From NCBI GenBank assembly GCA_027081275.1, contig JALWKV010000071.1:1-63452 (forward strand): a stretch of DNA of 63,452 nt, given 5' to 3'. Below are positions 1-63,452 of the stretch, in pieces. The translations under genes and the position numbers were made by a program. Each line of letters begins with the position of its first letter. The first letter of the stretch is position 1. Source of the DNA: Gammaproteobacteria bacterium. GTDB lineage: Bacteria > Pseudomonadota > Gammaproteobacteria > UWMA-0217. The notes beneath the pieces were generated by a model that saw nothing but the letters and a program-made list of their open reading frames with translations, did no database searches and was not told where the DNA came from.

Positions 1-424
1 CGACGGCAGTTCGATTCCTGCGGCGTTTCAGCTTGGTAAGGCGTGATGGGCGACGCGACCAACAGAGGAGTAAAGATGGTGGCCAGGGACAGAAAAAACT
101 GTCGGGAACAGGTTTTCGTGAGCGCAGTGAGCCCGAAGGGTGAGGCTCAAGGATGAGCCGAACAATCGAAGTGCCGACGGCAGTTCGATTCCTGCGGCGT
201 TTCAGCTTGGTAAGGCGTGATGGGCGACGCGACCAACAGAGGAGTAAAGATGGTGGCCAGGGACAGAAAAAACTGTCGGGAACAGGTTTTCGTGAGCGCA
301 GCGAGCCCGAAGGGTGAGGCTCAAGGATGAGCCGAACAATCGAAATGCCGACGGCAGTTCGATTCCTGCGGCTTTCGAACTTGTGGAGGAGTTTTGGCCG
401 GAGTGCCAAACGGAAGGTAAAGAA
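1..424. repeat. 174-bp tandem repeats carrying tRNA-Phe 3'-end copies
   Basis: Two nearly identical 174-bp units (1-174 and 175-348) are followed by a diverged third unit that runs into the tRNA gene. Each unit has TGGTGGCCAGGGACAGAA (77-94 and 251-268), identical to the last 18 nt of the tRNA-Phe gene, whose own copy is at 425-442 in exact 174-bp register. The units also hold GGCTCAAGGATGAGCC (inverted repeat) and, read on the minus strand, CTGT-TCCCG-ACAG followed by T6, a weak terminator-like hairpin. The array starts before the window. The architecture resembles the E. coli tyrT repeats (about 178 bp, each with 19 nt of tRNA 3' end); the sequence itself is not recognised. Confidence 0.85.
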
Positions 425-500
425 TGGTGGCCAGGGACAGAATCGAACTGCCGACACGGGGATTTTCAGTCCCCTGCTCTACCGACTGAGCTACCTGGCC
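425..500 (-). tRNA. tRNA-Phe (GAA)
   Basis: Read on the minus strand this is a 76-nt cloverleaf. The acceptor GGCCAGG pairs with CCTGGCC before an encoded ACCA end. The D-arm contains AGCTCAGTCGGTAGAGC, the anticodon loop is CTGAAAA giving GAA (Phe), and the T-arm loop is TTCGATT. The 3' CCA is genomically encoded. The downstream (lower-coordinate) side holds tandem repeats that copy its 3' terminal 18 nt. Confidence 0.95.
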
Positions 501-575
501 GCCGAAAAGAGGCGCTATTAAAGCGATATTGCCGCGCCGCGTCAACCCTGGGAGGGCGACGTGGCGCCGCCGGCG

Positions 576-845
576 CTATTCGCTCGGCGGGGTCCAGTTG
601 TCCACCTTGGAGCCTTCGCCGAAGAAGAACTTTTCCATCTCTTCTTCGAGGAACTTCCGCGCCTTGGGGTCGATCGGGCTCAGGCGGTATTCGTTGATGA
701 GCATGGTCTGGTGGCGGACCCAGTCCTGCCATGCTTCCTTGGAGACGTTGTCGAAGATGCGCTTGCCCAGTTCCCCGGGGTAGGTGGGGCGATCTAGCCC
801 TTCGGCCTCTTTCTTCAGTAGTACACAGTTAACCATGCGTGTCAT
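576..845 (-). CDS. yggX: YggX family oxidative damage / Fe(II)-trafficking protein
   Basis: The 89-aa product matches the YggX family in length and along its whole sequence: an N-terminal [13 protein letters not shown] with the conserved Cys, then [14 protein letters not shown] and QTMLINE. YggX proteins are small cytosolic proteins linked to protection of iron-sulfur enzymes against oxidants. The start codon overlaps the mutY stop by 4 bp, so it is translationally coupled as the last gene of asmA-mutY-yggX. The mutY-yggX pairing is common in gammaproteobacteria. Confidence 0.95.
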
Positions 846-1918
846 TGCTCTGCTCCTGTGGTACCGGCGATGACGCGGTACTGTTCTATCAGTTTGACCA
901 CCGGAGCGGGAAAGCCGCCCGGCGCGGGGTGGGCCGTGTTATACCAGAGCAGGTTGTCAGGCGCCATTTCCTGTATGCGACCAGCGTTTTCGGCGACATC
1001 GACCAGCAGCGGCGCGACGGTGAGGCGAAAGTGGGTGAACTGGTGGTCGAAGGCGGGCCACGCCTCCACCGCCTGCATCGCGAGGCCGAAGCGCTCGCCA
1101 AGCCACCGCTCCAGATCGGCCTCTTCTTCCGCCTCCGGCAGACTCCACAGGCCGCCCCAAAGACCGCTGGCGGGCCGCTTCTGCAGCAGCAGCTCGGCGG
1201 CGGCGTTGCGCAACAGCAACATGCGCAGGCTGCGATGGGGCTTCCGCGTTTTTGGCTTGCGGTGGGGCCACGCGACCGGATCGCCGCTGCGGTACGCGGC
1301 GCAGTCACTGCCGACGGGGCAGCGATCGCAGGCGGGCCGACTACGGGTGCAGACCGTGGCGCCGAGGTCCATCATCGCCTGGGTGTAGTCGGCGACGCGC
1401 TCGGTCGGCGTGTGCGCCTCGGCCAGCGTCCAGAGCCGGTCGGCGACGGCGGCCTTGCCCGGCCAGCCGTCGATGGCGTGATATCGCGCCAGTACGCGCT
1501 TGACGTTGCCGTCGAGGATCACGGCGAAGTGGCCGCAGGCCAGCGCGCGAATGGCGCCGGCGGTGGAACGACCGATGCCCGGCAGCGCCTCCAGCGCCCG
1601 CTGCTCGCAGGGGACGACGCCACCGTGCTCGGCCATGACGATGCCGGCAGCCTTGTGGAGATTGCGCGCCCGGGCGTAGTAGCCGAGCCCGCTCCAGAGA
1701 TCGAGCACGCTGTCGAGCGGCGCGTCGGCCAGCGCCGCCACGTCGGGGTAGCGCGCCATGAAGCGCTCGTAGTAAGGAATGACGGTGGCGACCTGCGTCT
1801 GCTGCAGCATGATCTCCGAAACCCAGACGCGGTAGGGCGTCGGCTGTTGCTGCCACGGCAGGTGCTTACGCCCGTGCCGGTCGAACCAGTCGAGTACGGC
1901 GCTGGCGAACTCGTCCAC
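842..1918 (-). CDS. mutY: A/G-specific adenine DNA glycosylase MutY
   Basis: The 358-aa enzyme removes adenine mispaired with 8-oxoguanine in base excision repair. Visible are the catalytic Glu35 in [10 protein letters not shown], a helix-hairpin-helix ([12 protein letters not shown], about residues 112-123) with catalytic Asp136, and a [4Fe-4S] ligand set C190-x6-C197-x2-C200-x5-C206. A C-terminal NUDIX-like 8-oxoG recognition domain follows from about residue 230. It begins 2 bp after the asmA stop and overlaps yggX by 4 bp. It carries an iron-sulfur cluster and is co-transcribed with the iron-linked yggX. Confidence 0.97.
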
Positions 1919-1920
1919 GC

Positions 1921-4137
1921 CTAGTTGAAGAGCCCCTTGAGCTTGTTCTGCAGTTGCTCCTCGAGCTTCTGCTTCAGTTCCTCTTCCTTCGCCTTGAGCT
2001 TTTCCTGCGCGCGCGCCTTTTCGGCATCGGCCTTCGCCTTCAGCCTGGCTTTCTCCTCTTCGGCGCGAGCACGCAGTTCGGCCTCCTTCTTCGCCTGTTC
2101 CGCATCGAGCTTCTTCTTCAGCTCCGCCTTTTTCTTGTCCAGCTCGACCTTCGCGCGCGCCTTGGCCATCGCATCGGCCTTGAGCTTGATGGAGAGATCG
2201 GAGAACGGGCCGGTGATGCGAATCGGCAGGTAGTTGTAATCCTTTTCCGGCGCGTCGGCTGTGGCGAGCCGCAGCGTGTAGTCGATCTTCATGGCCGGCA
2301 GATCGACCGTGCCGCTGCCGTGGACGCGGAAGATCGGCGTGACGATCTTCAGGTCGTCGCTGCTGATGACGCCCTGCCGGATCACGCCGCTGAGCTCCAT
2401 CAGAGAGAATTTGGTGTCTTCGGTGATCTCCTCTGTCAGCGGCGGCTTGCCCTGGAACTTGCGCACGACGTTCTGCGCCTCGTGGATCTTGCGCGACAGC
2501 TTCGAACCCTTGATCGTGCCGTCGGTGAACTTCGCCGCGAACTTGCCGCCGAGCTGACGAATCAGCCCCGAGACGGTATTGCCCGCGGTCCGCACGCTGG
2601 CGTTGAAATTGGCCGTACCGGAGATGTAGCGATCACCGAACAGCGTCTCCAGAATGCCCTCGGAGCGCACGCCGGCGAGATCGACCTTGCTGCTGTATTT
2701 CGGCGTCTTGCCGGTCACGTCGAGGGCCGCGTCGATGCGGGCATGTCCCTGGTAGAGATCGGCCGACAGCGGGGCGATGGCGAGCTTGCCACCCTTGGCG
2801 CTGATCGTGACCGAGGCATCTTCGAACAGCAGCTTGCTGGCGGTCAGCTTCTTCACCGTGGCCGTGCCCTGCAGGTCGAGCGAGCGCAGCGTGTCGATCG
2901 GCAGGGCGATCACGTCACTGGCGCCGGCCTCGGCCTTGCCGGCCTGCACGTCGGCGGCGCTGGCCTTGCCCACCGGCGGCAGATAGCGATCGACGTCGAT
3001 CTGGTCGAGCAGCAACTTGAAGCGCAGCGCCATGCGGCTGAAGTCGACGACGCTCACCTCGCCCTGCAGCGTCGAGTCGTCGAGCGTCGCCTCCAGATCG
3101 GTCAGAGCGAAACGGCCTGTGTCGCCATTGAAGCGGAAGCCGAGCGTCGATTTGCCAAGCACGGCGGGATCGCTCGTCGCTGGCGGCGCGATGTCGAGCT
3201 TCGTCAGCAGCACCTTCGGACTGAACTCGTTGCTGCGAAGTTCGCCGCTGTAGGTTGGCGCATCGAGCAGCTTGCGCACGTGGACATTGCCGTCGAGGGT
3301 CAGGTCGAGCGTCTCCAGCGTCAGCGGGTCGATGTCCAGCGTCTGCCCCTTGAGGTCGGCCTTCAGATCGAGGCGGCTCGTCGCGGTGATCGAGCCGCCC
3401 GGAATCGACTTGCCGCTCACCGTCTTGGTCAGCTCGAGGTCGTCGAAGCGATAGCGGCCATGTTCGAGGTCGGCCGTCAGCTTGCCATTGAGCTGGAGCC
3501 GCGCCGTCATGCCGTCGAGCTGCGCCGTCAGGTCCGCCTCCACCGGCACCGGCCGATTGAGCGCCAGCACGCCGGTTCGCAGGTTGAACGGATCAATCCG
3601 CACCGCCGTGCCGCTCTGGCGGTCGGTATAGCTCAGCTTCGCGTTCGCCACCTCCAGCCCCGCGATGCGGATATCGACATCGGGCACGCCGCCGGCTTTG
3701 CTCGCCGGCTGCTGCTCGGCGGGCCGCGCCTCGGCCTTGCCGCCGAGGTCGCTCCAGTTGTCCTTGCCGCTGGCAAGCTTCTCCAGATTGACGGTCACGC
3801 CCTTGAGCAGGATCTTCTTCGTTTCGATGCGCTTCTTCAGCAGCGGCGTCAGCGCGACGTGGATCTGCGCCTGTTCGATGCCGGCGAACACCGGCGTGGA
3901 GAAGCCGGGCGGGTTGGCCAGCGTGGTGCGCCCCAGATCGAGCCCGAGCCACGGGAACAGCGACCACTCGATGTCGCCGGCGATGGTCAGATCACGGCCG
4001 GTCGCCTTCTTCACCTGCGCGGCGATCTGCGGCTTGTAGTCGTTCGGGTCCAGCGTCGCCACCAGCCAGGCGACCGAGCCGGCGGCGACGACCACCAGCA
4101 GCAGAATGCCGAGCAACAGCCATTTGAGGAATTTCAT
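1921..4137 (-). CDS. asmA: AsmA family protein
   Basis: The 738-aa protein has an N-terminal membrane anchor (about residues 5-29) followed by an AsmA domain beginning LDPNDYKPQIAAQVKKATGR, and a large periplasmic region of the AsmA/TamB-like type. The C-terminal 90 residues are an unbroken Lys/Glu/Ala-rich coiled coil (KKKAELKKKLDAEQAKKE and on). AsmA proteins are inner-membrane anchored and are linked to lipid transfer and outer-membrane assembly. It is the first gene of a tight operon with mutY and yggX. The very charged C-terminal helix is longer than in E. coli AsmA. Confidence 0.93.
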   Translation of the reverse strand: MKFLKWLLLGILLLVVVAAGSVAWLVATLDPNDYKPQIAAQVKKATGRDLTIAGDIEWSLFPWLGLDLGRTTLANPPGFSTPVFAGIEQAQIHVALTPLLKKRIETKKILLKGVTVNLEKLASGKDNWSDLGGKAEARPAEQQPASKAGGVPDVDIRIAGLEVANAKLSYTDRQSGTAVRIDPFNLRTGVLALNRPVPVEADLTAQLDGMTARLQLNGKLTADLEHGRYRFDDLELTKTVSGKSIPGGSITATSRLDLKADLKGQTLDIDPLTLETLDLTLDGNVHVRKLLDAPTYSGELRSNEFSPKVLLTKLDIAPPATSDPAVLGKSTLGFRFNGDTGRFALTDLEATLDDSTLQGEVSVVDFSRMALRFKLLLDQIDVDRYLPPVGKASAADVQAGKAEAGASDVIALPIDTLRSLDLQGTATVKKLTASKLLFEDASVTISAKGGKLAIAPLSADLYQGHARIDAALDVTGKTPKYSSKVDLAGVRSEGILETLFGDRYISGTANFNASVRTAGNTVSGLIRQLGGKFAAKFTDGTIKGSKLSRKIHEAQNVVRKFQGKPPLTEEITEDTKFSLMELSGVIRQGVISSDDLKIVTPIFRVHGSGTVDLPAMKIDYTLRLATADAPEKDYNYLPIRITGPFSDLSIKLKADAMAKARAKVELDKKKAELKKKLDAEQAKKEAELRARAEEEKARLKAKADAEKARAQEKLKAKEEELKQKLEEQLQNKLKGLFN

Positions 4138-4170
4138 CGATGCTTCCCTGTTCCTTTCGTCAGTTGTTCG

Positions 4171-4656
4171 TTACACGTCGGCGTCGCGATTCCAGACGCC
4201 GCTCTTACCGCCCGACTTGTGGACAAGCCGGATGTCACCGAGCGTCATGCCGCGATCGACCGCCTTGCACATGTCGTAGATCGTCATCAGCCCCATCTGC
4301 ACGGCGACCATCGCCTCCATCTCGACGCCGGTCTTGCCCCAGGTCTCGGTGCGGGCGACGCAGTGGACGCGGCTCGACTCCGGCTCCAGCGTGAAATCGA
4401 CGTCCACATGGGTCAGGCCGATGGGATGGCACAGCGGGATCAGATCGCCGGTCTTCTTCGACCCCATGATGGCGGCGACGCGGGCAATGCCGAGCACGTC
4501 GCCCTTCTTGTGGCCGCCGCTGGCGATCATCTCCAGCGTTTCCGGCTGCATCGCGATCCAGCCCTCGGCGACGGCGACGCGGTGGGTCTCGGCCTTGGCG
4601 CCGACATCGACCATGTGGACATTGCCCTGCTGGTTGAAATGGGTAAATTCACTCAT
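4171..4656 (-). CDS. moaC: Cyclic pyranopterin monophosphate synthase MoaC
   Basis: The 161-aa enzyme converts the MoaA product to cyclic pyranopterin monophosphate in molybdenum cofactor synthesis. Family signatures are [18 protein letters not shown] and [11 protein letters not shown]. It is divergent from moaD-moaE across a 40-bp gap, so the opposing promoters must overlap in that short stretch. moaA and moaB are not in the window. Confidence 0.97.
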
Positions 4657-4696
4657 GTCATTGACGCGGAGCCGTCGCCCGCTCTATAAAAACAGA

Positions 4697-4927
4697 ATGA
4701 TTACCATACGATACTTCGCCAGTCTGCGCGAACAGCTCGGCAAGGAGCAGGAACGGATCGAACCGGCCGGCGCCATGACCGCGCTCGACGCCTGGAAAAG
4801 CGCCAACGACGGCAGGATGCCGCCCGACAATGTGCTGGTCGCGATCAACCAGTCCTACGCCTCGCTCGACGCCGCCGTGAACGCCGGCGACGAGGTCGCC
4901 TTCTTCCCCCCCGTCACCGGCGGATGA
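4697..4927 (+). CDS. moaD: Molybdopterin synthase sulfur carrier subunit MoaD
   Basis: This is a 76-aa ubiquitin-fold protein. The ATG at 4697 gives MITIRYFASLREQLG, the usual MoaD start, and the product ends PPVTGG. The terminal Gly-Gly is the site that is adenylated and thiocarboxylated to donate sulfur to the pterin. The reading frame stays open upstream, but the family N-terminus fixes this start. moaE follows 10 bp downstream. Confidence 0.96.
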   Translation: MITIRYFASLREQLGKEQERIEPAGAMTALDAWKSANDGRMPPDNVLVAINQSYASLDAAVNAGDEVAFFPPVTGG

Positions 4928-4937
4928 GCCGATTGCG

Positions 4938-5381
4938 ATGAAAAACGTCATTATCAGGGAGAGCGCCTACGATCCGTGGCTGCTGCTGGGCAAGTTCCAG
5001 CACGCCCGTTTCGGCGATTCGGCCGAGTACGGCGCCACTGCCGTCTTCACCGGAACGATGCGCGATTTCAACGAGGGGGATACGGTCAGGGCGATGACGC
5101 TGGAGCATTATCCGGGCATGACCGAAGCGCAGCTGCAGCGGCTGATCGACGAGGCGAAATCACGCTGGGAGGTGATCGACTGCTTCATCGCCCACCGCGT
5201 CGGACAGATCAATCCGGCGGAGACGATCGTCATCACCGCCGCCTGGTCGGCGCATCGCAACGCCGCCTTCGAAGCCTGCCGCTATCTCATCGAGGAGCTG
5301 AAGCACAGCGCGCCGTTCTGGAAGAAGGAACGGCTCGCCGACGACAGCGAACGGTGGGTGACGCAGAACACCGCCGGGTAG
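4938..5381 (+). CDS. moaE: Molybdopterin synthase catalytic subunit MoaE
   Basis: The 147-aa large subunit of molybdopterin synthase inserts the dithiolene sulfurs using MoaD thiocarboxylate. Typical motifs are GAVFTGTMRDFN-like (here ATAVFTGTMRDFN), LEHYPGM, HRVGQINPAE and HRNAAFEACRYLIEELK with the catalytic lysine region. The gene follows moaD closely and ends 12 bp from the stop of the convergent GT4 gene. Confidence 0.97.
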   Translation: MKNVIIRESAYDPWLLLGKFQHARFGDSAEYGATAVFTGTMRDFNEGDTVRAMTLEHYPGMTEAQLQRLIDEAKSRWEVIDCFIAHRVGQINPAETIVITAAWSAHRNAAFEACRYLIEELKHSAPFWKKERLADDSERWVTQNTAG

Positions 5382-5393
5382 CGGCGGCACGCG

Positions 5394-6629
5394 CTATTTC
5401 CCGCCCAGCCGCTGCTCGAAAATGTCGCCAAGCCGAGCGACATTCTTCGCCAGATTGTAGTGCTCGACGACGCGTTTGCGGCCGTTCTCGCCGAGGCGGC
5501 AGCGCAGCTCGGTATCGTCCATCACCCTCGCCAGCGCATCGGCCAGCTCCTCGACCGAGGACGGCGCCACCAGCAGACCATCCTCGCCATCGCGGATCAG
5601 CTCCGGAATGCCGGTGATGCGGGTCGTCACGCAGGGAATCTCCATCGCCATCGACTCCATCAGCACCACCGGGATGCCCTCGGCGAAGCTCGGCATCGAG
5701 AAGATGTGGGCGCGGGAGTAGAGATCGCGGATGCGATCCTGATTGACGGCGCCTTCGAAGATGATGTCGCGCTTGCGATCGAGCCGGTGGACATGACGCT
5801 CCAGCGAGGCGCGGTCGGGCCCGTCGCCGACGATGCGCAGCCGCAGCTTGCGGCCCTGCCGCAGCAGCCGGTCGATGGCGTCGACGAGAATGTGCTGCCC
5901 CTTCGCCGGGCATAGCCGGCCGACGCAGATGATCTCGAAGACCTCCGGACTCTCCTCGAACGGGCGCGGCATGAAGACATCGGGATCGACCCCGAGGCGG
6001 GAGACTTCCAGCTTGCTCCAGTGCTCATACTCGGAGAGCTTCATCAGCTGGCTGCGGGCGAAGTTGCTGATGCAGACGATGAAATCGGCGCTTTCGACCT
6101 TGCGGGTCAGGTACTGGCCAGGCGCGTCGTAGAACTCGTCCGGGCCGTGGACGGTGACGGAGAAGCCGAAGCCGAAGACCTCCTTGACGTACATCGCCAC
6201 GGTCGCGGCCTGGGCGCCGAGATGGGCATGGAGATGGCGCTGCCCCTTCTCCCGCATCCAGACGCCGACCATCAGCGCCTCGGTGAAATACATCAGGTTG
6301 TAGAAGAGGTCGCGCAGATCGAGCTTGCCCAGCTCGCCGATCAGGCGCAGCCCGCGGAGATAGCCGGCGGCATTGCCGCGCAGCGTCCGCCAGTGCGCCG
6401 ACAACGCGCCCTTCGCCCCCTGCGGCTTGACGTACCAGGTGAGCGCCGACTCGTTGGCCTCCACCTGCGTCAGCCCCTCGGTGCCGCGGTCGGCGGCGTT
6501 GATCGAGGCGACGTCGATGTGGAAACCGCGCTCGCGCAACTGCACCACCTCGCGGATGATGAAGATCATCGACAGCATCGGGTACTGGCTGACGAGGTAG
6601 GCTAACGAAGGTGGCTTGGTGCTGGACAT
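5394..6629 (-). CDS. Glycosyltransferase family 4 (exopolysaccharide type)
   Basis: The 411-aa retaining GT-B transferase has a sugar-nucleotide binding half containing CVGRLCPAKGQHILVDAI and IVGDGPDRASLE, with the E-x7-E-type region PSFAEGIPVVLMESMA. The ATG at 6629 (MSSTKPPSLAYL) has an AGAGGGA ribosome site 6-7 nt upstream. The open frame continues upstream, but only through GC-rich repeat-like DNA. It is the last gene of the polysaccharide group, separated from the others by 247 bp. Donor and acceptor sugars cannot be read from the sequence. Confidence 0.9.
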   Translation of the reverse strand: MSSTKPPSLAYLVSQYPMLSMIFIIREVVQLRERGFHIDVASINAADRGTEGLTQVEANESALTWYVKPQGAKGALSAHWRTLRGNAAGYLRGLRLIGELGKLDLRDLFYNLMYFTEALMVGVWMREKGQRHLHAHLGAQAATVAMYVKEVFGFGFSVTVHGPDEFYDAPGQYLTRKVESADFIVCISNFARSQLMKLSEYEHWSKLEVSRLGVDPDVFMPRPFEESPEVFEIICVGRLCPAKGQHILVDAIDRLLRQGRKLRLRIVGDGPDRASLERHVHRLDRKRDIIFEGAVNQDRIRDLYSRAHIFSMPSFAEGIPVVLMESMAMEIPCVTTRITGIPELIRDGEDGLLVAPSSVEELADALARVMDDTELRCRLGENGRKRVVEHYNLAKNVARLGDIFEQRLGGK

Positions 6630-6876
6630 GAAGTTCCCTCTATTGCATTCAGATGCCGGTTCCGCTGCGCTCGAACCGAGCCTACGGCGACTGGACGGTT
6701 CTGCCCTCATCGACGATACGCCGCGGCGCTCCGGCCCGCTTCCCTGCGTTGGCGCCTGTCGCGCAAGCCCTCGCCCCATTGGGGAGGGAGTCGTAGAAGC
6801 CCTCGCCCCACGGGGGAGAGGGTATGGGAGAGGGGGATCAATCGCTCTCGCGATACCTTCCACTACCGGCGCCGCG
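6630..6876. other. Non-coding gap with short GC-rich inverted repeats
   Basis: No gene is supported here. The stretch contains a GCCGGTTCCGCTGCGCTCGAACC motif (6656-6678), which recurs near 44841 as GCCGGTTC-N10-GAACCGGC. It also has two CCCTCGCCCCA...GGGAG units (about 6767-6835) that can fold into hairpins. It may carry a promoter for the GT4 gene, but no convincing -35/-10 pair was found. Confidence 0.5.
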
Positions 6877-7977
6877 CTACTCCTGTGGGTAGCGCATCCC
6901 CCAGCTGGCACGCATTTCATCCATCGTCTCCATGATCGCCAGCGTGTCGTCGAGAGGCATGATGCTACTTTCCGTCTCGCCGCGTTGCAGGCACTGGGTC
7001 ACTTCTTCGATCTCGAACTGATAGCCACTGCCGGGAAAGGGATGACTGATGGCCCGGGCACCACGGAGACGATCGAGCAATGGCGTCGCCATGCGCTGCA
7101 GCCGGTTGACCAGCGCGCTCTCCTTCAGCTTCTGCTTGAGGCCTCCGCTGTCACCCAGCGATTCGACCGGCGCGCAGGGCTCGTCGAAATGCTTCACCGA
7201 AACGCGGCTGGGACGGTAGAAAGGGTCGTGGATGCGAATCTGCCCCTTGGTACCCATGATGACGGCCTCGTTCGTGCCCCAGGTGACGAGCGTCGACGAG
7301 AGATCGGCGATCGCGCCATTGGGATACTCAAGCAGACAGGCCGACTGGTGATCGACGCCGGTGGGGCCGATCGTGGCGCTGGACTTGAGGTTTTCGTGAT
7401 CGCCAAGCAAGAAACGCGCCAGCGACAACGTGTAGATACCCCGATCCATCAGGCTGCCGCCACCGCGAGCGAGATTGAAGAAGCGGTTCTCCGGGTCGTA
7501 CCAGGTGGGGTAGCCGAAATCGGCCTTCACCATCTGCACGTGGCCGATCTCGCCGCCGTCGACCAGCTCGCGCACCTTGCGCACCAGCGGGATGAAGCGC
7601 ATCCACATCGCCTCCATGCAGAACAGCCGCCTCTCGCGCGCGGCGGAGACCACCTCCAGCGCCTGCGCCGCATTGAGCGTGAACGGCTTCTCGCACAACA
7701 CTGCCTTGCCGGCATCGAAGCATTTCAGGCAGTCATCGCGATGGCGATCATGCGGCGTCGCGATATAGACGACATCGATACTGTCATCGGCCAGCAGCTC
7801 GTCATAACTGCCATAGGCCCTGGGGATGCCGAAACGGCTGGCGAAGGCCTGCGCGGTCTCGAGACTGCGGGAACCGACCGCGGCGAGTTCCGCGTCGGGC
7901 ACCAGCGCAAAGCTGCGCGCCACGTCCCGCGCCACCGTTCCGGTACCGAGTATGCCCCAGCGAATCCTGTTGCTCAT
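6877..7977 (-). CDS. Gfo/Idh/MocA family oxidoreductase
   Basis: The 366-aa NAD(P)-dependent sugar oxidoreductase has an N-terminal Rossmann fold (WGILGTGTVARDVA), the family VLCEKPFTLN motif with the conserved Lys, and a C-terminal alpha/beta substrate domain. Members oxidise or reduce sugars and inositols; in a polysaccharide cluster they commonly act on nucleotide sugars. It lies 10 bp downstream of a second, different family member, probably in one operon with the WecG-type transferase. The substrate is unknown. Confidence 0.9.
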   Translation of the reverse strand: MSNRIRWGILGTGTVARDVARSFALVPDAELAAVGSRSLETAQAFASRFGIPRAYGSYDELLADDSIDVVYIATPHDRHRDDCLKCFDAGKAVLCEKPFTLNAAQALEVVSAARERRLFCMEAMWMRFIPLVRKVRELVDGGEIGHVQMVKADFGYPTWYDPENRFFNLARGGGSLMDRGIYTLSLARFLLGDHENLKSSATIGPTGVDHQSACLLEYPNGAIADLSSTLVTWGTNEAVIMGTKGQIRIHDPFYRPSRVSVKHFDEPCAPVESLGDSGGLKQKLKESALVNRLQRMATPLLDRLRGARAISHPFPGSGYQFEIEEVTQCLQRGETESSIMPLDDTLAIMETMDEMRASWGMRYPQE

Positions 7978-7987
7978 GCCATTGCCC

Positions 7988-9115
7988 TCATCTTGCCCAG
8001 TCCATCGGCTCCACAGGGTCGAAAGTCGTGGTCATATGATAGGTCGCGCCCTGTTCGCGGGCATAGTGTATGGCCAAAGCCATCTCATTGGTATGCAATG
8101 AAAAACGGGGCGAGAGACGGCTCGGCCGGTTCTCCCGCACGGCGGCGGCCACCTCGGCCGGGCCGCGGGCGAAATCCATCTGCTGCGAGCCCTTGCCCGG
8201 CACCTTGCCGACATCCGACTTGAGCAGCCGATGGCGCGTCTTGATCGGATTGAGGAAGGTCTTGCGGCGAATCCGCATCATCTTGCGGCTGTAGACGGGG
8301 GAGTAGTAGTGCCAGCTGTCGTCGGTATAGAGCACGCCCTTGTCGCCGACGATCTTGAGCTGGTGGTCGTGCGGCGCGAGGATGCTGCAGGTCAGCCGCG
8401 CCACCACGCCCGACTCGAACTGGATGCAGGCGACGGAAAAGTCCGGCGACTCCATGTTCAGCTCGACGCCCGGCATCTTGTCCGGCACCTGCACCGAGGC
8501 GAATGAGGTGACGCTCGTCGCCGGGCCGAACCACGCCGCCAGCCAGGTCAGATAGTAGCCGGCATGCTCCAGCGTGCAGCCGATCTCGAACTCGTCCTTG
8601 GCCGGCCAGGGGATGCCGGAGTCGCTGACCCACTTTTCGTAGGGCATCAGATGAACCATGCCGTCGTCCATCTCCGCATAGACGACCCGTACCTTGCCGA
8701 CCACCTCCTCGCGCAGCGCCTTCCACAGCGTCTGCGCCGTCTCCCCCAGCAGGCTGCAAGGCGCCGACGCGGCCTGCAGCCCCTTGCTCTCGGCCAGCTC
8801 GACCAGCTCGGTCGCCTCCGCCATGTTCATGCCGAAGGGCTTTTCCGAATAGACGTGCTTGCCGGCCTCGAGCGCCGCCTTGGAGATTTTGTAATGGTCG
8901 CGCGGATTGGTGAGATTGAGCACCATCTCCACCTTCGGGTCGTCCAACAACTGCTGCAACGTCTCGTAGCGCGGCACCTTGTGGACCTCGGACAGCAGGC
9001 GGGCGCGATCGGGCTGGCGGTCCATGATACCGGTCAGCTTCAGCTCCGGGTGCAGCGGCAGGGTGGCGAGATAATAGTCGGCAACGAAGCCACAACCTAC
9101 GATCGCGATATTCAT
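7988..9115 (-). CDS. Gfo/Idh/MocA family oxidoreductase
   Basis: This 375-aa protein has a Rossmann motif at its very start (IAIVGCGFVADYYL) and the VYSEKPFGMN catalytic segment. It is only distantly similar to the neighbouring family member, so it is unlikely to be a recent duplicate. A pair of such enzymes beside glycosyltransferases suggests a two-step modification of a sugar used in a surface polysaccharide; that role is an inference. Confidence 0.9.
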   Translation of the reverse strand: MNIAIVGCGFVADYYLATLPLHPELKLTGIMDRQPDRARLLSEVHKVPRYETLQQLLDDPKVEMVLNLTNPRDHYKISKAALEAGKHVYSEKPFGMNMAEATELVELAESKGLQAASAPCSLLGETAQTLWKALREEVVGKVRVVYAEMDDGMVHLMPYEKWVSDSGIPWPAKDEFEIGCTLEHAGYYLTWLAAWFGPATSVTSFASVQVPDKMPGVELNMESPDFSVACIQFESGVVARLTCSILAPHDHQLKIVGDKGVLYTDDSWHYYSPVYSRKMMRIRRKTFLNPIKTRHRLLKSDVGKVPGKGSQQMDFARGPAEVAAAVRENRPSRLSPRFSLHTNEMALAIHYAREQGATYHMTTTFDPVEPMDWAR

Positions 9116-9171
9116 TTGCTGTCAATCCTTTGAGATCGGGTCGGGAAGGGGCGATCGCCGCCGGGTCCGGC

Positions 9172-9942
9172 TCAGCGCCCGAGCAGGCGGCGACGGACGA
9201 GCTCGCCGGCGAGGGTGGCGAGAAACTGGGTATTGGTGACGAGGTAACGCTTCCACATCTTGCGCGGCTCCATCATCAGCCGCCAGAACCACTCCATGCC
9301 GATATTCTGCATCCACAGCGGCGCGCGCTGCACGTAGCCGGCGATGACGTCGAAACTGCCGCCGACACCGAAGATGACCTTGGCGCCGAGCTCGTCGCGA
9401 TGCTGCTCGCCCCACAGCTCCTTGAACGGCGTCGGCATGCCGATGAAGAGGATGTCGGGCTTGCTGGCGGCGATGTCGGCGATGACTTCGGCATGCTCAT
9501 CCTCGCCGAAGTAGCCGTTGCGCGCGCCGGCGATCTTCAGACCGGGCCAGCGCTCGCGGCAGAGGTCCAGCAACGTGTCGATGACCTCTTGCTTCGCGCC
9601 GAGAAAATAGACGCTGATGCCCTGCTCACCGCCGCTCTCCAGCAGCTTCTGCATCAGATCGACGCCGGCGACGCGATCGGCCAGCGGCGTGCCCAGCAGC
9701 TTCGTCGACCAGACGATCGGCATGCCGTCGGCAACGATGATGTCCCCGGCGTTGCAGGCCCGCGCCAGCTCGGGGTTGGACTTCATCATCATCAGCAGCG
9801 CGGCGTTGAGCGTGATCAGCGTCCTCAGCGCCGGCGCCTCCTCGCGACACCAGTCGAGCACCTGCGCCAGCGTCTCCTCGCGCGTCATCGAGTCGATGGC
9901 GCAGCCCATGAACTGGATGCGGTTGCTGCCGGGCGCGGTCAC
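9172..9942 (-). CDS. WecG/TagA/CpsF family glycosyltransferase
   Basis: The GT26 protein has family signatures LNAALLMMMKSNPELARACN, IIVADGMPIVW, LGAKQEV, IGMPTPFKELW and GVGGSFDVIAGYVQRAP. These enzymes transfer N-acetylmannosamine-type sugars to undecaprenyl-linked acceptors at the inner membrane. The GTG at 9942 is preferred: a GAGG box lies 8 nt upstream, the preceding gene stops 10 bp before it, and the 256-aa product fits the family. An ATG at 10002 would add 20 aa and overlap the previous gene by 50 bp. Confidence 0.88.
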   Translation of the reverse strand: MTAPGSNRIQFMGCAIDSMTREETLAQVLDWCREEAPALRTLITLNAALLMMMKSNPELARACNAGDIIVADGMPIVWSTKLLGTPLADRVAGVDLMQKLLESGGEQGISVYFLGAKQEVIDTLLDLCRERWPGLKIAGARNGYFGEDEHAEVIADIAASKPDILFIGMPTPFKELWGEQHRDELGAKVIFGVGGSFDVIAGYVQRAPLWMQNIGMEWFWRLMMEPRKMWKRYLVTNTQFLATLAGELVRRRLLGR

Positions 9943-9952
9943 GGTCGGCGCC

Positions 9953-11122
9953 TCAGACGATATGGCGATCGGGGTCGATTCCACGTTCGATGGCTCCCGC
10001 ATAGATGCACCAGGCCCATTCGTAGGGGCGAGTCTCGTAGTTGACGCGCAGCGCCGGCGGGCTCTTGCGCGACTGGTCGCCGGCCAGGCCAAACAGCGAC
10101 TTGGCCTTGCGGGTCACGTCGCCCAGCTTGCCCTGATCGTATTCGATGCTGCGCCACAGCGTCGGGAAGTCGTGATCGACCATGTTGACGCCGAGTTCAT
10201 TATCGTCCATCCAGCTGCGGCTCATGACCACGGCGTCCTCGAAGGACTTGTCGCCGGCCTGCTCACAGGCCCGCAGCGCCATCGGTGCCATGCCGTGCTG
10301 GTGCACGCTGTAGACCGAATAGGGCTGCGGCGAGCCGCCGCGCTTGGCGTCGTAGTGCCACCACCACTGGCCCTTGGCGCCCTGCATCTCGACCATTTTC
10401 GAGGCCAGGTCGGTGGAGATTCGCGCCGCACGCTCGTCGGCGGTGAGCTTGGCATAGAAGGCCAACGCCTGAATGGTATAGACCTGATCGGCGAAGTTGG
10501 CGATCCAGCGACGGATGCCGTGACCGGACTCGGCGCCGTCGCCGGCATGGGTCACCATCCGGTGCCGCGGCTGGTAGCGCACTTCGATCAATTCCTGAAC
10601 GGTGGCTTCGAGCAGCGGCTTGATGCCCTCGTTACCGCGATGCAGCTCGTGGGCAAGGCCGCTGGCCAGCCACGAGGTCTCCATCGTCGTCAGCGCCTGG
10701 AGGTGTTTGCCGAAGTCGCCGAGATCGACGCCGCAGCGCTGCTTGAGGGTGTCGAAATCGACGCCATCGCAGACGGCATTGGCCCAGACGACCAGACCGA
10801 AGCCGCCGGGGTAGTTGCGTTTCTTCGCCAGCTCGTACATGGCTTCCAGGGTCTGCTGCAGATCCATCCCCAGCGAGGCGGGATCGACCTTCGCCCGGGT
10901 AATGCCGATCAGGCAGATGGCGGTACTGGTGAGGTCTTCGGTGGGATAGAACTCGTAGGTGTTGACCCACTTCTTGTCCATGATCTGCAGGTCATAGACA
11001 TGCGTCTCGGGATTGAGCGAGCGTGTCAGGCCCGTCGTGCAGATCGGATCGACATTGTCGTAGAACGCCTTTGCCGACTGCTGTTTGATTGGTTTGCCCA
11101 TCAGTTCCGTTCTCCCTTCCAT
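9953..11122 (-). CDS. Unrecognised protein of the polysaccharide cluster, possible alpha/alpha-barrel
   Basis: The product is 389 aa from the ATG at 11122, which has GAGGT 4 nt upstream (other ATGs at 11164 and 11101). No signal peptide or membrane segment is seen. It is rich in amphipathic helices with aromatic patches, for example QWWWHYDAKRGG followed by YSVYSVHQHGMAPMAL, and WIANFADQVYTIQALAFYA. This pattern is like alpha/alpha-toroid polysaccharide lyases, epimerases or cyclases. I do not recognise the family. It appears to be the first gene of the operon that continues into the WecG-type transferase and the two oxidoreductases, suggesting a role in making or tailoring a glycan. Confidence 0.75.
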   Translation of the reverse strand: MEGRTELMGKPIKQQSAKAFYDNVDPICTTGLTRSLNPETHVYDLQIMDKKWVNTYEFYPTEDLTSTAICLIGITRAKVDPASLGMDLQQTLEAMYELAKKRNYPGGFGLVVWANAVCDGVDFDTLKQRCGVDLGDFGKHLQALTTMETSWLASGLAHELHRGNEGIKPLLEATVQELIEVRYQPRHRMVTHAGDGAESGHGIRRWIANFADQVYTIQALAFYAKLTADERAARISTDLASKMVEMQGAKGQWWWHYDAKRGGSPQPYSVYSVHQHGMAPMALRACEQAGDKSFEDAVVMSRSWMDDNELGVNMVDHDFPTLWRSIEYDQGKLGDVTRKAKSLFGLAGDQSRKSPPALRVNYETRPYEWAWCIYAGAIERGIDPDRHIV

Positions 11123-11237
11123 CTGTACCTCGCCAAAGATCTCGGTTGTTGTCGCGCCGCGCATTCGGCGCGTTTATTGTTGTTTGTTGTGCAACGAACG
11201 TCCGGCAACGACCTCCGTTGTGCGTGAATGGAACGCG

Positions 11238-11266
11238 ATCATAGAGAAAGAGATTTCGGCGAACAA
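11238..11266 (-). promoter_or_regulatory. Candidate sigma-70 promoter of the polysaccharide operon
   Basis: On the minus strand TTGTTC (-35) is followed by a 17-bp spacer and TATGAT (-10, five of six consensus bases). The predicted start is near 11231, giving a leader of about 110 nt before the ATG at 11122. Seen by eye only. Confidence 0.5.
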
Positions 11267-11370
11267 TACGGGGTACTACGTGGTGCGCCAAAAGCGGCCT
11301 CTCAATCACAGTTTTGCGACGGGTTTAGCCGAAATTCGGAACCAGTGCCGATGGGCCGACCGCGCCGATC

Positions 11371-11919
11371 TCAGCGCACGAGTCCCCGCTCCACCTCGTC
11401 GCGCCGCTCCCTGCCGACCAGCTTTTCGATCAGCGTCAGGGCGAAATCCATGGCCGTGCCGGGGCCGCGCGAGGTGATGATCCGTTCGTCCACCTCGACC
11501 CGTTCGCCGGTGTAGTGGCCGGCCGGGATCTCGATGGCGTCGAGCGCGCCGGGATAGGCGGTGAGACGGCGGCCTTCGAGCAGGCCGGCCTTTGCCAGCA
11601 CCTTGGGCGCGGCGCAGATGGCGGCGGTGTACTTGCCCGCCCGCGCCATATTCCGCAAAAGCCGGATGATGCGCTCGTCGTCGCGCAGATGGTCGGCGCC
11701 CGGCAGGCCGCCCGGCAGCGCGATCATGTCGAAGTCCTGATCGAGCACGTCGTCGAGGACGGTATCGGGCAGCAGGACGACGCCGCGCGAGGCCGTGACG
11801 GGACCGGGTTCGAGACCGGCGGTGACTACCTCGATACCGGCCCGCCGCAGCAGGTCGATGATGGTGACCGCTTCGAGTTCTTCACAAGCTTGAGCGAGGG
11901 GGACGAGCACTCTGGGCAT
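11371..11919 (-). CDS. yajL: DJ-1/PfpI family protein (YajL-like)
   Basis: The 182-aa protein has the DJ-1 fold: an early conserved Glu in CEELEAV, IALPGGLPGA, and the nucleophile elbow AAICAAPKVLAKAGLL with its reactive Cys. YajL/DJ-1 proteins are cytosolic, protect against oxidative and carbonyl stress, and have been described as glyoxalases or chaperones. The start lies inside the end of the upstream yibQ-like gene (94-bp overlap), so it is the last gene of envC-ctpA-yibQ-yajL. The assignment to YajL rather than another DJ-1 subgroup is probable. Confidence 0.88.
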   Translation of the reverse strand: MPRVLVPLAQACEELEAVTIIDLLRRAGIEVVTAGLEPGPVTASRGVVLLPDTVLDDVLDQDFDMIALPGGLPGADHLRDDERIIRLLRNMARAGKYTAAICAAPKVLAKAGLLEGRRLTAYPGALDAIEIPAGHYTGERVEVDERIITSRGPGTAMDFALTLIEKLVGRERRDEVERGLVR

Positions 11920-12656
11920 GACTGGGACTCCTTGGCTGCGATGTATTCACTGACAGGGACGATAGTATGCCCTTTCGCGCGCAGCCACGGGATCCCTTCC
12001 CTCAGTACAGCCAGCGTTTCCGGATGGGGGTGGCCAATGGCGAGCGCAAAGCCATTGTTCCGGGCCAACCCTTCCAGCCGGCGCAGCTCCGACCAGACCG
12101 AGGCGGTGCTGATTTCGCCGTTGTCGAGAAAGACGTCCCGCCGCGTGGTGCCGAGACGATAGTCGCGCGCCACCTGCTCGGCGACCGTGCGGCGGTCGGT
12201 GCGACTGTCGACGAAATAGAGATGGCCGTAGGCGCGAAGCACCTCCATCAACCAGCCCATCTGCTGCGGGTCGCGGGTCAGCAGGCTGCCCATGTGATTG
12301 TTCAGGCCGGCAACGCCGGGAAAACGGGCCAACGCATCGATGACGGCATGCTGGAACGCGGCCTTGTCCATGCCGGCGCGCAGCACCACCGACTCCAGCC
12401 TGTAGCTGCCGTGCTCCGCCTGCATCGGCATGTGAAGCATGATCTCGCGCCCCATGCGCCGCAGCGCGACGGCGAGCTTCTGGCTGTCGGGGGCATCGGG
12501 AAGAATGGAGAGCGTGATGGCGGGATCGAGCCGCGCCGCCCTGAGACCACGATCGAAGCCGTAGCCGATATCATCGATGATCAGTGCGATGACGCCCGCC
12601 CGCAATGGCGTGGACATCAGCCACAGAACGACCAGTATGTAGAGACGCTTGCCCAT
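11826..12656 (-). CDS. Divergent polysaccharide deacetylase family protein (YibQ-like)
   Basis: The 276-aa secreted protein has an N-terminal signal peptide (about residues 1-20). It then shows the divergent deacetylase motifs IALIIDDIGYG, LHMPMQ, GLNNHMGS, YFVDSRT and AIGHPHPETL, with Asp and His residues in metal-binding positions. E. coli YibQ is encoded beside envC, as here. The usual fold ends near VPVSEYIA. The last 35 residues (Ser/Cys/Lys-rich, low complexity) are translated from DNA that also encodes the start of yajL and look like a fortuitous extension. Confidence 0.9.
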   Translation of the reverse strand: MGKRLYILVVLWLMSTPLRAGVIALIIDDIGYGFDRGLRAARLDPAITLSILPDAPDSQKLAVALRRMGREIMLHMPMQAEHGSYRLESVVLRAGMDKAAFQHAVIDALARFPGVAGLNNHMGSLLTRDPQQMGWLMEVLRAYGHLYFVDSRTDRRTVAEQVARDYRLGTTRRDVFLDNGEISTASVWSELRRLEGLARNNGFALAIGHPHPETLAVLREGIPWLRAKGHTIVPVSEYIAAKESQSCPECSSPSLKLVKNSKRSPSSTCCGGPVSR

Positions 12657-12777
12657 CCGCGATCCTCACCGGCAGTCCCTTTGCCATCGGGGATCGGGCC
12701 GAAAGCGCAGCCGGTATAATTTCTTTTTCTTTACGCCCGCCCGCAACCGCCAGTGCGGCGCGGACGGGCACCCCCCA

Positions 12778-14121
12778 TCAGGAACCGGGCATGACGAGCG
12801 TGATCCCCTTCAGCAGGTTCAGCGCCTCGTAAAGCTCGAAATCGGTCTGGGCCAACTCTTCGCTATCGGTTCCTTTCTTGGCATCCTTCTCTTTCGACTT
12901 GCCGCCCTTGTCCTTCGCCTTCTTTTCCTCCTTGCCATTGGTCAGATGGCGGGAAAGATTGGCTTCCTTGAGCGGGTCGATACCGTTGCTCTCCTTCTTC
13001 TTCAGCTCCAGCGACTCGAGCATGATGTCGGGCGTGATGCCGTCGGCCTGGATGGAGCGGCCCGAAGGCGTGTAGTAGCGCGCAGTGGTCAGCTTGAGGG
13101 CATCGCCGTCCTTCAGCGGGAGGATGGTCTGTACCGATCCCTTGCCGAAGGTCTTGCTGGAGCCGACGATGATGGCACGCTTGTGGTCCTGCAAGGCGCC
13201 GGCAACGATCTCGGAAGCCGAGGCCGATCCGGCGTTGACGAGGACCACCAGCGGCTTGCCGTCCAGCACGTCGTCCGGGGCGGCGTCGTAACGCAGCTGC
13301 GAATCCTTGACCCGGCCCTCGGTGTAGACGATCAGCCCTTCCTTGAGGAAGGCATCGGAAACGCCGACGGCGCCGGTGAGCACGCCGCCGGGATTGTTGC
13401 GCAGATCGAGGATTGCGCCCTTGAAGTCATCGCCCAGCTCCTTCTTCAACTTGCGGACTTCGTCGAGCAGATTCTGCGTTGTCTTGGATTGGAAGTTGCT
13501 GATGCGGAAGTAGCCGTAGTTGCCGTCGAGAATGCGGCTCTTGACGCTCTTGACCTGAATGATGTCGCGCACGACGGTGATCTTGAGCGGCCTGCTCTCG
13601 CCCTCGCGGATGATCGTCAGCACGATCGGCGTACCCTTCTTGCCACGCATGATTTTGACCGCGTCATTCAGCGTCATGCCCTTGACCGGCGTGTCGTCGA
13701 GACGAATGATGAGATCGCCCGCCTTGATGCCGGCGCGCTGGGCCGGGGTATCGTCGATGGGCGCGATGACCTTGACGAAGCCGTCTTCCATGCCAACCTC
13801 GATGCCGAGGCCGCCGAACTCGCCGGAGGTGCCGATCTGCAGATCCTTGAACTCGTCCTGGTCGAGATAGTTGGAGTGGGGATCGAGACCCGACAGCATG
13901 CCCCGAATTGCGTTCTGGATCAGCGTCTTGTCGTCGACGGACTCGACGTAGTCGTTCTTGATGCGTGCATAGACGTCCGAAAACGTGCGCAACTCTTCCA
14001 GAGAAAGTGGCTGAATCTGGCTGCTGCTCTTGTCGGCGACCACGTTGTAGACGGTGCCCAACGGCAGCCCCAGCGCGACGCCAAGCATCAAACCAAAACC
14101 GATTCTAGATCTGGACTTCAT
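12778..14121 (-). CDS. ctpA: S41 family C-terminal processing peptidase CtpA
   Basis: The 447-aa periplasmic serine protease has an N-terminal signal/anchor (residues 8-25), a PDZ domain (about 90-165, with GGLGIEV and AGIKAGDLI), and a tail-specific protease domain with Ser in NAGSASASE and the general-base Lys in TFGKGSVQ. A Lys-rich tail follows. CtpA proteins trim substrates at their C-terminus and in gammaproteobacteria degrade peptidoglycan hydrolases. This fits its place just after envC. The AGGAGT ribosome site is 6 nt before the ATG. Confidence 0.95.
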   Translation of the reverse strand: MKSRSRIGFGLMLGVALGLPLGTVYNVVADKSSSQIQPLSLEELRTFSDVYARIKNDYVESVDDKTLIQNAIRGMLSGLDPHSNYLDQDEFKDLQIGTSGEFGGLGIEVGMEDGFVKVIAPIDDTPAQRAGIKAGDLIIRLDDTPVKGMTLNDAVKIMRGKKGTPIVLTIIREGESRPLKITVVRDIIQVKSVKSRILDGNYGYFRISNFQSKTTQNLLDEVRKLKKELGDDFKGAILDLRNNPGGVLTGAVGVSDAFLKEGLIVYTEGRVKDSQLRYDAAPDDVLDGKPLVVLVNAGSASASEIVAGALQDHKRAIIVGSSKTFGKGSVQTILPLKDGDALKLTTARYYTPSGRSIQADGITPDIMLESLELKKKESNGIDPLKEANLSRHLTNGKEEKKAKDKGGKSKEKDAKKGTDSEELAQTDFELYEALNLLKGITLVMPGS

Positions 14122-14284
14122 TCGGTACTCCTAACCATATAATTTGGGAACGCCAATACGAACGGGCTGTAACGAGCGGGGGTATCAGGCCTTTATCGAT
14201 GCGCGACAGTATAGCCACAATCATGCCGACGTGGACACCGGCGGCCGGCTTTCTCGCCCGGATCAGACCGCTTGTCCGGCCGTT

Positions 14285-15466
14285 TTATGACCCCTTGCAC
14301 CATTTTCGCGGATCGAGCGGTTTGGCGTTCTTGCGGATCTCGAAGTAGACGCCGGTCTGCGAGTAACCGCCGCTGTTGCCGGCGGTAGCGATTACGGCGC
14401 CCAGTTCCACCTTGTCACCGGGTGCACGAAAGAGGCTCTGGTTGCGCCCATAGAGGCTCATGTAGCCGCCACCATGATCGACGATGATGAGCAGGCCGAA
14501 GCCGCGCATCCAGTCGGCGAACACCACGGTACCGCTGGCGACCGCATGCACCTTCTCGCCCGCTGGCGCGACGATCGTCACGCCTGGCGCGGAACCGTTC
14601 TTCTGCACCACACCCTTGAGGGGCCAGTTGAGGCTTCCACGCAGCGCGGCAAACCCCTCCTTGTCCTTGTCGAGCATCGACGGATTGGCGGCGGCGAAGC
14701 GCAGCCGCTCCAGCAGTTCATTGAGCTGCTCCCGGTCGGCTGCCAGGCTCTTGAGCTTTTCCTGCGAGGACTTGAGCTGCCTGTTGATATGCGCGATCGT
14801 GCGACTTCGCGTCAGCCTGTCCTTCTTCAGCGTCCGGCGCGTCTCCTCGGCCCGGGCCTTCAGCTTCTTCAGTTTTTTCAGCTCCTGGCGCAGATCTCGG
14901 TGGGTGACATCGAGACGGGCAAGACGCTCGGAAATCTGCCTGAGCCGCTCCGCCCGCGCCTCCTGTAGATATCGAAAGAACACCTGATCCCGCTGCACAT
15001 CACCCGCCACGCCAGGACGGAGCAGCGCCTGCAGCCGCACCCGCGCGGGCATTCGATACATCGCCTGCAGATGTTTCGCCAGCAACTTGCGATGGTGGTC
15101 GAGTTCGGCCGACTCAGACCCCAGCCGCTCTCGCAGCGCCTTCAGCTTGTCGTTGGCGGCAGCGATCTCGCGGTTGAGCTTCTTGAGCTGCCGCAGGTTT
15201 TTCGCCACCTGCTTGTCCAGCGCCTTGAGTTTGAGCCGGAGCTTGCCCGCCTCCCCTTCCTGTTCGAGCCTTTTTTTGTTGAGCGCTTGAATCCTGCTGT
15301 TGATGCGCTCCAGCTCCTTCGTGACCGATTCCGGTGAACTTTTGGCATGACTGGGATTCAGAACCAGTAGCGACGCCAGAAACCCGCCAAGACAGAGCGC
15401 CGCGGCGGCCGGGAAATTTTCCCGAAAGCGTCGAAAACGGGCTGATTTTGCAGGAAACATGGGCAA
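14285..15466 (-). CDS. envC: Murein hydrolase activator EnvC (degenerate LytM)
   Basis: This 393-aa protein has an N-terminal hydrophobic segment (about 19-40), a long coiled coil (about 45-250), and a C-terminal LytM/M23 domain. The zinc site is degenerate: SLYGRNQS has Arg where metallopeptidases have His, and VYFEIR replaces the HFEIR motif. That is typical of EnvC, which activates amidases AmiA/AmiB at the division site rather than cutting peptidoglycan itself. It is first in envC-ctpA-yibQ-yajL. gpmI, which often precedes envC, is absent. Confidence 0.93.
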   Translation of the reverse strand: MPMFPAKSARFRRFRENFPAAAALCLGGFLASLLVLNPSHAKSSPESVTKELERINSRIQALNKKRLEQEGEAGKLRLKLKALDKQVAKNLRQLKKLNREIAAANDKLKALRERLGSESAELDHHRKLLAKHLQAMYRMPARVRLQALLRPGVAGDVQRDQVFFRYLQEARAERLRQISERLARLDVTHRDLRQELKKLKKLKARAEETRRTLKKDRLTRSRTIAHINRQLKSSQEKLKSLAADREQLNELLERLRFAAANPSMLDKDKEGFAALRGSLNWPLKGVVQKNGSAPGVTIVAPAGEKVHAVASGTVVFADWMRGFGLLIIVDHGGGYMSLYGRNQSLFRAPGDKVELGAVIATAGNSGGYSQTGVYFEIRKNAKPLDPRKWCKGS

Positions 15467-15511
15467 TATCGATTGTATATCAGCAGTTTAGTATTTCATT
15501 AACTACCTATT

Positions 15512-15531
15512 TGGCGTTAGTATTAACGCCA
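15512..15531. promoter_or_regulatory. Palindromic candidate operator of the ArsR-type regulator
   Basis: TGGCGTTA-GTAT-TAACGCCA is a perfect 8-bp inverted repeat with a 4-nt spacer. It sits 30 bp before the regulator start in the envC/arsR divergent region, where the promoter must lie. ArsR-family dimers bind such sites and commonly autoregulate. It could equally control envC. Confidence 0.55.
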
Positions 15532-15560
15532 TAACTCCTAACGAAAGTGAGGGCATAACA

Positions 15561-15893
15561 TTGTCTATGTCTGATGGTCTTTGTGGCAACGTAACCCCTT
15601 CCGAGCTGATGAAACGGGAAGAGGACATCGAACGGGCCTCGCGTTCGCTCAAGGCAATGTCCCATCCGCTACGGCTCAGAATCCTGTGCACGCTGGGGGA
15701 AAAGGAAGTCAGTGTACAGGAGATCGTCGAATGCGTTGGCACCTCCCAGAGCAACATTTCCCAACACTTGGCGATTCTGCGGGATAAGGGTATCCTTGCT
15801 TCGCGCAAGGACGCCAACCGGGTCTACTATCGCGTTGGCGATGCCCGGACCCTGCGCCTGATCGACATGATGCAGGAAGTCTTCTGCTCCTGA
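15561..15893 (+). CDS. ArsR-family winged-helix regulator
   Basis: This 110-aa DNA-binding protein has the winged helix LKAMSHPLRLRILCTL, VQEIVECVGTSQSNISQHLAILRDKGIL and the wing RKDANRVYYRV. The metal-box ELCVCDL of classic ArsR is absent, but Cys residues occur near both ends and in the DNA-binding helices, so redox or another signal is possible. The TTG at 15561 is chosen because GTGAGGG lies 7 nt upstream; an ATG at 15567 is 13 nt away. The rhodanese gene follows after 51 bp, so a sulfur-related role is possible. Confidence 0.88.
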   Translation: MSMSDGLCGNVTPSELMKREEDIERASRSLKAMSHPLRLRILCTLGEKEVSVQEIVECVGTSQSNISQHLAILRDKGILASRKDANRVYYRVGDARTLRLIDMMQEVFCS

Positions 15894-15944
15894 GCATACA
15901 CCTGAATCGATCGGTTCCCGTTCACCCTACAATCTGTTGCCGCC

Positions 15945-16370
15945 ATGTCTGAAATTCTGGACTTCGTCCAGCGCCATCCCCTGCTGGTCGGCGCCTTCGT
16001 TGCGACGCTCGGCCTCCTGATCTGGACCGAGATCCAGCGTCTTACGCGGAACTTCGCCGATGTCACCCCGCAGGACGCCGTTCTGATGATCAACCGCGAT
16101 GACGCGATCGTCGTCGACGTGCGCGAGGCCAGCGAACTCAGCAGCGGCAAGATCCCCGGGGCCAGGCATATTCCGCTGTCCAGTTTTGCCAAGCGTATCG
16201 GCGAGCTGGACAAGTTTCGCGACCGCAAGACGATCGTCTACTGCCGCTCCGGCCAGCGCTCACAGAGCGCCTGCAAACAGCTGAAGAACCACGGTTTCGA
16301 AGAGGTCGCCAACCTCAAGGGCGGCATCGTCGCCTGGGAATCGGCCAACCTGCCCATCGCGAAGAAGTAG
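15945..16370 (+). CDS. Membrane-anchored rhodanese-domain protein
   Basis: The 141-aa protein has one N-terminal transmembrane segment (about residues 12-27) and a single rhodanese domain with VVDVRE and the active-site loop CRSGQRS (Cys100, persulfide carrier). Rhodanese domains transfer sulfane sulfur or sense it. In many gammaproteobacteria a similar gene (YibN-like) precedes grxC and secB, as here; grxC starts 8 bp downstream. The protein is probably in the inner membrane with the domain in the cytoplasm. Confidence 0.93.
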   Translation: MSEILDFVQRHPLLVGAFVATLGLLIWTEIQRLTRNFADVTPQDAVLMINRDDAIVVDVREASELSSGKIPGARHIPLSSFAKRIGELDKFRDRKTIVYCRSGQRSQSACKQLKNHGFEEVANLKGGIVAWESANLPIAKK

Positions 16371-16378
16371 GCCGCGCC

Positions 16379-16669
16379 ATGGCACCGGTCACGATCTACA
16401 CCTCGGCATTCTGCCCCTACTGCGTCTGGGCAAAGCGGCTGCTCGAACAGAAGCCGAACGTGAAGATCCACGAAATTCGCGTCGACCAGCACCCGGAAGA
16501 ACGCGATACCATGCTGGCCCGCAGCGGCGGCCGCGTCACCGTGCCGCAGATCTTCATCGGCGACACCCACATCGGCGGCTATGACGACATGGCCGCGCTC
16601 GACCGCGCCGGCAAGCTCGATCCGCTGCTCGATCAGGCCGCCCGCGTGGATCCTGAAAACCCTCTGTAA
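16379..16669 (+). CDS. grxC: Glutaredoxin 3
   Basis: The 96-aa cytosolic thiol-disulfide oxidoreductase has a CPYC active site (Cys12, Cys15), the glutathione-binding GGRVTVPQIFIG segment and the GGYDD helix typical of GrxC. It reduces disulfides or glutathione adducts using glutathione. It lies between the rhodanese gene and trxC in a likely redox operon leading to secB. Confidence 0.95.
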   Translation: MAPVTIYTSAFCPYCVWAKRLLEQKPNVKIHEIRVDQHPEERDTMLARSGGRVTVPQIFIGDTHIGGYDDMAALDRAGKLDPLLDQAARVDPENPL

Positions 16670-16791
16670 CTGCTCAGCATGGTTGGATTTTGTTCCAGAT
16701 CAAGACCCAACGTGCGCAGCGAGGGCGCATACAGGCAGTATGTAACCGAGCGAGCACGAAAATAACGCAGACTAAGGGACAAAAGACGACC

Positions 16792-17232
16792 GTGACGAGT
16801 AGTTACCTCAGTACCGTCTGCCCACACTGCGGCACCCGCAACAGACTGGCGCTGCCGATCGTCCCCACGGACCAGCCCCACTGCAACAAGTGCCGCAAGC
16901 GCCTCATCACCGACCGCGCGCTCGCCGTTGACGACGGCCGGCTCAGAAGTTTCCTCAGGCAGGATGAGCTGTCGCTACTGATCGGCTTCTGGGCACCGGG
17001 CTGCGCCCCCTGTAAAATGATGATGCCGCTGCTCGACCAGGCGGCGAAAAAATACGCTACCTCGCTGCGGGTGCTCAAAATCAACACGGCCGAGTTTCCC
17101 GCAACCATCAAGACGCATCGCCTCAGGGCTGTTCCCACGCTGATTCTCGTCCACAAGGGCAGGGAGCTGGATCGGGTTACCGGCGCGATGGACGGTGCCC
17201 GCCTGATGCGGTGGATCGATAAAACAACCTGA
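16792..17232 (+). CDS. trxC: Thioredoxin 2-like protein with N-terminal zinc ribbon
   Basis: The 146-aa product of a GTG start (AAGGGAC ribosome site upstream) has the TrxC layout: a zinc ribbon C10-x2-C13 / C31-x2-C34, then a thioredoxin fold with cis-Pro in RAVPTLIL. The active site reads W-A-P-G-C-A-P-C (Cys71, Cys74) instead of the usual WCGPC, so the residue before the first Cys is Gly and the dipeptide is Ala-Pro. This should change redox potential or partner choice. TrxC is a cytosolic reductase induced by oxidative stress in E. coli. Confidence 0.9.
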   Translation: MTSSYLSTVCPHCGTRNRLALPIVPTDQPHCNKCRKRLITDRALAVDDGRLRSFLRQDELSLLIGFWAPGCAPCKMMMPLLDQAAKKYATSLRVLKINTAEFPATIKTHRLRAVPTLILVHKGRELDRVTGAMDGARLMRWIDKTT

Positions 17233-17247
17233 AGGAAAACAACCGTC

Positions 17248-17739
17248 ATGGCCGAAGAACAACCAAACCAACCGGAACAGCAATTCGAGATTCAGCGCAT
17301 CTATCTCAAGGATCTCTCCTTCGAGTCTCCAAACGCGCCGGAAGTCTTCACCCGGGAATTCAATCCCTCCGTCGGCGTCGAGCTCAACACCGCGCATCGC
17401 ACGCTGTCGGAAGGCATCTACGAAGTCGAACTCAATATCACCGTCACCGTAAAGTCGAACGACGAAGTGGCCTATCTGATCGAGGTAAAGGAGGCCGGCA
17501 TCTTCACCGCCGTCGGCTACCCCGACGAGCAGCTCGCCCATCTGCTGGCCAGCTACTGCCCCAACATCATCTACCCCTTCGCCCGCGAGCTCATTTCCGA
17601 AATGGCGGTGCGCGGCGGCTTTCCGCAGCAACTGCTGGCGCCGATCAACTTCGACGCGCTCTACGCCCAGCACCTGCAGGAGCAGGCGCAGAAAAGGGCC
17701 GAGGCAGGCGGCGACGCCGCCGAAGCACCCAAACACTGA
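17248..17739 (+). CDS. secB: Protein-export chaperone SecB
   Basis: The 163-aa tetrameric chaperone has the SecB core FEIQRIYLKDLSFESPNAP and YPFARELISEMAVRGGFPQ. It holds preproteins unfolded and hands them to SecA. The acidic Ala-rich tail is normal. It sits 15 bp after trxC and 3 bp before gpsA, the common grxC-secB-gpsA order of gammaproteobacteria. Confidence 0.97.
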   Translation: MAEEQPNQPEQQFEIQRIYLKDLSFESPNAPEVFTREFNPSVGVELNTAHRTLSEGIYEVELNITVTVKSNDEVAYLIEVKEAGIFTAVGYPDEQLAHLLASYCPNIIYPFARELISEMAVRGGFPQQLLAPINFDALYAQHLQEQAQKRAEAGGDAAEAPKH

Positions 17740-17742
17740 GCG

Positions 17743-18744
17743 ATGATCGGCCAGTCCATTTCCGTCTACGGCGCCGGCTCCTGGGGAACGGCGCTGGCCA
17801 TTCATCTTGCCCGGCTGGGGCACAGCGTCCATCTCTGGGGCAGAAATCAAGAACATGTCGAGCAGATGCGCCGGCAGCGGGAAAATGCCCGCTATCTACC
17901 CGGCGTCGAGCTTCCCGTCACCCTGTCGCCCGAGTCCGATCTCGCTGCCGTCGCACAGGCCTCGTATTACCATCTGGTCGTCATTCCCAGCGAACATTTC
18001 CGCGAGTTTCTTTCCCGCCTGCAGGGCGAGCTGCCGGAAGTCTATCGGCTGATCTGGGCCACCAAGGGCATCGAGCACCAGACCGGCATGCTGCTGCACG
18101 AGGTGGTCGAGGAGGAACTCGGCGAGGATACCCCCTACGCCATCGTCTCCGGTCCGACCTTCGCCGCCGAGGTGGCGCGCGAGCTGCCCACCGCCATGTC
18201 GGTCGCGGCCCACGACACAGCGCTGCAGCAGGATGTGGCCGCCCTCTTCCACGGCCTCAATCTGCGCATGTACACCAGCGATGATGTCACCGGCGTCGAG
18301 CTGGGCGGCGCCGTCAAGAACGTGCTGGCGATCGCCGCCGGCATCTCCGACGGCCTGCGCTTCGGGGCCAACGCCAGAGCGGCGCTGATCACCCGCGGGC
18401 TGGCCGAGACGATGCGTCTCGGCGCGGCGATGGGCGCCAATCAGGAAACACTGATGGGACTTGCCGGGCTTGGCGATCTGGTGCTGACCTGCACCGACGA
18501 TCAGTCGCGCAACCGTCGCTTCGGGCTGGCGCTGGGCCGCGGCAGGGAGGCGGAGGCGGCAATGGCGGAAATCGGCCAGGTCGTCGAGGGCGCGATCACC
18601 GCCAAGAGCGTAATGAAGCTGATGGCCTCGGCCAAGGTGGAAATGCCCATCTGCACGCTGGTCTACCGCATTCTCCATGAAGGACTTGCGCCGGAATCGG
18701 CCGTCCACGCCCTGCTGAATCGGCGCCTCAAGGCCGAATACTGA
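17743..18744 (+). CDS. gpsA: Glycerol-3-phosphate dehydrogenase [NAD(P)+]
   Basis: The 333-aa enzyme reduces dihydroxyacetone phosphate to sn-glycerol 3-phosphate for phospholipid synthesis. Motifs are the dinucleotide fold SVYGAGSWGTALA, WATKGIE, SGPTFAAEVA, and the catalytic Lys in GGAVKNVLAIAAGI with FGANARAALITRG. It is in the secB operon; trmL begins 8 bp later. Confidence 0.97.
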   Translation: MIGQSISVYGAGSWGTALAIHLARLGHSVHLWGRNQEHVEQMRRQRENARYLPGVELPVTLSPESDLAAVAQASYYHLVVIPSEHFREFLSRLQGELPEVYRLIWATKGIEHQTGMLLHEVVEEELGEDTPYAIVSGPTFAAEVARELPTAMSVAAHDTALQQDVAALFHGLNLRMYTSDDVTGVELGGAVKNVLAIAAGISDGLRFGANARAALITRGLAETMRLGAAMGANQETLMGLAGLGDLVLTCTDDQSRNRRFGLALGRGREAEAAMAEIGQVVEGAITAKSVMKLMASAKVEMPICTLVYRILHEGLAPESAVHALLNRRLKAEY

Positions 18745-18752
18745 GCACCCCG

Positions 18753-19214
18753 GTGTTCCACATCGCTCTCTACGCGCCGCAGATCGCCCCCAACACCGGC
18801 AACATCATCCGTCTCGCCGCCAACACCGGCTTCACGCTGCACCTGATCGAGCCGCTCGGCTTCAACTTCGAGGACAAGCAGCTGCGCCGTGCCGGTCTCG
18901 ACTACCACGACATCGCCTTGCTGCGTCGCCATCCCGACTACCGCCATTTTCTGCAGGCGGTGGATGGCAGCCGGATCTACGCCTGCTCGACCCACGGCGA
19001 GCAAAACTACACCGCGATCGACTATCGGCCCGGAGATGTGCTGCTGTTCGGCCCGGAGACCACCGGGCTGCCGGCATCGCTGCGCAACGGTGACGACATC
19101 ACGGCCTGCATTCGCATCCCGATGCAGCCGGCGAGCCGCAGCCTCAATCTCGCCAACGCCGTTGCCATAGTCGCCTACGAGGCCTGGCGTCAGCAGGGCT
19201 TCGCCATGGGCTGA
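18753..19214 (+). CDS. trmL: tRNA (cytidine/uridine-34-2'-O)-methyltransferase TrmL
   Basis: The 153-aa SPOUT-fold methyltransferase has IAPNTGNIIRLAAN, LFGPETTGLP and the knot motif SRSLNLANAVAIVAYE. It 2'-O-methylates the wobble base of leucine tRNAs using S-adenosylmethionine. The start is GTG. It is the end of the plus-strand operon and meets ntrC tail to tail with a 9-bp gap. Confidence 0.95.
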   Translation: MFHIALYAPQIAPNTGNIIRLAANTGFTLHLIEPLGFNFEDKQLRRAGLDYHDIALLRRHPDYRHFLQAVDGSRIYACSTHGEQNYTAIDYRPGDVLLFGPETTGLPASLRNGDDITACIRIPMQPASRSLNLANAVAIVAYEAWRQQGFAMG

Positions 19215-19223
19215 GCCCCACGG

Positions 19224-20639
19224 CTATTCGAACTCGGTCAGCCCCAGTTCCCGTATCTTGCGGGTCAGTGTATTGCGCCCCCAGCCGAGCAGGCGCGCCG
19301 CCTCCTTCTTGTAGCCGCGCGTGTGGGCGAGCGCGGCGCGGATCAGGATCTCCTCCACCCGGGCAACCGTCTCGGTCAACAGGTTTTCGCTGCCAGACTC
19401 CAGGCGCCGGCTCGCCCAAGCGGCGAGCATCGTCTGCCAGTCGCCGCCGGCGGCCGCTTCAGCATCGCCCCGCAGGCCCTGCAGATCGGGCGGCAGGTCG
19501 CTGAGCATGATCTCCTGCCCAGCCGCCATGACGGCAAGCCAGCGACAGGTGTTCTCGAGCTGGCGCACATTCCCGGGCCAGTCGAGACGGCCAAGATAGT
19601 CGATCACGTCCGGATGGATCAGCTTGGGCTTTTCGTTGACCTCGATCGCGGCCTTCTTCAGAAAGTGGTGGATCAGCGAGGGGATATCCTCGCGCCGCTC
19701 CCGCAGGCTCGGCACCTGAATGCGAATGACATTGAGGCGGTGGAACAGGTCTTCTCGGAACTTGCCTTCGCGCACCAACAGCTCGAGATTCTGATGCGTC
19801 GCGGCGACGATGCGCACGTCCACCTTGACCGGATCGTGCCCGCCGACACGATAGAAGGTGCCGTCGGCCAGCACGCGCAGCAGGCGCGTCTGCAGCTCCG
19901 CCGGCATGTCGCCGATCTCATCGAGAAACAGCGTGCCGCCGTGGGCCTGCTCGAAACGCCCCTGACGCTGGCTCTGGGCGCCGGTAAACGCGCCCTTCTC
20001 GTGGCCGAACAGCTCCGATTCAAGCAGGTCACGCGGAATCGCGGCGGTATTGATGGCGATGAACGGCTTGCTGGCGCGGGGTCCGTGCTTGTGCAACGCC
20101 TTGGCGACCAGCTCCTTGCCGGTACCCGACTCACCAGTGACGAGCACATTGATCGGCGAGGCGCTGAGCCGGCCGATGATGCGGAACACCTCCTGCATCG
20201 CCGGCGACTCGCCGAGAAAGTCTGACGACGTCGCAACTCCGTTGCCGCCACGGGCGCCCCGTTCGCGCCGCGCGGCAAAGGCGCGCTGCACGAGGTCGAC
20301 CGCCTCGCCGATATCGAAGGGCTTGGGCAGATACTCGAACGCGCCGCCCTTGTAGGCCGACACCGTGCTGTCGAGGTCGGAGTGCGCGGTGATCACGATC
20401 ACCGGCAGCTCCGGATCGGAACGATGTAGCCTTTCCAGCAGCGCGAGCCCATCCATTCCGGGCATGCGGATGTCGGTGATCAGGGCCGTCGGCGCGCCGC
20501 CTTCGAGTGCCTCCACGACCGATTCGGCATCAGCGAAGGTGCGGGTGGCGATGCCGGCCTTCTGCATCGCCTTGTCCAGCACCCAGCGGATGGAGTCGTC
20601 GTCATCAACGATCCAGACGATTTCGCCTTGTTCTCTCAT
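19224..20639 (-). CDS. glnG: Nitrogen regulation response regulator NtrC
   Basis: The 471-aa sigma-54 activator has a receiver domain with phosphoacceptor Asp56 ([11 protein letters not shown]), an AAA+ domain with Walker A GESGTGKE and the GAFTGA loop that contacts sigma-54, and a Fis-type helix-turn-helix at the C-terminus ([19 protein letters not shown]). It overlaps ntrB by 4 bp. Phosphorylated NtrC should act on the two sites upstream of glnA at 24351-24399. Confidence 0.97.
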
Positions 20640-21682
20640 ATCGGAATCAGAATATCGAAGCAGGTCTCGCCGGGCGCCGACTGGAACTTGATGATGCCAC
20701 CGTGGGAGGTGACGATCGCCTGCGCCACCGACAGGCCAAGCCCCGATCCGCTGGCCTTGCCCGAGATCATCGGGAAGAACACCTGATTGCGCAGCTCGGC
20801 CGGAATACCGGGCCCGTTGTCGCAGATACGCAGCCGGATCACCAGACTCTGCTGCTTGCCGGCAATGGTATAGTTGCGAAGGATGCGGGTGATGAAGCGA
20901 ACCTCGCCCCCCTCACCCACGTCGCGCAGCGACTCCAGCGCATTGCGGGCGATGTTCAGCGCCGCCTGGATCAGCTGATCGGCATCGCCGAAAAACTCGG
21001 GAATACTGGGGTCGTAGTCGCGCAGCACCGTTACGCCCGGCCCCGCTTCGGCGCTGATGAGCTGGACCACCCGCTCGGCAATTTCATGGATATTGACCTC
21101 CCGCTCGGTCGACACCCGACGCGGGCCAATCATGCGGTCGATCAGCCGACGCAGCCGATCCGTTTCGTTGATGATGATATCGGTATAGGCCTTCAGCTCG
21201 GCACCGTCGAACTCGGCCTCGAGCAGCTGGGCCGCGCCCCGAATGCCGCCGAGCGGATTCTTCACCTCGTGCGCCAGCCCCCGCAGCAGCGAACGGGTGG
21301 CGGCGTACTCCTCCTGCCGCACCGTCTCCTGCGCGATGGCGTAGAGCTGACCGATGGGGTGGATCTCCAGCAGCACGCCGCGCTGCTCGCCGAGCGGCGT
21401 GATCGTCAGGTTGACCACGACCTCGCGATCGTCCTCCATCTGTAGCACGAGCTCGCGGCGAGTGATGGTCTGACCGCCCTCGAGCGCCTTGCACGCCAGC
21501 GTCTTCAGCTCGCATTCACTGCCGCAATAGTCCTCGACGGTACGCCCGAGCAACTGATTGTCGCTGGTGTCGAGCAGCATCTCCGCTGCCGGATTGAGAT
21601 AGATGAAGCGCAGGCTCCCGTCCAGCTGGATCAGGGCGGAATCCATGCTGTCGAGCAGGAGCTTGAAATCGGGTTGCTGCAT
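20636..21682 (-). CDS. glnL: Nitrogen sensor histidine kinase NtrB
   Basis: The 348-aa cytosolic kinase/phosphatase has an N-terminal PAS domain (about residues 5-110), a dimerisation/phosphoacceptor helix with the H-box LAHEVKNPLGGIRGAAQLL, and a HATPase domain (LRICDNGPGIP, GSGLGLSVAQAIV). With PII it sets NtrC phosphorylation according to nitrogen supply. It overlaps ntrC by 4 bp. It is probably also reached by read-through from glnA and the DUF4124 gene upstream. Confidence 0.97.
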   Translation of the reverse strand: MQQPDFKLLLDSMDSALIQLDGSLRFIYLNPAAEMLLDTSDNQLLGRTVEDYCGSECELKTLACKALEGGQTITRRELVLQMEDDREVVVNLTITPLGEQRGVLLEIHPIGQLYAIAQETVRQEEYAATRSLLRGLAHEVKNPLGGIRGAAQLLEAEFDGAELKAYTDIIINETDRLRRLIDRMIGPRRVSTEREVNIHEIAERVVQLISAEAGPGVTVLRDYDPSIPEFFGDADQLIQAALNIARNALESLRDVGEGGEVRFITRILRNYTIAGKQQSLVIRLRICDNGPGIPAELRNQVFFPMISGKASGSGLGLSVAQAIVTSHGGIIKFQSAPGETCFDILIPI

Positions 21683-21773
21683 GTCGCTACCAATGCAACA
21701 TTCGTGCCCGGTGACCGAACAGCACGCCCGGCCGCCACCCGTTCGCGGGCCGCCGTCGCTCCGCGGCGCAACG

Positions 21774-22313
21774 TCACAGCCGCGAGGTCTTCAACACATG
21801 GAAGCTGTGGGTCGGCGAGCTGATCAACACTTTTCCCAGTGAATCGACCACCTGGACCTGAATCGCGTGGGTGCCGCGGATCAGCTGCGTCAGCGTTGTG
21901 CCGCAGGACTTGAGGCCGGTGATCTGCCGACCGTCGATGACGACCCGGATCTCGTGCCCCGCGGCCACGCCCAGCGCCGGCTGCAGCGTGCAGCGCACAT
22001 TGACGACGCCATCGTTGGCGCGCACGGCCTCGTCATTGCCGGGAGAGACGATTTGCAGCGAACGGTAGCGGGGCGGTGCCTTGGCGGAGGGGGACTTGGC
22101 CGCGCCACCGGCGACCGGATTCGCGGCGCCGGATGACGGCGCCGGATCGGTCGGCACGACATTGGCGGGCTTGACCTCCACCTCCTCGACATCGGGCCGG
22201 TTGGGTTTCTGATCGGAAAAATGAAGCACACCGTCACTGTCCACCCAGCGGTAGATCGCCGCGTCGGCGCACAGCGGAACAAGCATCAGACTCAGTGGCG
22301 CGAGAATTTTCAT
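21774..22313 (-). CDS. DUF4124 domain periplasmic protein
   Basis: The 179-aa protein has a signal peptide (residues 1-18, cut after ADA) followed directly by a DUF4124 segment (AIYRWVDSDGVLHFSDQ), a Pro/Ala-rich linker, and a C-terminal Ig-like/beta-sandwich region with two Cys. A DUF4124 gene between glnA and ntrB is a recurring arrangement in gammaproteobacteria; its function is unknown. The ATG at 22313 is chosen for the signal peptide, and no strong ribosome site is visible. Confidence 0.87.
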   Translation of the reverse strand: MKILAPLSLMLVPLCADAAIYRWVDSDGVLHFSDQKPNRPDVEEVEVKPANVVPTDPAPSSGAANPVAGGAAKSPSAKAPPRYRSLQIVSPGNDEAVRANDGVVNVRCTLQPALGVAAGHEIRVVIDGRQITGLKSCGTTLTQLIRGTHAIQVQVVDSLGKVLISSPTHSFHVLKTSRL

Positions 22314-22368
22314 TGCCAGCAAATCTAGCGTGAAACGGCGCCGGTGGCAAAGGCTTCGATGCACCCAC

Positions 22369-22390
22369 AAAAAAGCCCCCTTGCGGGGGC
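22369..22390 (-). terminator. Rho-independent terminator
   Basis: On the minus strand GCCCCC-GCAA-GGGGGC is followed by TTTTTT. It lies about 350 nt after the glnA stop, with a MITE copy in between, and just before the DUF4124 gene. It should end most glnA transcripts and limit read-through to the DUF4124-ntrBC genes. Confidence 0.85.
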
Positions 22391-22563
22391 CCTGCCACAG
22401 CGCCGCTGCCCGCAGAGGCAGGCAGTGGCTGCATGAGTTCAAGTTTCCAGACATATTGCCTGCCGGGAGGCCGCTTCCGACATCCCTTGCCCGACAGACG
22501 GAAGGCTCGGCTTCCGCCTTGCCGACAATCTGCGTATCCACTCAGCTCGTTCGGGATTAAACC

Positions 22564-22737
22564 CGTGACTGCTCAGATTGCCCCTGAACTCCGCCAGTTC
22601 AAGGCAGAATCGCACCGCCATCCATGGCTCCTTGCGAAATACAGTCCATCCGTGGACATAAATGTGAGTTTACAACTGTAAATGACCATTTTCGAACGCA
22701 GAAATGGCGGAGTTCAGGGGTGAGCTGAGTAGTTACG
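22564..22737. repeat. MITE-like element, copy A
   Basis: The 174-bp element has about 36-bp terminal inverted repeats, roughly 30 of 36 matching: the left end runs CGTGACTGCTCAG through CCCCTGAACTCCGCCA, and the right end is its complement ending GTAGTTACG. The inner 16 bp of the two ends pair perfectly. The conserved centre contains CGCACCGCCATCCATGGCTC and TTTTCGAACGCAGAAATGG. It codes for no protein. Its right end lies 2 bp beyond the glnA stop codon. Confidence 0.85.
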
Positions 22738-22739
22738 AA

Positions 22740-24149
22740 TCAGCAGGAGTAGTACATGTCGAACTCTTCCGGCGTGGTGCTCATGCGCAGACGCGTCACC
22801 TCTTCCATCTTCAGATCGATGTAGGCAGAGATCATGTCGTCGGTGAAGACGCCACCAGCCTTGAGGAACTCGCGGTCGTTGTCGAGCGCTTCGAGCGCCT
22901 GGTCGAGCGAGTAGGCGACGGTCGGGATCGCCGCTTCCTCTTCCGGCGGCAGATCATAGAGATCCTTGTCCATGGCATCGCCCGGGTGCAGCTTGTTCTG
23001 GATGCCGTCGAGGCCGGCCATCAGCATCGCAGAGAATGCGAGGTAAGGGTTGGCCGTGGGATCAGGGAAACGCACCTCGATGCGGCGACCCTTCGGGTTG
23101 CTGACGAACGGGATACGGATGGAAGCGGAGCGGTTGCGCGCCGAGTAGGCCAGCATGACCGGCGCCTCGAAGCCAGGGACCAGACGCTTGTAGCTGTTGG
23201 TCGAGGCGTTGGTGAAGGCATTGAGCGCGCGGGCATGCTTGATGATGCCGCCGATGTAGTAGAGCGCGGTCTCGCTCAGGCCGCCGTAGAGATCGCCGGC
23301 GAAGAGGTTTTCACCGTCCTTTGCCAGCGACTGATGCACGTGCATCCCGTTGCCGTTGTCGCCAACCAGCGGCTTGGGCATGAAGGTCGCCGTCTTGCCG
23401 TAGTTGTGGGCCACGTTGTGGACGCAGTACTTGAGAATCTGATTCCAGTCGGCGCGCTTGACCAGGGTAGCGAACTGGGTGCCGATCTCGCACTGGCCGG
23501 CGGTGGCCACTTCGTGGTGATGCACCTCGACGGTCACGCCCATCTCTTCCATCACTTCACACATGGTGGAGCGCAGATCCTGTAGCGAGTCGACCGGCGG
23601 CACGGGGAAGTAACCGCCCTTGACGCCCGGACGATGACCGATGTTGCCGTCTTCGAAGACCTTCTCCGAGTTCCACTCGGCCTCGTCGGAATCGACCTTG
23701 TAGAAGGACTGACCCATGGTGGCGCCCCAGCGGACATCGTCGAAGACGAAGAACTCGGGCTCGGGACCGAAATAGGCGGTATCGCCAATGCCGGTGGACT
23801 TGAGGTACTCCTCGGCGCGCTTGGCGACCGAGCGGGGATCACGCTCGTAGCCCTGCATGTTGCTCGGCTCGACGACATCGCAACGCAGGATCATCGTCGC
23901 ATCCTGGAAGAAGGGATCCATGACAGCGGTGTCAGCGTCGGGCATCAGGATCATGTCCGACTCGTTGATGCCCTTCCAGCCGGCGATGGAGGAACCATCG
24001 AACATCTTGCCGTCCTCGAAGAAGTCCTCGTCGACTTCGCGGGCGGGAATCGTAACGTGCTGTTCTTTTCCAATGGTGTCTGTGAAACGAAGGTCGACAT
24101 ATTTGACGTCGTTGTCCTTCATCATGCTGAGTACGTCACTAACTGACAT
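22740..24149 (-). CDS. glnA: Glutamine synthetase type I
   Basis: The 469-aa dodecameric enzyme makes glutamine from glutamate, ammonia and ATP. Landmarks are the Asp50-loop region [13 protein letters not shown], the metal-binding [22 protein letters not shown], the ATP-binding [26 protein letters not shown], and the adenylylation loop LYDLPPEE with its Tyr. That loop implies GlnE-type regulation. A sigma-54 promoter and two NtrC palindromes lie upstream; a MITE abuts the stop codon. Confidence 0.98.
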
Positions 24150-24232
24150 GGTGTTCCTCCAAAAATCGAGAGAGAGTGGTTAAGACAATTCCGGAATCGG
24201 GATTCGGGAATCGGAATGTGAAACCAGTCGAA

Positions 24233-24249
24233 GCAAGATCCCTGCCAAA
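24233..24249 (-). promoter_or_regulatory. Sigma-54 promoter of glnA
   Basis: On the minus strand TTGGCAGGGATCTTGC matches the sigma-54 consensus TGGCAC-N5-TTGC, with the -24 GG and -12 GC elements correctly spaced. Transcription would start near 24221, about 70 nt before the glnA ATG. It agrees with the NtrC sites about 110-150 bp upstream. Confidence 0.8.
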
Positions 24250-24350
24250 GCGCGAACAGGATCACGGATAATTTCGCGACCGCAAGAATGCCAACAAAGG
24301 TCCGAACCCGCAAGGCTTGCAAGGTTGCCGGGGCGCCAGCCGGAACGGTT

Positions 24351-24399
24351 GCGCACCAGTTTAGTGCGCCAGCATCAAGACACGCACCAAGGCGGTGCG
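24351..24399. promoter_or_regulatory. Two NtrC-binding palindromes (glnA enhancer)
   Basis: GCGCAC-N7-GTGCGC (24351-24369) and CGCAC-N7-GTGCG (24383-24399) both fit the NtrC consensus GCAC-N7-GTGC. Their centres are about 31 bp apart, near three helical turns, the same-face arrangement used for cooperative NtrC binding. The second palindrome runs to within 1 bp of the CDF transporter stop codon. Confidence 0.8.
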
Positions 24400-25536
24400 C
24401 TACTCCTGTTCGAAGAAGACCCTTACCCGGTCGACATGCACGACCGACTCTCCGAGGCGCTTCATCTCGTCGAGAACGCCACCGGGATTCTCGGCCCATT
24501 TCAGCGGCAGATAAACATCCACATCAATCCGGCCGTCGAGGTAGTGGAGATTGATATTGGCGATGTCATCATAGAGCGGCAGCGCAAGCCACTTGCGGCG
24601 AAGCTGCCCGACCACCTCGTCCCGCAGCGGCAGGTGGTCGTTCGGCTTGGCGACAGCATCGTCCTCGGGATCGGTATGGATCGTGACATCGGTGATCTCG
24701 TCGATCTTGCCGACGATCGCCTTGCGCACCGCCTCGGCGATCTGATGCCCCTCGGAGACGCTGATGCGCGACGGCACCTGGATATGGACATCGGCAAAGG
24801 CGTTGCCGCCACTCTTGCGCGTGCGCAGCAGATGCATGCTGACGACGCCATCGACACTCTGGATCACCTCCTCGGTGCGCTTGAGCACCTCGTCGTCGAG
24901 GCTCGCGTCAATCAGCTCCTGCCCGCTCTGCCACAGCAGTCGCCCCCCGAGGTAGATGATGAACAGCGCCACGCCGATGGCCGCCCAGGCGTCGAACCCC
25001 TCAAACCCCATCAGGCTGAGGCCGATGCCGGCGATGACCAGCAGCGAAGAGATGGCGTCGGAGCGGTGATGCCAGGCATTCGCCTCCAACATCGTCGAGC
25101 GGATCTTCCTCGCCACCCGCCGCGTGTACTGGTACAGCCCCTCCTTCGACAGCACCGCCAGCGCGGCGAAGAACAGCGCCAGCGGCGTCGGATTCAGCAG
25201 CCGCTCCGGATTGAGCAGGCGATTGGCCGCATCCCAGCCGATGCCAGCGCCGACGATGATCAGGCCGATGCCGAGCAGCCCGGTGGCCAGCGTCTCGATG
25301 CGTCCGTGGCCATAGGGGTGCTCCTCATCGGCATCACGATGGGCCTCGTGAGCCGCCAACAACACGATGAAGTCGCTCGCCAGATCCGACAGCGTGTGAA
25401 CGCCATCGGCGATCAATGCCTGGGAGTGGGTGAACACCCCGCCCACCACCTGCGCCAGCGCCAGACAGGCGTTGACGAAGGCGCCGACCAGCGTGACCCT
25501 GCGGGTCACCTGCAGACGGCTCGGCTCCTCCCGCAT
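24400..25536 (-). CDS. Cation diffusion facilitator family transporter
   Basis: The 378-aa protein has six predicted membrane helices and the CDF signature (SQALIADGVHTLSDLASD; HPYGHGRIETLA; AWHHRSDAISS) with paired His/Asp metal-site residues, followed by a C-terminal cytoplasmic ferredoxin-like domain. CDF proteins exchange Zn, Fe, Co or Mn for protons at the inner membrane. The C-terminal domain is long (about 170 aa). The ATG at 25536 has GGAGG 5 nt upstream; a GTG at 25557 is an alternative. It lies 22 bp after the LOG-family gene. The metal is not predictable. Confidence 0.92.
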   Translation of the reverse strand: MREEPSRLQVTRRVTLVGAFVNACLALAQVVGGVFTHSQALIADGVHTLSDLASDFIVLLAAHEAHRDADEEHPYGHGRIETLATGLLGIGLIIVGAGIGWDAANRLLNPERLLNPTPLALFFAALAVLSKEGLYQYTRRVARKIRSTMLEANAWHHRSDAISSLLVIAGIGLSLMGFEGFDAWAAIGVALFIIYLGGRLLWQSGQELIDASLDDEVLKRTEEVIQSVDGVVSMHLLRTRKSGGNAFADVHIQVPSRISVSEGHQIAEAVRKAIVGKIDEITDVTIHTDPEDDAVAKPNDHLPLRDEVVGQLRRKWLALPLYDDIANINLHYLDGRIDVDVYLPLKWAENPGGVLDEMKRLGESVVHVDRVRVFFEQE

Positions 25537-25558
25537 CTCCTCCTCCACCACCGCCACA

Positions 25559-26284
25559 CTAGAGCTCCCGCAGTTTCTGCTTTTCGGTCGAGGTCGGCTC
25601 GAAACCGCGCCGCTGGTAGTAATCGAAAACGGTGTTGACCACATCCTCCGGCGAATCGACGACGACGAACAGATCCATGTCCTCCGGCGAGATCGTGCCC
25701 TCGGCCACCAGCGTCTGCTCGAACCACGACAACAGCCCGTCCCAGAAACGGCGGTTGACGAGAATGATCGGGATGCGCCGCGACTTGCCGGTCTGGATCA
25801 GCGTCAGCATCTCCGCCAGCTCATCCAGCGTGCCGAAGCCGCCCGGCAGCACCACATAGGCCGAGGCGTACTTGACGAACATGACCTTGCGGGAGAAGAA
25901 ATGGCGGAACGACAGTGCAATGTCTTGATAGGGATTACCCTCCTGCTCCTGCGGCAGCTTGATATTGAGCCCGATGCTGGGCGACTTGCCGCGCTGCGCC
26001 CCCTTGTTGGCCGCCTCCATGATGCCGGGGCCGCCGCCGCTGACGATGGCGAAACCGGCCTCGGATAGCTGGTAGGCGATCTCCTCGGCCAGCAGATAGT
26101 CGGGGTGATCGGTCGGCGTGCGCGCCGAGCCGAAGATGCTGACCGACGGCTTGATCCGCGCCAGCCGCTCGAAACCCTCGACGAACTCGCCCATGATCTG
26201 GAAGATCTTCCAGCTTTCGTGGGTCAGCTCGGTGTCGTCCACCGGCAACATGCCCGGGTGGGTCTTGCCCTTGTCGTGATTCAT
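25559..26284 (-). CDS. LOG family protein (nucleotide phosphoribohydrolase fold)
   Basis: The 241-aa Rossmann-fold protein has the LOG motifs GGGPGIMEAANKGA and PGGFGTLDELAEMLTLIQ (the PGGxGTxxE signature). Plant LOG enzymes release cytokinin bases from nucleotides; bacterial members cleave nucleoside 5'-monophosphates. It is divergent from polA and followed by the CDF transporter. The biological role here is not known. Confidence 0.92.
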   Translation of the reverse strand: MNHDKGKTHPGMLPVDDTELTHESWKIFQIMGEFVEGFERLARIKPSVSIFGSARTPTDHPDYLLAEEIAYQLSEAGFAIVSGGGPGIMEAANKGAQRGKSPSIGLNIKLPQEQEGNPYQDIALSFRHFFSRKVMFVKYASAYVVLPGGFGTLDELAEMLTLIQTGKSRRIPIILVNRRFWDGLLSWFEQTLVAEGTISPEDMDLFVVVDSPEDVVNTVFDYYQRRGFEPTSTEKQKLREL

Positions 26285-26410
26285 CGGGATCGCGTCCTCT
26301 GGTGGTAGTATTCGGTCAGACCTGGTCGATAGAAGGTCGCTATTCTACACGGAGACGGCAGCAGGCGAGCTGTCTCTCCGCCACACCCCACTTTGCAGCC
26401 GAAGTGTCCC

Positions 26411-29104
26411 ATGACCGATTCCAGCAAGCCGCCGCTCATCCTCGTCGATGGTTCCTCCTACCTCTACCGCGCCTTCCACGCCCTGCCCGCGCTGACCACC
26501 AGCGACGGCCGCCCGACCGGCGCGGTGCGCGGTGTCGTCAGCATGGTCAAGAAGCTGCTGCGCGAGTACCAGCCGACCCACATGGCGGTGGTGTTCGACG
26601 CCAAGGGCAAGACCTTCCGCGACGACCTCTACGCCGAGTACAAGGCGACGCGACCGCCGATGCCGGACGAGCTGGCGGCGCAGATCGAGCCGCTGCACGC
26701 GATGATCCGGGCGCTCGGCATTCCGGTCATCGTCGAGGAGGGCGTCGAGGCCGACGATGTCATCGGCACGCTCGCCAGACAGGCGCGGGAGCGGGGTTTC
26801 GACGTGCTCATCTCCACCGGCGACAAGGACATGGCGCAGCTGGTGGACGACCACATCACGCTGATCGATACGATGACCGACCGCATCCTCGACCGCGAAG
26901 GGGTCGAGAAGAAGTTCGGCGTGCCGCCGGAGCGGATCATCGACTACCTGACGCTGGTCGGCGACACCTCGGACAACATCCCCGGCGTCGAAAAGGTGGG
27001 GCCGAAGACGGCCGCCAAGTGGCTCGACAAGTACGGCTCTCTCGATGGCGTCATCGAACACGCCAACGAGATCGGCGGCAAGGTGGGGGAAAACCTGCGC
27101 AAGGCGCTGGATCAACTCGAATTGTCGCGGGATCTGGTGACGATCCGCCTCGACGTGCCGCTGGACGAATCGATCGACGATCTCAAGCTGCAACCGCCCG
27201 ACGAGGAGGCGCTGCGGCAGCAGTATCAGGACCTCGAGTTCGTCACCTGGCTGAAGGAACTCAATCAGGATAGCGGCAACGCGCCGGAGGCCGACGGCGA
27301 CTACCGCGCCATCGTCACCGAGGAGGCGTTCGACGCCTGGCTGGCGCGGCTCGAGCAGGCCGAGCTGATCGCGTTCGACACCGAAACCACCAGCATCAAC
27401 TACATGGATGCGGAGGTGGTGGGCCTCTCCTTCGCCATCCGGGCCGGCGAGGCTGTCTATATCCCGGTGGCGCACAACTATCCCGACGCACCACCGCAAC
27501 TGGACCGCGACTGGGTGCTCGAGCGACTGCGCCCGCTGCTGGAGGACGAGAACAGGGCCAAGATCGGCCATCACCTCAAGTACGACCGCAACGTGCTCGG
27601 CAACCACGGCGTGACGCTGCGCGGCATTCGCCACGATACGATGATGGAATCCTACGTGCTGAACTCCACCTCGAGCCGACACGATCTCGACACCCTCTGC
27701 GAAAAGTATCTTGGCCACGAGAACATCCACTTCGAAGACGTGGCCGGCAAGAAGGGCGCCAAGCAGCTTACCTTCAATCAGGTCGATCTGGCCGTCGCGA
27801 TCCCCTACGCCGCCGAGGACGCCGACATGTGCCTGCGGCTGCACGAGCATCTCTGGCCGCAGCTGACGGCGATCCCGTCGCTGCGGCAGCTCTACGAGAC
27901 GATCGAGATTCCGCTGATTCCCGTGCTGTCGGGGATGGAGCGCAACGGCGTCCACATCGACGCGGAACTGCTGCGCAGGCAGAGCGGCGAGCTCGCCAAA
28001 CGGATGCAGGAGATCGAGCAGCAGGCGCACGAGGTGGCCGGCCACCCCTTCAACCTCGGCTCGCCCAAGCAGTTGCAGCAGATCCTGTTCGAGGAGCTGG
28101 GACTGCCGGTCATCCGCAAGACGCCGAAGGGCCAGCCGTCGACGGCCGAGGATGTGCTGCAGGAGCTGGCGCTCAGCTACGAGCTGCCGCAACTGATCCT
28201 GGAGCACCGCAGCATGGCCAAGCTCAAGTCCACCTACACCGACAAGCTGCCGGAGCTGATCAACCCGAAAACAGGGCGCGTCCACACCTCCTACCATCAG
28301 GCGGTCACCGCCACCGGCCGGCTCTCGTCATCGGACCCCAACCTGCAGAACATCCCGGTGCGCACCGAGGAGGGGCGGCGCATCCGCCAGGCCTTCAGCG
28401 CGCCCGAGGGCAAGCGCATCGTCGCCGTGGACTATTCGCAGATCGAGCTGCGCATCATGGCGCACCTCTCCGGCGACGAGGGCCTGCTCAAGGCCTTCGC
28501 CGAGGGCAGGGACATCCATGCCGCCACCGCCGCCGAGGTCTTCGGCGGCGACCCGGACGAGATTGCGCCGGAATCGCGCCGCGCCGCCAAGGCCATCAAC
28601 TTCGGCCTCATCTATGGCATGTCGGCGTTCGGCCTCGCCAAGCAGCTCGGCATCGGCCGCAACGAGGCGCAGGAGTACATCGACCTCTACTTCTCCCGCT
28701 ACCCCGGCGTCAAGCGCTACATGGAGGAGACGCGCAAGCTGGCGCACGAACAGGGCTATGTCGAGACCGTCTTCGGGCGTCGTCTGTACCTGCCGGACAT
28801 CAACTCACGCAACAATCAGCGCCGCCAGTACGCCGAGCGCACGGCGATCAACGCGCCGATGCAGGGCACCGCCGCCGACATCATCAAGATGGCGATGATC
28901 CGCGTGAACGACTGGCTGGCCGGACAGGCGGCGGAGGTGCTGATGATCATGCAGGTTCACGACGAGCTGGTGTTCGAGGTGCCGGAGGCGCCCGCCGAGG
29001 AACTGGCGGCCAAGATCGCAAGCATTATGGAGTCGGCCGCCACGCTGAAGGTGCCGCTGGTGGCCGATGTGGGCATCGGCGCCAACTGGGACGAGGCGCA
29101 CTAA
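26411..29104 (+). CDS. polA: DNA polymerase I
   Basis: The 897-aa enzyme has a 5'-3' exonuclease (LVDGSSYLYRAFHALP, VEADDVIGTLA, GDKDMAQL, about residues 1-290), an intact 3'-5' proofreading domain (FDTETTSINYM; residues about 305-500), and a polymerase domain (DYSQIELR, KAINFGLIYGMSAFGLA, VHDELVFEV). It fills gaps in repair and removes Okazaki primers. The ATG at 26411 is chosen over an upstream TTG. A 13-bp tandem duplication covers the stop codon. A candidate small RNA follows, then convergent engB. Confidence 0.98.
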   Translation: MTDSSKPPLILVDGSSYLYRAFHALPALTTSDGRPTGAVRGVVSMVKKLLREYQPTHMAVVFDAKGKTFRDDLYAEYKATRPPMPDELAAQIEPLHAMIRALGIPVIVEEGVEADDVIGTLARQARERGFDVLISTGDKDMAQLVDDHITLIDTMTDRILDREGVEKKFGVPPERIIDYLTLVGDTSDNIPGVEKVGPKTAAKWLDKYGSLDGVIEHANEIGGKVGENLRKALDQLELSRDLVTIRLDVPLDESIDDLKLQPPDEEALRQQYQDLEFVTWLKELNQDSGNAPEADGDYRAIVTEEAFDAWLARLEQAELIAFDTETTSINYMDAEVVGLSFAIRAGEAVYIPVAHNYPDAPPQLDRDWVLERLRPLLEDENRAKIGHHLKYDRNVLGNHGVTLRGIRHDTMMESYVLNSTSSRHDLDTLCEKYLGHENIHFEDVAGKKGAKQLTFNQVDLAVAIPYAAEDADMCLRLHEHLWPQLTAIPSLRQLYETIEIPLIPVLSGMERNGVHIDAELLRRQSGELAKRMQEIEQQAHEVAGHPFNLGSPKQLQQILFEELGLPVIRKTPKGQPSTAEDVLQELALSYELPQLILEHRSMAKLKSTYTDKLPELINPKTGRVHTSYHQAVTATGRLSSSDPNLQNIPVRTEEGRRIRQAFSAPEGKRIVAVDYSQIELRIMAHLSGDEGLLKAFAEGRDIHAATAAEVFGGDPDEIAPESRRAAKAINFGLIYGMSAFGLAKQLGIGRNEAQEYIDLYFSRYPGVKRYMEETRKLAHEQGYVETVFGRRLYLPDINSRNNQRRQYAERTAINAPMQGTAADIIKMAMIRVNDWLAGQAAEVLMIMQVHDELVFEVPEAPAEELAAKIASIMESAATLKVPLVADVGIGANWDEAH

Positions 29105-29118
29105 AGAGGCGCACTAAA
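29093..29118. repeat. 13-bp tandem duplication across the polA stop codon
   Basis: GAGGCGCACTAAA occurs twice in a row (29093-29105 and 29106-29118), then begins again (GAGGC). The first copy holds the polA TAA stop codon; the second carries another in-frame-like CACTAA shifted by 13 nt. Probably a replication-slippage product. Confidence 0.9.
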
Positions 29119-29208
29119 GAGGCCAGCAGACGACCGCGTGCAGGGGTTACATCGAGATTTTGCAACAGCAAAAATGTGACAGGGTTCCTTGAAATTTACA
29201 TTTTTTTA

Positions 29209-29236
29209 TTGAGATCCATTTCCGCTGTGCTAAACT
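29209..29236 (+). promoter_or_regulatory. Candidate promoter of the polA-engB small RNA
   Basis: TTGAGA (-35), 16-bp spacer and TAAACT (-10), preceded by TGC, an extended -10. The predicted start is near 29243, just before the first hairpin. Confidence 0.5.
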
Positions 29237-29242
29237 TTGCGG

Positions 29243-29364
29243 TGTTAACAAGCGCTTAAGCCCAGCGCTTCCCCGCTATCCTCCCTGAGCGGGGGTTGGC
29301 TCGAAACCCCAAATCGAGCCGCAAGAATTACCCCGGCCTGTCCGCTTTGGCCGGGGCTTTTTTT
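29243..29364 (+). ncRNA. Candidate small regulatory RNA between polA and engB (Spot 42/ErsA position)
   Basis: About 120 nt that fold into four consecutive perfect hairpins: AAGCGCT-N7-AGCGCTT (29250-29270), CCCCGCT-N10-AGCGGGG (29271-29294), GGCTCGA-N9-TCGAGCC (29298-29320), and the terminator CCCCGGCC-N10-GGCCGGGG plus CT7. The second loop, ATCCTCCCTG, is complementary to Shine-Dalgarno sequences, and the third loop is C-rich (AACCCCAAA). E. coli Spot 42 (109 nt) and P. aeruginosa ErsA are encoded at this same place, downstream of polA and beside engB. Positional kinship is likely; sequence homology is not shown. Hfq dependence and mRNA targets are inferred. Confidence 0.65.
29331..29364 (+). 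terminator. Rho-independent terminator
   Basis: CCCCGGCC-TGTCCGCTTT-GGCCGGGG followed by C and seven T. A strong intrinsic terminator; it is the 3' end of the candidate small RNA and a backstop for polA. It lies 16 bp from the engB stop on the other strand. Confidence 0.93.
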
Positions 29365-29380
29365 GCCCCCCCCTTTACTC

Positions 29381-29980
29381 CTAGGCAAAATCCAGCCACT
29401 GCTCCAACCTCGCATGGAGGCGATCCAGCCCCTGTCCCTTCGCGGCCGAGAAGGCCTGCACCGTCGCATCCACCCCTTCATCGCCGAGCAGCCGCTCCAC
29501 CGACATCAGCGCCTTCTGCATCGCGCCACGCTTCAGCTTGTCCGCCTTGTTGAGGAGGATATGCGCCGGCAGATGCTGGCCGGCGCACCAGTCGAGCATC
29601 TGCCAGTCATAGTCGGTCAGCGGGTGGCGGATATCCATGACGATCACCAGCCCCCGCAGCGCCTCCCGCTCGCGCAGATAGGCCTCGATCAGCCGCCCCC
29701 AGCGGCGGCGTTCCGCTTCCGGCGCCCTGGCAAAGCCGTAACCCGGCAGATCGACCAGCTGGGCGCCGTTGTCGAGACTGAAGAAGTTGATCATCTGCGT
29801 CCGCCCCGGCGTCTTGCTGACATGGGCCAGCTTGCGCTGCCCGCAGAGCCGGTTCAGCGTGCTCGACTTGCCGGCATTGGACCGCCCGGCAAAGGCCACC
29901 TCGGGCCCGGTCGGCGGCGGAAACTGGTTCGGCGCGGCGCAACTGATGGCGAAAGTGGCGGATTGGAAGAGGTGCTTCAT
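29381..29980 (-). CDS. engB: Ribosome biogenesis GTPase EngB (YihA/YsxC)
   Basis: The 199-aa GTPase has G1 GRSNAGKSS, G2 with PGRTQMINFF, G3 DLPGYGFA and G4 NKADK. It is needed for assembly of the large ribosomal subunit. The ATG at 29980 (MKHLFQSATFAIS) fits the family; the frame stays open upstream but only into non-coding DNA and a MITE. It is convergent with polA and divergent from cytochrome c4, the usual polA-engB-cytochrome c4 neighbourhood. Confidence 0.96.
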   Translation of the reverse strand: MKHLFQSATFAISCAAPNQFPPPTGPEVAFAGRSNAGKSSTLNRLCGQRKLAHVSKTPGRTQMINFFSLDNGAQLVDLPGYGFARAPEAERRRWGRLIEAYLREREALRGLVIVMDIRHPLTDYDWQMLDWCAGQHLPAHILLNKADKLKRGAMQKALMSVERLLGDEGVDATVQAFSAAKGQGLDRLHARLEQWLDFA

Positions 29981-30123
29981 GGCATTGACCGAAGGGACGG
30001 GGGTGGGAACGAAAGGGCCGCGATGACCCCGCAGGGCGGCGCAAAGTCTAGCATGACGCCAGCCTCCGACCGCACCGGGCCGCCGCGCATGGCGTATCCA
30101 CTTCACTCGGTCAGAAACATGCC

Positions 30124-30297
30124 CGTAACTGCTCGGATTGCCTCTGAGATCCGGCAGTTCAAGACAGAATCGCATCGCCATCCAAGGCTCCTTGCGAAAT
30201 ACAGGCCATCCGTGGGTATAAATGTGGGTTTACAAAGGAAAATGACCATTCTCGAACGCAGAAATGGCGGATGTCAGAGGTGAGCCGAGTAGTTACA
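30124..30297. repeat. MITE-like element, copy B
   Basis: 174 bp, the same length and orientation as copy A. The left end is CGTAACTGCTCGG...CCTCTGAGATCC and the right end GGATGTCAGAGG...GAGTAGTTACA. The C-to-T change that makes CCTCTGA here is mirrored as TCAGAGG at the other end, so pairing is kept. About 34 bp of sequence left of the element (from 30090, GGCGTATCCACTTCACTCGGTC) also resembles the left flank of copy A. Its right end is 5 bp from the predicted -35 box of the cytochrome c4 gene. Confidence 0.85.
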
Positions 30298-30302
30298 TAC
30301 GC

Positions 30303-30331
30303 TTAACTTCAAAATGGTTATGTGTTATAAA
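30303..30331 (+). promoter_or_regulatory. Candidate promoter of cytochrome c4
   Basis: TTAACT (-35), 17-bp spacer, TATAAA (-10) with an upstream TG. Start near 30338, giving a leader of about 218 nt that contains CGCCG-TTTT-CGGCG. The MITE copy B ends just upstream. Confidence 0.55.
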
Positions 30332-30555
30332 TGCGCGCCGTTTTCGGCGACTGTACTCGTCGCCCATGGGGTTTCGGTCTTTCGAGGTCGTTCCTCGGGC
30401 CCTTGGGCTAGGCGCGGGGACGAGTCATAGCCAATAATGGCGAGTTCCCGCAACAACGCCCAAGGGTGCGAGGGGCGGCCGCAGTGAGCGAAAATCCATG
30501 GGCGGCGAGTACATATGCGCCACCTTTGAACAGACAGGTTTCTGGGAGAATTTTG

Positions 30556-31191
30556 ATGAACAAAGCAGCAATGGTTATCGCCGCCGGTCTGGCACTGGCC
30601 CTGAGTTTGCCGGTACTCGCAGAGGAGCAGAAGGCGAAAACCGGAGAGAGCGAATCGCTCTATGGCGTACCATGGCTCAAGAAATGTTCCGGCTGCCACG
30701 GCAAGGACGGCAACAGCAAGAACCCCAAGCGCGCCAAGCTCGCCGGCCAGCACCCAGAGTATATCGTCAAGCAGCTGATGGATTTTCAGGCCAAGCGCCG
30801 CATAGACAAGGACATGAACAAGCAAGCCGCTCCGCTGAATGAAGCGGAAATGGCGCAGCTGGCCAAGTACTTCTCGAGCCAGGCGCGTAAACCGGCCATC
30901 GCCGATGAAACCGTGGTGGAACTGGGCGAGTCTATCTATCGCGCCGGCAACCCGGCCACCGGCGTACCCGCCTGCGCTGCCTGCCACGGCCCCGCTGGCA
31001 AGGGCAACCCGAAAGCCAAGTTCCCGGATCTGGCCGGCCAGCACGCGAAGTATGTTGCCAGGCAGTTGCGCTTGTTCCAATCCGGCGAGCGCGCCAACGA
31101 TGCCGGCAAGATGATGCGCAATATCGCCATCAAGATGACGCCGCAGGAGATCGAGGCCGTCTCCCAGTACGTCCAGGGACTGCAACCGTAA
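30556..31191 (+). CDS. Cytochrome c4 (diheme)
   Basis: The 211-aa periplasmic electron carrier has a signal peptide (residues 1-22, ending VLAEE) and two homologous cytochrome c domains, each with one heme site: CSGCH (about residue 44) and CAACH (about 141), with later Met axial-ligand candidates. Cytochrome c4 donates electrons to terminal oxidases. The ATG at 30556 has GGGAGA 6 nt upstream. A strong terminator follows the gene, so it is monocistronic. Confidence 0.95.
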   Translation: MNKAAMVIAAGLALALSLPVLAEEQKAKTGESESLYGVPWLKKCSGCHGKDGNSKNPKRAKLAGQHPEYIVKQLMDFQAKRRIDKDMNKQAAPLNEAEMAQLAKYFSSQARKPAIADETVVELGESIYRAGNPATGVPACAACHGPAGKGNPKAKFPDLAGQHAKYVARQLRLFQSGERANDAGKMMRNIAIKMTPQEIEAVSQYVQGLQP

Positions 31192-31217
31192 CAGCCGTTC
31201 CCGCGTAGAGTTTGGAC

Positions 31218-31245
31218 AAGGTGGCCTTCAGGCCACCTTTTTTTT
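31218..31245 (+). terminator. Rho-independent terminator of cytochrome c4
   Basis: AAGGTGGCC-TTCA-GGCCACCTT followed by T6; a 9-bp perfect stem with a tetraloop, 26 bp after the stop codon. Confidence 0.95.
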
Positions 31246-31433
31246 GTCCGGCATATCGTTCCTGAGCGATATGCCATACTTAGTGGTGACAATATTGTAT
31301 GTCCGGGTATCCACCCCGACGCTCATGCAGTCGGGTCTGCCCCGTATCGAACCTGTCGGTGGTTACCCGCCGATGGACCGGAACGGATCCCGCGACAATC
31401 CCGCCAATCTTGTGACGAGGAAGAAACAGGAAA

Positions 31434-32201
31434 ATGACAACGACGATGAAAGACAAATGGCTCAAGCCCCTACTGCTGGCTCTGGCAATCCTGCCAATAG
31501 CAGCCTGCGCCGATTCCGAGCAGGCACCCCAGGCGCCGGCAACGCAGCAACCGGCCCAGAGCTCAAGCAATCAGGCGACCGGGGCCAAACCCGCGGCGGA
31601 GAGGACGTTCAGCGAGGACATTCACTACGTCGAACTGTTCGACCCGGTTCCAACCAACGTCGCGCCCGGCAAGGTCGAAGTGGTCGAAATGTTCTGGTAC
31701 GGCTGCCCTCACTGCTACCACATGGAACCGGAGCTGGAGCAGTGGAAGAAGGGGCTGCCCGATGACATCGAGGTCGTGCAGATACCCGCCGTCTTCAAGG
31801 ATCGCGCCGGCAAGCCCAACCCGGCGTGGGCGTTGTCGGCGCGCGCCTACTACGCGCTCGAAGCGCTCGGCAAGGCCAGGGAGCTGCATCCCAGAATCTT
31901 TGCCGCCATACATGAGCAGGGCCGCCGCCTGAACTCCGTCGATGCATTCGCCCGCTTCGTCGCCTCGCAGGGCGTGGACGAGCAGAAGTTCCGCGATGCC
32001 ATGTCGTCGCTGGCGGTCGAGGCGAAGACACGCAAGGCTATCGAACTGACGGAGAAATACGGCCTGACCGGCGTGCCGGCGCTGATCGTCGATGGCCGTT
32101 ACCGGGTGCTGAACAACGCCATCGGCAGCTATGGTGAAATGTTTCAGATTGTCGACTATCTGACAGAGAAGGGACGTTCACGCCTGAAAAACGGCGGTTG
32201 A
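31434..32201 (+). CDS. DsbA-like thiol:disulfide interchange lipoprotein
   Basis: The 255-aa product has a lipoprotein signal with lipobox IAAC (Cys25), a Gln/Ala-rich linker (26-57), and a DsbA-fold domain with the oxidase motif CPHC (Cys91, Cys94) and a cis-Pro loop TGVPALIVDG. DsbA oxidises cysteine pairs in exported proteins. Position next to cytochrome c4 is common in gammaproteobacteria. The lipid anchor distinguishes it from soluble E. coli DsbA. Confidence 0.92.
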   Translation: MTTTMKDKWLKPLLLALAILPIAACADSEQAPQAPATQQPAQSSSNQATGAKPAAERTFSEDIHYVELFDPVPTNVAPGKVEVVEMFWYGCPHCYHMEPELEQWKKGLPDDIEVVQIPAVFKDRAGKPNPAWALSARAYYALEALGKARELHPRIFAAIHEQGRRLNSVDAFARFVASQGVDEQKFRDAMSSLAVEAKTRKAIELTEKYGLTGVPALIVDGRYRVLNNAIGSYGEMFQIVDYLTEKGRSRLKNGG

Positions 32202-32299
32202 CTCCACTCGCGCATCGAGAACCCGAAGAGTGAGAACCATGCACACCGGCGATCCTTTCGTCAGTTATAAGCTTGCCCGCAATCGATGAAGGAATGACC

Positions 32300-33112
32300 G
32301 TGCAAAGGATCAGGACAACAACCGACCAAACGCGGCTCAGATTGTTGAGCTACAACGTGCAGGTGGGGATTCCCTCCAGCAAGTACCGCCACTACGTGAC
32401 CAACTCGTGGAAGCACGTGCTGCCCTTTCCCAAGCGCACGAACAATCTCGACAGCATCGCCGCGGCTATTTCTTCGTTCGACATCGTCGGCCTGCTGGAA
32501 CTGGATGCCGGCAGCATCCGCAGCGAGTTCATCCACCAGCCCGAGTACGTCGCGCAGAAAGCCGGACTGCCCTACTGCTATCACCAGGTCAATCGTGATC
32601 TGGGCGTCGTTGCCCAGCACAGTTTCGCGCTGCTGAGTCGTTTCGAGGCCAGCTACGTCCGCGAACACCGCCTGCCGAGCACAATTCCGGGTCGTGGCGC
32701 GCTGGAGGTCCACTTCGGGGAGGGCGAGGATCGCCTCGTCGTTGTGCTCGCGCACCTATCACTGTCGGCACGCGGTCGCAGCCGCCAGCTCGACTACATC
32801 GCCGATATCATCAATCACCACCGCAATGCGGTGGTGATGGGCGATCTGAACAGCCCGCTCGACAGCCCCGAGATGCAGCACTTCTTCGACAAGACCAGCT
32901 TGCACTATCCGGGCCAGAGCCATCTCACCTACCCGAGCTGGCGCCCGCGAATGGCCTACGACCACATCATCGTGACGCCCGGGCTAACGCTGGAAGAGCA
33001 GCAGGTGCTGTACGTCAATCATTCCGACCACCTGCCGGTCGCAATGGACATCACCGCCCCGCCGACCGTGGCGCTGAAACAGGAAACCGGCCACAGCCGC
33101 CTGACAGCTTGA
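32300..33112 (+). CDS. Endonuclease/exonuclease/phosphatase (EEP) family hydrolase
   Basis: The 270-aa protein shows the EEP metal-site motifs: YNVQVG with Asn, the Glu of GLLELD, GDLNSPLDSPE, and the C-terminal SDHLPV Asp-His pair. The family includes exonuclease III, sphingomyelinases and inositol phosphatases; the substrate here is unknown. There is no signal peptide, so it is probably cytosolic. The GTG at 32300 is chosen because GAAGGA lies 6 nt before it; an ATG at 32294 directly touches that box. Confidence 0.85.
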   Translation: MQRIRTTTDQTRLRLLSYNVQVGIPSSKYRHYVTNSWKHVLPFPKRTNNLDSIAAAISSFDIVGLLELDAGSIRSEFIHQPEYVAQKAGLPYCYHQVNRDLGVVAQHSFALLSRFEASYVREHRLPSTIPGRGALEVHFGEGEDRLVVVLAHLSLSARGRSRQLDYIADIINHHRNAVVMGDLNSPLDSPEMQHFFDKTSLHYPGQSHLTYPSWRPRMAYDHIIVTPGLTLEEQQVLYVNHSDHLPVAMDITAPPTVALKQETGHSRLTA

Positions 33113-33203
33113 CTTATCGAATCGCCGGTCACCGGCCCCCGCCGACGGCTGGTTAAACAACACCCCGAAAGGAAACGGGGGACACCAACAAAGGGAGCAG
33201 ACA

Positions 33204-33455
33204 ATGGACAACACTCTCGAACTGTCAATGACCGAGATCGAATTCCAATTCGACTCGATGGACGACTTCGACGATATCGGCGTCTTCGACGTCGAATCAG
33301 AAATTATTCCCAGCACCGAGGTGCTGGACATGAAACTCAAGGGCTCCGCGCCCGAAGAGATGGATGAGCCCAATATCGATATCGGCAAACGCGCCGGCCT
33401 GCCGGAGCAGTTCGGCGCCGACATCGAAGACGTGGATGGCTTCTACGACGACTGA
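33204..33455 (+). CDS. Small, extremely acidic protein of unknown function
   Basis: This 83-aa protein is preceded by GGGAG 6 nt before the ATG. It has about 26 Asp/Glu against 4 Lys/Arg, with acidic clusters (SMDDFDDIGVFDVE; DIEDVDGFYDD at the C-terminus). There is no signal peptide, Cys, membrane segment or known domain. It is followed within about 40 bp by an unknown protein gene that overlaps a glycosyltransferase gene. It could be a nucleic-acid mimic, a chaperone-like partner, or a modified-peptide precursor; none of these is shown. Confidence 0.7.
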   Translation: MDNTLELSMTEIEFQFDSMDDFDDIGVFDVESEIIPSTEVLDMKLKGSAPEEMDEPNIDIGKRAGLPEQFGADIEDVDGFYDD

Positions 33456-33492
33456 TTGCGCCCACGCCCCGGCGGAGTGGCGATCGGACGTC

Positions 33493-34041
33493 GTGGCCGC
33501 TCGCACCCACCCGGAGGCAGGTGGTTTCAACTCACAAGCACGCAAATTGACAGACGACGATTCGCAACCGAGCGCCGAGATTCTCGCCAGGATCGAAGCG
33601 GAACTGGCTGCCAGCAAGGCGAGAATCCTGAGGATTCTCGCCGGTGATGAGGTCTCCGACCCACCGACGGTCGCCACCGAGACCTTCACCGCCGCGGGCG
33701 AGCCGGCTTGCGCGCGCACCCTGTCGCCGGAGACGATCCAGCAGCGCCAGCGGGAGCTGCATGCCATCATCACCAGCTTCGAGCAGCGTATCGTTGACGA
33801 CTACGATCTGGCCATCGTGCTGCAGAGATTTCCCGATGCGGCGCCGCTACGGCTGCATTCGGTCACCTTCTTCCGCAGCGGGGCCGTCAGCTTTATCGGA
33901 CTCGACACGCAGGGACGATCGGCCAACCTCTACGACACACTCGACGATTTCGCACTGATCCTGAAAAAAGTACGCCGGCTCAATCGGTCCAGACCACGCC
34001 AGCCGGTCGAGTTCTACACCGTTACAGGGAACAACGCATGA
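33493..34041 (+). CDS. Unknown protein upstream of and overlapping a glycosyltransferase gene
   Basis: About 182 aa from a GTG at 33493; a TTG at 33547 is also possible and the start is not settled. The N-terminal half is helical and charged (AEILARIEAELAASKARILRIL, then QQRQRELHAIITSFEQRI). The C-terminal half looks like a small beta-rich domain (LRLHSVTFFRSGAVSFIGLDT, LYDTLDDFALILKKV). No family is recognised and there are no membrane segments. Its stop overlaps the next ATG by 4 bp, so the two are translationally coupled. Confidence 0.65.
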   Translation: MAARTHPEAGGFNSQARKLTDDDSQPSAEILARIEAELAASKARILRILAGDEVSDPPTVATETFTAAGEPACARTLSPETIQQRQRELHAIITSFEQRIVDDYDLAIVLQRFPDAAPLRLHSVTFFRSGAVSFIGLDTQGRSANLYDTLDDFALILKKVRRLNRSRPRQPVEFYTVTGNNA

Positions 34042-35108
34042 AAGCACTGAACGTCTACGAAGAGAACGCGCTCTATGACAAGAGCGGCGTCGTCTGGAAT
34101 TGGATCACACCAAAGACACTCGACGGCATCGAATGGGAAACCGTAACGACAATCCAAACACCCCGCCTCAACCGGATCCAGAAACCCTATCTGGCCCGCT
34201 ACCTCACCGCGCTGCGAACCGCCTGGAAGGCGCGCAGCGCCGACCTGGTCGTGACTCACGGCGAGCCGATGGCAATCTGGACCGGGATTTTCATGCGCCT
34301 GCTCGGTAGTCGCGCCAAACATCTGGCCTGGGCCTTTACGATGCCCGAATACGACAGCTATGGCCCTCTGCGCAAGTGGCTGCTACGCTTCGGCATGAAA
34401 CATGTCGATCGCCTCGTGATGTTCTCCGAGATCGAGACACAAACCTACCCGCCCCTGCTCGGCGTCGATCCGGCGCGCTTCCACATGATCCAGTGGAGCG
34501 TCAATGGCGTCGATGTCGATCGAGAGGCCGCCCCGATCATCGACGGTGAGTACATCGCGGCCATCGGCGGCGAGGGCCGCGACTACAAGACGCTGTTCGA
34601 GGCGATGGCCATGATTCCGGAACGGCGTCTCGCCGTCGTCGCCTCGCCAAAGAGCGTGGCGGGGCTGACGCCACCGGACAACGTCACGATCTATTCCAAC
34701 ATCCCGTTCGCCGATGCCATGAACATCGCCGCGAACGCCAGCTTCCTGGTGCTACCGTTACTGTCGGAAACGATACCCTGCGGCCACGGCAGCCTCGTGT
34801 CGCAGTTCTATCTCAACAAGGCAACGATCATAACCCGGTCACAGGCGATGAAGGGCTATGCCTACGCCGACGAGAACGTGCTCGAATACCCGGCGCAGGA
34901 CGCCACGGCCCTGAAGGAGCAGATCGAGCGGCTCTACAACGACAAGGCGCTGCGCGACAGAATCGCAGCAACCGGGCTGAAATTCGCGCAGGAGAAATGC
35001 TCGGAGCCGTACACCATCGAGTATTTCAACAACTACGTGCTGGAATCGGGGCTTCTCGGCGACAACAGTGGCCAAACCTGCAACCGGACGGTGTCATGGG
35101 CCGGCTGA
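34038..35108 (+). CDS. Glycosyltransferase, GT-B fold (family 1/4-like)
   Basis: The 356-aa protein has a GT-B arrangement: an N-terminal acceptor half with VVTHGEPMAIW, then a C-terminal donor half with AAIGGEGRDYKTLFEAM, NIPFADAMNIAANASFLVLPLLSETIPCGHGS and a SQFYLNKATIITRS segment. It is predicted cytosolic or membrane-peripheral. It is coupled to the unknown gene before it, and its end overlaps the convergent phosphatase gene by 15 bp. The substrate cannot be deduced; the partner genes suggest a small dedicated operon rather than a bulk polysaccharide locus. Confidence 0.85.
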   Translation: MKALNVYEENALYDKSGVVWNWITPKTLDGIEWETVTTIQTPRLNRIQKPYLARYLTALRTAWKARSADLVVTHGEPMAIWTGIFMRLLGSRAKHLAWAFTMPEYDSYGPLRKWLLRFGMKHVDRLVMFSEIETQTYPPLLGVDPARFHMIQWSVNGVDVDREAAPIIDGEYIAAIGGEGRDYKTLFEAMAMIPERRLAVVASPKSVAGLTPPDNVTIYSNIPFADAMNIAANASFLVLPLLSETIPCGHGSLVSQFYLNKATIITRSQAMKGYAYADENVLEYPAQDATALKEQIERLYNDKALRDRIAATGLKFAQEKCSEPYTIEYFNNYVLESGLLGDNSGQTCNRTVSWAG

Positions 35109-35717
35109 GGCCGGCCCATGACGCATCAGGGATGGCGCCCAGTCGCCCGCCGGGATTCGGATCCGCGTCAATGAAGCATGCGGTACCTCGATCCGCACCA
35201 GCGCGTCATCCGGCATCTGCAGGATCTTCCCCAGAATCACCCTGATCGGACCGCCATGGGTGACGAGCAGCCAGTGCTCGCGCGCCCCCATCCCGCTCGA
35301 CAATGCCTCCCAGGCCGCCAGCACCCGCCGCTTCATCGCCTCGGGCGCCTCGCCGCCCGGTGGCGCGACAACGAATGGTCGCTCCCAGAAGGCGGCGGCG
35401 CGCGCCTCGTCCTCCTCCCACACCGCCTCTACCAAGCGACCCTCCCAGTCGCCGAAATCCAGCTCGCGCAGGCGCGGCTCCGACTCGACCGGGATGCCGG
35501 CCTCGGCGCCCAGCGCTTCGGCAAAGGCGGCGCAGCGGCGCAGATCCGAGGTGACGATACGCTGCCAGGGACGTTCGGCGCCGATGGCCTCGCGCATCTG
35601 CGCGAAACCCTTGTCGGTCAGCGGGTCATCGGTGCGACCGCGCAGGCGGAAACCACCCTCGGCCTCGCCGTGTCGCAGCAGATCGATGAAGCGATCGGAC
35701 TCCGGCGCTTCAGGCAT
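35094..35717 (-). CDS. Histidine phosphatase family protein, probable alpha-ribazole phosphatase (CobC type)
   Basis: The 207-aa protein has the phosphohistidine signature LLRHGEAE, SDLRRC and VTHGGPIRV. In cobalamin synthesis CobC-type members dephosphorylate alpha-ribazole 5'-phosphate or adenosylcobalamin 5'-phosphate. It is the last gene of the corrinoid island and overlaps btuM by 8 bp, which supports that role. A generic phosphoglycerate mutase-like function is the alternative. Confidence 0.85.
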   Translation of the reverse strand: MPEAPESDRFIDLLRHGEAEGGFRLRGRTDDPLTDKGFAQMREAIGAERPWQRIVTSDLRRCAAFAEALGAEAGIPVESEPRLRELDFGDWEGRLVEAVWEEDEARAAAFWERPFVVAPPGGEAPEAMKRRVLAAWEALSSGMGAREHWLLVTHGGPIRVILGKILQMPDDALVRIEVPHASLTRIRIPAGDWAPSLMRHGPASAGP

Positions 35718-36294
35718 GATCGCCCGGCAGATGCGAGCGGTGGAACCGGCCCAGCTGATCGACCGCGAGCCAGACGACGGCGATCGCGCTCACATAGCCC
35801 GCGGTAACGGCGAGAAACCAGGGAAAGTAGCGCAGCGTCTGCGCCGCGAATCCGGTCAGGCTCGCCTCGCCGACGCGCCCCGAGAGCCAGTAGAAGCTGC
35901 CGCTGGAGATGAGAAAGGCGGCAGCCGCAGAGACGACGACGGCGATCGCCAGCAGCGGCAGCACCCGCCAGCTGCGCGCGAAATGGTCGCCCAGCCAGCG
36001 ACCGCCGAGCCACAACGCGCCATGGGCGGGCAGCAGAAAGCCGTAGGCGGAAGAGACGCAGAAAGCGCTGACGCCGAACTGCGTGATCGCCAGATAGTCG
36101 ATGACCACCGCCGACGCCATGAAAAGCAGGAAGAGGGACCAGCGCCGCAGGAAAAAGCCACCGGCAATGAAGATCGCCCAGGAAGCATCCGGCAGATGCG
36201 TGACCGAGCCGAAATGGTGGAAGCGGGTGAGAATCATCAGACCAAGCAACAGGAGTGCGACGACGATCTGCTGGCGGGATGTGGACTGATACAT
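35710..36294 (-). CDS. btuM: BtuM family cobalamin transporter (solitary ECF S-component), copy 1
   Basis: This 194-aa integral membrane protein has six predicted helices. It carries RFHHFGS, HLPDASWAIF, and FCVSSAYGFLLPAHGALWLGG; Cys79 lies at the position of the cobalt-ligating Cys80 of Thiobacillus denitrificans BtuM. That protein binds vitamin B12 through cobalt-cysteine coordination, removes cyanide and can work without an ECF module. The ATG at 36294 has TGGAG 7 nt upstream. No btuCDF or ECF ATPase genes are in the window. A second BtuM is encoded at 44117. Confidence 0.85.
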   Translation of the reverse strand: MYQSTSRQQIVVALLLLGLMILTRFHHFGSVTHLPDASWAIFIAGGFFLRRWSLFLLFMASAVVIDYLAITQFGVSAFCVSSAYGFLLPAHGALWLGGRWLGDHFARSWRVLPLLAIAVVVSAAAAFLISSGSFYWLSGRVGEASLTGFAAQTLRYFPWFLAVTAGYVSAIAVVWLAVDQLGRFHRSHLPGDHA

Positions 36295-36357
36295 GGTGCG
36301 TCTCCACAACGGTGATATAAGAAAGGAATGGGTCCGAGTATAGGCCGAACCGGCGCT

Positions 36358-37095
36358 TCAGGCCATGAACCAGACCGCGAGCGCCAGCGTGGCCGCCTCG
36401 ACCAGCTCGACGGCGGCCCCGAGCGTATCGCCGGTGACACCGCCGAGACGACGCAGCATCAATGCGCGCAGGGCCATGACCAGCAGCGACACCACCAGCA
36501 CCACAGCCAATCCGACCCACGCCAGCGCAATCACGAGCATGGCGGCGAGCAGCCACAGCAGCCGGGGCGGCGACAGCCGTTCGCTCATCAACGCGGCAAT
36601 ACCCTGCTCGCGCGCATAGGGCGTCGTCGCCAACAGCGCCAGCACCGCGCCGCGCCCGAGCACGGGCGCCCACAGCAGTAGCCCCAGCCTGCCCGCCGCC
36701 TGCAGATCGGCCGTGGCGGCGAACTTCATCAGCAGCACCAGCACGACGAACATCACGCCGATGGGGCCGCTGGCGGGGTCCTTCATGATCGCCAGCGACC
36801 TCTCTCGATCACCGGCGCCCCCCGACCAGGCATCGGCGGTATCGGCGAGGCCGTCGAGATGGAGCCCGCCGGTAATCAGCGCCCAAAGCACCACCACGGC
36901 CGCCGCCGAAGTCATGTCCGACGGCAGAATGGTCGCGGCCAGCCAGAGCAGAGCCCCGATCAGCAACCCCACCAGCGGATACCAGTAGAGCGAACGCGCC
37001 TGCGCCGCGGCGTCGAAAGGCAGGGAGAGGGGAACCGGAATCCGCGTCAGAAACTGCAGCGCGAGCAGAAAGTCCCGCAGGCCACGACCCAACAC
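36358..37095 (-). CDS. cobS: Adenosylcobinamide-GDP ribazoletransferase
   Basis: The 245-aa inner-membrane enzyme joins adenosylcobinamide-GDP to alpha-ribazole (phosphate) in the last step of nucleotide-loop assembly. Signatures are LTRIPVP, GGLHLDGLADTADAWSGG and KDPASGPIGVM, with several membrane helices. GTG at 37095 (or TTG at 37092) starts just after the cobT stop. The reading frame is open further upstream, but only across cobT. Confidence 0.93.
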   Translation of the reverse strand: MLGRGLRDFLLALQFLTRIPVPLSLPFDAAAQARSLYWYPLVGLLIGALLWLAATILPSDMTSAAAVVVLWALITGGLHLDGLADTADAWSGGAGDRERSLAIMKDPASGPIGVMFVVLVLLMKFAATADLQAAGRLGLLLWAPVLGRGAVLALLATTPYAREQGIAALMSERLSPPRLLWLLAAMLVIALAWVGLAVVLVVSLLVMALRALMLRRLGGVTGDTLGAAVELVEAATLALAVWFMA

Positions 37096-37097
37096 GA

Positions 37098-38129
37098 CTA
37101 CCGGGACACCGCCGCTTCGGCAAAGGTCGCCATCTCGTTGTGCAGGACGCAGGCCTGACGCAGCAGCGACACGGCCACGGCGGCGCCGCTGCCCTCGCCC
37201 AGCCGCATGCCGAGATCGAGCAGCGGCTCGGCATCGAGCGCCTCCAGCACAAGGGCATGCCCCGGCTCGGCCGAGCGATGCGAATAGATGAGCCACGGCG
37301 CCAGCTCGGGGCGCAGGCGGACGGCCGCCAGCGCCGCCACGCTGCTGATGAAGCCGTCGACCAGCACCGGCACGCCGCGCTGGCCGGCGGCGAGATAGGC
37401 GCCGACCAGCGCGGCGATCTCGAAACCGCCCAGACAACGCAGCACATGGAGCGGCGCATCCGGCCCGATATCGTGACGCGCCAACCCGCGGGAGATGATC
37501 TCGGCCTTGCGCCGCACCCCATCCCCGTCCAGACCGGTGCCCGGCCCGGCAAGCCGCGACGGCGGCAGTTGCAACAGGGCGCAGGCCACGGCCGCCGCGG
37601 CGGTGGTGTTGCCGATCCCCATCTCGCCACCGATGAACAGATCGGCATCGCCAACGGCGGCGCGACCGGCGTCTAGCGCCGCATCGAGCTGCTCGGCGGT
37701 CATTGCAGGCGCGGCGGTGAAATCGGCGGTACCCGCGCCGAGCACGATATTCGTCACTCCCTCTACCTCCGAGGTATCCCCCACCGTGCCCAGATTGATC
37801 ACCTCGAGCGCCGCGCCGAGCTGCCGCGCCAGCACGCTGATGGCCGCGCCGCCACGGGCGAAATTGCGCACCATCTCGGTCGTCACCGCCTGCGGGAAGG
37901 CGGATACGCCGTTCGCCGCGACGCCATGATCGCCAGCGAAAACGGCGATCGTGATCCGTTCGACGGCGGGACGCGAGCGCCGTTGCAGCCCGGCGAGCCC
38001 GATCGCCAGCGTCTCCAGCTCTCCCAGCGAACCCGGCGGCTTGGTCAGCGTCTCCTGCCGGCGCGCCGCCTCGGCGGCAACCGCGCTGTCCGGCTGCCGA
38101 ACGGGCTGCATCCACCATTGGCTACTCAT
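37098..38129 (-). CDS. cobT: Nicotinate-nucleotide-dimethylbenzimidazole phosphoribosyltransferase
   Basis: The 343-aa enzyme makes alpha-ribazole phosphate from nicotinate mononucleotide and the lower-ligand base. Family features are [13 protein letters not shown], the FAGDHGV segment, GEMGIGNTT and [19 protein letters not shown]. It overlaps cobU by 4 bp. Its presence with cobS and cobU shows complete nucleotide-loop assembly. Confidence 0.96.
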
Positions 38130-38647
38130 AACGCTTCTCCTTTCAGAATCTGGGGCAGACCGGCGATGGTCAGGATCACCCGCTCGCAGCGCACCGCCAC
38201 GGCCTGGTGCAGCCAGCCGGCTTCATCGACGAAGCGGCGCGTCAGTTCTCCCATCGGCACGACGCCGGAGCCGGTCTCGTTGCTGACCAGAATGATCTCT
38301 CCCGGCAGCGTATCGAGCGCGTCCAGCAGCGCCGAGCGTTGCATGCGCCAGGCGTTCTCGTCATCCCGCATCAACCAGTTGGTGACCCAGAGCGTCAGGC
38401 AGTCGACCAGCAGACACTGGTCGTCGGCGGCATGCCGCGCCAGCGTCGCGGCCAGTTCGAGCGGGCATTCAACAGTGCGCCAGGATGGCGGACGCCGCTC
38501 GCGATGGTGGTCGATCCGACGCGCCATCTCGGCATCGCCGGCGGCCGCGGTGGCGATATAGGTGACCGGCAACGCGGTGGCGGCGGCGAGCCGTTCCGCC
38601 AGGGCGCTCTTGCCCGAGCGCGCGCCGCCGAGAATCAGCTGCTTCAA
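38126..38647 (-). CDS. cobU: Adenosylcobinamide kinase / guanylyltransferase
   Basis: The 173-aa bifunctional enzyme phosphorylates adenosylcobinamide and adds GMP. It begins with the P-loop [10 protein letters not shown], then YIATA, the [10 protein letters not shown] histidine region (guanylylation site), [11 protein letters not shown] and [10 protein letters not shown]. It overlaps both cobT and cobW by 4 bp, so the operon is translationally coupled. Confidence 0.96.
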
Positions 38648-39675
38648 GAGGGCAACTCCGAGGGCTCGGGCAGCAGGCAGTCGAGCAGTTCGCGCTCCAG
38701 CGCGTCCCGGTCCAGCACCTGGGCAGAGATGATCTCGATGCGGCTGTCGTCGGCGTCGGCAAGCGGCAGGCTGGTGAGCACGCCATCGACCATGTTGTAG
38801 CCGATGGCGGCATCGTCGGTCACGACAACGGCCTTGATGCGCTCGGCATCGATGGACGCCAGCAGGCAGTGCAGCCGGTCGGGATCGAAGCGGAGATCGC
38901 GGCGGAAGATCCAGCCGACGCTGTGGAAACCGTCGTGTCGACCACTGCGCCGCAGATAGCCGGCCGGCGGCAGCTCGACGGCATCGTCCCCGGCGGTCGC
39001 ATCGAACAGCAGCCCCGGCGCGGCGCAGGCCGCGACCATCTCGCGCCGTCGCGGTCGCGTCGGGCGCAGCCAGGCGGGATCGAGTTCGCCCCGGGTCACG
39101 GCCTCCAGCGGCACCGCCTCCAGCCCGAGGCTGTCGAGAAAGGCGCGCAGACGTTCGACTTCATCACCCTCGTAGAGGTCACGCTTGTTGGCGACGATGC
39201 GGTCGGCCACCTCCAGCTGCTGGCGGAAGATGTCATGCCCGGTGTAGCGCGTATCAGCGATCTTGCGCGCATCGACCAGCGTGATGACGGCCTGCAACGC
39301 CAGCACGCTGGCATACTCGGGCTGTTGCAGTGCTTCGATGATCTCGCGGGGATGACCGAGCCCGGTCGGCTCGATCAGCAGACGATCGGGCCTGGCGTCG
39401 CGCAGCAACCGGTTCAGCGCCACCTGCATCGGCAGGCCCGAGGCGCAGCACATGCAGCCGCCCGGCACTTCGCGAATGAAGAGCCCGTCGCTGGCGTCGG
39501 CTCCGCCCAGCAACCTGGCGTCGATGCCGATCTCACCGAACTCGTTGACCAGCACCGCCCAGCGCTCGCCGACCGGCCTGCGCCGGAACAGCGACAGGAT
39601 CGCGGTCGTCTTCCCCGCGCCGAGAAAGCCGGTGATGACGTTCGTCGGCACGGGAGCATGGATCGCGAGGCGCAA
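38644..39675 (-). CDS. cobW: CobW family metallochaperone GTPase
   Basis: The 343-aa G3E GTPase has P-loop GFLGAGKT (residues 16-23), the metal-binding GGCMCC (CxCC, Cys74-77), IEPTGLGHP, the NKRD guanine motif and a C-terminal CobW-C domain. CobW proteins are cobalt chaperones proposed to serve aerobic cobalt chelatase, while paralogues carry zinc. Here no chelatase (CobNST) or ring-building gene is nearby, so its use within a salvage island is unclear. Confidence 0.93.
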   Translation of the reverse strand: MRLAIHAPVPTNVITGFLGAGKTTAILSLFRRRPVGERWAVLVNEFGEIGIDARLLGGADASDGLFIREVPGGCMCCASGLPMQVALNRLLRDARPDRLLIEPTGLGHPREIIEALQQPEYASVLALQAVITLVDARKIADTRYTGHDIFRQQLEVADRIVANKRDLYEGDEVERLRAFLDSLGLEAVPLEAVTRGELDPAWLRPTRPRRREMVAACAAPGLLFDATAGDDAVELPPAGYLRRSGRHDGFHSVGWIFRRDLRFDPDRLHCLLASIDAERIKAVVVTDDAAIGYNMVDGVLTSLPLADADDSRIEIISAQVLDRDALERELLDCLLPEPSELPS

Positions 39676-39693
39676 GTGGCCGCTCCGGTGGGG

Positions 39694-40113
39694 TTACTTG
39701 TATGACTCGGGCTCTTTCACGGCGGCGATCGCCTTGCCGTTCATCAATATGGCCAGATAGCGCTTCGTCGGCTTCTCCGCCCCTTCGTCACGGAGCTGCA
39801 CCAGATAGTACCAACGCCCCTCCTTCTCATGGTGGGCAATCGGCTTCAGCTCGATCTTCTCGACCTTCACGGTATCGGTGCAGTCGTTCTTGTCCTTCCA
39901 GGCGGCGACGGCCTGAAACATCTGCTTCAACCCGAACGGCGGCGCGCCGCTGTCGGGGTTCCACTTGGGCGATGCCTCGATATCGGCCTCGTTGACGAAA
40001 ACCACGAGCGTGGCGTCGTCGAGATGGTCGATGATCTCCAGCGGCCAGGGCGTCGTGGCAAGAGCCTGCGATGCGACAAAAACAAGCACTGTGGCAATCA
40101 GATTCTTCAGCAT
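39694..40113 (-). CDS. Small secreted protein of the corrinoid island, unknown
   Basis: This 139-aa protein has a signal peptide (residues 1-20, ending ALA) and a compact soluble domain with a single Cys after the leader (NDCTDT) and a beta-rich C-terminal part (GRWYYLVQLRDEG, KRYLAILMNGKAIAAV). The ATG at 40113 is chosen for the leader. It is embedded between cobQ and cobW in the same direction, so it is probably co-transcribed. No family is recognised; a periplasmic role in corrinoid or cobalt handling is only a guess from position. Confidence 0.8.
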   Translation of the reverse strand: MLKNLIATVLVFVASQALATTPWPLEIIDHLDDATLVVFVNEADIEASPKWNPDSGAPPFGLKQMFQAVAAWKDKNDCTDTVKVEKIELKPIAHHEKEGRWYYLVQLRDEGAEKPTKRYLAILMNGKAIAAVKEPESYK

Positions 40114-40182
40114 GCTGGCATACCGATAGTGGAGGAGCGCGAAGTATAGCACCGCGACCGCCCCGGCCTGGAACGAGCTTCG

Positions 40183-41643
40183 TCAATGCCCGGCAGCCAG
40201 GATTCGCTCGATCCGTTCCAGATCCAGCGCCGCCTCGGCCGTGTCCGCGAGGCGGTCGATCTCGGCCTCGCGCAGCGCGATGTAGTCGGGGCTCGCGGGC
40301 GCTTCCAGTCCCGCCCAGCGCAGCAGCGCATCGCAGGCTTCGGGACGGTCGAACAGGCCGTGCAGATAGGTGGCGGCGATCTGGCCGTCATCCGAGATGG
40401 CGCCATCGCTGTCCGCGCCGAAACGCACGAGCGGGCGATCGAGGGCCGGACCGCTGCTAACGCCGGCGTGGATCTCATAGCCGGCAATCGGCTCGGCACC
40501 GAGCGTCAGCCGTCCTTCACGGCGCCTCAATTGTTTCTCGGGACGTAGCTCGGTGGACAGCGGCAGCAGGCCGAGCCCGGCGCTGCCGCCGGGGGATGAC
40601 TCGATCCCCGCCGAGTCGTCGATCCTGGCGCCCAGCATCTGCAGGCCGCCGCAGATGCCGAGCAGCTTGCCGCCATACCGCAGATGGCGCTCGATGGCGC
40701 GATCCCAGCCCTGCCGGCGCAGCCAGTCGAGGTCGGCGCGCACGCTCTTGCTGCCGGGCAGGATGATCAGATCCGCCGGCGGGATCGGCGCATCCGGCGG
40801 CACGAACCGCAGATCGACCCGCGGATGCAGCCGCAACGGGTCGAAATCGGTGTGGTTGCTGATACGAGGCAGTACCGGCACGACGACGCGCAGCGCCGCC
40901 TGATCGACAACTGTCTGCCGCGCGTCGATGGCATCCTCCGCCTCCAGATGGAATCCGTGTAGATAGGGCAGGACGCCGAGCACCGGCTTGCCCGTTTCAC
41001 GCGCCAGCCAGTCGAGGCCCGACTCCAGTAGGGCGAGGTCGCCGCGAAAGCGGTTGATGACGAAGCCGCGCACCCGCGCCCGCTCGCTCGGCGACAGCAG
41101 CGCGAGCGTACCGACGAGATGAGCGAAGACGCCCCCCTTGTCGATGTCGGCGACGAGAATGACGGGGCAGTCCACCGCCTCGGCAAAGCCCATGTTGGCG
41201 ATATCGCCATCGCGCAGATTGATCTCCGCCGGACTGCCTGCGCCCTCGACGACGATGCGCTGATGACGCGCCGCCAGCCGCCGGTGCGATGTCAGCACCG
41301 CCTCCATCGCCACCTTCTTGTAGTCGTGGTACTGCTCCGCCTCCATCGAGCTGATGGCGCGACCGTGGATGATAACCTGCGAGCCGGTGTCGCTGTTGGG
41401 CTTGAGCAGCACGGGGTTCATATCCGTATGGGGCGCAAGACCCGCTGCCTGCGCCTGCACCGCCTGGGCGCGACCGATCTCGCCGCCGTCGGCGGTCACG
41501 GCGCTGTTAAGCGCCATGTTCTGCGGCTTGAACGGCGCCACCGCGATGCCGCGGCGGTGGTAGATGCGGCACAGCGCCGTCACCAGCGTGCTCTTGCCGG
41601 CATCCGAGGTCGTACCCTGGATCATCAGCGTCGCCGCGTTCAT
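40183..41643 (-). CDS. cobQ: Cobyric acid synthase
   Basis: The 486-aa amidotransferase amidates four side chains of adenosylcobyrinic a,c-diamide. It has an N-terminal dethiobiotin synthetase-like ATPase domain ([22 protein letters not shown]) and a C-terminal class I glutaminase domain with nucleophile Cys in [12 protein letters not shown] and the catalytic His in TYLHGLF. It overlaps cobD by 4 bp. Its presence implies use of cobyrinic-acid-level intermediates, although the ring genes are not in the window. Confidence 0.96.
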
Positions 41644-42638
41644 GATCGCTCGACCTCCCGCAGCGCCTGGCCAATGGCGTCATCGAGGCGCCGCCAGTCC
41701 GCCTCGCCATCCGGCAGGCCCAGCCGCAGACTGGCCGGGCGATCGAAGAGGCGCACCAGCACCGCCTGCCGCGCCAGCGCTTCGGCCAAAGGCCGAGCCC
41801 GATCATGACGCAGCCACTGGAAGAGTTCGCAGCCACCACTCGGCGTCAGACCGTGACGGGTCAGCAGATCCGCGAGGCGTCGGCCGTCGCGGCGCAGACG
41901 TTCCCGCGTGGCCCGCTGCCATGCCCGGTCGCGCAACGCGCTGATCGCCACATGGCGCGATGGATGGGCAATGGGCCAGGGCCCGAGCCGCCCGGCCAGC
42001 GCATCGAGCAGCGCTTTCGGTCCGAGCACGAAGCCGACCCGCGCGCCGGCGAGGCCGAAGAACTTGCCGAGCGAGCGCAGCACCACCAGCCCTTCACGTC
42101 TGCAGACATCCGCCAGCGACGCCGCGGGGTCGGCATCGATGAAGGCCTCGTCCACCACCAGCCAGCCACCCCGCGCCGCAAGCCGCGCCTGCCAGTCGAG
42201 CAGGCGGTCGCGCTCGAAACGCTGGCCGGTCGGATTGTTGGGATGGATCAGCAGCAGCACATCGATATCGGCAACGACTGCGTCAATATCATCGGGGCCG
42301 ATCGCCGCGACCCGATGGCCAGCGGCGATCCAGGCCGCCTCGTGCTCGGCATAGGCGGGCGACAGCATGGCGGCGCGGCAACGGGACCGCAGCCGGGGCA
42401 ACGCCATGATGGCCTGCTGGCTGCCAGCCACGGCCAGCAGACTCGAACAGCCGTAGTAGTCCCGCGCCGCCGTGAGCAGCCCGTCATCGTCCTCGGGCAG
42501 GCGACGCCAGCAGTCGGGCGGCAGCGGAGGCACCGGCCAGCCCCGCGGATTGATCCCGGTGGAGAGGTCGAGCCAGCGCTCGGCGGGGATGCCGAAACGC
42601 CGCGCCGCCCGGTGCAATCTGCCGCCGTGTTCAAGCAT
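41640..42638 (-). CDS. cobD: L-threonine-O-3-phosphate decarboxylase-like aminotransferase
   Basis: The 332-aa PLP enzyme of aminotransferase class I begins MLEHGGRL and has [25 protein letters not shown] and the PLP-lysine segment [17 protein letters not shown]. It makes (R)-1-amino-2-propanol phosphate, the linker between the corrin ring and nucleotide loop (CobD in Salmonella, CobC in P. denitrificans). The ATG at 42638 overlaps the cbiB stop; an ATG at 42653 is possible. Confidence 0.93.
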
Positions 42639-43506
42639 GGAAGAAGAGCCCATCGATCAGCACCAGCACTACCAACCACAACAGCAACGCCCGGCGCACC
42701 AGGGCCACGGCGCGGCCGATGTCCTCGGCTTCCGGATCGCGCCCCGCGCCAAGCCACGGACGCTGCCGCCACTGCCCATGATAGACGGCCGGCCCGCCCA
42801 GCCTCAGCGCCAGCGCGCCGGCGCCCGCCGCCATCACCGGTCCGGCATTGGGGCTTTCCCACAGCCTCCCCTGTTCGCGCCAGCTCGCCAGCGCGAGCGA
42901 GGCCCGCCCCACTGCGGCATAGGAGAGCGCCGTCAGCCGCGCCGGGAGGTAGTTGAGCAGATCATCGAGCCGCGCCGCGGCCCAACCGAACCGCCGATAA
43001 CGCGCATTGCGATAGCCCCAGCAGGCGTCCAGCGTATTGACGAGGCGATAGAGCAGAACGCCGGGAACGCCCAGCACGACGAACCAGAAAATGGCGCCGA
43101 AGATGGCATCGTTGCCGTTTTCCAGCACCGACTCGACGGCGGCGCGGCTGACCCCGGCGGCATCGAGTTCGTCGGTATGGCGACTGACGATCCGGCCGAC
43201 CGCCGCCCGCGAAGCCTCGAGATCGCCCCGCGCCAGCGGTTCGGCCACCCGCGCCGCATGCTCGGACAGGCTGTGGCCGCCGATGGCGAGGTAGAGAATC
43301 AGCACGGCGGCGGGAATGCCCTCGAGAAAATGGCCGACGATGACGAAGGGCACGCAGGCAATCATCAGCGCCACTACGCCCGCGCCCCTCGACGGCCGAT
43401 AGAGGCGCGACTCCAGCCAGGCGGCCCAGCGCCCGAAGCCGACCAGCGGATGCCAGCGCCGCGGTTCGCCGACGGCGGCGTCGAGCGCCACGGCAAGCAG
43501 GACCAC
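42631..43506 (-). CDS. cbiB: Adenosylcobinamide-phosphate synthase
   Basis: The 291-aa integral membrane enzyme attaches aminopropanol phosphate to adenosylcobyric acid. Characteristic are the GEPRRWHPLVGFGRW start, SRHTDELDAAGVSRAAVESVLENGNDAIFGAIFW, and RLDDLLNYLPARLTAL. The predicted start is GTG at 43506, 9 bp after the cobO stop. It is followed by cobD, whose product supplies the linker it uses. Confidence 0.94.
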   Translation of the reverse strand: MVLLAVALDAAVGEPRRWHPLVGFGRWAAWLESRLYRPSRGAGVVALMIACVPFVIVGHFLEGIPAAVLILYLAIGGHSLSEHAARVAEPLARGDLEASRAAVGRIVSRHTDELDAAGVSRAAVESVLENGNDAIFGAIFWFVVLGVPGVLLYRLVNTLDACWGYRNARYRRFGWAAARLDDLLNYLPARLTALSYAAVGRASLALASWREQGRLWESPNAGPVMAAGAGALALRLGGPAVYHGQWRQRPWLGAGRDPEAEDIGRAVALVRRALLLWLVVLVLIDGLFFHA

Positions 43507-43514
43507 CAGCGCCG

Positions 43515-44120
43515 TCAGAGCTCGACCCCCTTTTGCGCCTTGATACCGGCGCGGTAGGCATGCTTGATGTCGCGCATCTCGGTCACGGTGTCGGCATGGT
43601 CGATCAACGCCTGGTCGGCGCCGCGGCCGGTGATGATGACATGCTGCATCTCTGGCCGTCCCTCGAGCGCCGCAATCACCTCATCGACCGGGAGATAGCC
43701 GAGCCGGGTGACGATGTTCAGCTCGTCCAGCAGCACCATGTCGATGGTCTCGTCCCGCAGGAACTCCACAGCCAGATCCCAGGCCTTGCGCGCGGTGGCG
43801 ATGTCGCGCGACCTGTCCTGCGTCTCCCAGGTAAAGCCCTCGCCCATGACGTGATACGCCACCTCGTCGGGAAAGCGACGGAAAAAGGCCTCCTCGCCGG
43901 TGGAGAAACTGCCCTTGATGAACTGGACGACGGCCACCTTCATGCCGTGTCCGAGGGCGCGCGCCACCATGCCAAAACCGGAGCTGCTCTTGCCCTTGCC
44001 GTTGCCGGTCAGCACGATGACGATGCCGCGCTCCTCGGTCGCCTGTTCGATGCCCGCATCGACCACGGCCTTCTTCCGCGCCATGCGGCGGCGATGGCGC
44101 GCTTCGCTGTCGTCGGTCAC
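43515..44120 (-). CDS. cobO: Corrinoid adenosyltransferase (CobO/BtuR)
   Basis: The 201-aa ATP:corrinoid adenosyltransferase has P-loop LTGNGKGKSSS, VVQFIKG, and the LLDELNIVTRLGYL and VIITGRGAD segments. It adds the 5'-deoxyadenosyl ligand to cob(I)alamin or precursors, needed both for salvage and synthesis. It overlaps btuM copy 2 by 4 bp, so a B12 importer and the enzyme that would act on the imported corrinoid are translationally coupled. Confidence 0.96.
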   Translation of the reverse strand: MTDDSEARHRRRMARKKAVVDAGIEQATEERGIVIVLTGNGKGKSSSGFGMVARALGHGMKVAVVQFIKGSFSTGEEAFFRRFPDEVAYHVMGEGFTWETQDRSRDIATARKAWDLAVEFLRDETIDMVLLDELNIVTRLGYLPVDEVIAALEGRPEMQHVIITGRGADQALIDHADTVTEMRDIKHAYRAGIKAQKGVEL

Positions 44121-44704
44121 GCCGATTCACCCGAGTGGCCGTAGATGTCGCGCAGCACCGCCACGATTGCGTGCAGCGCGGCAAAGACGACCACATAGAG
44201 CATCGTCGTGCGGAGAAACATCGGGTAATAACGCCACAGGCGAGCGAGATATTCCGCGACCGAGGTCTGCTCGAAGCGGCCCGAAAACCAGTAGAAGGCG
44301 CCGTTGGAAATGAGAAAACAGACGCTGGTCGCAACGACCGCCACCGCCAGCAGTCTGACGATATCGGCCGCCCCGCTGTCCCTGTGCGTGGCGAACCACC
44401 GCCCGCCGAGCCAGAGCGCGCCATAGGCGGGAATGAGAAAGGGGTAGGCCGGCGAAATGCAGTAGCCGCTGCTGCCACCCTTGGTAATGGCGAAGTAGTC
44501 GATCGCCGCCGCCAGGGCGAGAAAGGACAGCAGCCAGAGGCTGCTGCGAAAGTAGAAGCCGACGGCGAGAAATATCGCCCACGACGCATCCGGCAGATGC
44601 AGCATCGAACCGAAATGGTGGTAGCGCGTGGCCACCATCAGCAGCATGAAAAGGCCGGCGAGAAGCCAGCGGTCCCGACGTTTATCCATATCGTCCAGTA
44701 TCAT
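44117..44704 (-). CDS. btuM: BtuM family cobalamin transporter (solitary ECF S-component), copy 2
   Basis: This 195-aa membrane protein is paralogous to the one at 35710. It shares RYHHFGS, HLPDASWAIF, YCISPAYPFLIPAYGALWLGG with the putative cobalt-ligand Cys82, and similar membrane helices. The two are clearly diverged, so duplication was not recent. The ATG at 44704 has GAAGGGA 6-7 nt upstream. It is the first gene of the cobO-cbiB-cobD-cobQ run. Confidence 0.85.
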   Translation of the reverse strand: MILDDMDKRRDRWLLAGLFMLLMVATRYHHFGSMLHLPDASWAIFLAVGFYFRSSLWLLSFLALAAAIDYFAITKGGSSGYCISPAYPFLIPAYGALWLGGRWFATHRDSGAADIVRLLAVAVVATSVCFLISNGAFYWFSGRFEQTSVAEYLARLWRYYPMFLRTTMLYVVVFAALHAIVAVLRDIYGHSGESA

Positions 44705-44957
44705 CGTTCTTCCCTTCTATGAAGTTGTCGCAAGAACCCTCTCCCCGGTCCTCTCCCTCAACGAGGTTGTCGCAAAAAGAGTAGGCCCGATCAAGCCGTA
44801 GCGGATCGGGCAACGGCGCGACCTCGTGGCAACGCTGCTGCCGGTTCCGCTGCGCTTGAACCGGCCAACTACAAAAATGGAGAGGTTATCCGAATAATTA
44901 CCTCTCGAACCCTCTCCTTCGGGAGAGGTTTTTACGGCACACGGAAAAGCCGGTACA
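44705..44957. other. Gap between the lipoprotein gene and btuM, with inverted repeats
   Basis: There is no gene. It contains GAGGTTGTCGC (44752-44762) with a GCGCGACCTC partner near 44806, and GCCGGTTC-N10-GAACCGGC (44840-44865). It also has CCTCTCC-TTCG-GGAGAGG followed by T5 (about 44913-44935), terminator-like on the plus strand only. Similar GAGGTTGTCGCAA hairpins occur near 48550. A promoter for the btuM-cob operon may be here but was not recognised. No second riboswitch is seen. Confidence 0.55.
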
Positions 44958-46187
44958 TCATTCGGCATCGCAGAACGCGATCGTCGTCGGATTCAGCAGC
45001 GTCGAAATCCGTTCCTTGATGACCGAGCCATCTTCTGCCTTGACGAGCTTGATGCCGGGATCGTTCGAATCGGCGATGCTGACCCAGAGCTGACCGGAGC
45101 GGTCGGCGCCGAGGCCGCCGATGCCCTTGCCGGAGATGCCGGCCACCACCTTCGGCTTGCCGTCCGCGTCGACATCGACCTTGCCGGTGGCCGGGTTGAA
45201 GCTGTAGAGCGCATTGTCGGTAAACCCCTTGTAGCCGATGATGTAGCCTTTCGTCGCCGAAGTGATCTCCATGCCGGTGATGAGCCCGAACGGATGGCTG
45301 GTGGCGTCACCGTCGTCGAGCACCAGTTTCGTGGCGTAACCGTTGCGCGGATCGATGCTGACGATTCCGCCGGTGTATTCGGGATCGCGCGGCGGATTCG
45401 AGCGGCTGCTGCCATAGCGTCCCGTCCCCTGCACATAGATCAGGCCGTCGTCGCTGCTGTATTCGATATCGCCCGGATTCTTCACCGGCAGCAGGATGCC
45501 CTTGAGCCCATCCGTCGCGGGATCGGTGTCGATTTCCTCATCGGTTTCCGTGTCGATGACGGCGACATAGGCATCCTGCGGCGCAAAGCTCATGTCGAGC
45601 CGTTGCAGCGTGATATAGGCCTTGCCATCGACGACGACGCCGTTGTCCATGTTCGGCGAACCGTCGACGCTGTAGGCCGACAGGTCGATCTCGCCGATCT
45701 TGAATTCCGCCTCGGTGCTGGCCGACGGGTTGACGATCCACAGCTTCGGGCTGCCGTAACGCAGCAGATAGGCCTTGGTGTCGGAGATGAAGACCAGCCC
45801 GTGCGGATTGCTGTTAGCGGCCTCGACGCCGCTGCTGTCCCGCGTGGAATACTGGTAGAGCTGCGTGTCGGGCTGGGCGATGTCGAAACGGCTGACATTT
45901 TCCCCGGAGTAGCGTTGGATACGGTAAAAGTATTTTCCATTGCAGGCGACAGTGATGTCGGAGACGGTCGGCGCGAGCTGCGTCATGGCGGTGAAAGGTT
46001 CCGTGGTCGAAACAACAGCGTGCGCACCGGAGCTGTAGTCCGGCGCGACGGTGGCGATGACCGCTTTCTGCGCCGCGGGCGCTGCAACGGCGGGCTCGTC
46101 GGTGGCGCCGCCGCGCGTCAGCTGACAACCGGAGATCACGGTCGCGCCAGCCAGCAGCAACAGCGATATTTTCAGTTCGTTTTTCAT
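44958..46187 (-). CDS. Beta-propeller-like lipoprotein coupled to btuB (BtuG-like candidate)
   Basis: The 409-aa product has a lipoprotein signal with lipobox ISGC (Cys21), an Ala-rich linker and then about 330 residues of repeated beta blades. These look like a surface or periplasmic propeller: KAYLLRYGSPKLWIVN, KAYITLQRLD...AYVAVID, GLIYVQGTGRYG...GGIVSIDPRNG, KGYIIGYKGF...LYSFNPATG, GQLWVSIAD. Its start overlaps the btuB stop by 4 bp. In Bacteroides, BtuG is a propeller lipoprotein that binds B12 tightly on top of BtuB. By architecture and coupling this could be an equivalent; sequence homology to BtuG is not established. Confidence 0.75.
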   Translation of the reverse strand: MKNELKISLLLLAGATVISGCQLTRGGATDEPAVAAPAAQKAVIATVAPDYSSGAHAVVSTTEPFTAMTQLAPTVSDITVACNGKYFYRIQRYSGENVSRFDIAQPDTQLYQYSTRDSSGVEAANSNPHGLVFISDTKAYLLRYGSPKLWIVNPSASTEAEFKIGEIDLSAYSVDGSPNMDNGVVVDGKAYITLQRLDMSFAPQDAYVAVIDTETDEEIDTDPATDGLKGILLPVKNPGDIEYSSDDGLIYVQGTGRYGSSRSNPPRDPEYTGGIVSIDPRNGYATKLVLDDGDATSHPFGLITGMEITSATKGYIIGYKGFTDNALYSFNPATGKVDVDADGKPKVVAGISGKGIGGLGADRSGQLWVSIADSNDPGIKLVKAEDGSVIKERISTLLNPTTIAFCDAE

Positions 46188-48184
46188 TGATAGCTTCCTC
46201 CAGGATAGATGACAGAGATGAAATAGCTGCGCCCGGGCTTTGGAAAACCGTTGAAGTCTTCATGGACGTCGTCGCCGATATTGTTCAGCTCGACCGAGAC
46301 GCGGGCGCGTCCGATGGACCAGTCGAAACCAAGGCTGTGAACAGCCTGATCCTCCGCCGGCAGCAGATTGGCGGTGTCGTAGTAGGCGTCGAAACGGCCG
46401 GCGAATTCGTAGCGGAGCCGGCCCCGATAGAATGGATATTCGAGAAAGAGAGCGGTGGAGAGCCGCGCCTGTCCGGGCAGCTGCTTGCCGCGGAAGGCCG
46501 GAAAGCGGTTGCGGTTCTCGGCGTCCTGCCAGGTTGCCTTGAAGTGCAGTCGCAACCGCTCACCCAACGTTGCGGCAAGATCCCACTCGATGCCGCGAAC
46601 GAGGGCGCCGTCGATATTGATCGACTTGCCGATGCCGCGGGCGTTGTAGACGCGACCGATGGCGTCGCTGACATCGCGCCAGAACAGGCCGATGTTCACG
46701 CTCGGCGCAGATACGACGCCATACCGTTTTTGCGCGCGCCAGCTCAGCAGCAGATCGGTATTGATGCCCGTTTCCGGCTTGAGCGCCTCGTTGCCGAGAA
46801 AAAGGCCGCGATCGCCGAACAGTTCGAAGAACGACGGCAGGCGCTGATAGCTGCCGATGTTGGCCGCGACGGAAAATTCATCGGAGAGTTCGTAGCGGAC
46901 GCCGACCTTCGGACTCAGGCGGTCGTGGCGGAAACGGCCATCGACCGCCTCGCTGCCGAAGGCGACGCCGACGACATCGAAACGATCATCGGCGCGGCGA
47001 TAGCGCAGCTCGGGCGCAATCAGCAGACGATCGTCGAGAAAAAAGAGGCTTTCCTGCGCGGCCACGGCCAGCTCATCCCTTCGGGCGCGGCTGTCGGCGT
47101 AGATTTCCAGCAGATCCTCGGCGTGATAGCGCTCGTGGCGATAATCCATCGTCAGGGCGAAACTGCGATGGTCGCCCACGTGCTCCCAATAGGCGCCCGC
47201 GCCCGCAATGTCGGTATGCCAGCGGCTGTGCTGCGCGCCGAGCCCGATCGTGCTCTGGCGGTCGTCGTATTCCTCGGTGTTGCGCGAGGCGTTGATGCTG
47301 TAGCGGGCATTCCATGCGCTGCCGGCGATGGCGGAGACCCGCTGGTTGAGTTGCAGCCGGACGATGCGGGTGTCGAGCGAGGCCGTGTTAAACGCGGAAT
47401 TCTTCCAGTCCGGGATCTGCTGCCGTTTGTCGAAGAGCTGGAGAATGCCGTCCTGACGGCTGCGTCCCTGCTCATGGCCCAGTTTCAGCAGCAGCGACAC
47501 CTGATCGACGCCGCTGTTGTGGCGGTGGTCGTCGAAGTCGTCGGCGGCATTGAATGATGTGCCATTGTCGTTGCGGTAGGGAAAGTCGTTGTCGCTCTGT
47601 CGCCAGCCCAGCGAGGCGAGTCCCTCCCAGGTGCCGCCGCGCCCGTCGGCGAGCAGCGCCGCCTCGCGCCGCGAAAACGATCCGCCGCCCAGCCGCCAGC
47701 GCAGCGACGGCGTCTCCCCCGGCTCGCGCGTGCGCAGATTGATGGCGCCGCCGAGCGAAGCATGCGACAACTGGACCGGCGTGACGCCGCGATAGATATC
47801 CACCGCGCCAACCTGGAGCAGATCGATGTTGGAGAGGTTGACGCCACCGCCGGCGCTGTCGTTGAGCAGCAGGCCGTCGAGGTAGATCATCACCTGCTCG
47901 CTGGAAGCGCCGCGCAACGTCGCGGTCGAGTAGCTGCCGAGACCACCCGATTCGCGCACCTGCAGGCCGGCCTCGCCTGCCAGCAACCGCGGCAGCGTCA
48001 CTCCGGCCCGCGCCAGACGCTCGCCGGAGAGGGTCGTCACCGAGCCGGTGGTCTCCGACAGGACGACATCGCCCACACGGGGCGCCGAAGGCTGCGCTTC
48101 GACGACGATGTCGGCCAACTCATCCGCCGCCAGCGGCGCGGCGGCGAGAAGCGCGGCCACGACCATGATCGGGGCGCGCGCCAT
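46184..48184 (-). CDS. btuB: TonB-dependent vitamin B12 receptor BtuB
   Basis: The 666-aa outer-membrane receptor has a signal peptide (MARAPIMVVAALLAAAPLAA), a TonB box DIVVEA, a plug domain (TTLSGERLARAG, LLAGEAGLQVRESGG, STATLRGASSEQVMIYLDGL) and a 22-strand barrel ending FISVIYPGGSYQ. B12 specificity rests on the upstream cobalamin riboswitch and the cob genes downstream. The ATG at 48184 is chosen for the signal peptide; the frame is open to 48283. The lipoprotein gene is coupled to it. Confidence 0.93.
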   Translation of the reverse strand: MARAPIMVVAALLAAAPLAADELADIVVEAQPSAPRVGDVVLSETTGSVTTLSGERLARAGVTLPRLLAGEAGLQVRESGGLGSYSTATLRGASSEQVMIYLDGLLLNDSAGGGVNLSNIDLLQVGAVDIYRGVTPVQLSHASLGGAINLRTREPGETPSLRWRLGGGSFSRREAALLADGRGGTWEGLASLGWRQSDNDFPYRNDNGTSFNAADDFDDHRHNSGVDQVSLLLKLGHEQGRSRQDGILQLFDKRQQIPDWKNSAFNTASLDTRIVRLQLNQRVSAIAGSAWNARYSINASRNTEEYDDRQSTIGLGAQHSRWHTDIAGAGAYWEHVGDHRSFALTMDYRHERYHAEDLLEIYADSRARRDELAVAAQESLFFLDDRLLIAPELRYRRADDRFDVVGVAFGSEAVDGRFRHDRLSPKVGVRYELSDEFSVAANIGSYQRLPSFFELFGDRGLFLGNEALKPETGINTDLLLSWRAQKRYGVVSAPSVNIGLFWRDVSDAIGRVYNARGIGKSINIDGALVRGIEWDLAATLGERLRLHFKATWQDAENRNRFPAFRGKQLPGQARLSTALFLEYPFYRGRLRYEFAGRFDAYYDTANLLPAEDQAVHSLGFDWSIGRARVSVELNNIGDDVHEDFNGFPKPGRSYFISVIYPGGSYQ

Positions 48185-48317
48185 CAGCCGCGAACCGGCG
48201 CGGGACAGGCAGGGAGACGGGACGCGGTCGAGGCGACGCCCGAGAAAGAGATGTATGTCTGCAACATGACCCGATACCCGCATGCCACCCGCATGCGATC
48301 CAGCGGAGCTTCGCTTC

Positions 48318-48488
48318 AGGCCGGTATCCGGGCTCGCAAGTCGAGCGACGAACGTCGCTGCGCCCCATGCGCCTTCCCGTGTCGATCACAGTGGCATGCT
48401 GCATGGGGTTCACTTGCTTACCGTTGCGGGGGCAGCGCCGGACTCTCACCGGACTTCCCGTTTAACACCGCGAAGGCGCACCTGAGCG
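48318..48488 (-). promoter_or_regulatory. Cobalamin riboswitch (class II) upstream of btuB
   Basis: Read on the minus strand, the conserved core is present in order: GGTGCGCC, GGGAAGTCCGGTGAGAGTCCGGC, GCTGCCCCCGCAACGGTAA, the B12 box GCCACTG and GGGAAGGCGC, and a closing AGCCCGGATACCGGCC. Binding of adenosylcobalamin would reduce expression of btuB and the coupled lipoprotein. About 130 nt separate it from the btuB ATG. There is no clear intrinsic terminator after it, so control of translation initiation is likely. Confidence 0.95.
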
Positions 48489-48646
48489 TCGAGCCCACCG
48501 TGACGGTGGAATGAAGGGTCGGAATCTAGCGACAAACGGTCGTCAAGTCAAAGAGGTTGTCGCAAAGGCGGTAGCTTCGCGGCAACCTCGCGCAGCACAA
48601 GGATGTGCTGCCAGAAACAACGACAATAAGTCGTCGCTCCTGCGAG

Positions 48647-48674
48647 AAAAGGAAAAATCGCGCTTTTTCCTTTT
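48647..48674. terminator. A/T-rich perfect hairpin, possible bidirectional terminator
   Basis: AAAAGGAAAAA-TCGCGC-TTTTTCCTTTT is an 11-bp perfect stem whose arms end in A4/T4, so either strand reads GGAAAAA-loop-TTTTTCC-TTTT. It lies in an otherwise gene-free stretch (48489-48888). That stretch also holds GAGGTTGTCGC...GCGGCAACCTC (about 48551-48589), a hairpin shared in part with 44752. Confidence 0.55.
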
Positions 48675-48888
48675 CGTGTGTCGCAAAGTCCTGGATGCAC
48701 TTTTGTAACGCCCGCTTAAAACGGAGGATGGCCTACATGATAATGGGCGCTGCGGCACATAACGATCGTCGCGGGATGAAACCGTGCCACGCCACAACAA
48801 ATGTTTACACTCTGCACCACGACTTTGCCGTGCAGATCCGGACAATGGCCATCACGGACAGGAAATCATGCTGACAAGGAGACCCGTC

Positions 48889-48975
48889 ATGAGCATTACA
48901 GACATCATCGTCATCTGGGTCGTCGTGAGTTTCGCCGGCGCGCTCGCGCTGTACGGTCATCTGCGGGGCTGGTAA
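48889..48975 (+). CDS. 28-aa single-helix membrane microprotein
   Basis: ATG at 48889 with AAGGAG 7 nt upstream. The product starts MSITDIIVIWVVVSFAGALA and continues LYGHLRGW. It is one hydrophobic helix of about 20 residues with an acidic N-terminus and basic C-terminus, suggesting N-out topology. The frame is open upstream (ATG at 48868 would add 7 aa), but the ribosome site favours 48889. It has no recognised family. It lies between the btuB riboswitch and MITE copy C. Small regulatory membrane proteins of this size modulate larger membrane complexes. Confidence 0.55.
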   Translation: MSITDIIVIWVVVSFAGALALYGHLRGW

Positions 48976-49012
48976 CGGGACTGCACATAGCTACCCAGCT
49001 CGCTTTGCGCCC

Positions 49013-49176
49013 CGCAACAGCTCAGACTGCCCCTGAAGTCAGCCATTTCAAGGCAGAATCGCACCGCCATCCATGGCTCCTTGCGAAATACACTCCATCA
49101 ATGGGAGTTTACAAGGGCAAATGACCATTTTCGAACGCAGAAATGGCGGATTTCAGGGGTGAGCTGAGCCGTTGCT
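49013..49176. repeat. MITE-like element, copy C
   Basis: About 164 bp, shorter by an internal deletion in the CCATCAATGGGAG region. The left end is CGCAACAGCTCAG...CCCCTGAAGTC and the right end GGATTTCAGGGG...GAGCCGTTGCT. The core CGCACCGCCATCCATGGCTC and TTTTCGAACGCAGAAATGG is identical to copy A. The right end coincides with the fxsA stop codon. Confidence 0.82.
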
Positions 49177-49693
49177 AGTCCCGGTCCCGGACCTTGTATT
49201 CCCCTTCTATCGTGCGGCCGCCGGGGGCCTGCCCGTCGCGATCGCGCGGCGCGTCAGGTTCCCGGCCCCAGTCGCTGCCGCGTCCCGACATCACCGAAAA
49301 ACCGCCGATTCTCACCCGCTTCAGCAGCCAGCGAATCACCGCCTGCCGGGTGACCGGAATGAGGCAGAGAAAGCCGATGGCGTCGGTCACGAACCCCGGC
49401 GTCAGCAACAGCGCGCCGCCGAAGACCAGCGCCAGTCCCTCGATCATCTCCTGCGCCGGCAGCCGGCCGCTGGCGACGCTCTGCTGATACCGCTGCAGCG
49501 TGGCAAGCCCCTGCTGTCGCAGCATCGCGGTGCCCAGAACGGCGGTGGCGATGACGATCAGGATCGTCGGGATCACGCCAATGATGCTGCCGACCTTGAT
49601 CAGAAAATAGATCTCGACGATGGGAACAATGATGAAGAGGACGAGAAGGGGCACGGGAGACTCGGGAACCGGTAGCGACTGTACTTCGAGCAT
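49175..49693 (-). CDS. fxsA: FxsA family membrane protein
   Basis: The 172-aa protein has the FxsA core: LLVLFIIVPIVEIYFLIKVG, TILIVIATAVLGTAMLRQQG, then GALLLTPGFVTDAIGFLCLIP, with hydrophilic C-terminus. E. coli FxsA influences exclusion of phage T7 by F plasmids; its molecular role is unclear. The ATG at 49693 is used (TTG at 49720 possible). The TAG stop lies at the terminal base pairs of MITE copy C, so the insertion may have set the present C-terminus. Confidence 0.9.
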   Translation of the reverse strand: MLEVQSLPVPESPVPLLVLFIIVPIVEIYFLIKVGSIIGVIPTILIVIATAVLGTAMLRQQGLATLQRYQQSVASGRLPAQEMIEGLALVFGGALLLTPGFVTDAIGFLCLIPVTRQAVIRWLLKRVRIGGFSVMSGRGSDWGREPDAPRDRDGQAPGGRTIEGEYKVRDRD

Positions 49694-49811
49694 GGCGCCA
49701 TCCGCATCATTTTTCAACACGCCGGCCGTTCCGGGTCACTCCGGAAAAAGTCGCTTGATCGGTGCAACTCGCTGATCCACTATTCACTCAGGTCCGCAAA
49801 GTCACTGCAAG

Positions 49812-50360
49812 ATGAAACACCTCCCAGCACCCTTTCGCAGCCCTGCCCTTCTGCTGCTGGCGATACTGCCCGTCGCCTTTTCCGCCGCGCAGGCCGCCGG
49901 TCGCGATCCGGCGACCCACTTCTTCGACGAGTCGTTCGGCAACCTGCAGGAGGAGTTGGAGACCGCCCGCGAGGAGGGCAAGAAGGGGCTGATGATCTTC
50001 TTCGAGATGGACGACTGCCCCTTCTGCCACCGCATGAAGCGCGAGGTGCTGAACCGGCCCGATGTGCAGGACTACTACCGCAAGCACTTCCGCAACCTCA
50101 GCATCGATATCGAAGGCGATGTCGAGCTGGTGAACTTCAGCGGCGAGCAGACCACGGAGAAGGATTTCGCCACCCGGGAACATCGCGTCCGCGCCACCCC
50201 GGTCATCGTCTTCTTCGATCTCGACGGCAAGCGTGTCGCCCGCTTCATCGGCGCCCCCCGAGACGCCAGGGAATTTCTGCTGCTCGGTCGTTACGTCGCC
50301 GAGGGTCACTATCGTGACGGCAGTTTCACACGCTTCAAGCGCGCCCAGCGCAAGCGCTGA
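49812..50360 (+). CDS. Secreted thioredoxin-fold protein (SoxW/DUF255-like)
   Basis: The 182-aa protein has a signal peptide (residues 1-29, AAQAAG) and a thioredoxin-related domain with CPFC (Cys69, Cys72) in MIFFEMDDCPFCHRMK and the cis-Pro segment RATPVIVFFD. The layout is like SoxW and related periplasmic thioredoxins that keep partner cysteines reduced. The TolC-type gene starts 6 bp after its stop, so it may be co-transcribed with the export pair. Confidence 0.88.
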   Translation: MKHLPAPFRSPALLLLAILPVAFSAAQAAGRDPATHFFDESFGNLQEELETAREEGKKGLMIFFEMDDCPFCHRMKREVLNRPDVQDYYRKHFRNLSIDIEGDVELVNFSGEQTTEKDFATREHRVRATPVIVFFDLDGKRVARFIGAPRDAREFLLLGRYVAEGHYRDGSFTRFKRAQRKR

Positions 50361-50366
50361 CCAGCC

Positions 50367-51689
50367 TTGATCCGGCTTCTCCTGCCAGCCCTGCTCCTGC
50401 TTGCGCCATTGCACGGCCTTGCGGCCGAGCCGGAGCCGCTGCCCGAGCCGCTGACGCTCGATGCGGCGCTCGCCGCCATCGACGACCGGCACCCCCTGAT
50501 CGGCGCCGCCAGCGCCGGCGCCGATGCGCTGCGGGCGGCGCTGGAGAAAGCGCGAGCGGACGACGACGCCAGCATCGATCTGGCGCTGGAACTGCACCGC
50601 ATCGAACCCCTCGACGACTCACCCTATGACGGACGGGACGATTCCCGGGCCTCCGTGACGCTGTACAAGCGGCTCTACGACTTCGGCCGGACCCGCCATC
50701 GCATCGAGGCCGCGTCCAAGGCCGCCTCGGCCGGGGAAAGCATCACGGCGCTGGCCCGGCTGCGGCTGCGCCAGCAGGTGTTGCGCGACTACTTCGACGT
50801 GCTGCTGGCCGATCTGGCCGCCGCGACAGCCAACGAGGCCATGTCGGTCGCCTACGTCCGGCTCGACCGCGCCCGCGATCAGCATAAGCTGGGCCGCATC
50901 TCCGAAGTCGAGCTGCTGGAGCTGGAAGACCGCTACCAGAAAAACTTTCTCGCGCGCCAGCGGGCCGAGGTCGCGCAACGCCAGACGCGCGAACGGCTCG
51001 CGCTGACGCTGAACCACCCCGGCCAGCCGCCGGCGACACTGGAACCGCCTGAGCTTCCCGGCCTCGACAAGCCATTGCCGGACTACGACGCACTGCTGGC
51101 CACAACGCTGCACAGCAGCCCGGAGCTTCGGGCGATCGACGCGCGGCTTCGCGCCATCGACGAACGCCGCAAGGCGATCCGCGCCCAGCGCCGCCCCGAA
51201 CTCTATCTGCAACTGGAAGCGCAGGAGTATCGTCAGGACTTCGGCAGCCGCACGCCGTTCCGCGGCACGCTCGGCCTCGAGGTACCGCTCTATCAGGGCG
51301 GCCGGGTCGATGCCGGGCTCGGCGCGCTGGAGGCCGAGCGGCAGCAGCGCCGCGCCGAGCGCGTCGAGACCGAATATCGCATCCGTGAAACGCTGCTGCA
51401 GACGCTGCAACAGATCGAGACACTGCGCCTGCAGATGAAGCAGGCGGCGGTGCGGGAGGATTACCGCGAACTCTATCTCGACCGCAGTCGCGCCCAATAC
51501 GAGCTCGAGATTCGCACCGATCTCGGCGACGCCATGGTCGAGCAGAGCACGGCGCGCCGTTTCGCGGAGCAGACCCGCTTCGATCTGGCGCTGGCGCTGG
51601 AGCAACTGGTCGTGCTGACCGGCGATCCGGCCTGGAGCGCCCTCACCCCATCGGGCAATGAGACCTCACCCAGCGAGACCACGCCATGA
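50367..51689 (+). CDS. TolC family outer membrane protein
   Basis: The 440-aa product of a TTG start has a signal peptide (LLPALLLLAPLHGLAA) and the TolC/OEP pattern: two repeats of long helices with strand-turn segments (LTLDAALAAIDDRHPLI; LYKRLYDFGRTRHRIEAA; GTLGLEVPLYQGGRVDAGL). It would form a trimeric outer-membrane channel. Its last 4 bp overlap the adaptor gene. No inner-membrane pump gene is adjacent. Confidence 0.88.
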   Translation: MIRLLLPALLLLAPLHGLAAEPEPLPEPLTLDAALAAIDDRHPLIGAASAGADALRAALEKARADDDASIDLALELHRIEPLDDSPYDGRDDSRASVTLYKRLYDFGRTRHRIEAASKAASAGESITALARLRLRQQVLRDYFDVLLADLAAATANEAMSVAYVRLDRARDQHKLGRISEVELLELEDRYQKNFLARQRAEVAQRQTRERLALTLNHPGQPPATLEPPELPGLDKPLPDYDALLATTLHSSPELRAIDARLRAIDERRKAIRAQRRPELYLQLEAQEYRQDFGSRTPFRGTLGLEVPLYQGGRVDAGLGALEAERQQRRAERVETEYRIRETLLQTLQQIETLRLQMKQAAVREDYRELYLDRSRAQYELEIRTDLGDAMVEQSTARRFAEQTRFDLALALEQLVVLTGDPAWSALTPSGNETSPSETTP

Positions 51690-52432
51690 CACGCACGCTT
51701 CTTTCCCTGACGATCCTGCTTCTCTTCACGGCCGGCGCAATCGCCGAGGAGTTGCCGGCCACGGTACGCTGGGCCGAGACCAGCACACTGTCGACACCGC
51801 TCGGTGGACGCATCGGCGCCATCCGCGTCGACGTGGGCGACAGGGTGAAGAAGAATGCGCTGCTCGCCGCGCTCGACGCCCGGCCCTTCCAGGCCGAGAT
51901 CCGGCGCGCCGAAGCCGAACTCGCCCGCCTCGAGGGCGCATTGAGAATCGCCGAGCGCGAACGGCGCCATGCTGAGGAGCTCTACGACCGCACCGTGCTG
52001 CCGACCACGGCGCTCGAGGATGCACAGGTCAGGCAGGAGACCGCCGCCGCCGCGGTGGCACGGGCCAGGGCCGAGCTGGAGCTGGCCCGTCTCGACCTGG
52101 AATACAGCCAGCTCCGCGCGCCCTTCGCCGGCATCATCACCGCACGCCATATCCATCCCGGCGAGGTGGTCAGCAATCGCTGCGAGATCACGCCCATGCT
52201 GGAGATCGCCCGCGGCGACGCATTGCTGGCCGTGGCCCGTATTACGCCACAGCAGGCGCACAGACTGCGCCGCGGCGATCGTATCGCCATCGTCGTTGCG
52301 GGCCGCTCGTACGAGGGAAAGGTGGAGCGCATCACGGCGATCGAAGGCAATCCCTCACTGCTGGAACTGCGCGTCGCCTTTGCGGCGGAAGAGGTCAGCG
52401 CCGGCGAGAAGGCGACAATCGGGCTACCTTGA
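51686..52432 (+). CDS. Periplasmic adaptor (membrane fusion) protein
   Basis: The 248-aa protein has a signal peptide (1-20), a lipoyl-like half motif GRIGAIRVDVGDRVKKNALLA, a helical hairpin (about 65-125), the second lipoyl half LRAPFAGIITARHIHPGEVV and a beta-barrel domain. It is short compared with RND adaptors (about 350-400 aa), lacking a membrane-proximal domain. It ends inside the convergent GT2 gene (38-bp overlap). The absent pump is probably elsewhere, or the pair serves another system. Confidence 0.87.
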   Translation: MTRTLLSLTILLLFTAGAIAEELPATVRWAETSTLSTPLGGRIGAIRVDVGDRVKKNALLAALDARPFQAEIRRAEAELARLEGALRIAERERRHAEELYDRTVLPTTALEDAQVRQETAAAAVARARAELELARLDLEYSQLRAPFAGIITARHIHPGEVVSNRCEITPMLEIARGDALLAVARITPQQAHRLRRGDRIAIVVAGRSYEGKVERITAIEGNPSLLELRVAFAAEEVSAGEKATIGLP

Positions 52433-53429
52433 ACATTGGCCGTTCGGCCCCGTCGGCCAGCCGAAAACCCTTGACGAACACGCTGTTGGCAAAGAAGTCA
52501 CGAAGGTAGTACGGCGGATCCAGATCCGGCTTGTTCTGAATACGGCGGCGCAGGCGCCACAGAACGAATCCGACCATATGTGCGGTATCCGCCAGCAGCG
52601 TTCTGAACGGGCCATAATTCTTGAGAAAGAAGCGGCGGCGGGATTCGAACCAGTAACGGGCGCGGCGCGGCTTGGCCACTTCGTGCATCGTCAGGCCGGT
52701 GGCCGCCCCCTCCAGATGCAGGATCCGGCTCGCCGGCACATACCACAGCTCCCAGCCTGCACGCGCCGCCGCCAGACAGAAATCGGTCTCCTCGAAATAG
52801 AGGAAGTAACCCTCATCCATCAGGCCGACATCATCGAAGACCTCGCGCCGGATCATCAGCGACGAACCGGACAGCCAGACTGCCTTGAGCGGCTCGTCAC
52901 CGGTGGGGATGACAAGCAACGATGGCGCCAGCAACCGTTCCAGCATCCCGAGCTGAAACTGGCCGAGAAACTCGTTGAGCGGCGTGAAATGGCGGTAGGC
53001 GGCAGTCTTGCTCTGCCCGTCGACACCGAACGATCGCCCCGTGGCCAGGCCGACGCGGGGATGCGCCTGCATGAAGCGCACAAGCTCGATCCCGGCGCCG
53101 GGCTCGGCTTCGGCATCGGGGTTGAGCAGCCAGATGAAATCGGGCTGCTTCTCGCGAGATCGCGCAAGCGCGGCGCGGATGGCCATATTGTTGCCATAGG
53201 CAAAGCCGCCATTGCGCTCAGCGGCGATCACTTCGACCCAGTCGGACCAGCCACCCTGCTCGACGGCCGCTCGGATCATCATCACCGAATCGTCGCCGGA
53301 ATCGTTGTCGACGACGCACATGGTCAGCCCCGGCGTGTTCAGCTCACGCTCGCGGGCGACCGATTCGATGCACTTGATGGTCAGTTCAGGAGTCTTGTAG
53401 TTGACCGTGACGGTCAGTATTCGTTCCAT
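52395..53429 (-). CDS. Glycosyltransferase family 2 (rhamnosyltransferase-like)
   Basis: The 344-aa GT-A enzyme has TVNYKTPELTIKCIESV, VVDNDSGDDS, ERNGGFAYGNNMAI, the DxD-like LLNPDAE, and the WLSGSSLMIRREVFDDVGLMDEGYFLYFEETDFC acceptor segment found in RfbF/WbbL-type rhamnosyltransferases. It is predicted to add a sugar to O-antigen or another surface glycan at the inner membrane. It stands alone, not in a glycan cluster. Confidence 0.9.
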   Translation of the reverse strand: MERILTVTVNYKTPELTIKCIESVARERELNTPGLTMCVVDNDSGDDSVMMIRAAVEQGGWSDWVEVIAAERNGGFAYGNNMAIRAALARSREKQPDFIWLLNPDAEAEPGAGIELVRFMQAHPRVGLATGRSFGVDGQSKTAAYRHFTPLNEFLGQFQLGMLERLLAPSLLVIPTGDEPLKAVWLSGSSLMIRREVFDDVGLMDEGYFLYFEETDFCLAAARAGWELWYVPASRILHLEGAATGLTMHEVAKPRRARYWFESRRRFFLKNYGPFRTLLADTAHMVGFVLWRLRRRIQNKPDLDPPYYLRDFFANSVFVKGFRLADGAERPMFKVARLSPSRRR

Positions 53430-53559
53430 GCGATCTATCGAAGATTGGCCAGGACAGCCCCATCATATGCGGATTTGGACCCGTGCGCCTGTGGCGACAT
53501 CTATTCGCCCAGGCGCCACACAATTCGAGCGCAATAACTGTGACCGGATAAACATTGTT

Positions 53560-53604
53560 TGCAACCACTCAGCGCGGCAGCGGGCTGGGGCGCTGGGTAG
53601 TTAC
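53560..53604. repeat. Short hairpin element with GTAACTACTCAG-type ends
   Basis: CAACCACTCAGCGC at the left and GCGCTGGGTAGTTAC at the right form an imperfect 12-bp inverted repeat. The interior, on the minus strand, matches GCGCCCCAGCCCGCTGCCGCGC found at 63334 and 62308. It lies 7 bp beyond the stop codon of the minus-strand gene at 53612. The GTAACTAC(T/C)CAG end is shared with the MITE copies. Confidence 0.7.
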
Positions 53605-53611
53605 ACATTTT

Positions 53612-54052
53612 TCAGACAGGATTGCCCCGGCACTGTTTCAACTCATCGACCAGCCAGGCGCCGGTGGTTTCGGCATCGGCCCAGCCAGTATAGAGATAGC
53701 CGCAGTAGAAAAAGGCGGGAATCGCGACATGGGTCTCGCCGATGGCCTCGGCCATGTTGTACATCGCGATGAGGTTGCGGCGGCTGTCGTTGATCTCGCG
53801 CATATGGACCTTGATCCACGGGTTTTCCCGCGCCATCTGCTTGATGAAGGGCATGGCCTCGTGGCAGTGGGGACAGGTCTTGCCCCAGTACATGTAGAGG
53901 TGGACGATCACCCGACCGTAGCGATCCTTCGACGTCCAGACGATATCCATCGAACTGGCGCTACTGGTATCGACGACCCGGATCTTGCTGATGGCCGATT
54001 GGGGCATCAACACGATAAACAACGCAACGAGCAAACTTCCGAACAATTTCAT
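53612..54052 (-). CDS. Secreted thioredoxin-fold protein with CPHC motif
   Basis: The 146-aa protein has a signal peptide (1-22) and a compact thioredoxin fold with active site CPHC (Cys60, Cys63) in HLYMYWGKTCPHCHEAMPF and a cis-Pro region AIPAFFYCGY with a further Cys. The CPHC dipeptide is that of DsbA oxidases, but the helical insert is missing, so it could be an oxidase, reductase or chaperone. It is a single gene with its own upstream region; a short hairpin repeat follows it. Confidence 0.83.
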   Translation of the reverse strand: MKLFGSLLVALFIVLMPQSAISKIRVVDTSSASSMDIVWTSKDRYGRVIVHLYMYWGKTCPHCHEAMPFIKQMARENPWIKVHMREINDSRRNLIAMYNMAEAIGETHVAIPAFFYCGYLYTGWADAETTGAWLVDELKQCRGNPV

Positions 54053-54403
54053 GACTCTCTACTCACAATCCGTGGCGCATGCACCGGAAGATGAGCTTCT
54101 TCCCGCGACATGGCCTGTGACTGGCCAAGCTGAAAACACCGCTTTTCAACCAATTACATCAAGTATATAACATACAACTTTAATTGCCAGCCGATGAATG
54201 ACGGATTAACAGCCTTTTCGTGTCCGCTCCAGGAAAGTATCAAGCAAGGCGAAAGCCGGCGAAAAAGCGCGGATTGGGCGCAACAAACGGGCTTCTCAAG
54301 CCATCTTTTTGGCGCCGCAGCACACCGGTGAGCAGTCATTCGACAGCCTATTACCAAATGGTAATCTTTTAGCCTTGGCCGTAATCTGCTTCAAATCGGG
54401 CCG
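54053..54403. other. Non-coding region upstream of the CPHC protein
   Basis: 351 bp without a supported gene. A/T-rich stretch near 54150-54190 (ATCAAGTATATAACATACAAC) is the likeliest promoter area for the minus-strand CPHC gene, but the boxes are poor. ATTACC-AAAT-GGTAAT (54350-54365) is a short inverted repeat 39 bp beyond the stop codon of the DUF255 gene and could be a protein site or weak terminator. Confidence 0.4.
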
Positions 54404-56500
54404 TCAGGTGAAAGGGTGTCCGGTCTTCTGGTCTGCAGCAGCGATGCCTCCCACTTGCCCCAGCGCCTCGCTGAAGGCCGCAACATCGGTCAGCGGTTGC
54501 TCGCACTGTAGGCCCTCGCAGACATAGGCGACAGGGCCTTCATCACGCCTCTCCTTAATCGATATGGCCGGCGGCAGCGGCTCCGCGCCATCCGCTATCA
54601 CGAAGCCGAGCAGGGACGGGTCGGTGCTCGCCCGCAGCAGGTCGGCCCACTCCTCCAGTGCCTCTCCATCTCCCCGGACGACGACGATGCGCGGTGGCGC
54701 CAACTGCTCCTCCAGCGCCGTCAGCATGCCGCAGTGCGCGATCGGCGCGCGGGCGATGAAGCCCGACGCGGCCGCGAGACAACGCTCGGCGGCTTCCAGG
54801 TAGCGCCGCTTGCCGAGCAGATAGCCGAGCCGATTGAGCGCCCGCGCCGCAACCGCATTGCCCGCCGGCAGCGCCTCGTCACCGAAGGGCCGCGGCCGCA
54901 CCAACAGCTTTTCATGGTCGTCTGCGGTGAAGAAGAAGCCCCCTTCGGCATCCTCGAAATGGGTCAGCAGCAGCTCCGCCAGCGTTTCGGCAAAGGTCAG
55001 CAGCTCTGCGCTCCAGCGCTCCTGCAATATCTCCAGCACCGCATCGAGCAGAAAGGCGTGGTCATCGAGATAGGCGGCGAGGTGGGCACGGCCATCTTTC
55101 GTCGTGGCCAGCAGGCGGCCATCACACCACAGTTCGCGCCGGACGAACTCCAGCGCCCGCGCCGCCGAATCGATGAAGTCCGCCCGATCGAGCAGGCGAC
55201 CGGCGATGACCATGCCGCGAATCATCAGCGCATTGAGCGCGGTCAGCATCTTCTCGTCCCGGCCGGGCCTTTCCCGCCGCTCGCGCGCGGCCAGCAGCTT
55301 GCGGCGGGCGTTGTCGACGATCCGCCTGATGTCGTTCTCGGGGCGGGAAAAACGCTTCTCCAGCGCCTCGTACTCCATGTAGACATGGGGCAGCCAGCGC
55401 CCCTCGAAGTTGGGCGGGTGATCGAGACCGAAACGGTGCGCAAAGAAGAGGTACTCCTCTTCATCGAGCAGCGACCGCACCTCATCCGGCGTCCAGAGGT
55501 AGAAGCGTCCCTCCTCCCCCTCGCTGTCGGCATCGAGCGATGTGTAGTAGCCCCCTTGCGGCGACTGCATCTCGCGCATGACCCACTGCGCGGTTTCGGT
55601 GGCGATGCGGCGGAACAGGCTGCTGCCGGTGGCGACGCCGGCGCGCGCATAGATCGGCAGCAGCTGGGCATTGTCGTAGAGCATCTTCTCAAAGTGGGGG
55701 ATCATCCAGTGCTCGTCCACGGAATAGCGACAGAAGCCGCCGCCGACCTGATCGTAAATTCCGCCCAGCGCCATCCGCTTGAGGGTGTAAGCCAGCATCT
55801 CCAGCGCGCGCAGGTCGGGCTGCTTCCCCCGGCGGGAACGCAGCCAGCGGCGCAACAGGAACTCCAGCGTAGCGGGGTGGGGAAACTTCGGCGCCTGACC
55901 GAATCCGCCGTTGTTGACGTCATAGCGCTCCGACAGCGCGTCGCGAGCCGATTCCAGCGCCTTCGGCCCCAGCGCCACCGTCGGCTGGCGCTGGCCGAAG
56001 GCGGCATCGAGCGCCTGCTTCAGCGACGCACCCTGCCGGCGCACCTCGCCCTGGCGCTCGCGGTAGAGCTCGGCGACGCCAACCAGCAGGTCGCGAAAGC
56101 CCGGCAGGCCATGGCGCGGCTCCGGCGGGAAGTAGGTGCCAGCGTAGAAGGGGACGAGGTCATCGGGCGTCAGGAACACTGTCAGCGGCCAGCCGCCGTT
56201 GCGCTGCGTCAGCAGATAGTGGGCCGTCTGGTAGATGCGGTCGAGATCGGGCCGCTCCTCGCGATCGACCTTGATATTGACGAAATGCCGGTTCATCAGC
56301 GCCGCCGTGGCCTCGTCCTCGAACGACTCGTGCGCCATGACATGACACCAGTGGCAGGCCGAGTAGCCGATCGAGAGCAGGATCGGCCTGTCCTGCTCGC
56401 GCGCCAGCGCCAGCGCCGGTTCGCCCCAGGGATACCACTCGACGGGATTGTCGGCGTGTTGCAGGAGGTAGGTGGAGGTTTCATTGGCAAGGTGGTTCAT
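54404..56500 (-). CDS. DUF255/YyaL-like thioredoxin-domain protein
   Basis: The 698-aa protein is conserved from bacteria to animals (SPATA20 group). The N-terminal thioredoxin-like domain starts [28 protein letters not shown] and carries CHWC in [17 protein letters not shown]. It is followed by a long alpha/alpha-barrel region resembling N-acylglucosamine 2-epimerase or glycosidase toroids ([29 protein letters not shown]). There is no signal peptide, so it is cytosolic. The function is unproven. Confidence 0.93.
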
Positions 56501-56883
56501 GGGATCTCCAGCCGTCGCGGGGCCGTAACGGGAACGGGCATTGTTGATGTATGTCGTGGCCAGCGCCAGCCACGGCGATAGAATCGATATCGAACCGGAA
56601 AGTCGACAGAATAGCTATGACAAGCCAATATGCGGGCAGCTGGCTCTACACGGTGAGTCGCCCCGACAGACGACATTCGCCGATGCCCAGCCATCACCCT
56701 AAGGGAACTCTGATCGATGGATCCCTGAATTGTCAAAGGTCGGGACACGAGAAATGCGATTTTCGTTTTTCTCACAGGAGGGTCTGCTTTGATCAGACCC
56801 TCGCCGGTTCACACATTCATCGGATCAATCCTGATACGCTCATGGGAATCCGTCTTACAGATCCATAGAGGCAGGGAAACGAC
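56501..56883. other. Non-coding region with one strong hairpin
   Basis: 383 bp between divergent genes. The only clear structure is AGGGTCTG-CTTTGAT-CAGACCCT (56779-56801), an 8-bp perfect stem without a T-tract on either strand, so it is not an ordinary terminator. Promoters for both flanking genes should be here, but no confident boxes were seen. A GAGGCAGGG ribosome site precedes the plus-strand lipoprotein gene. Confidence 0.5.
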
Positions 56884-57282
56884 ATGAACAAGACAAGATC
56901 AGGTTACGGCGCCGCTCTGCTCGCCGCCACGTTATGGGCTGGTGGCTGCTCCACCTCGATCGACACCGATATCCAGGGACAGTGGCAGGGTACGGACTCG
57001 GCCGGCCACCGCATCACGCTTCAGTTCAGCAACGAGGATGTCGCGTTGAGCCAGGATGATCGCACGCTGGTCGGCACCTGGACGCTCGACACCGACAAGG
57101 AGCCGGCGCAGCTGACGCTGAAGATGCACACGCCCTCGGGTCACATCCAGACAGTACCGATGATCGCGGAAATGCCGTCGGCCAACAGGCTGCGGCTGCG
57201 TGTCGGCACCGGCCTGAAGTCTCGGCCCATCGCGTTCGAGGAAGGCGCGCCGAACCAGATTCTGCTCAAGCGCGCGCGGTAG
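56884..57282 (+). CDS. Small lipoprotein of unknown function
   Basis: This 132-aa protein has a lipoprotein signal (lipobox AGGC, Cys22) and a single small beta-barrel-like domain: DIQGQWQGTDSAGHRITLQFSN, LVGTWTLDTDKEPAQLTLKM, RPIAFEEGAPNQILLKR. The alternating pattern suggests a lipocalin-like or calycin fold. No family is recognised. The gene is convergent with the acyl-CoA synthetase gene, 16 bp away. Confidence 0.8.
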   Translation: MNKTRSGYGAALLAATLWAGGCSTSIDTDIQGQWQGTDSAGHRITLQFSNEDVALSQDDRTLVGTWTLDTDKEPAQLTLKMHTPSGHIQTVPMIAEMPSANRLRLRVGTGLKSRPIAFEEGAPNQILLKRAR

Positions 57283-57298
57283 GGGTGCTCACCGGGCA

Positions 57299-59134
57299 TC
57301 AGCACCGGTAGAGAGCTTCTATCTCGTCGCGAAAACGCTCGGCGATCTTCGGCCGCTTCATCTTCAGCGTCGGCGTCAGCAGGCCATCGTCGACGGTCCA
57401 CGGCTCCAGCATCAGGTGGACGCGGCGGATCTGCGCATAGCCGGGAAAGCTGGCGATCTGATTGCCGATACGCTTAAGCACGGCTTTCTCCACCCGCTTC
57501 TCCCGGAGACTGGCCGGATCGTCGGGATCGATGCCCAGCTGTTGCGCCAGCGCCCGCCACTCCTGCGGCTCCAGCACCGCCAGCGCGGTGAGGTAGGAGC
57601 GGCCCTCGCCGATCACCATGACCTGGTCAATCAGGGGGTCCATGGCGATGGCCATTTCCATGTCGGCCGGCGGCACCTTCTCGCCGTTGCCGAGCACGAT
57701 GATCTCCTTGATCCGGCCGGTGATGAAGTAGTGTCCGGTCTCGTTGACGCGCACCTGATCACCGGTGTGGAGCCAACCGTCCGAGTCGATGGTCTCCTCG
57801 GTGGCCTGCTGGTTGTTCCAGTAACCGAGCATGACGCAGCGGCTGCGGGTCTGGAGCTCGTCGTTCTCGCCGATTCTCACCTCGATCCCGGGCAGGGCCT
57901 GGCCGATGCTCTCGGGAATGTTGTCGTCGGGCCGGTTGACGCAGATGACGGGGCTGGTCTCGGTCATGCCGTAGCCCTGCACCATCGGCAGGCCCAGGCC
58001 GATGAACAGTCTGGCGATCTCGGGCGGCAGCGCCGCGCCGCCGCAGATGGCGTAGCGCAGACGCCCGCCGAGACGCTCCAGAATCTTGTCCGCCACCAGC
58101 CGCTTGTAGAGCGGCCACAGCAGGATCGAGCGGTGGAACCTACCGCGACCCTGCTTGTATTCGAACCGCTTCCAGCCCACCTCCACCGCCTTGTGGAAAA
58201 TCTTCTGCCTGAACGCCGAATCCTTGCGCAACTTGCTCATGATGCGGGCATAGACGCGCTCGTAGATGCGCGGCACGGAGACAAGCGTCGTCGGCTTCTG
58301 GGTGACGAGATCGTCGCCCAGCTGGTTGACGCCGCGTGAATAGACCACCTCGGCACCGACCATCATCGGAAAGTAGAGCCCCGCCATACGCTCCAGCATG
58401 TGCGACAGCGGCAGGAACGAAAGAAACCGGTCTTCCGGCGTGAGGTGGCCACAGTGGGCCGCGCCCCATGCGTTGAAGAGGATGTTGTCATGGCTGAGCA
58501 TGACGCCCTTCGGCTTGCCGGTGGTGCCGGAGGTGTAGACAATCGTCGCCAGCTCCAGCGGATCGCTCTCCTCCGACAGCACCGGGCCTTCGAGGCCGAA
58601 CAGCCATTCGGACAGGCTCTGCAGGTGCTCGTCGTCGGGACGGTCGTCCTTTTCAATGGTGTTGACGCTGACGATACGCTGCAGGTTTCCGAGCCGCGAC
58701 GACACCTGCTGCAACCGCTTCCACTGCTTCTTGCCTTCCACCAGCAGCAGTTTCACGCCGGCATCTTCCATGATGTAGGCGGCGTTTTCGGGGCGGTCAT
58801 CGGTGTACAGCGGCACGACCACCAGCCCCAGGCCGAGCGCGGCGACATCGAAGACGACCCACTCGCGGCAGTTCTTCAGCATGATGGCGACTCGGTCCCC
58901 CTGCTGGAGCCCCTCCTTCTTCAACGCCGCCTGCCAGCGCCCCACTTCGATCGCCATCTCCTCCCAGGTGGTGGCGTGCCAGCACTTGCCGGCGACATCG
59001 AAATGGCGATAGGCCACTTTCTCCGGCGTCGCGGCGACGCGCGCGCGAAAGAGACCCGGCAGGGTGCGGACATCGTCGGGGCGCAAGGTGCTGCTCGGCA
59101 CCGGATATTCGATCGGTCGGTCTGTCTTTCTCAT
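57299..59134 (-). CDS. AMP-dependent synthetase, long-chain acyl-CoA ligase type
   Basis: The 611-aa adenylating enzyme has the P-loop ATIVYTSGTTGKPKGVMLSH (motif A3), GYGMTETSPV (A5), GWLHTGDQ (A7) and the KEIIVLGNGEKVPP region (A8/A10). The overall form is that of FAA1/FadD15-type long-chain fatty acid CoA ligases. It would activate fatty acids for degradation or lipid synthesis. The ATG at 59134 follows the ScsD-type gene by 5 bp, so both are likely co-transcribed. Confidence 0.92.
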   Translation of the reverse strand: MRKTDRPIEYPVPSSTLRPDDVRTLPGLFRARVAATPEKVAYRHFDVAGKCWHATTWEEMAIEVGRWQAALKKEGLQQGDRVAIMLKNCREWVVFDVAALGLGLVVVPLYTDDRPENAAYIMEDAGVKLLLVEGKKQWKRLQQVSSRLGNLQRIVSVNTIEKDDRPDDEHLQSLSEWLFGLEGPVLSEESDPLELATIVYTSGTTGKPKGVMLSHDNILFNAWGAAHCGHLTPEDRFLSFLPLSHMLERMAGLYFPMMVGAEVVYSRGVNQLGDDLVTQKPTTLVSVPRIYERVYARIMSKLRKDSAFRQKIFHKAVEVGWKRFEYKQGRGRFHRSILLWPLYKRLVADKILERLGGRLRYAICGGAALPPEIARLFIGLGLPMVQGYGMTETSPVICVNRPDDNIPESIGQALPGIEVRIGENDELQTRSRCVMLGYWNNQQATEETIDSDGWLHTGDQVRVNETGHYFITGRIKEIIVLGNGEKVPPADMEMAIAMDPLIDQVMVIGEGRSYLTALAVLEPQEWRALAQQLGIDPDDPASLREKRVEKAVLKRIGNQIASFPGYAQIRRVHLMLEPWTVDDGLLTPTLKMKRPKIAERFRDEIEALYRC

Positions 59135-59139
59135 TGACT

Positions 59140-59661
59140 TCAATCCAGAAGAGAGGCAAGCCAGAGGCGCAGCCGCAACCCCCAACTCGTGGTGTAGCCG
59201 GTTTCACGGAAACGGATGTTGCCGGCACCATCGATGACAAACGAGGCGGGAACGGCCTTGACGCCGAAGCGCGTCGCGATCGAGCCGGTCTGGTCGACCA
59301 CCGTCGGCCAGTCGAGTCCATGCGCTCGCAGATAGTCCTCGACCGCCAGGCGATCGCCGGACTGCATCGCCACCGTCACCACCGGCCAATGCCCGGCAAC
59401 AGCGCTGATGGCGCCCTGCTCCGCCTCGCAGATGGCGCACCACTCGGCCCAGAAATGGAGCAGCCAGGTCTTGCCGCGATAGTCGTGGGTGGAAAAAGCA
59501 TCGCCACTGACCAGATGCGTGGTCAGCTCGGGAACAGGCCCCGAGACCATGTCGCGCTGCATCCAGGCGCGCAGGCCGAGGTAGAGCAGCAGCAGGACCA
59601 GCGCCTGGATCGACAGTACAAGCCAGCGCCGACGAGCGCTGCCGGGTCGGCGTAACAGCAT
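59140..59661 (-). CDS. Membrane-anchored ScsD/TlpA-like thiol oxidoreductase
   Basis: The 173-aa protein has an N-terminal transmembrane helix (about 12-30) and a periplasmic thioredoxin domain with active site CAIC (Cys75, Cys78) in [15 protein letters not shown] and cis-Pro in [11 protein letters not shown]. This is the pattern of ScsD/TlpA-type disulfide proteins. The ATG at 59661 has GGGGA 5 nt upstream. It is divergent from nadA. Confidence 0.9.
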
Positions 59662-59808
59662 GGCGTTCCCCGTGTTGGAATCAGAGCAGAGTCTAGCATC
59701 GAAGGGGCTTGGCGGCATGCGGCCCCTGCCCGGGAAGCCCCCCTCTCGCTTGAATTTCGTCTGCGCCGCAGTCATAGTGAAAACCGGTTTCCACTGGATT
59801 TCCGCCCG

Positions 59809-60876
59809 ATGTCTGCAGAACTCAAGATCGCGCCTGTCTCCATCCCGCTGGGAGAGATCCCGACCACCGCCTCGATCACCGCATCGACCCCCGAGCACAG
59901 CGCCAGTGAAAAGCGGGCCATCATCGCCGAGATCAAAGCCGAGCTGAAACGGCAGGACGCGGTGCTGGTGGCGCACTACTACACCAACCCGGATATCCAG
60001 CGCGTCGCCGAGGAGACCGGCGGTTACATCTCCGACTCCCTCGACATGGCCCGCTTCGGCAACGAGCACCCGGCCACGACACTGGTCGTCGCCGGCGTCC
60101 GCTTCATGGGCGAGACCGCCAAGATTCTCAACCCCGAAAAACGGGTGCTGATGCCCGAGCTGAAGGCGGAATGCTCGCTCGATCTGGGGTGTCCGGCGGA
60201 AGAGTTCTCAGCGTTCTGCGACGCCAACCCCGACCGCACGATCGTTGTCTACGCCAACACCAGCGCCGAGGTGAAGGCGCGCGCCGACTATGTCGCCACC
60301 TCCAGCATCGCGGTCAAGCTGGTCGACCACCTCGCCGGCGAGGGACACAAGATCCTCTGGGCGCCCGACAAGCATCTCGGCAGCTATATCCAGAAAGTGA
60401 CCGACGCCGACATGCTGCTATGGAACGGCTCCTGCATCGTCCATGACGAGTTCAAGTCGCGCGCGCTCGGCAACCTGCTCCAGCAATACCCTGACGCCGC
60501 GGTGCTCGTGCATCCGGAGTCGCCCGACGCCATGCTGGCGCTGGCAACTGTGATCGGTTCCACAACTCAGCTCATCAAGGCCGCACAAACCCTCCCCAAC
60601 AAGCATCTCATCGTTGCCACCGACAACGGCATCTTCTATAAGATGCAAAAGGCAGCTCCCGACAAGATCCTGATCGAGGCGCCAACGGGCGGCGCCGGCG
60701 CCACTTGCCGCAGCTGCGCGCACTGCCCGTGGATGGCCATGAACAGCCTCGACAATCTGCTCTCGACACTGAAAAAGGGCAATAACGAAATCCATGTCGA
60801 CGAGGCGGTTCGCGTCAAGGCATTGAAATCGACCCAGCGCATGCTCGATTTCGCCAGGACACTCGAACAGGAGTAA
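59809..60876 (+). CDS. nadA: Quinolinate synthase A
   Basis: The 355-aa [4Fe-4S] enzyme condenses iminoaspartate with dihydroxyacetone phosphate to quinolinate in NAD synthesis. Motifs are [49 protein letters not shown] and the cluster/terminal segment [13 protein letters not shown]. nadB and nadC are not in the window. An unknown coiled-coil gene follows after 125 bp. Confidence 0.97.
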
Positions 60877-61001
60877 CGGGCTATAACAGCACTCTACGGA
60901 AAGAGTGGGGGAGGTCGGCGAACCAGTGCCATCGGTTCACCGGAAATCACCCGGCAACGCGGCCTGTCGCGGGCCGGGACAAACAGCAACGGATTGAAGC
61001 A

Positions 61002-62144
61002 ATGGGCTCCAGTGACAGGCAGATTCCGCTCGAGGAATTCCGCAGGCTGATCAACACACTTCCCCCGGCGGAGCTTGCCCGCGTCCCGCCCGAGCGTCTC
61101 CCCGACCACATTCCGCTCGACCTCATCGAAAACGCCCCGCCCGACGTGGCCTCCACGATCGAAACCCTCATTTTCCAGCGGCAGTCCAGCGTCATGCACG
61201 ACCTCAACCGCCTGCGGGAAAAACTCGGCTCTGAGGCGGCCACTGCCTACGACATGGCCTCACTGCCACGCATCAGCAGCGACATCCGCAAACTGCTGGA
61301 GCGGCTGCGCGAGATTCAGGGACGGCTGCGCGGAGAGGGTGATGCGACTCTGTCGCCCGAGGAAGCGCTGGACGAGCTGGAGAAGCTGGCGCGCGTCGCC
61401 AATGAGGTCAGAGACTACTATCGCAAGCTGCTGGCGGCACGAAAGTCGCTGCGCAGGGTCGACCACCGCAAGGAGCCGGAGCTGCTGCCCTTTCTGAAAA
61501 AGATCGACAGCAAACTGCGGCGACGTTGCGCGATGCACCGCAAGGTGCTGGATCAATACCATTCGCAGAAACTGCTCGTGACCGTGCAGATCATGCACGA
61601 CTACCGCGAGCGCATCATCGCCGGAGAGGAGGATCGGCGCAATCACGCCAGACGACGTCAGCAGATCGAGCAGCGGCTCGCCGACGTACGGCGCAAGGTT
61701 CGCCAGTTTCCCGCCAACAGCGGCTTTCGCCATCTCGCGGAGCGACTGGATGACGAGCTCAACAGGCTCGATCGCGGGCAGCGCGTGCTGCCGATCCCGC
61801 TGGGCGAGGAAGAACTGGAGCTGTGGCTGGACGTGATCGTCGATCAACGTCTGCTGCGCGATGAGCGGGAGTCGATGCGGCGGCTGCAGCAACGCGCCGA
61901 GTCGCTATACCTTTTTCTGTTGCGCCACTACTACAAGCTGCAATCGGCGCAGCAAGCACCGGCAACGCGGACGACGCGGGACGCCGACCAGCGTGGCGAC
62001 TATGCCAGCCACGCCAGAAACTTTCTCATCGACTATTTTCGCAGCCGCATACGCTCGGGCATCACGCCCTACTGGGTGCCGGAAATCTACCGGCTGGAGA
62101 AATTGCGCAAGCTAGAAAGCGCGCTCACCGAGCTGCACCACTGA
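61002..62144 (+). CDS. Unknown helical coiled-coil protein
   Basis: This 380-aa protein is almost wholly alpha-helical and highly charged, with long Arg/Glu/Leu-rich heptad stretches (about 95-310). The N-terminal PPAELARVPPERLPDHIPLDLIENAPP is Pro-rich, and the conserved-looking C-terminal part is NFLIDYFRSRIRSGITPYWVPEIYRLEKLR. There is no signal peptide, membrane segment or Cys cluster, so it is probably cytosolic and structural or nucleic-acid associated. No family is recognised. It starts 125 bp after nadA. Confidence 0.75.
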   Translation: MGSSDRQIPLEEFRRLINTLPPAELARVPPERLPDHIPLDLIENAPPDVASTIETLIFQRQSSVMHDLNRLREKLGSEAATAYDMASLPRISSDIRKLLERLREIQGRLRGEGDATLSPEEALDELEKLARVANEVRDYYRKLLAARKSLRRVDHRKEPELLPFLKKIDSKLRRRCAMHRKVLDQYHSQKLLVTVQIMHDYRERIIAGEEDRRNHARRRQQIEQRLADVRRKVRQFPANSGFRHLAERLDDELNRLDRGQRVLPIPLGEEELELWLDVIVDQRLLRDERESMRRLQQRAESLYLFLLRHYYKLQSAQQAPATRTTRDADQRGDYASHARNFLIDYFRSRIRSGITPYWVPEIYRLEKLRKLESALTELHH

Positions 62145-62262
62145 CAGAACCTTGATTTCATACTGACAGAGCGCTCCAGCTCGTCCGGAAATTGAGGACA
62201 ATGACCTTTCCCTTCCACTCGCCGCGCATGTGCCTCGCCGCCCAGCCCTTCCAGCTTGAACG

Positions 62263-62335
62263 GCTACGGAACTACTCAGGTCATGTAGAAACATGCCCGT
62301 CACTACTCAGCGCCCCAGCTCGCTGCCGCGCGCCC
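62263..62335. repeat. Short repeats with AACTACTCAG ends
   Basis: ACTACTCAG occurs twice (62272 and 62302). The second is followed by CGCCCCAGCTCGCTGCCGCG, matching 63334 and, inverted, 53572. GTAGAAACATGCCCGT between them resembles the left flank of MITE copy B. They look like solo ends or decayed copies of the same repeat family. The rest of 62145-62544 has no gene; it includes CCTCCCT-CGA-AGGGAGG (62464-62480) and AGGGTGTCGCAAAACGCCCTC. Confidence 0.65.
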
Positions 62336-62544
62336 ATACATAGAAATAACGGCGTCACCACGAAGCACCGTTGTTGAATCCCCCTTTGGGAGGGTGTCGC
62401 AAAACGCCCTCTCCCCCGTGGAATAGGGCTTCGGCAGCACCTTCTGGAAAAGGGGGAAGAAAGCCTCCCTCGAAGGGAGGTTTGGAGGGATGAATGCCTC
62501 AGCGTTGGAGTCGGCAGTAGGTTTTGTCACGTATCCAGGGCACA

Positions 62545-62713
62545 AGTTACTTGGAAGATTGCCCCTGGAATCCGCCAGTTCAAGGCAGAATCGCACCGCC
62601 GTCCATGGCTCCTTGCGAAATACAGTCCATCCATGGACATAAATGTGAGTTTACGAGTGTAAATGACCATTTTCGAACGCAGACATAGCGGATTTCAGGG
62701 GTACGTAGTTACA
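62545..62713. repeat. MITE-like element, copy D
   Basis: About 169 bp with the most diverged ends: the left is AGTTACTTGGAAGATTGCCCCTGGAATCC and the right GGATTTCAGGGGTACGTAGTTAC, lacking a few bases of the outer repeat. The core is intact, including CGCACCGCCGTCCATGGCTC, GTCCATCCATGGAC (near-perfect palindrome) and TTTTCGAACGCAGA. It lies about 130 bp upstream of mscL. Confidence 0.8.
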
Positions 62714-62844
62714 GCGAAGGTTCATAAAGTTTCACTTTTGCCCCGGCATCTCCGCTCCGGGCTGAACTAAGCTTTGCAGGAGGGCGTTTTCCCAATGCGG
62801 GAAGGCGAACAGAAAAACACCGTCAATCAAGAGGATCCACCGAT

Positions 62845-63312
62845 ATGTTCAAAGAATTCAAGGAATTCGCCATGGGTGGCAACGTCGTCGACATGGCGGT
62901 CGGCATCGTCATCGGCGCCGCATTCGGCACCATCGTCAGCAGCCTCGTGGCCGACATCATCATGCCGCCCATCGGGCTGTTGATGGGCGGCATCGATTTC
63001 GCCAACGTTTTCACCGTGCTGAAGGAAGGCGGCGCACCCGGCCCCTACGCCACGCTCGAGGCGGCGCAGAAGGCCGGCGCCATCACGATCAACTGGGGCA
63101 ACTTCATCAACACCGTCATCAGCTTTCTGATTATCGCCTTCGCCATCTTCATCGTGGTGCGCGGCATCAACCGGATGCGCAAGGCGCAGGAGGAAGCACC
63201 GGCCGAGCCGCCCGCCGAAGAAGTTCTGCTGACCGAACTGCGCGATCTGCTGAAACAGCAGACCCAGTTGCAGGCGCTCGCCATCCGGGAGGCGCGGGAG
63301 CGCGCCGGCTGA
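62845..63312 (+). CDS. mscL: Large-conductance mechanosensitive channel MscL
   Basis: The 155-aa channel opens under membrane tension to release solutes on osmotic downshock. Features are the N-terminal amphipathic [19 protein letters not shown], pore helix TM1 [27 protein letters not shown]2 [18 protein letters not shown], and a charged C-terminal helical bundle. An AAGAGGAT ribosome site is present. It has a slightly longer, Ala/Glu-rich tail than E. coli MscL (136 aa). Confidence 0.97.
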
Positions 63313-63325
63313 CGGCGTTCACCGC

Positions 63326-63363
63326 TCGTAACTACTCAGCGCCCCAGCCCGCTGCCGCGCGCC
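63326..63363. repeat. GTAACTACTCAG-GCGCCCCAGCCCGCTGCCGCGC repeat
   Basis: About 38 bp, nearly identical to 62299-62335 and, inverted, to 53572-53604. It begins 14 bp after the mscL stop codon. A further GAGAGTAACGG follows. No gene is seen from here to the window end. Confidence 0.7.
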
Positions 63364-63452
63364 CCTACCTGAGAGTAACGGGATGCGACCATCCAGCAGA
63401 GGCGTTATCGTTGGAAGGCGTGTGAGGGCACAAAGACCGATATAGCATTGGT

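Follow-up and report, generated by a model that had tools for sequence, protein, structure and literature searches.

A predicted small RNA of the anti-hemB family between polA and engB in an uncultured gammaproteobacterium

The intergenic region between polA and engB is a recurrent site of small RNA genes. In Escherichia coli it holds spf, the gene of Spot 42 (RF00021), an RNA repressed by cAMP-CRP, and in Pseudomonas the same gap holds, on the same strand as the RNA described here, the gene of ErsA (Pseudomon-1, RF01719), an RNA of 132 nt. ErsA is dependent on AlgU (sigma22) (PMC8395346) and acts by base pairing, partly with Hfq (PMC8395346, PMC8575079). The Rfam family anti-hemB (RF02837) includes ncS04 of Burkholderia cenocepacia, a 105-nt transcript whose 3' end was confirmed by RACE and whose level showed no significant change in the conditions tested (PMC5688073). 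Both RF01719 and RF02837 are linked to engB, and they share no clan in the Rfam release searched. An action at ribosome-binding sites has been proposed or shown for small RNAs with CU-rich loops, including the double-hairpin or toxic kind (PMC5688073, PMC11722255), which comprises ncS03 and ncS27 of RF02278 and the similar S17 of Bordetella.

We analysed a window of 63,452 nt, contig JALWKV010000071.1 of Gammaproteobacteria bacterium (UWMA-0217; assembly GCA_027081275.1), in which the following features surround the candidate RNA gene:

26393-29104, + strand: polA, DNA polymerase I, the upstream neighbour (NCBIfam), with a putative start and its stop at 29104
29209-29236, + strand: sigma70-like promoter with -35 TTGAGA, a spacer of 16 and extended -10 TG-C-TAAACT
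29243-29364, + strand: predicted small RNA of about 120 nt, supported by the fold, the Rfam match and a homologue model; 5' end inferred
29250-29270, + strand: hairpin 1, AAGCGCT-TAAGCCC-AGCGCTT (RNAfold)
29270-29364, + strand: full-length match to RF02837 (anti-hemB), 51.5 bits (cut-off 49.5), covering model positions 1-81 of 81
29271-29294, + strand: hairpin 2, CCCCGCT-ATCCTCCCTG-AGCGGGG, whose anti-Shine-Dalgarno-like loop lies at 29278-29287 (RNAfold)
29298-29320, + strand: hairpin 3, GGCTCGA/TCGAGCC, with the C-rich loop AACCCCAAA (RNAfold)
29331-29364, + strand: intrinsic terminator, an 8-bp stem CCCCGGCC/GGCCGGGG at 29331-29356 with a 10-base loop, followed by seven T at 29358-29364
29381-30181, - strand: engB (yihA, ysxC), ribosome-biogenesis GTPase, the convergent neighbour (NCBIfam), with its last base at 29381

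The gene identities confirm that the RNA lies in the gap of spf and ErsA, as the first-pass annotation had stated, and its terminator ends at 29364, adjoining engB. The four perfect consecutive hairpins closed by a strong terminator that it had described, together with the loop it gave for hairpin 2, were all found by reading, and RNAfold predicted exactly these four at -58.5 kcal/mol compared with -40.0 +/- 3.6 for dinucleotide shuffles (z -5.1), none of 200 shuffles being as stable. A simple terminator scan does not report the terminator: its loop of 10 bases exceeds the 3-8 that the scan accepts. The extended -10 promoter claimed ahead of the hairpins was likewise located (-35 at 29209-29214, TG at 29228-29229, -10 TAAACT at 29231-29236); it is the single sigma70-like site that a promoter scan detected in 29000-29500, a region where shuffles average 0.2, and the genus mate (L007) has the same layout, TTGAGT...TGGTAGACT. 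Hairpin 1 begins with the perfect palindrome AAGCGCTT, unchanged across the bacterial family, which could permit RNA dimers or an alternative fold. The engB reading frame is 266 aa long, about 70 residues of which precede the conserved EngB domain; the true start probably lies within the frame, at the internal ATG of MKHLFQSATF.

By its profile match, the predicted RNA belongs to the described family RF02837, to which it adds a new member from an uncultured bacterium; it is not a new family. The alignment to the anti-hemB model runs over its full length and includes the identical segment CCUCCCUGAGCGGG; the hairpin with the CUCCCUG loop, the second hairpin and the terminator are common to both, whereas hairpin 1 is present in the window RNA and missing from the Rfam model. 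Its sigma70-like promoter also distinguishes it from anti-hemB members. As in the Thauera, Aromatoleum, Denitromonas and Zoogloeaceae loci, the RNA lies beside engB. In the two betaproteobacteria examined, Aromatoleum and Thauera, it lies between engB and hemB, with hemB next beyond the RNA, which is probably the origin of the Rfam name, whereas the window RNA has polA upstream and not hemB as its neighbour; hemB adjacency is no part of the Rfam score definition of RF02837. The double-hairpin sRNAs share with the window RNA a hairpin with a CU-rich anti-Shine-Dalgarno-like loop and a terminator, but they occupy other genomic positions and have two hairpins in their short form versus four here, and the window falls far below the RF02278 cut-off (13.6 vs 50 bits). 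S17 and ncS27, which belong with RF02278, were rejected as counterparts of this locus.

A DNA search of the bacterium's own genome found one place only, the window locus. In all five genomes of the bacterial family that were sampled (the window, its genus mate and three further genera) the RNA is present at the polA/engB locus, and in the other four it is flanked by polA and, where the contig reaches, by engB. The stretch comprising hairpins 1 and 2 is the same in all five sequences but for the length of the C and G runs in the hairpin-2 stem, with hairpin 1 invariant, and the promoter region and terminator are variable. A covariance model, R1, was trained on 20 of the class's loci (its E-values are rough owing to a shortened calibration). 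Applied at E <= 0.01 to 80 named loci that had been retrieved through the similarity of their EngB, it gave 38 matches in 34 of them, 35 within 500 nt after the engB 3' end. Among the matched loci are those of Thauera, Aromatoleum, Denitromonas and Zoogloeaceae, which Rfam assigns to anti-hemB independently. At E <= 0.001, R1 matched 186 of 370 genomes sampled from the class, which is Gammaproteobacteria judging by the records fetched, in a tally that includes the loci from which the model was built.

The stems themselves were assessed with a structure-guided model of the four hairpins built from the five family sequences only (R2), used in place of a MAFFT alignment of all homologues that misaligned hairpins 1 and 3 and was set aside. 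R2 gave 67 matches, 65 of them distinct, and recovered the betaproteobacterial anti-hemB loci as well as the ErsA locus of Halopseudomonas. In the alignment of these 65 homologues, 27 of 28 stem pairs show changes on both sides, including all 7 pairs of hairpin 1; paired cells amount to 96.8%, compared with 73.4% in shuffles and 50-54% when the partner is slid by one base. The alignment is fitted to the structure and its pairing counts lean towards it, yet the contrast is large. While the hairpin-2 stem covaries, its loop retains CUCCC in 57 of 65 homologues, and CCC is found in the hairpin-3 loop of 60. At the level of sequence, stems that covary around unchanging loops are expected of a regulator that acts by base pairing, and the polA-engB stretch very probably holds a genuine gene for a small regulatory RNA.

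The relationship to ErsA is looser. At the Halopseudomonas pachastrellae locus that Rfam calls ErsA (L097), R1 scored 30.6 bits (E 2.5e-4, rough), R2 18.4 bits (E 0.0077) and RF02837 21.7 bits, below its cut-off; the R1 alignment is good over the terminator and weak over hairpin 2, and it rests much on the terminator and the C-rich segments. A search of 351 bases with the RF01719 model gave no match to the window with an E-value of 10 or less. Since the ErsA scores are modest, the hairpin-2 alignment is weak and RF01719 does not match, we regard the window RNA as probably an orthologue of ErsA in a distant version and not as a member of RF01719. The link is based on position, on the promoter class in relatives and on these model scores; CU-rich loops are common to both RNAs, and the RNA of L097 likewise lies between polA and engB. 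The proposal of a Spot 42/ErsA-type sRNA therefore stands for the ErsA type, through synteny, covarying stems, conserved loops and the model link to the annotated ErsA locus, and for Spot 42 by position only. Similarly, the statement that the sequence resembles neither known RNA is valid for Spot 42, whose resemblance in sequence or profile is confined to the terminator, and fails for the ErsA/anti-hemB kind, given the matches of RF02837 and R1.

The promoter also differs from that of ErsA. The strict pattern GAACT, about 16 bases, then GTC or TC, the form recognized by sigmaE/AlgU, was found upstream of 40 of the 65 homologues, including the ErsA locus and betaproteobacterial members, and several others are one base off. 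The strict search did not find it in the window, which has no GAACTT...GTC promoter of the ErsA kind, or in the genus mate; both have TTGAG(A/T)...TG-N-TA(A/G)ACT instead, and the family member L002 has elements of both promoter kinds. This suggests that control has changed and that the RNA may no longer be under sigmaE in this lineage. A promoter change through loss of sigmaE was rejected as the reason for the difference, since the genome encodes RpoE (297 bits, over the cut-off). There is about an even chance that ErsA, anti-hemB and the window RNA form one ancient engB-linked superfamily of gamma- and betaproteobacterial sRNAs, ancestrally controlled by sigmaE/AlgU, in which the genus of the window has moved to a housekeeping promoter and kept the target-facing loops.

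The hairpins could alternatively be the 3' UTR or terminator of the polA mRNA, either processed into an RNA or purely terminating, instead of an independently transcribed gene. Since polA lies upstream on the same strand and no + strand terminator-like site was listed between it and the hairpins, polA transcripts may well end there. This is nevertheless unlikely, because upstream of the hairpins there is a promoter whose elements are conserved in the genus mate, conservation is higher in the hairpin-2 loop than in the stems, some copies of the RNA are inverted or in tandem, and in two betaproteobacteria the RNA has engB and hemB on its two sides, polA being absent from the fetched stretch; in addition, ErsA and ncS04 were both published as separate transcripts.

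A small RNA gene of its own could still have a different ancestry. We consider it improbable that this is a Spot 42 orthologue whose sequence similarity has been lost: it shares the gene gap of E. coli, and the best match of R1 in a 5-kb E. coli region falls on spf, but that match has 8.2 bits (E 0.4, rough) and is mostly terminator, and the Spot 42 model RF00021 has no match in the window. Less credible still is a truly new family merely sharing the locus with ErsA and anti-hemB, an idea to which the silent ErsA model and the narrow margin over the anti-hemB cut-off (the genus mate scores 48.2 bits, just under it) lend something. Against it, the anti-hemB alignment covers the full length with its identical segment, and a series of homologues leads from the family of the window to anti-hemB of Aromatoleum and Thauera at the engB locus. 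The suggestion in the first-pass annotation of a possible new family is unsupported, because RF02837 matches over its full length above the gathering score, and that family already has a mapped transcript in Burkholderia.

We therefore favour, at a probability of roughly 0.8, the reading that the locus is an sRNA gene of the anti-hemB family and a probable ErsA orthologue, with its own sigma70-like promoter and Hfq-assisted pairing of its loops to ribosome-binding regions. The promoter would drive an RNA of about 120 nt with four hairpins, whose CU-rich hairpin-2 loop (AUCCUCCCUG), possibly joined by the CCCC loop of hairpin 3, would pair in trans with the ribosome-binding regions of target mRNAs; by covering these sites, the RNA would mostly repress translation. 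Hfq could assist this pairing, and an hfq gene is present in the genome (96.4 bits, cut-off 61.7). Sites complementary to the loop number 31 in the genome, one being the RNA gene itself, versus 9 for a reversed control pattern; none of the 31 is a convincing target, and the look of a ribosome-binding site is found only in L180 (CAGGGAGGAAGGACG-ATG). The best-known target of ErsA is algC. A check of the window's genome showed no obvious AlgC orthologue and none whose gene carries a matching site; its two PGM/PMM-domain matches look like GlmM and a phosphoglucomutase on a reading of the sequences rather than a family test.

A known sRNA family thus gains an uncultured lineage, and the remaining interest lies in the likelihood that RF01719 and RF02837 are one family, and in the different promoter. 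The presence of R1 matches in about half of the sampled genomes of the class, clustered beside engB in the loci examined, suggests that two separate Rfam families could be a single one. In that case, findings made on ErsA could be extended to Burkholderia, to Thauera and to many environmental bacteria, while ancestral control by sigmaE would become testable.

The arrangement of the RNA varies in some genomes. Two to four neighbouring copies are found at G160:C33:13149-13910, G253:C8:6558-7506 and G024:C49:43658-44044, and at positions 4127 and 4321 of L039 and 3024 and 3253 of L069, the last two pairs being in the engB gap, which suggests repeated tandem duplication. In L009 (1501-1602), L072 (4148-4277), L070 (4310-4429) and L100 (4111-4245) the orientation of the RNA with respect to engB is the reverse of the usual one.
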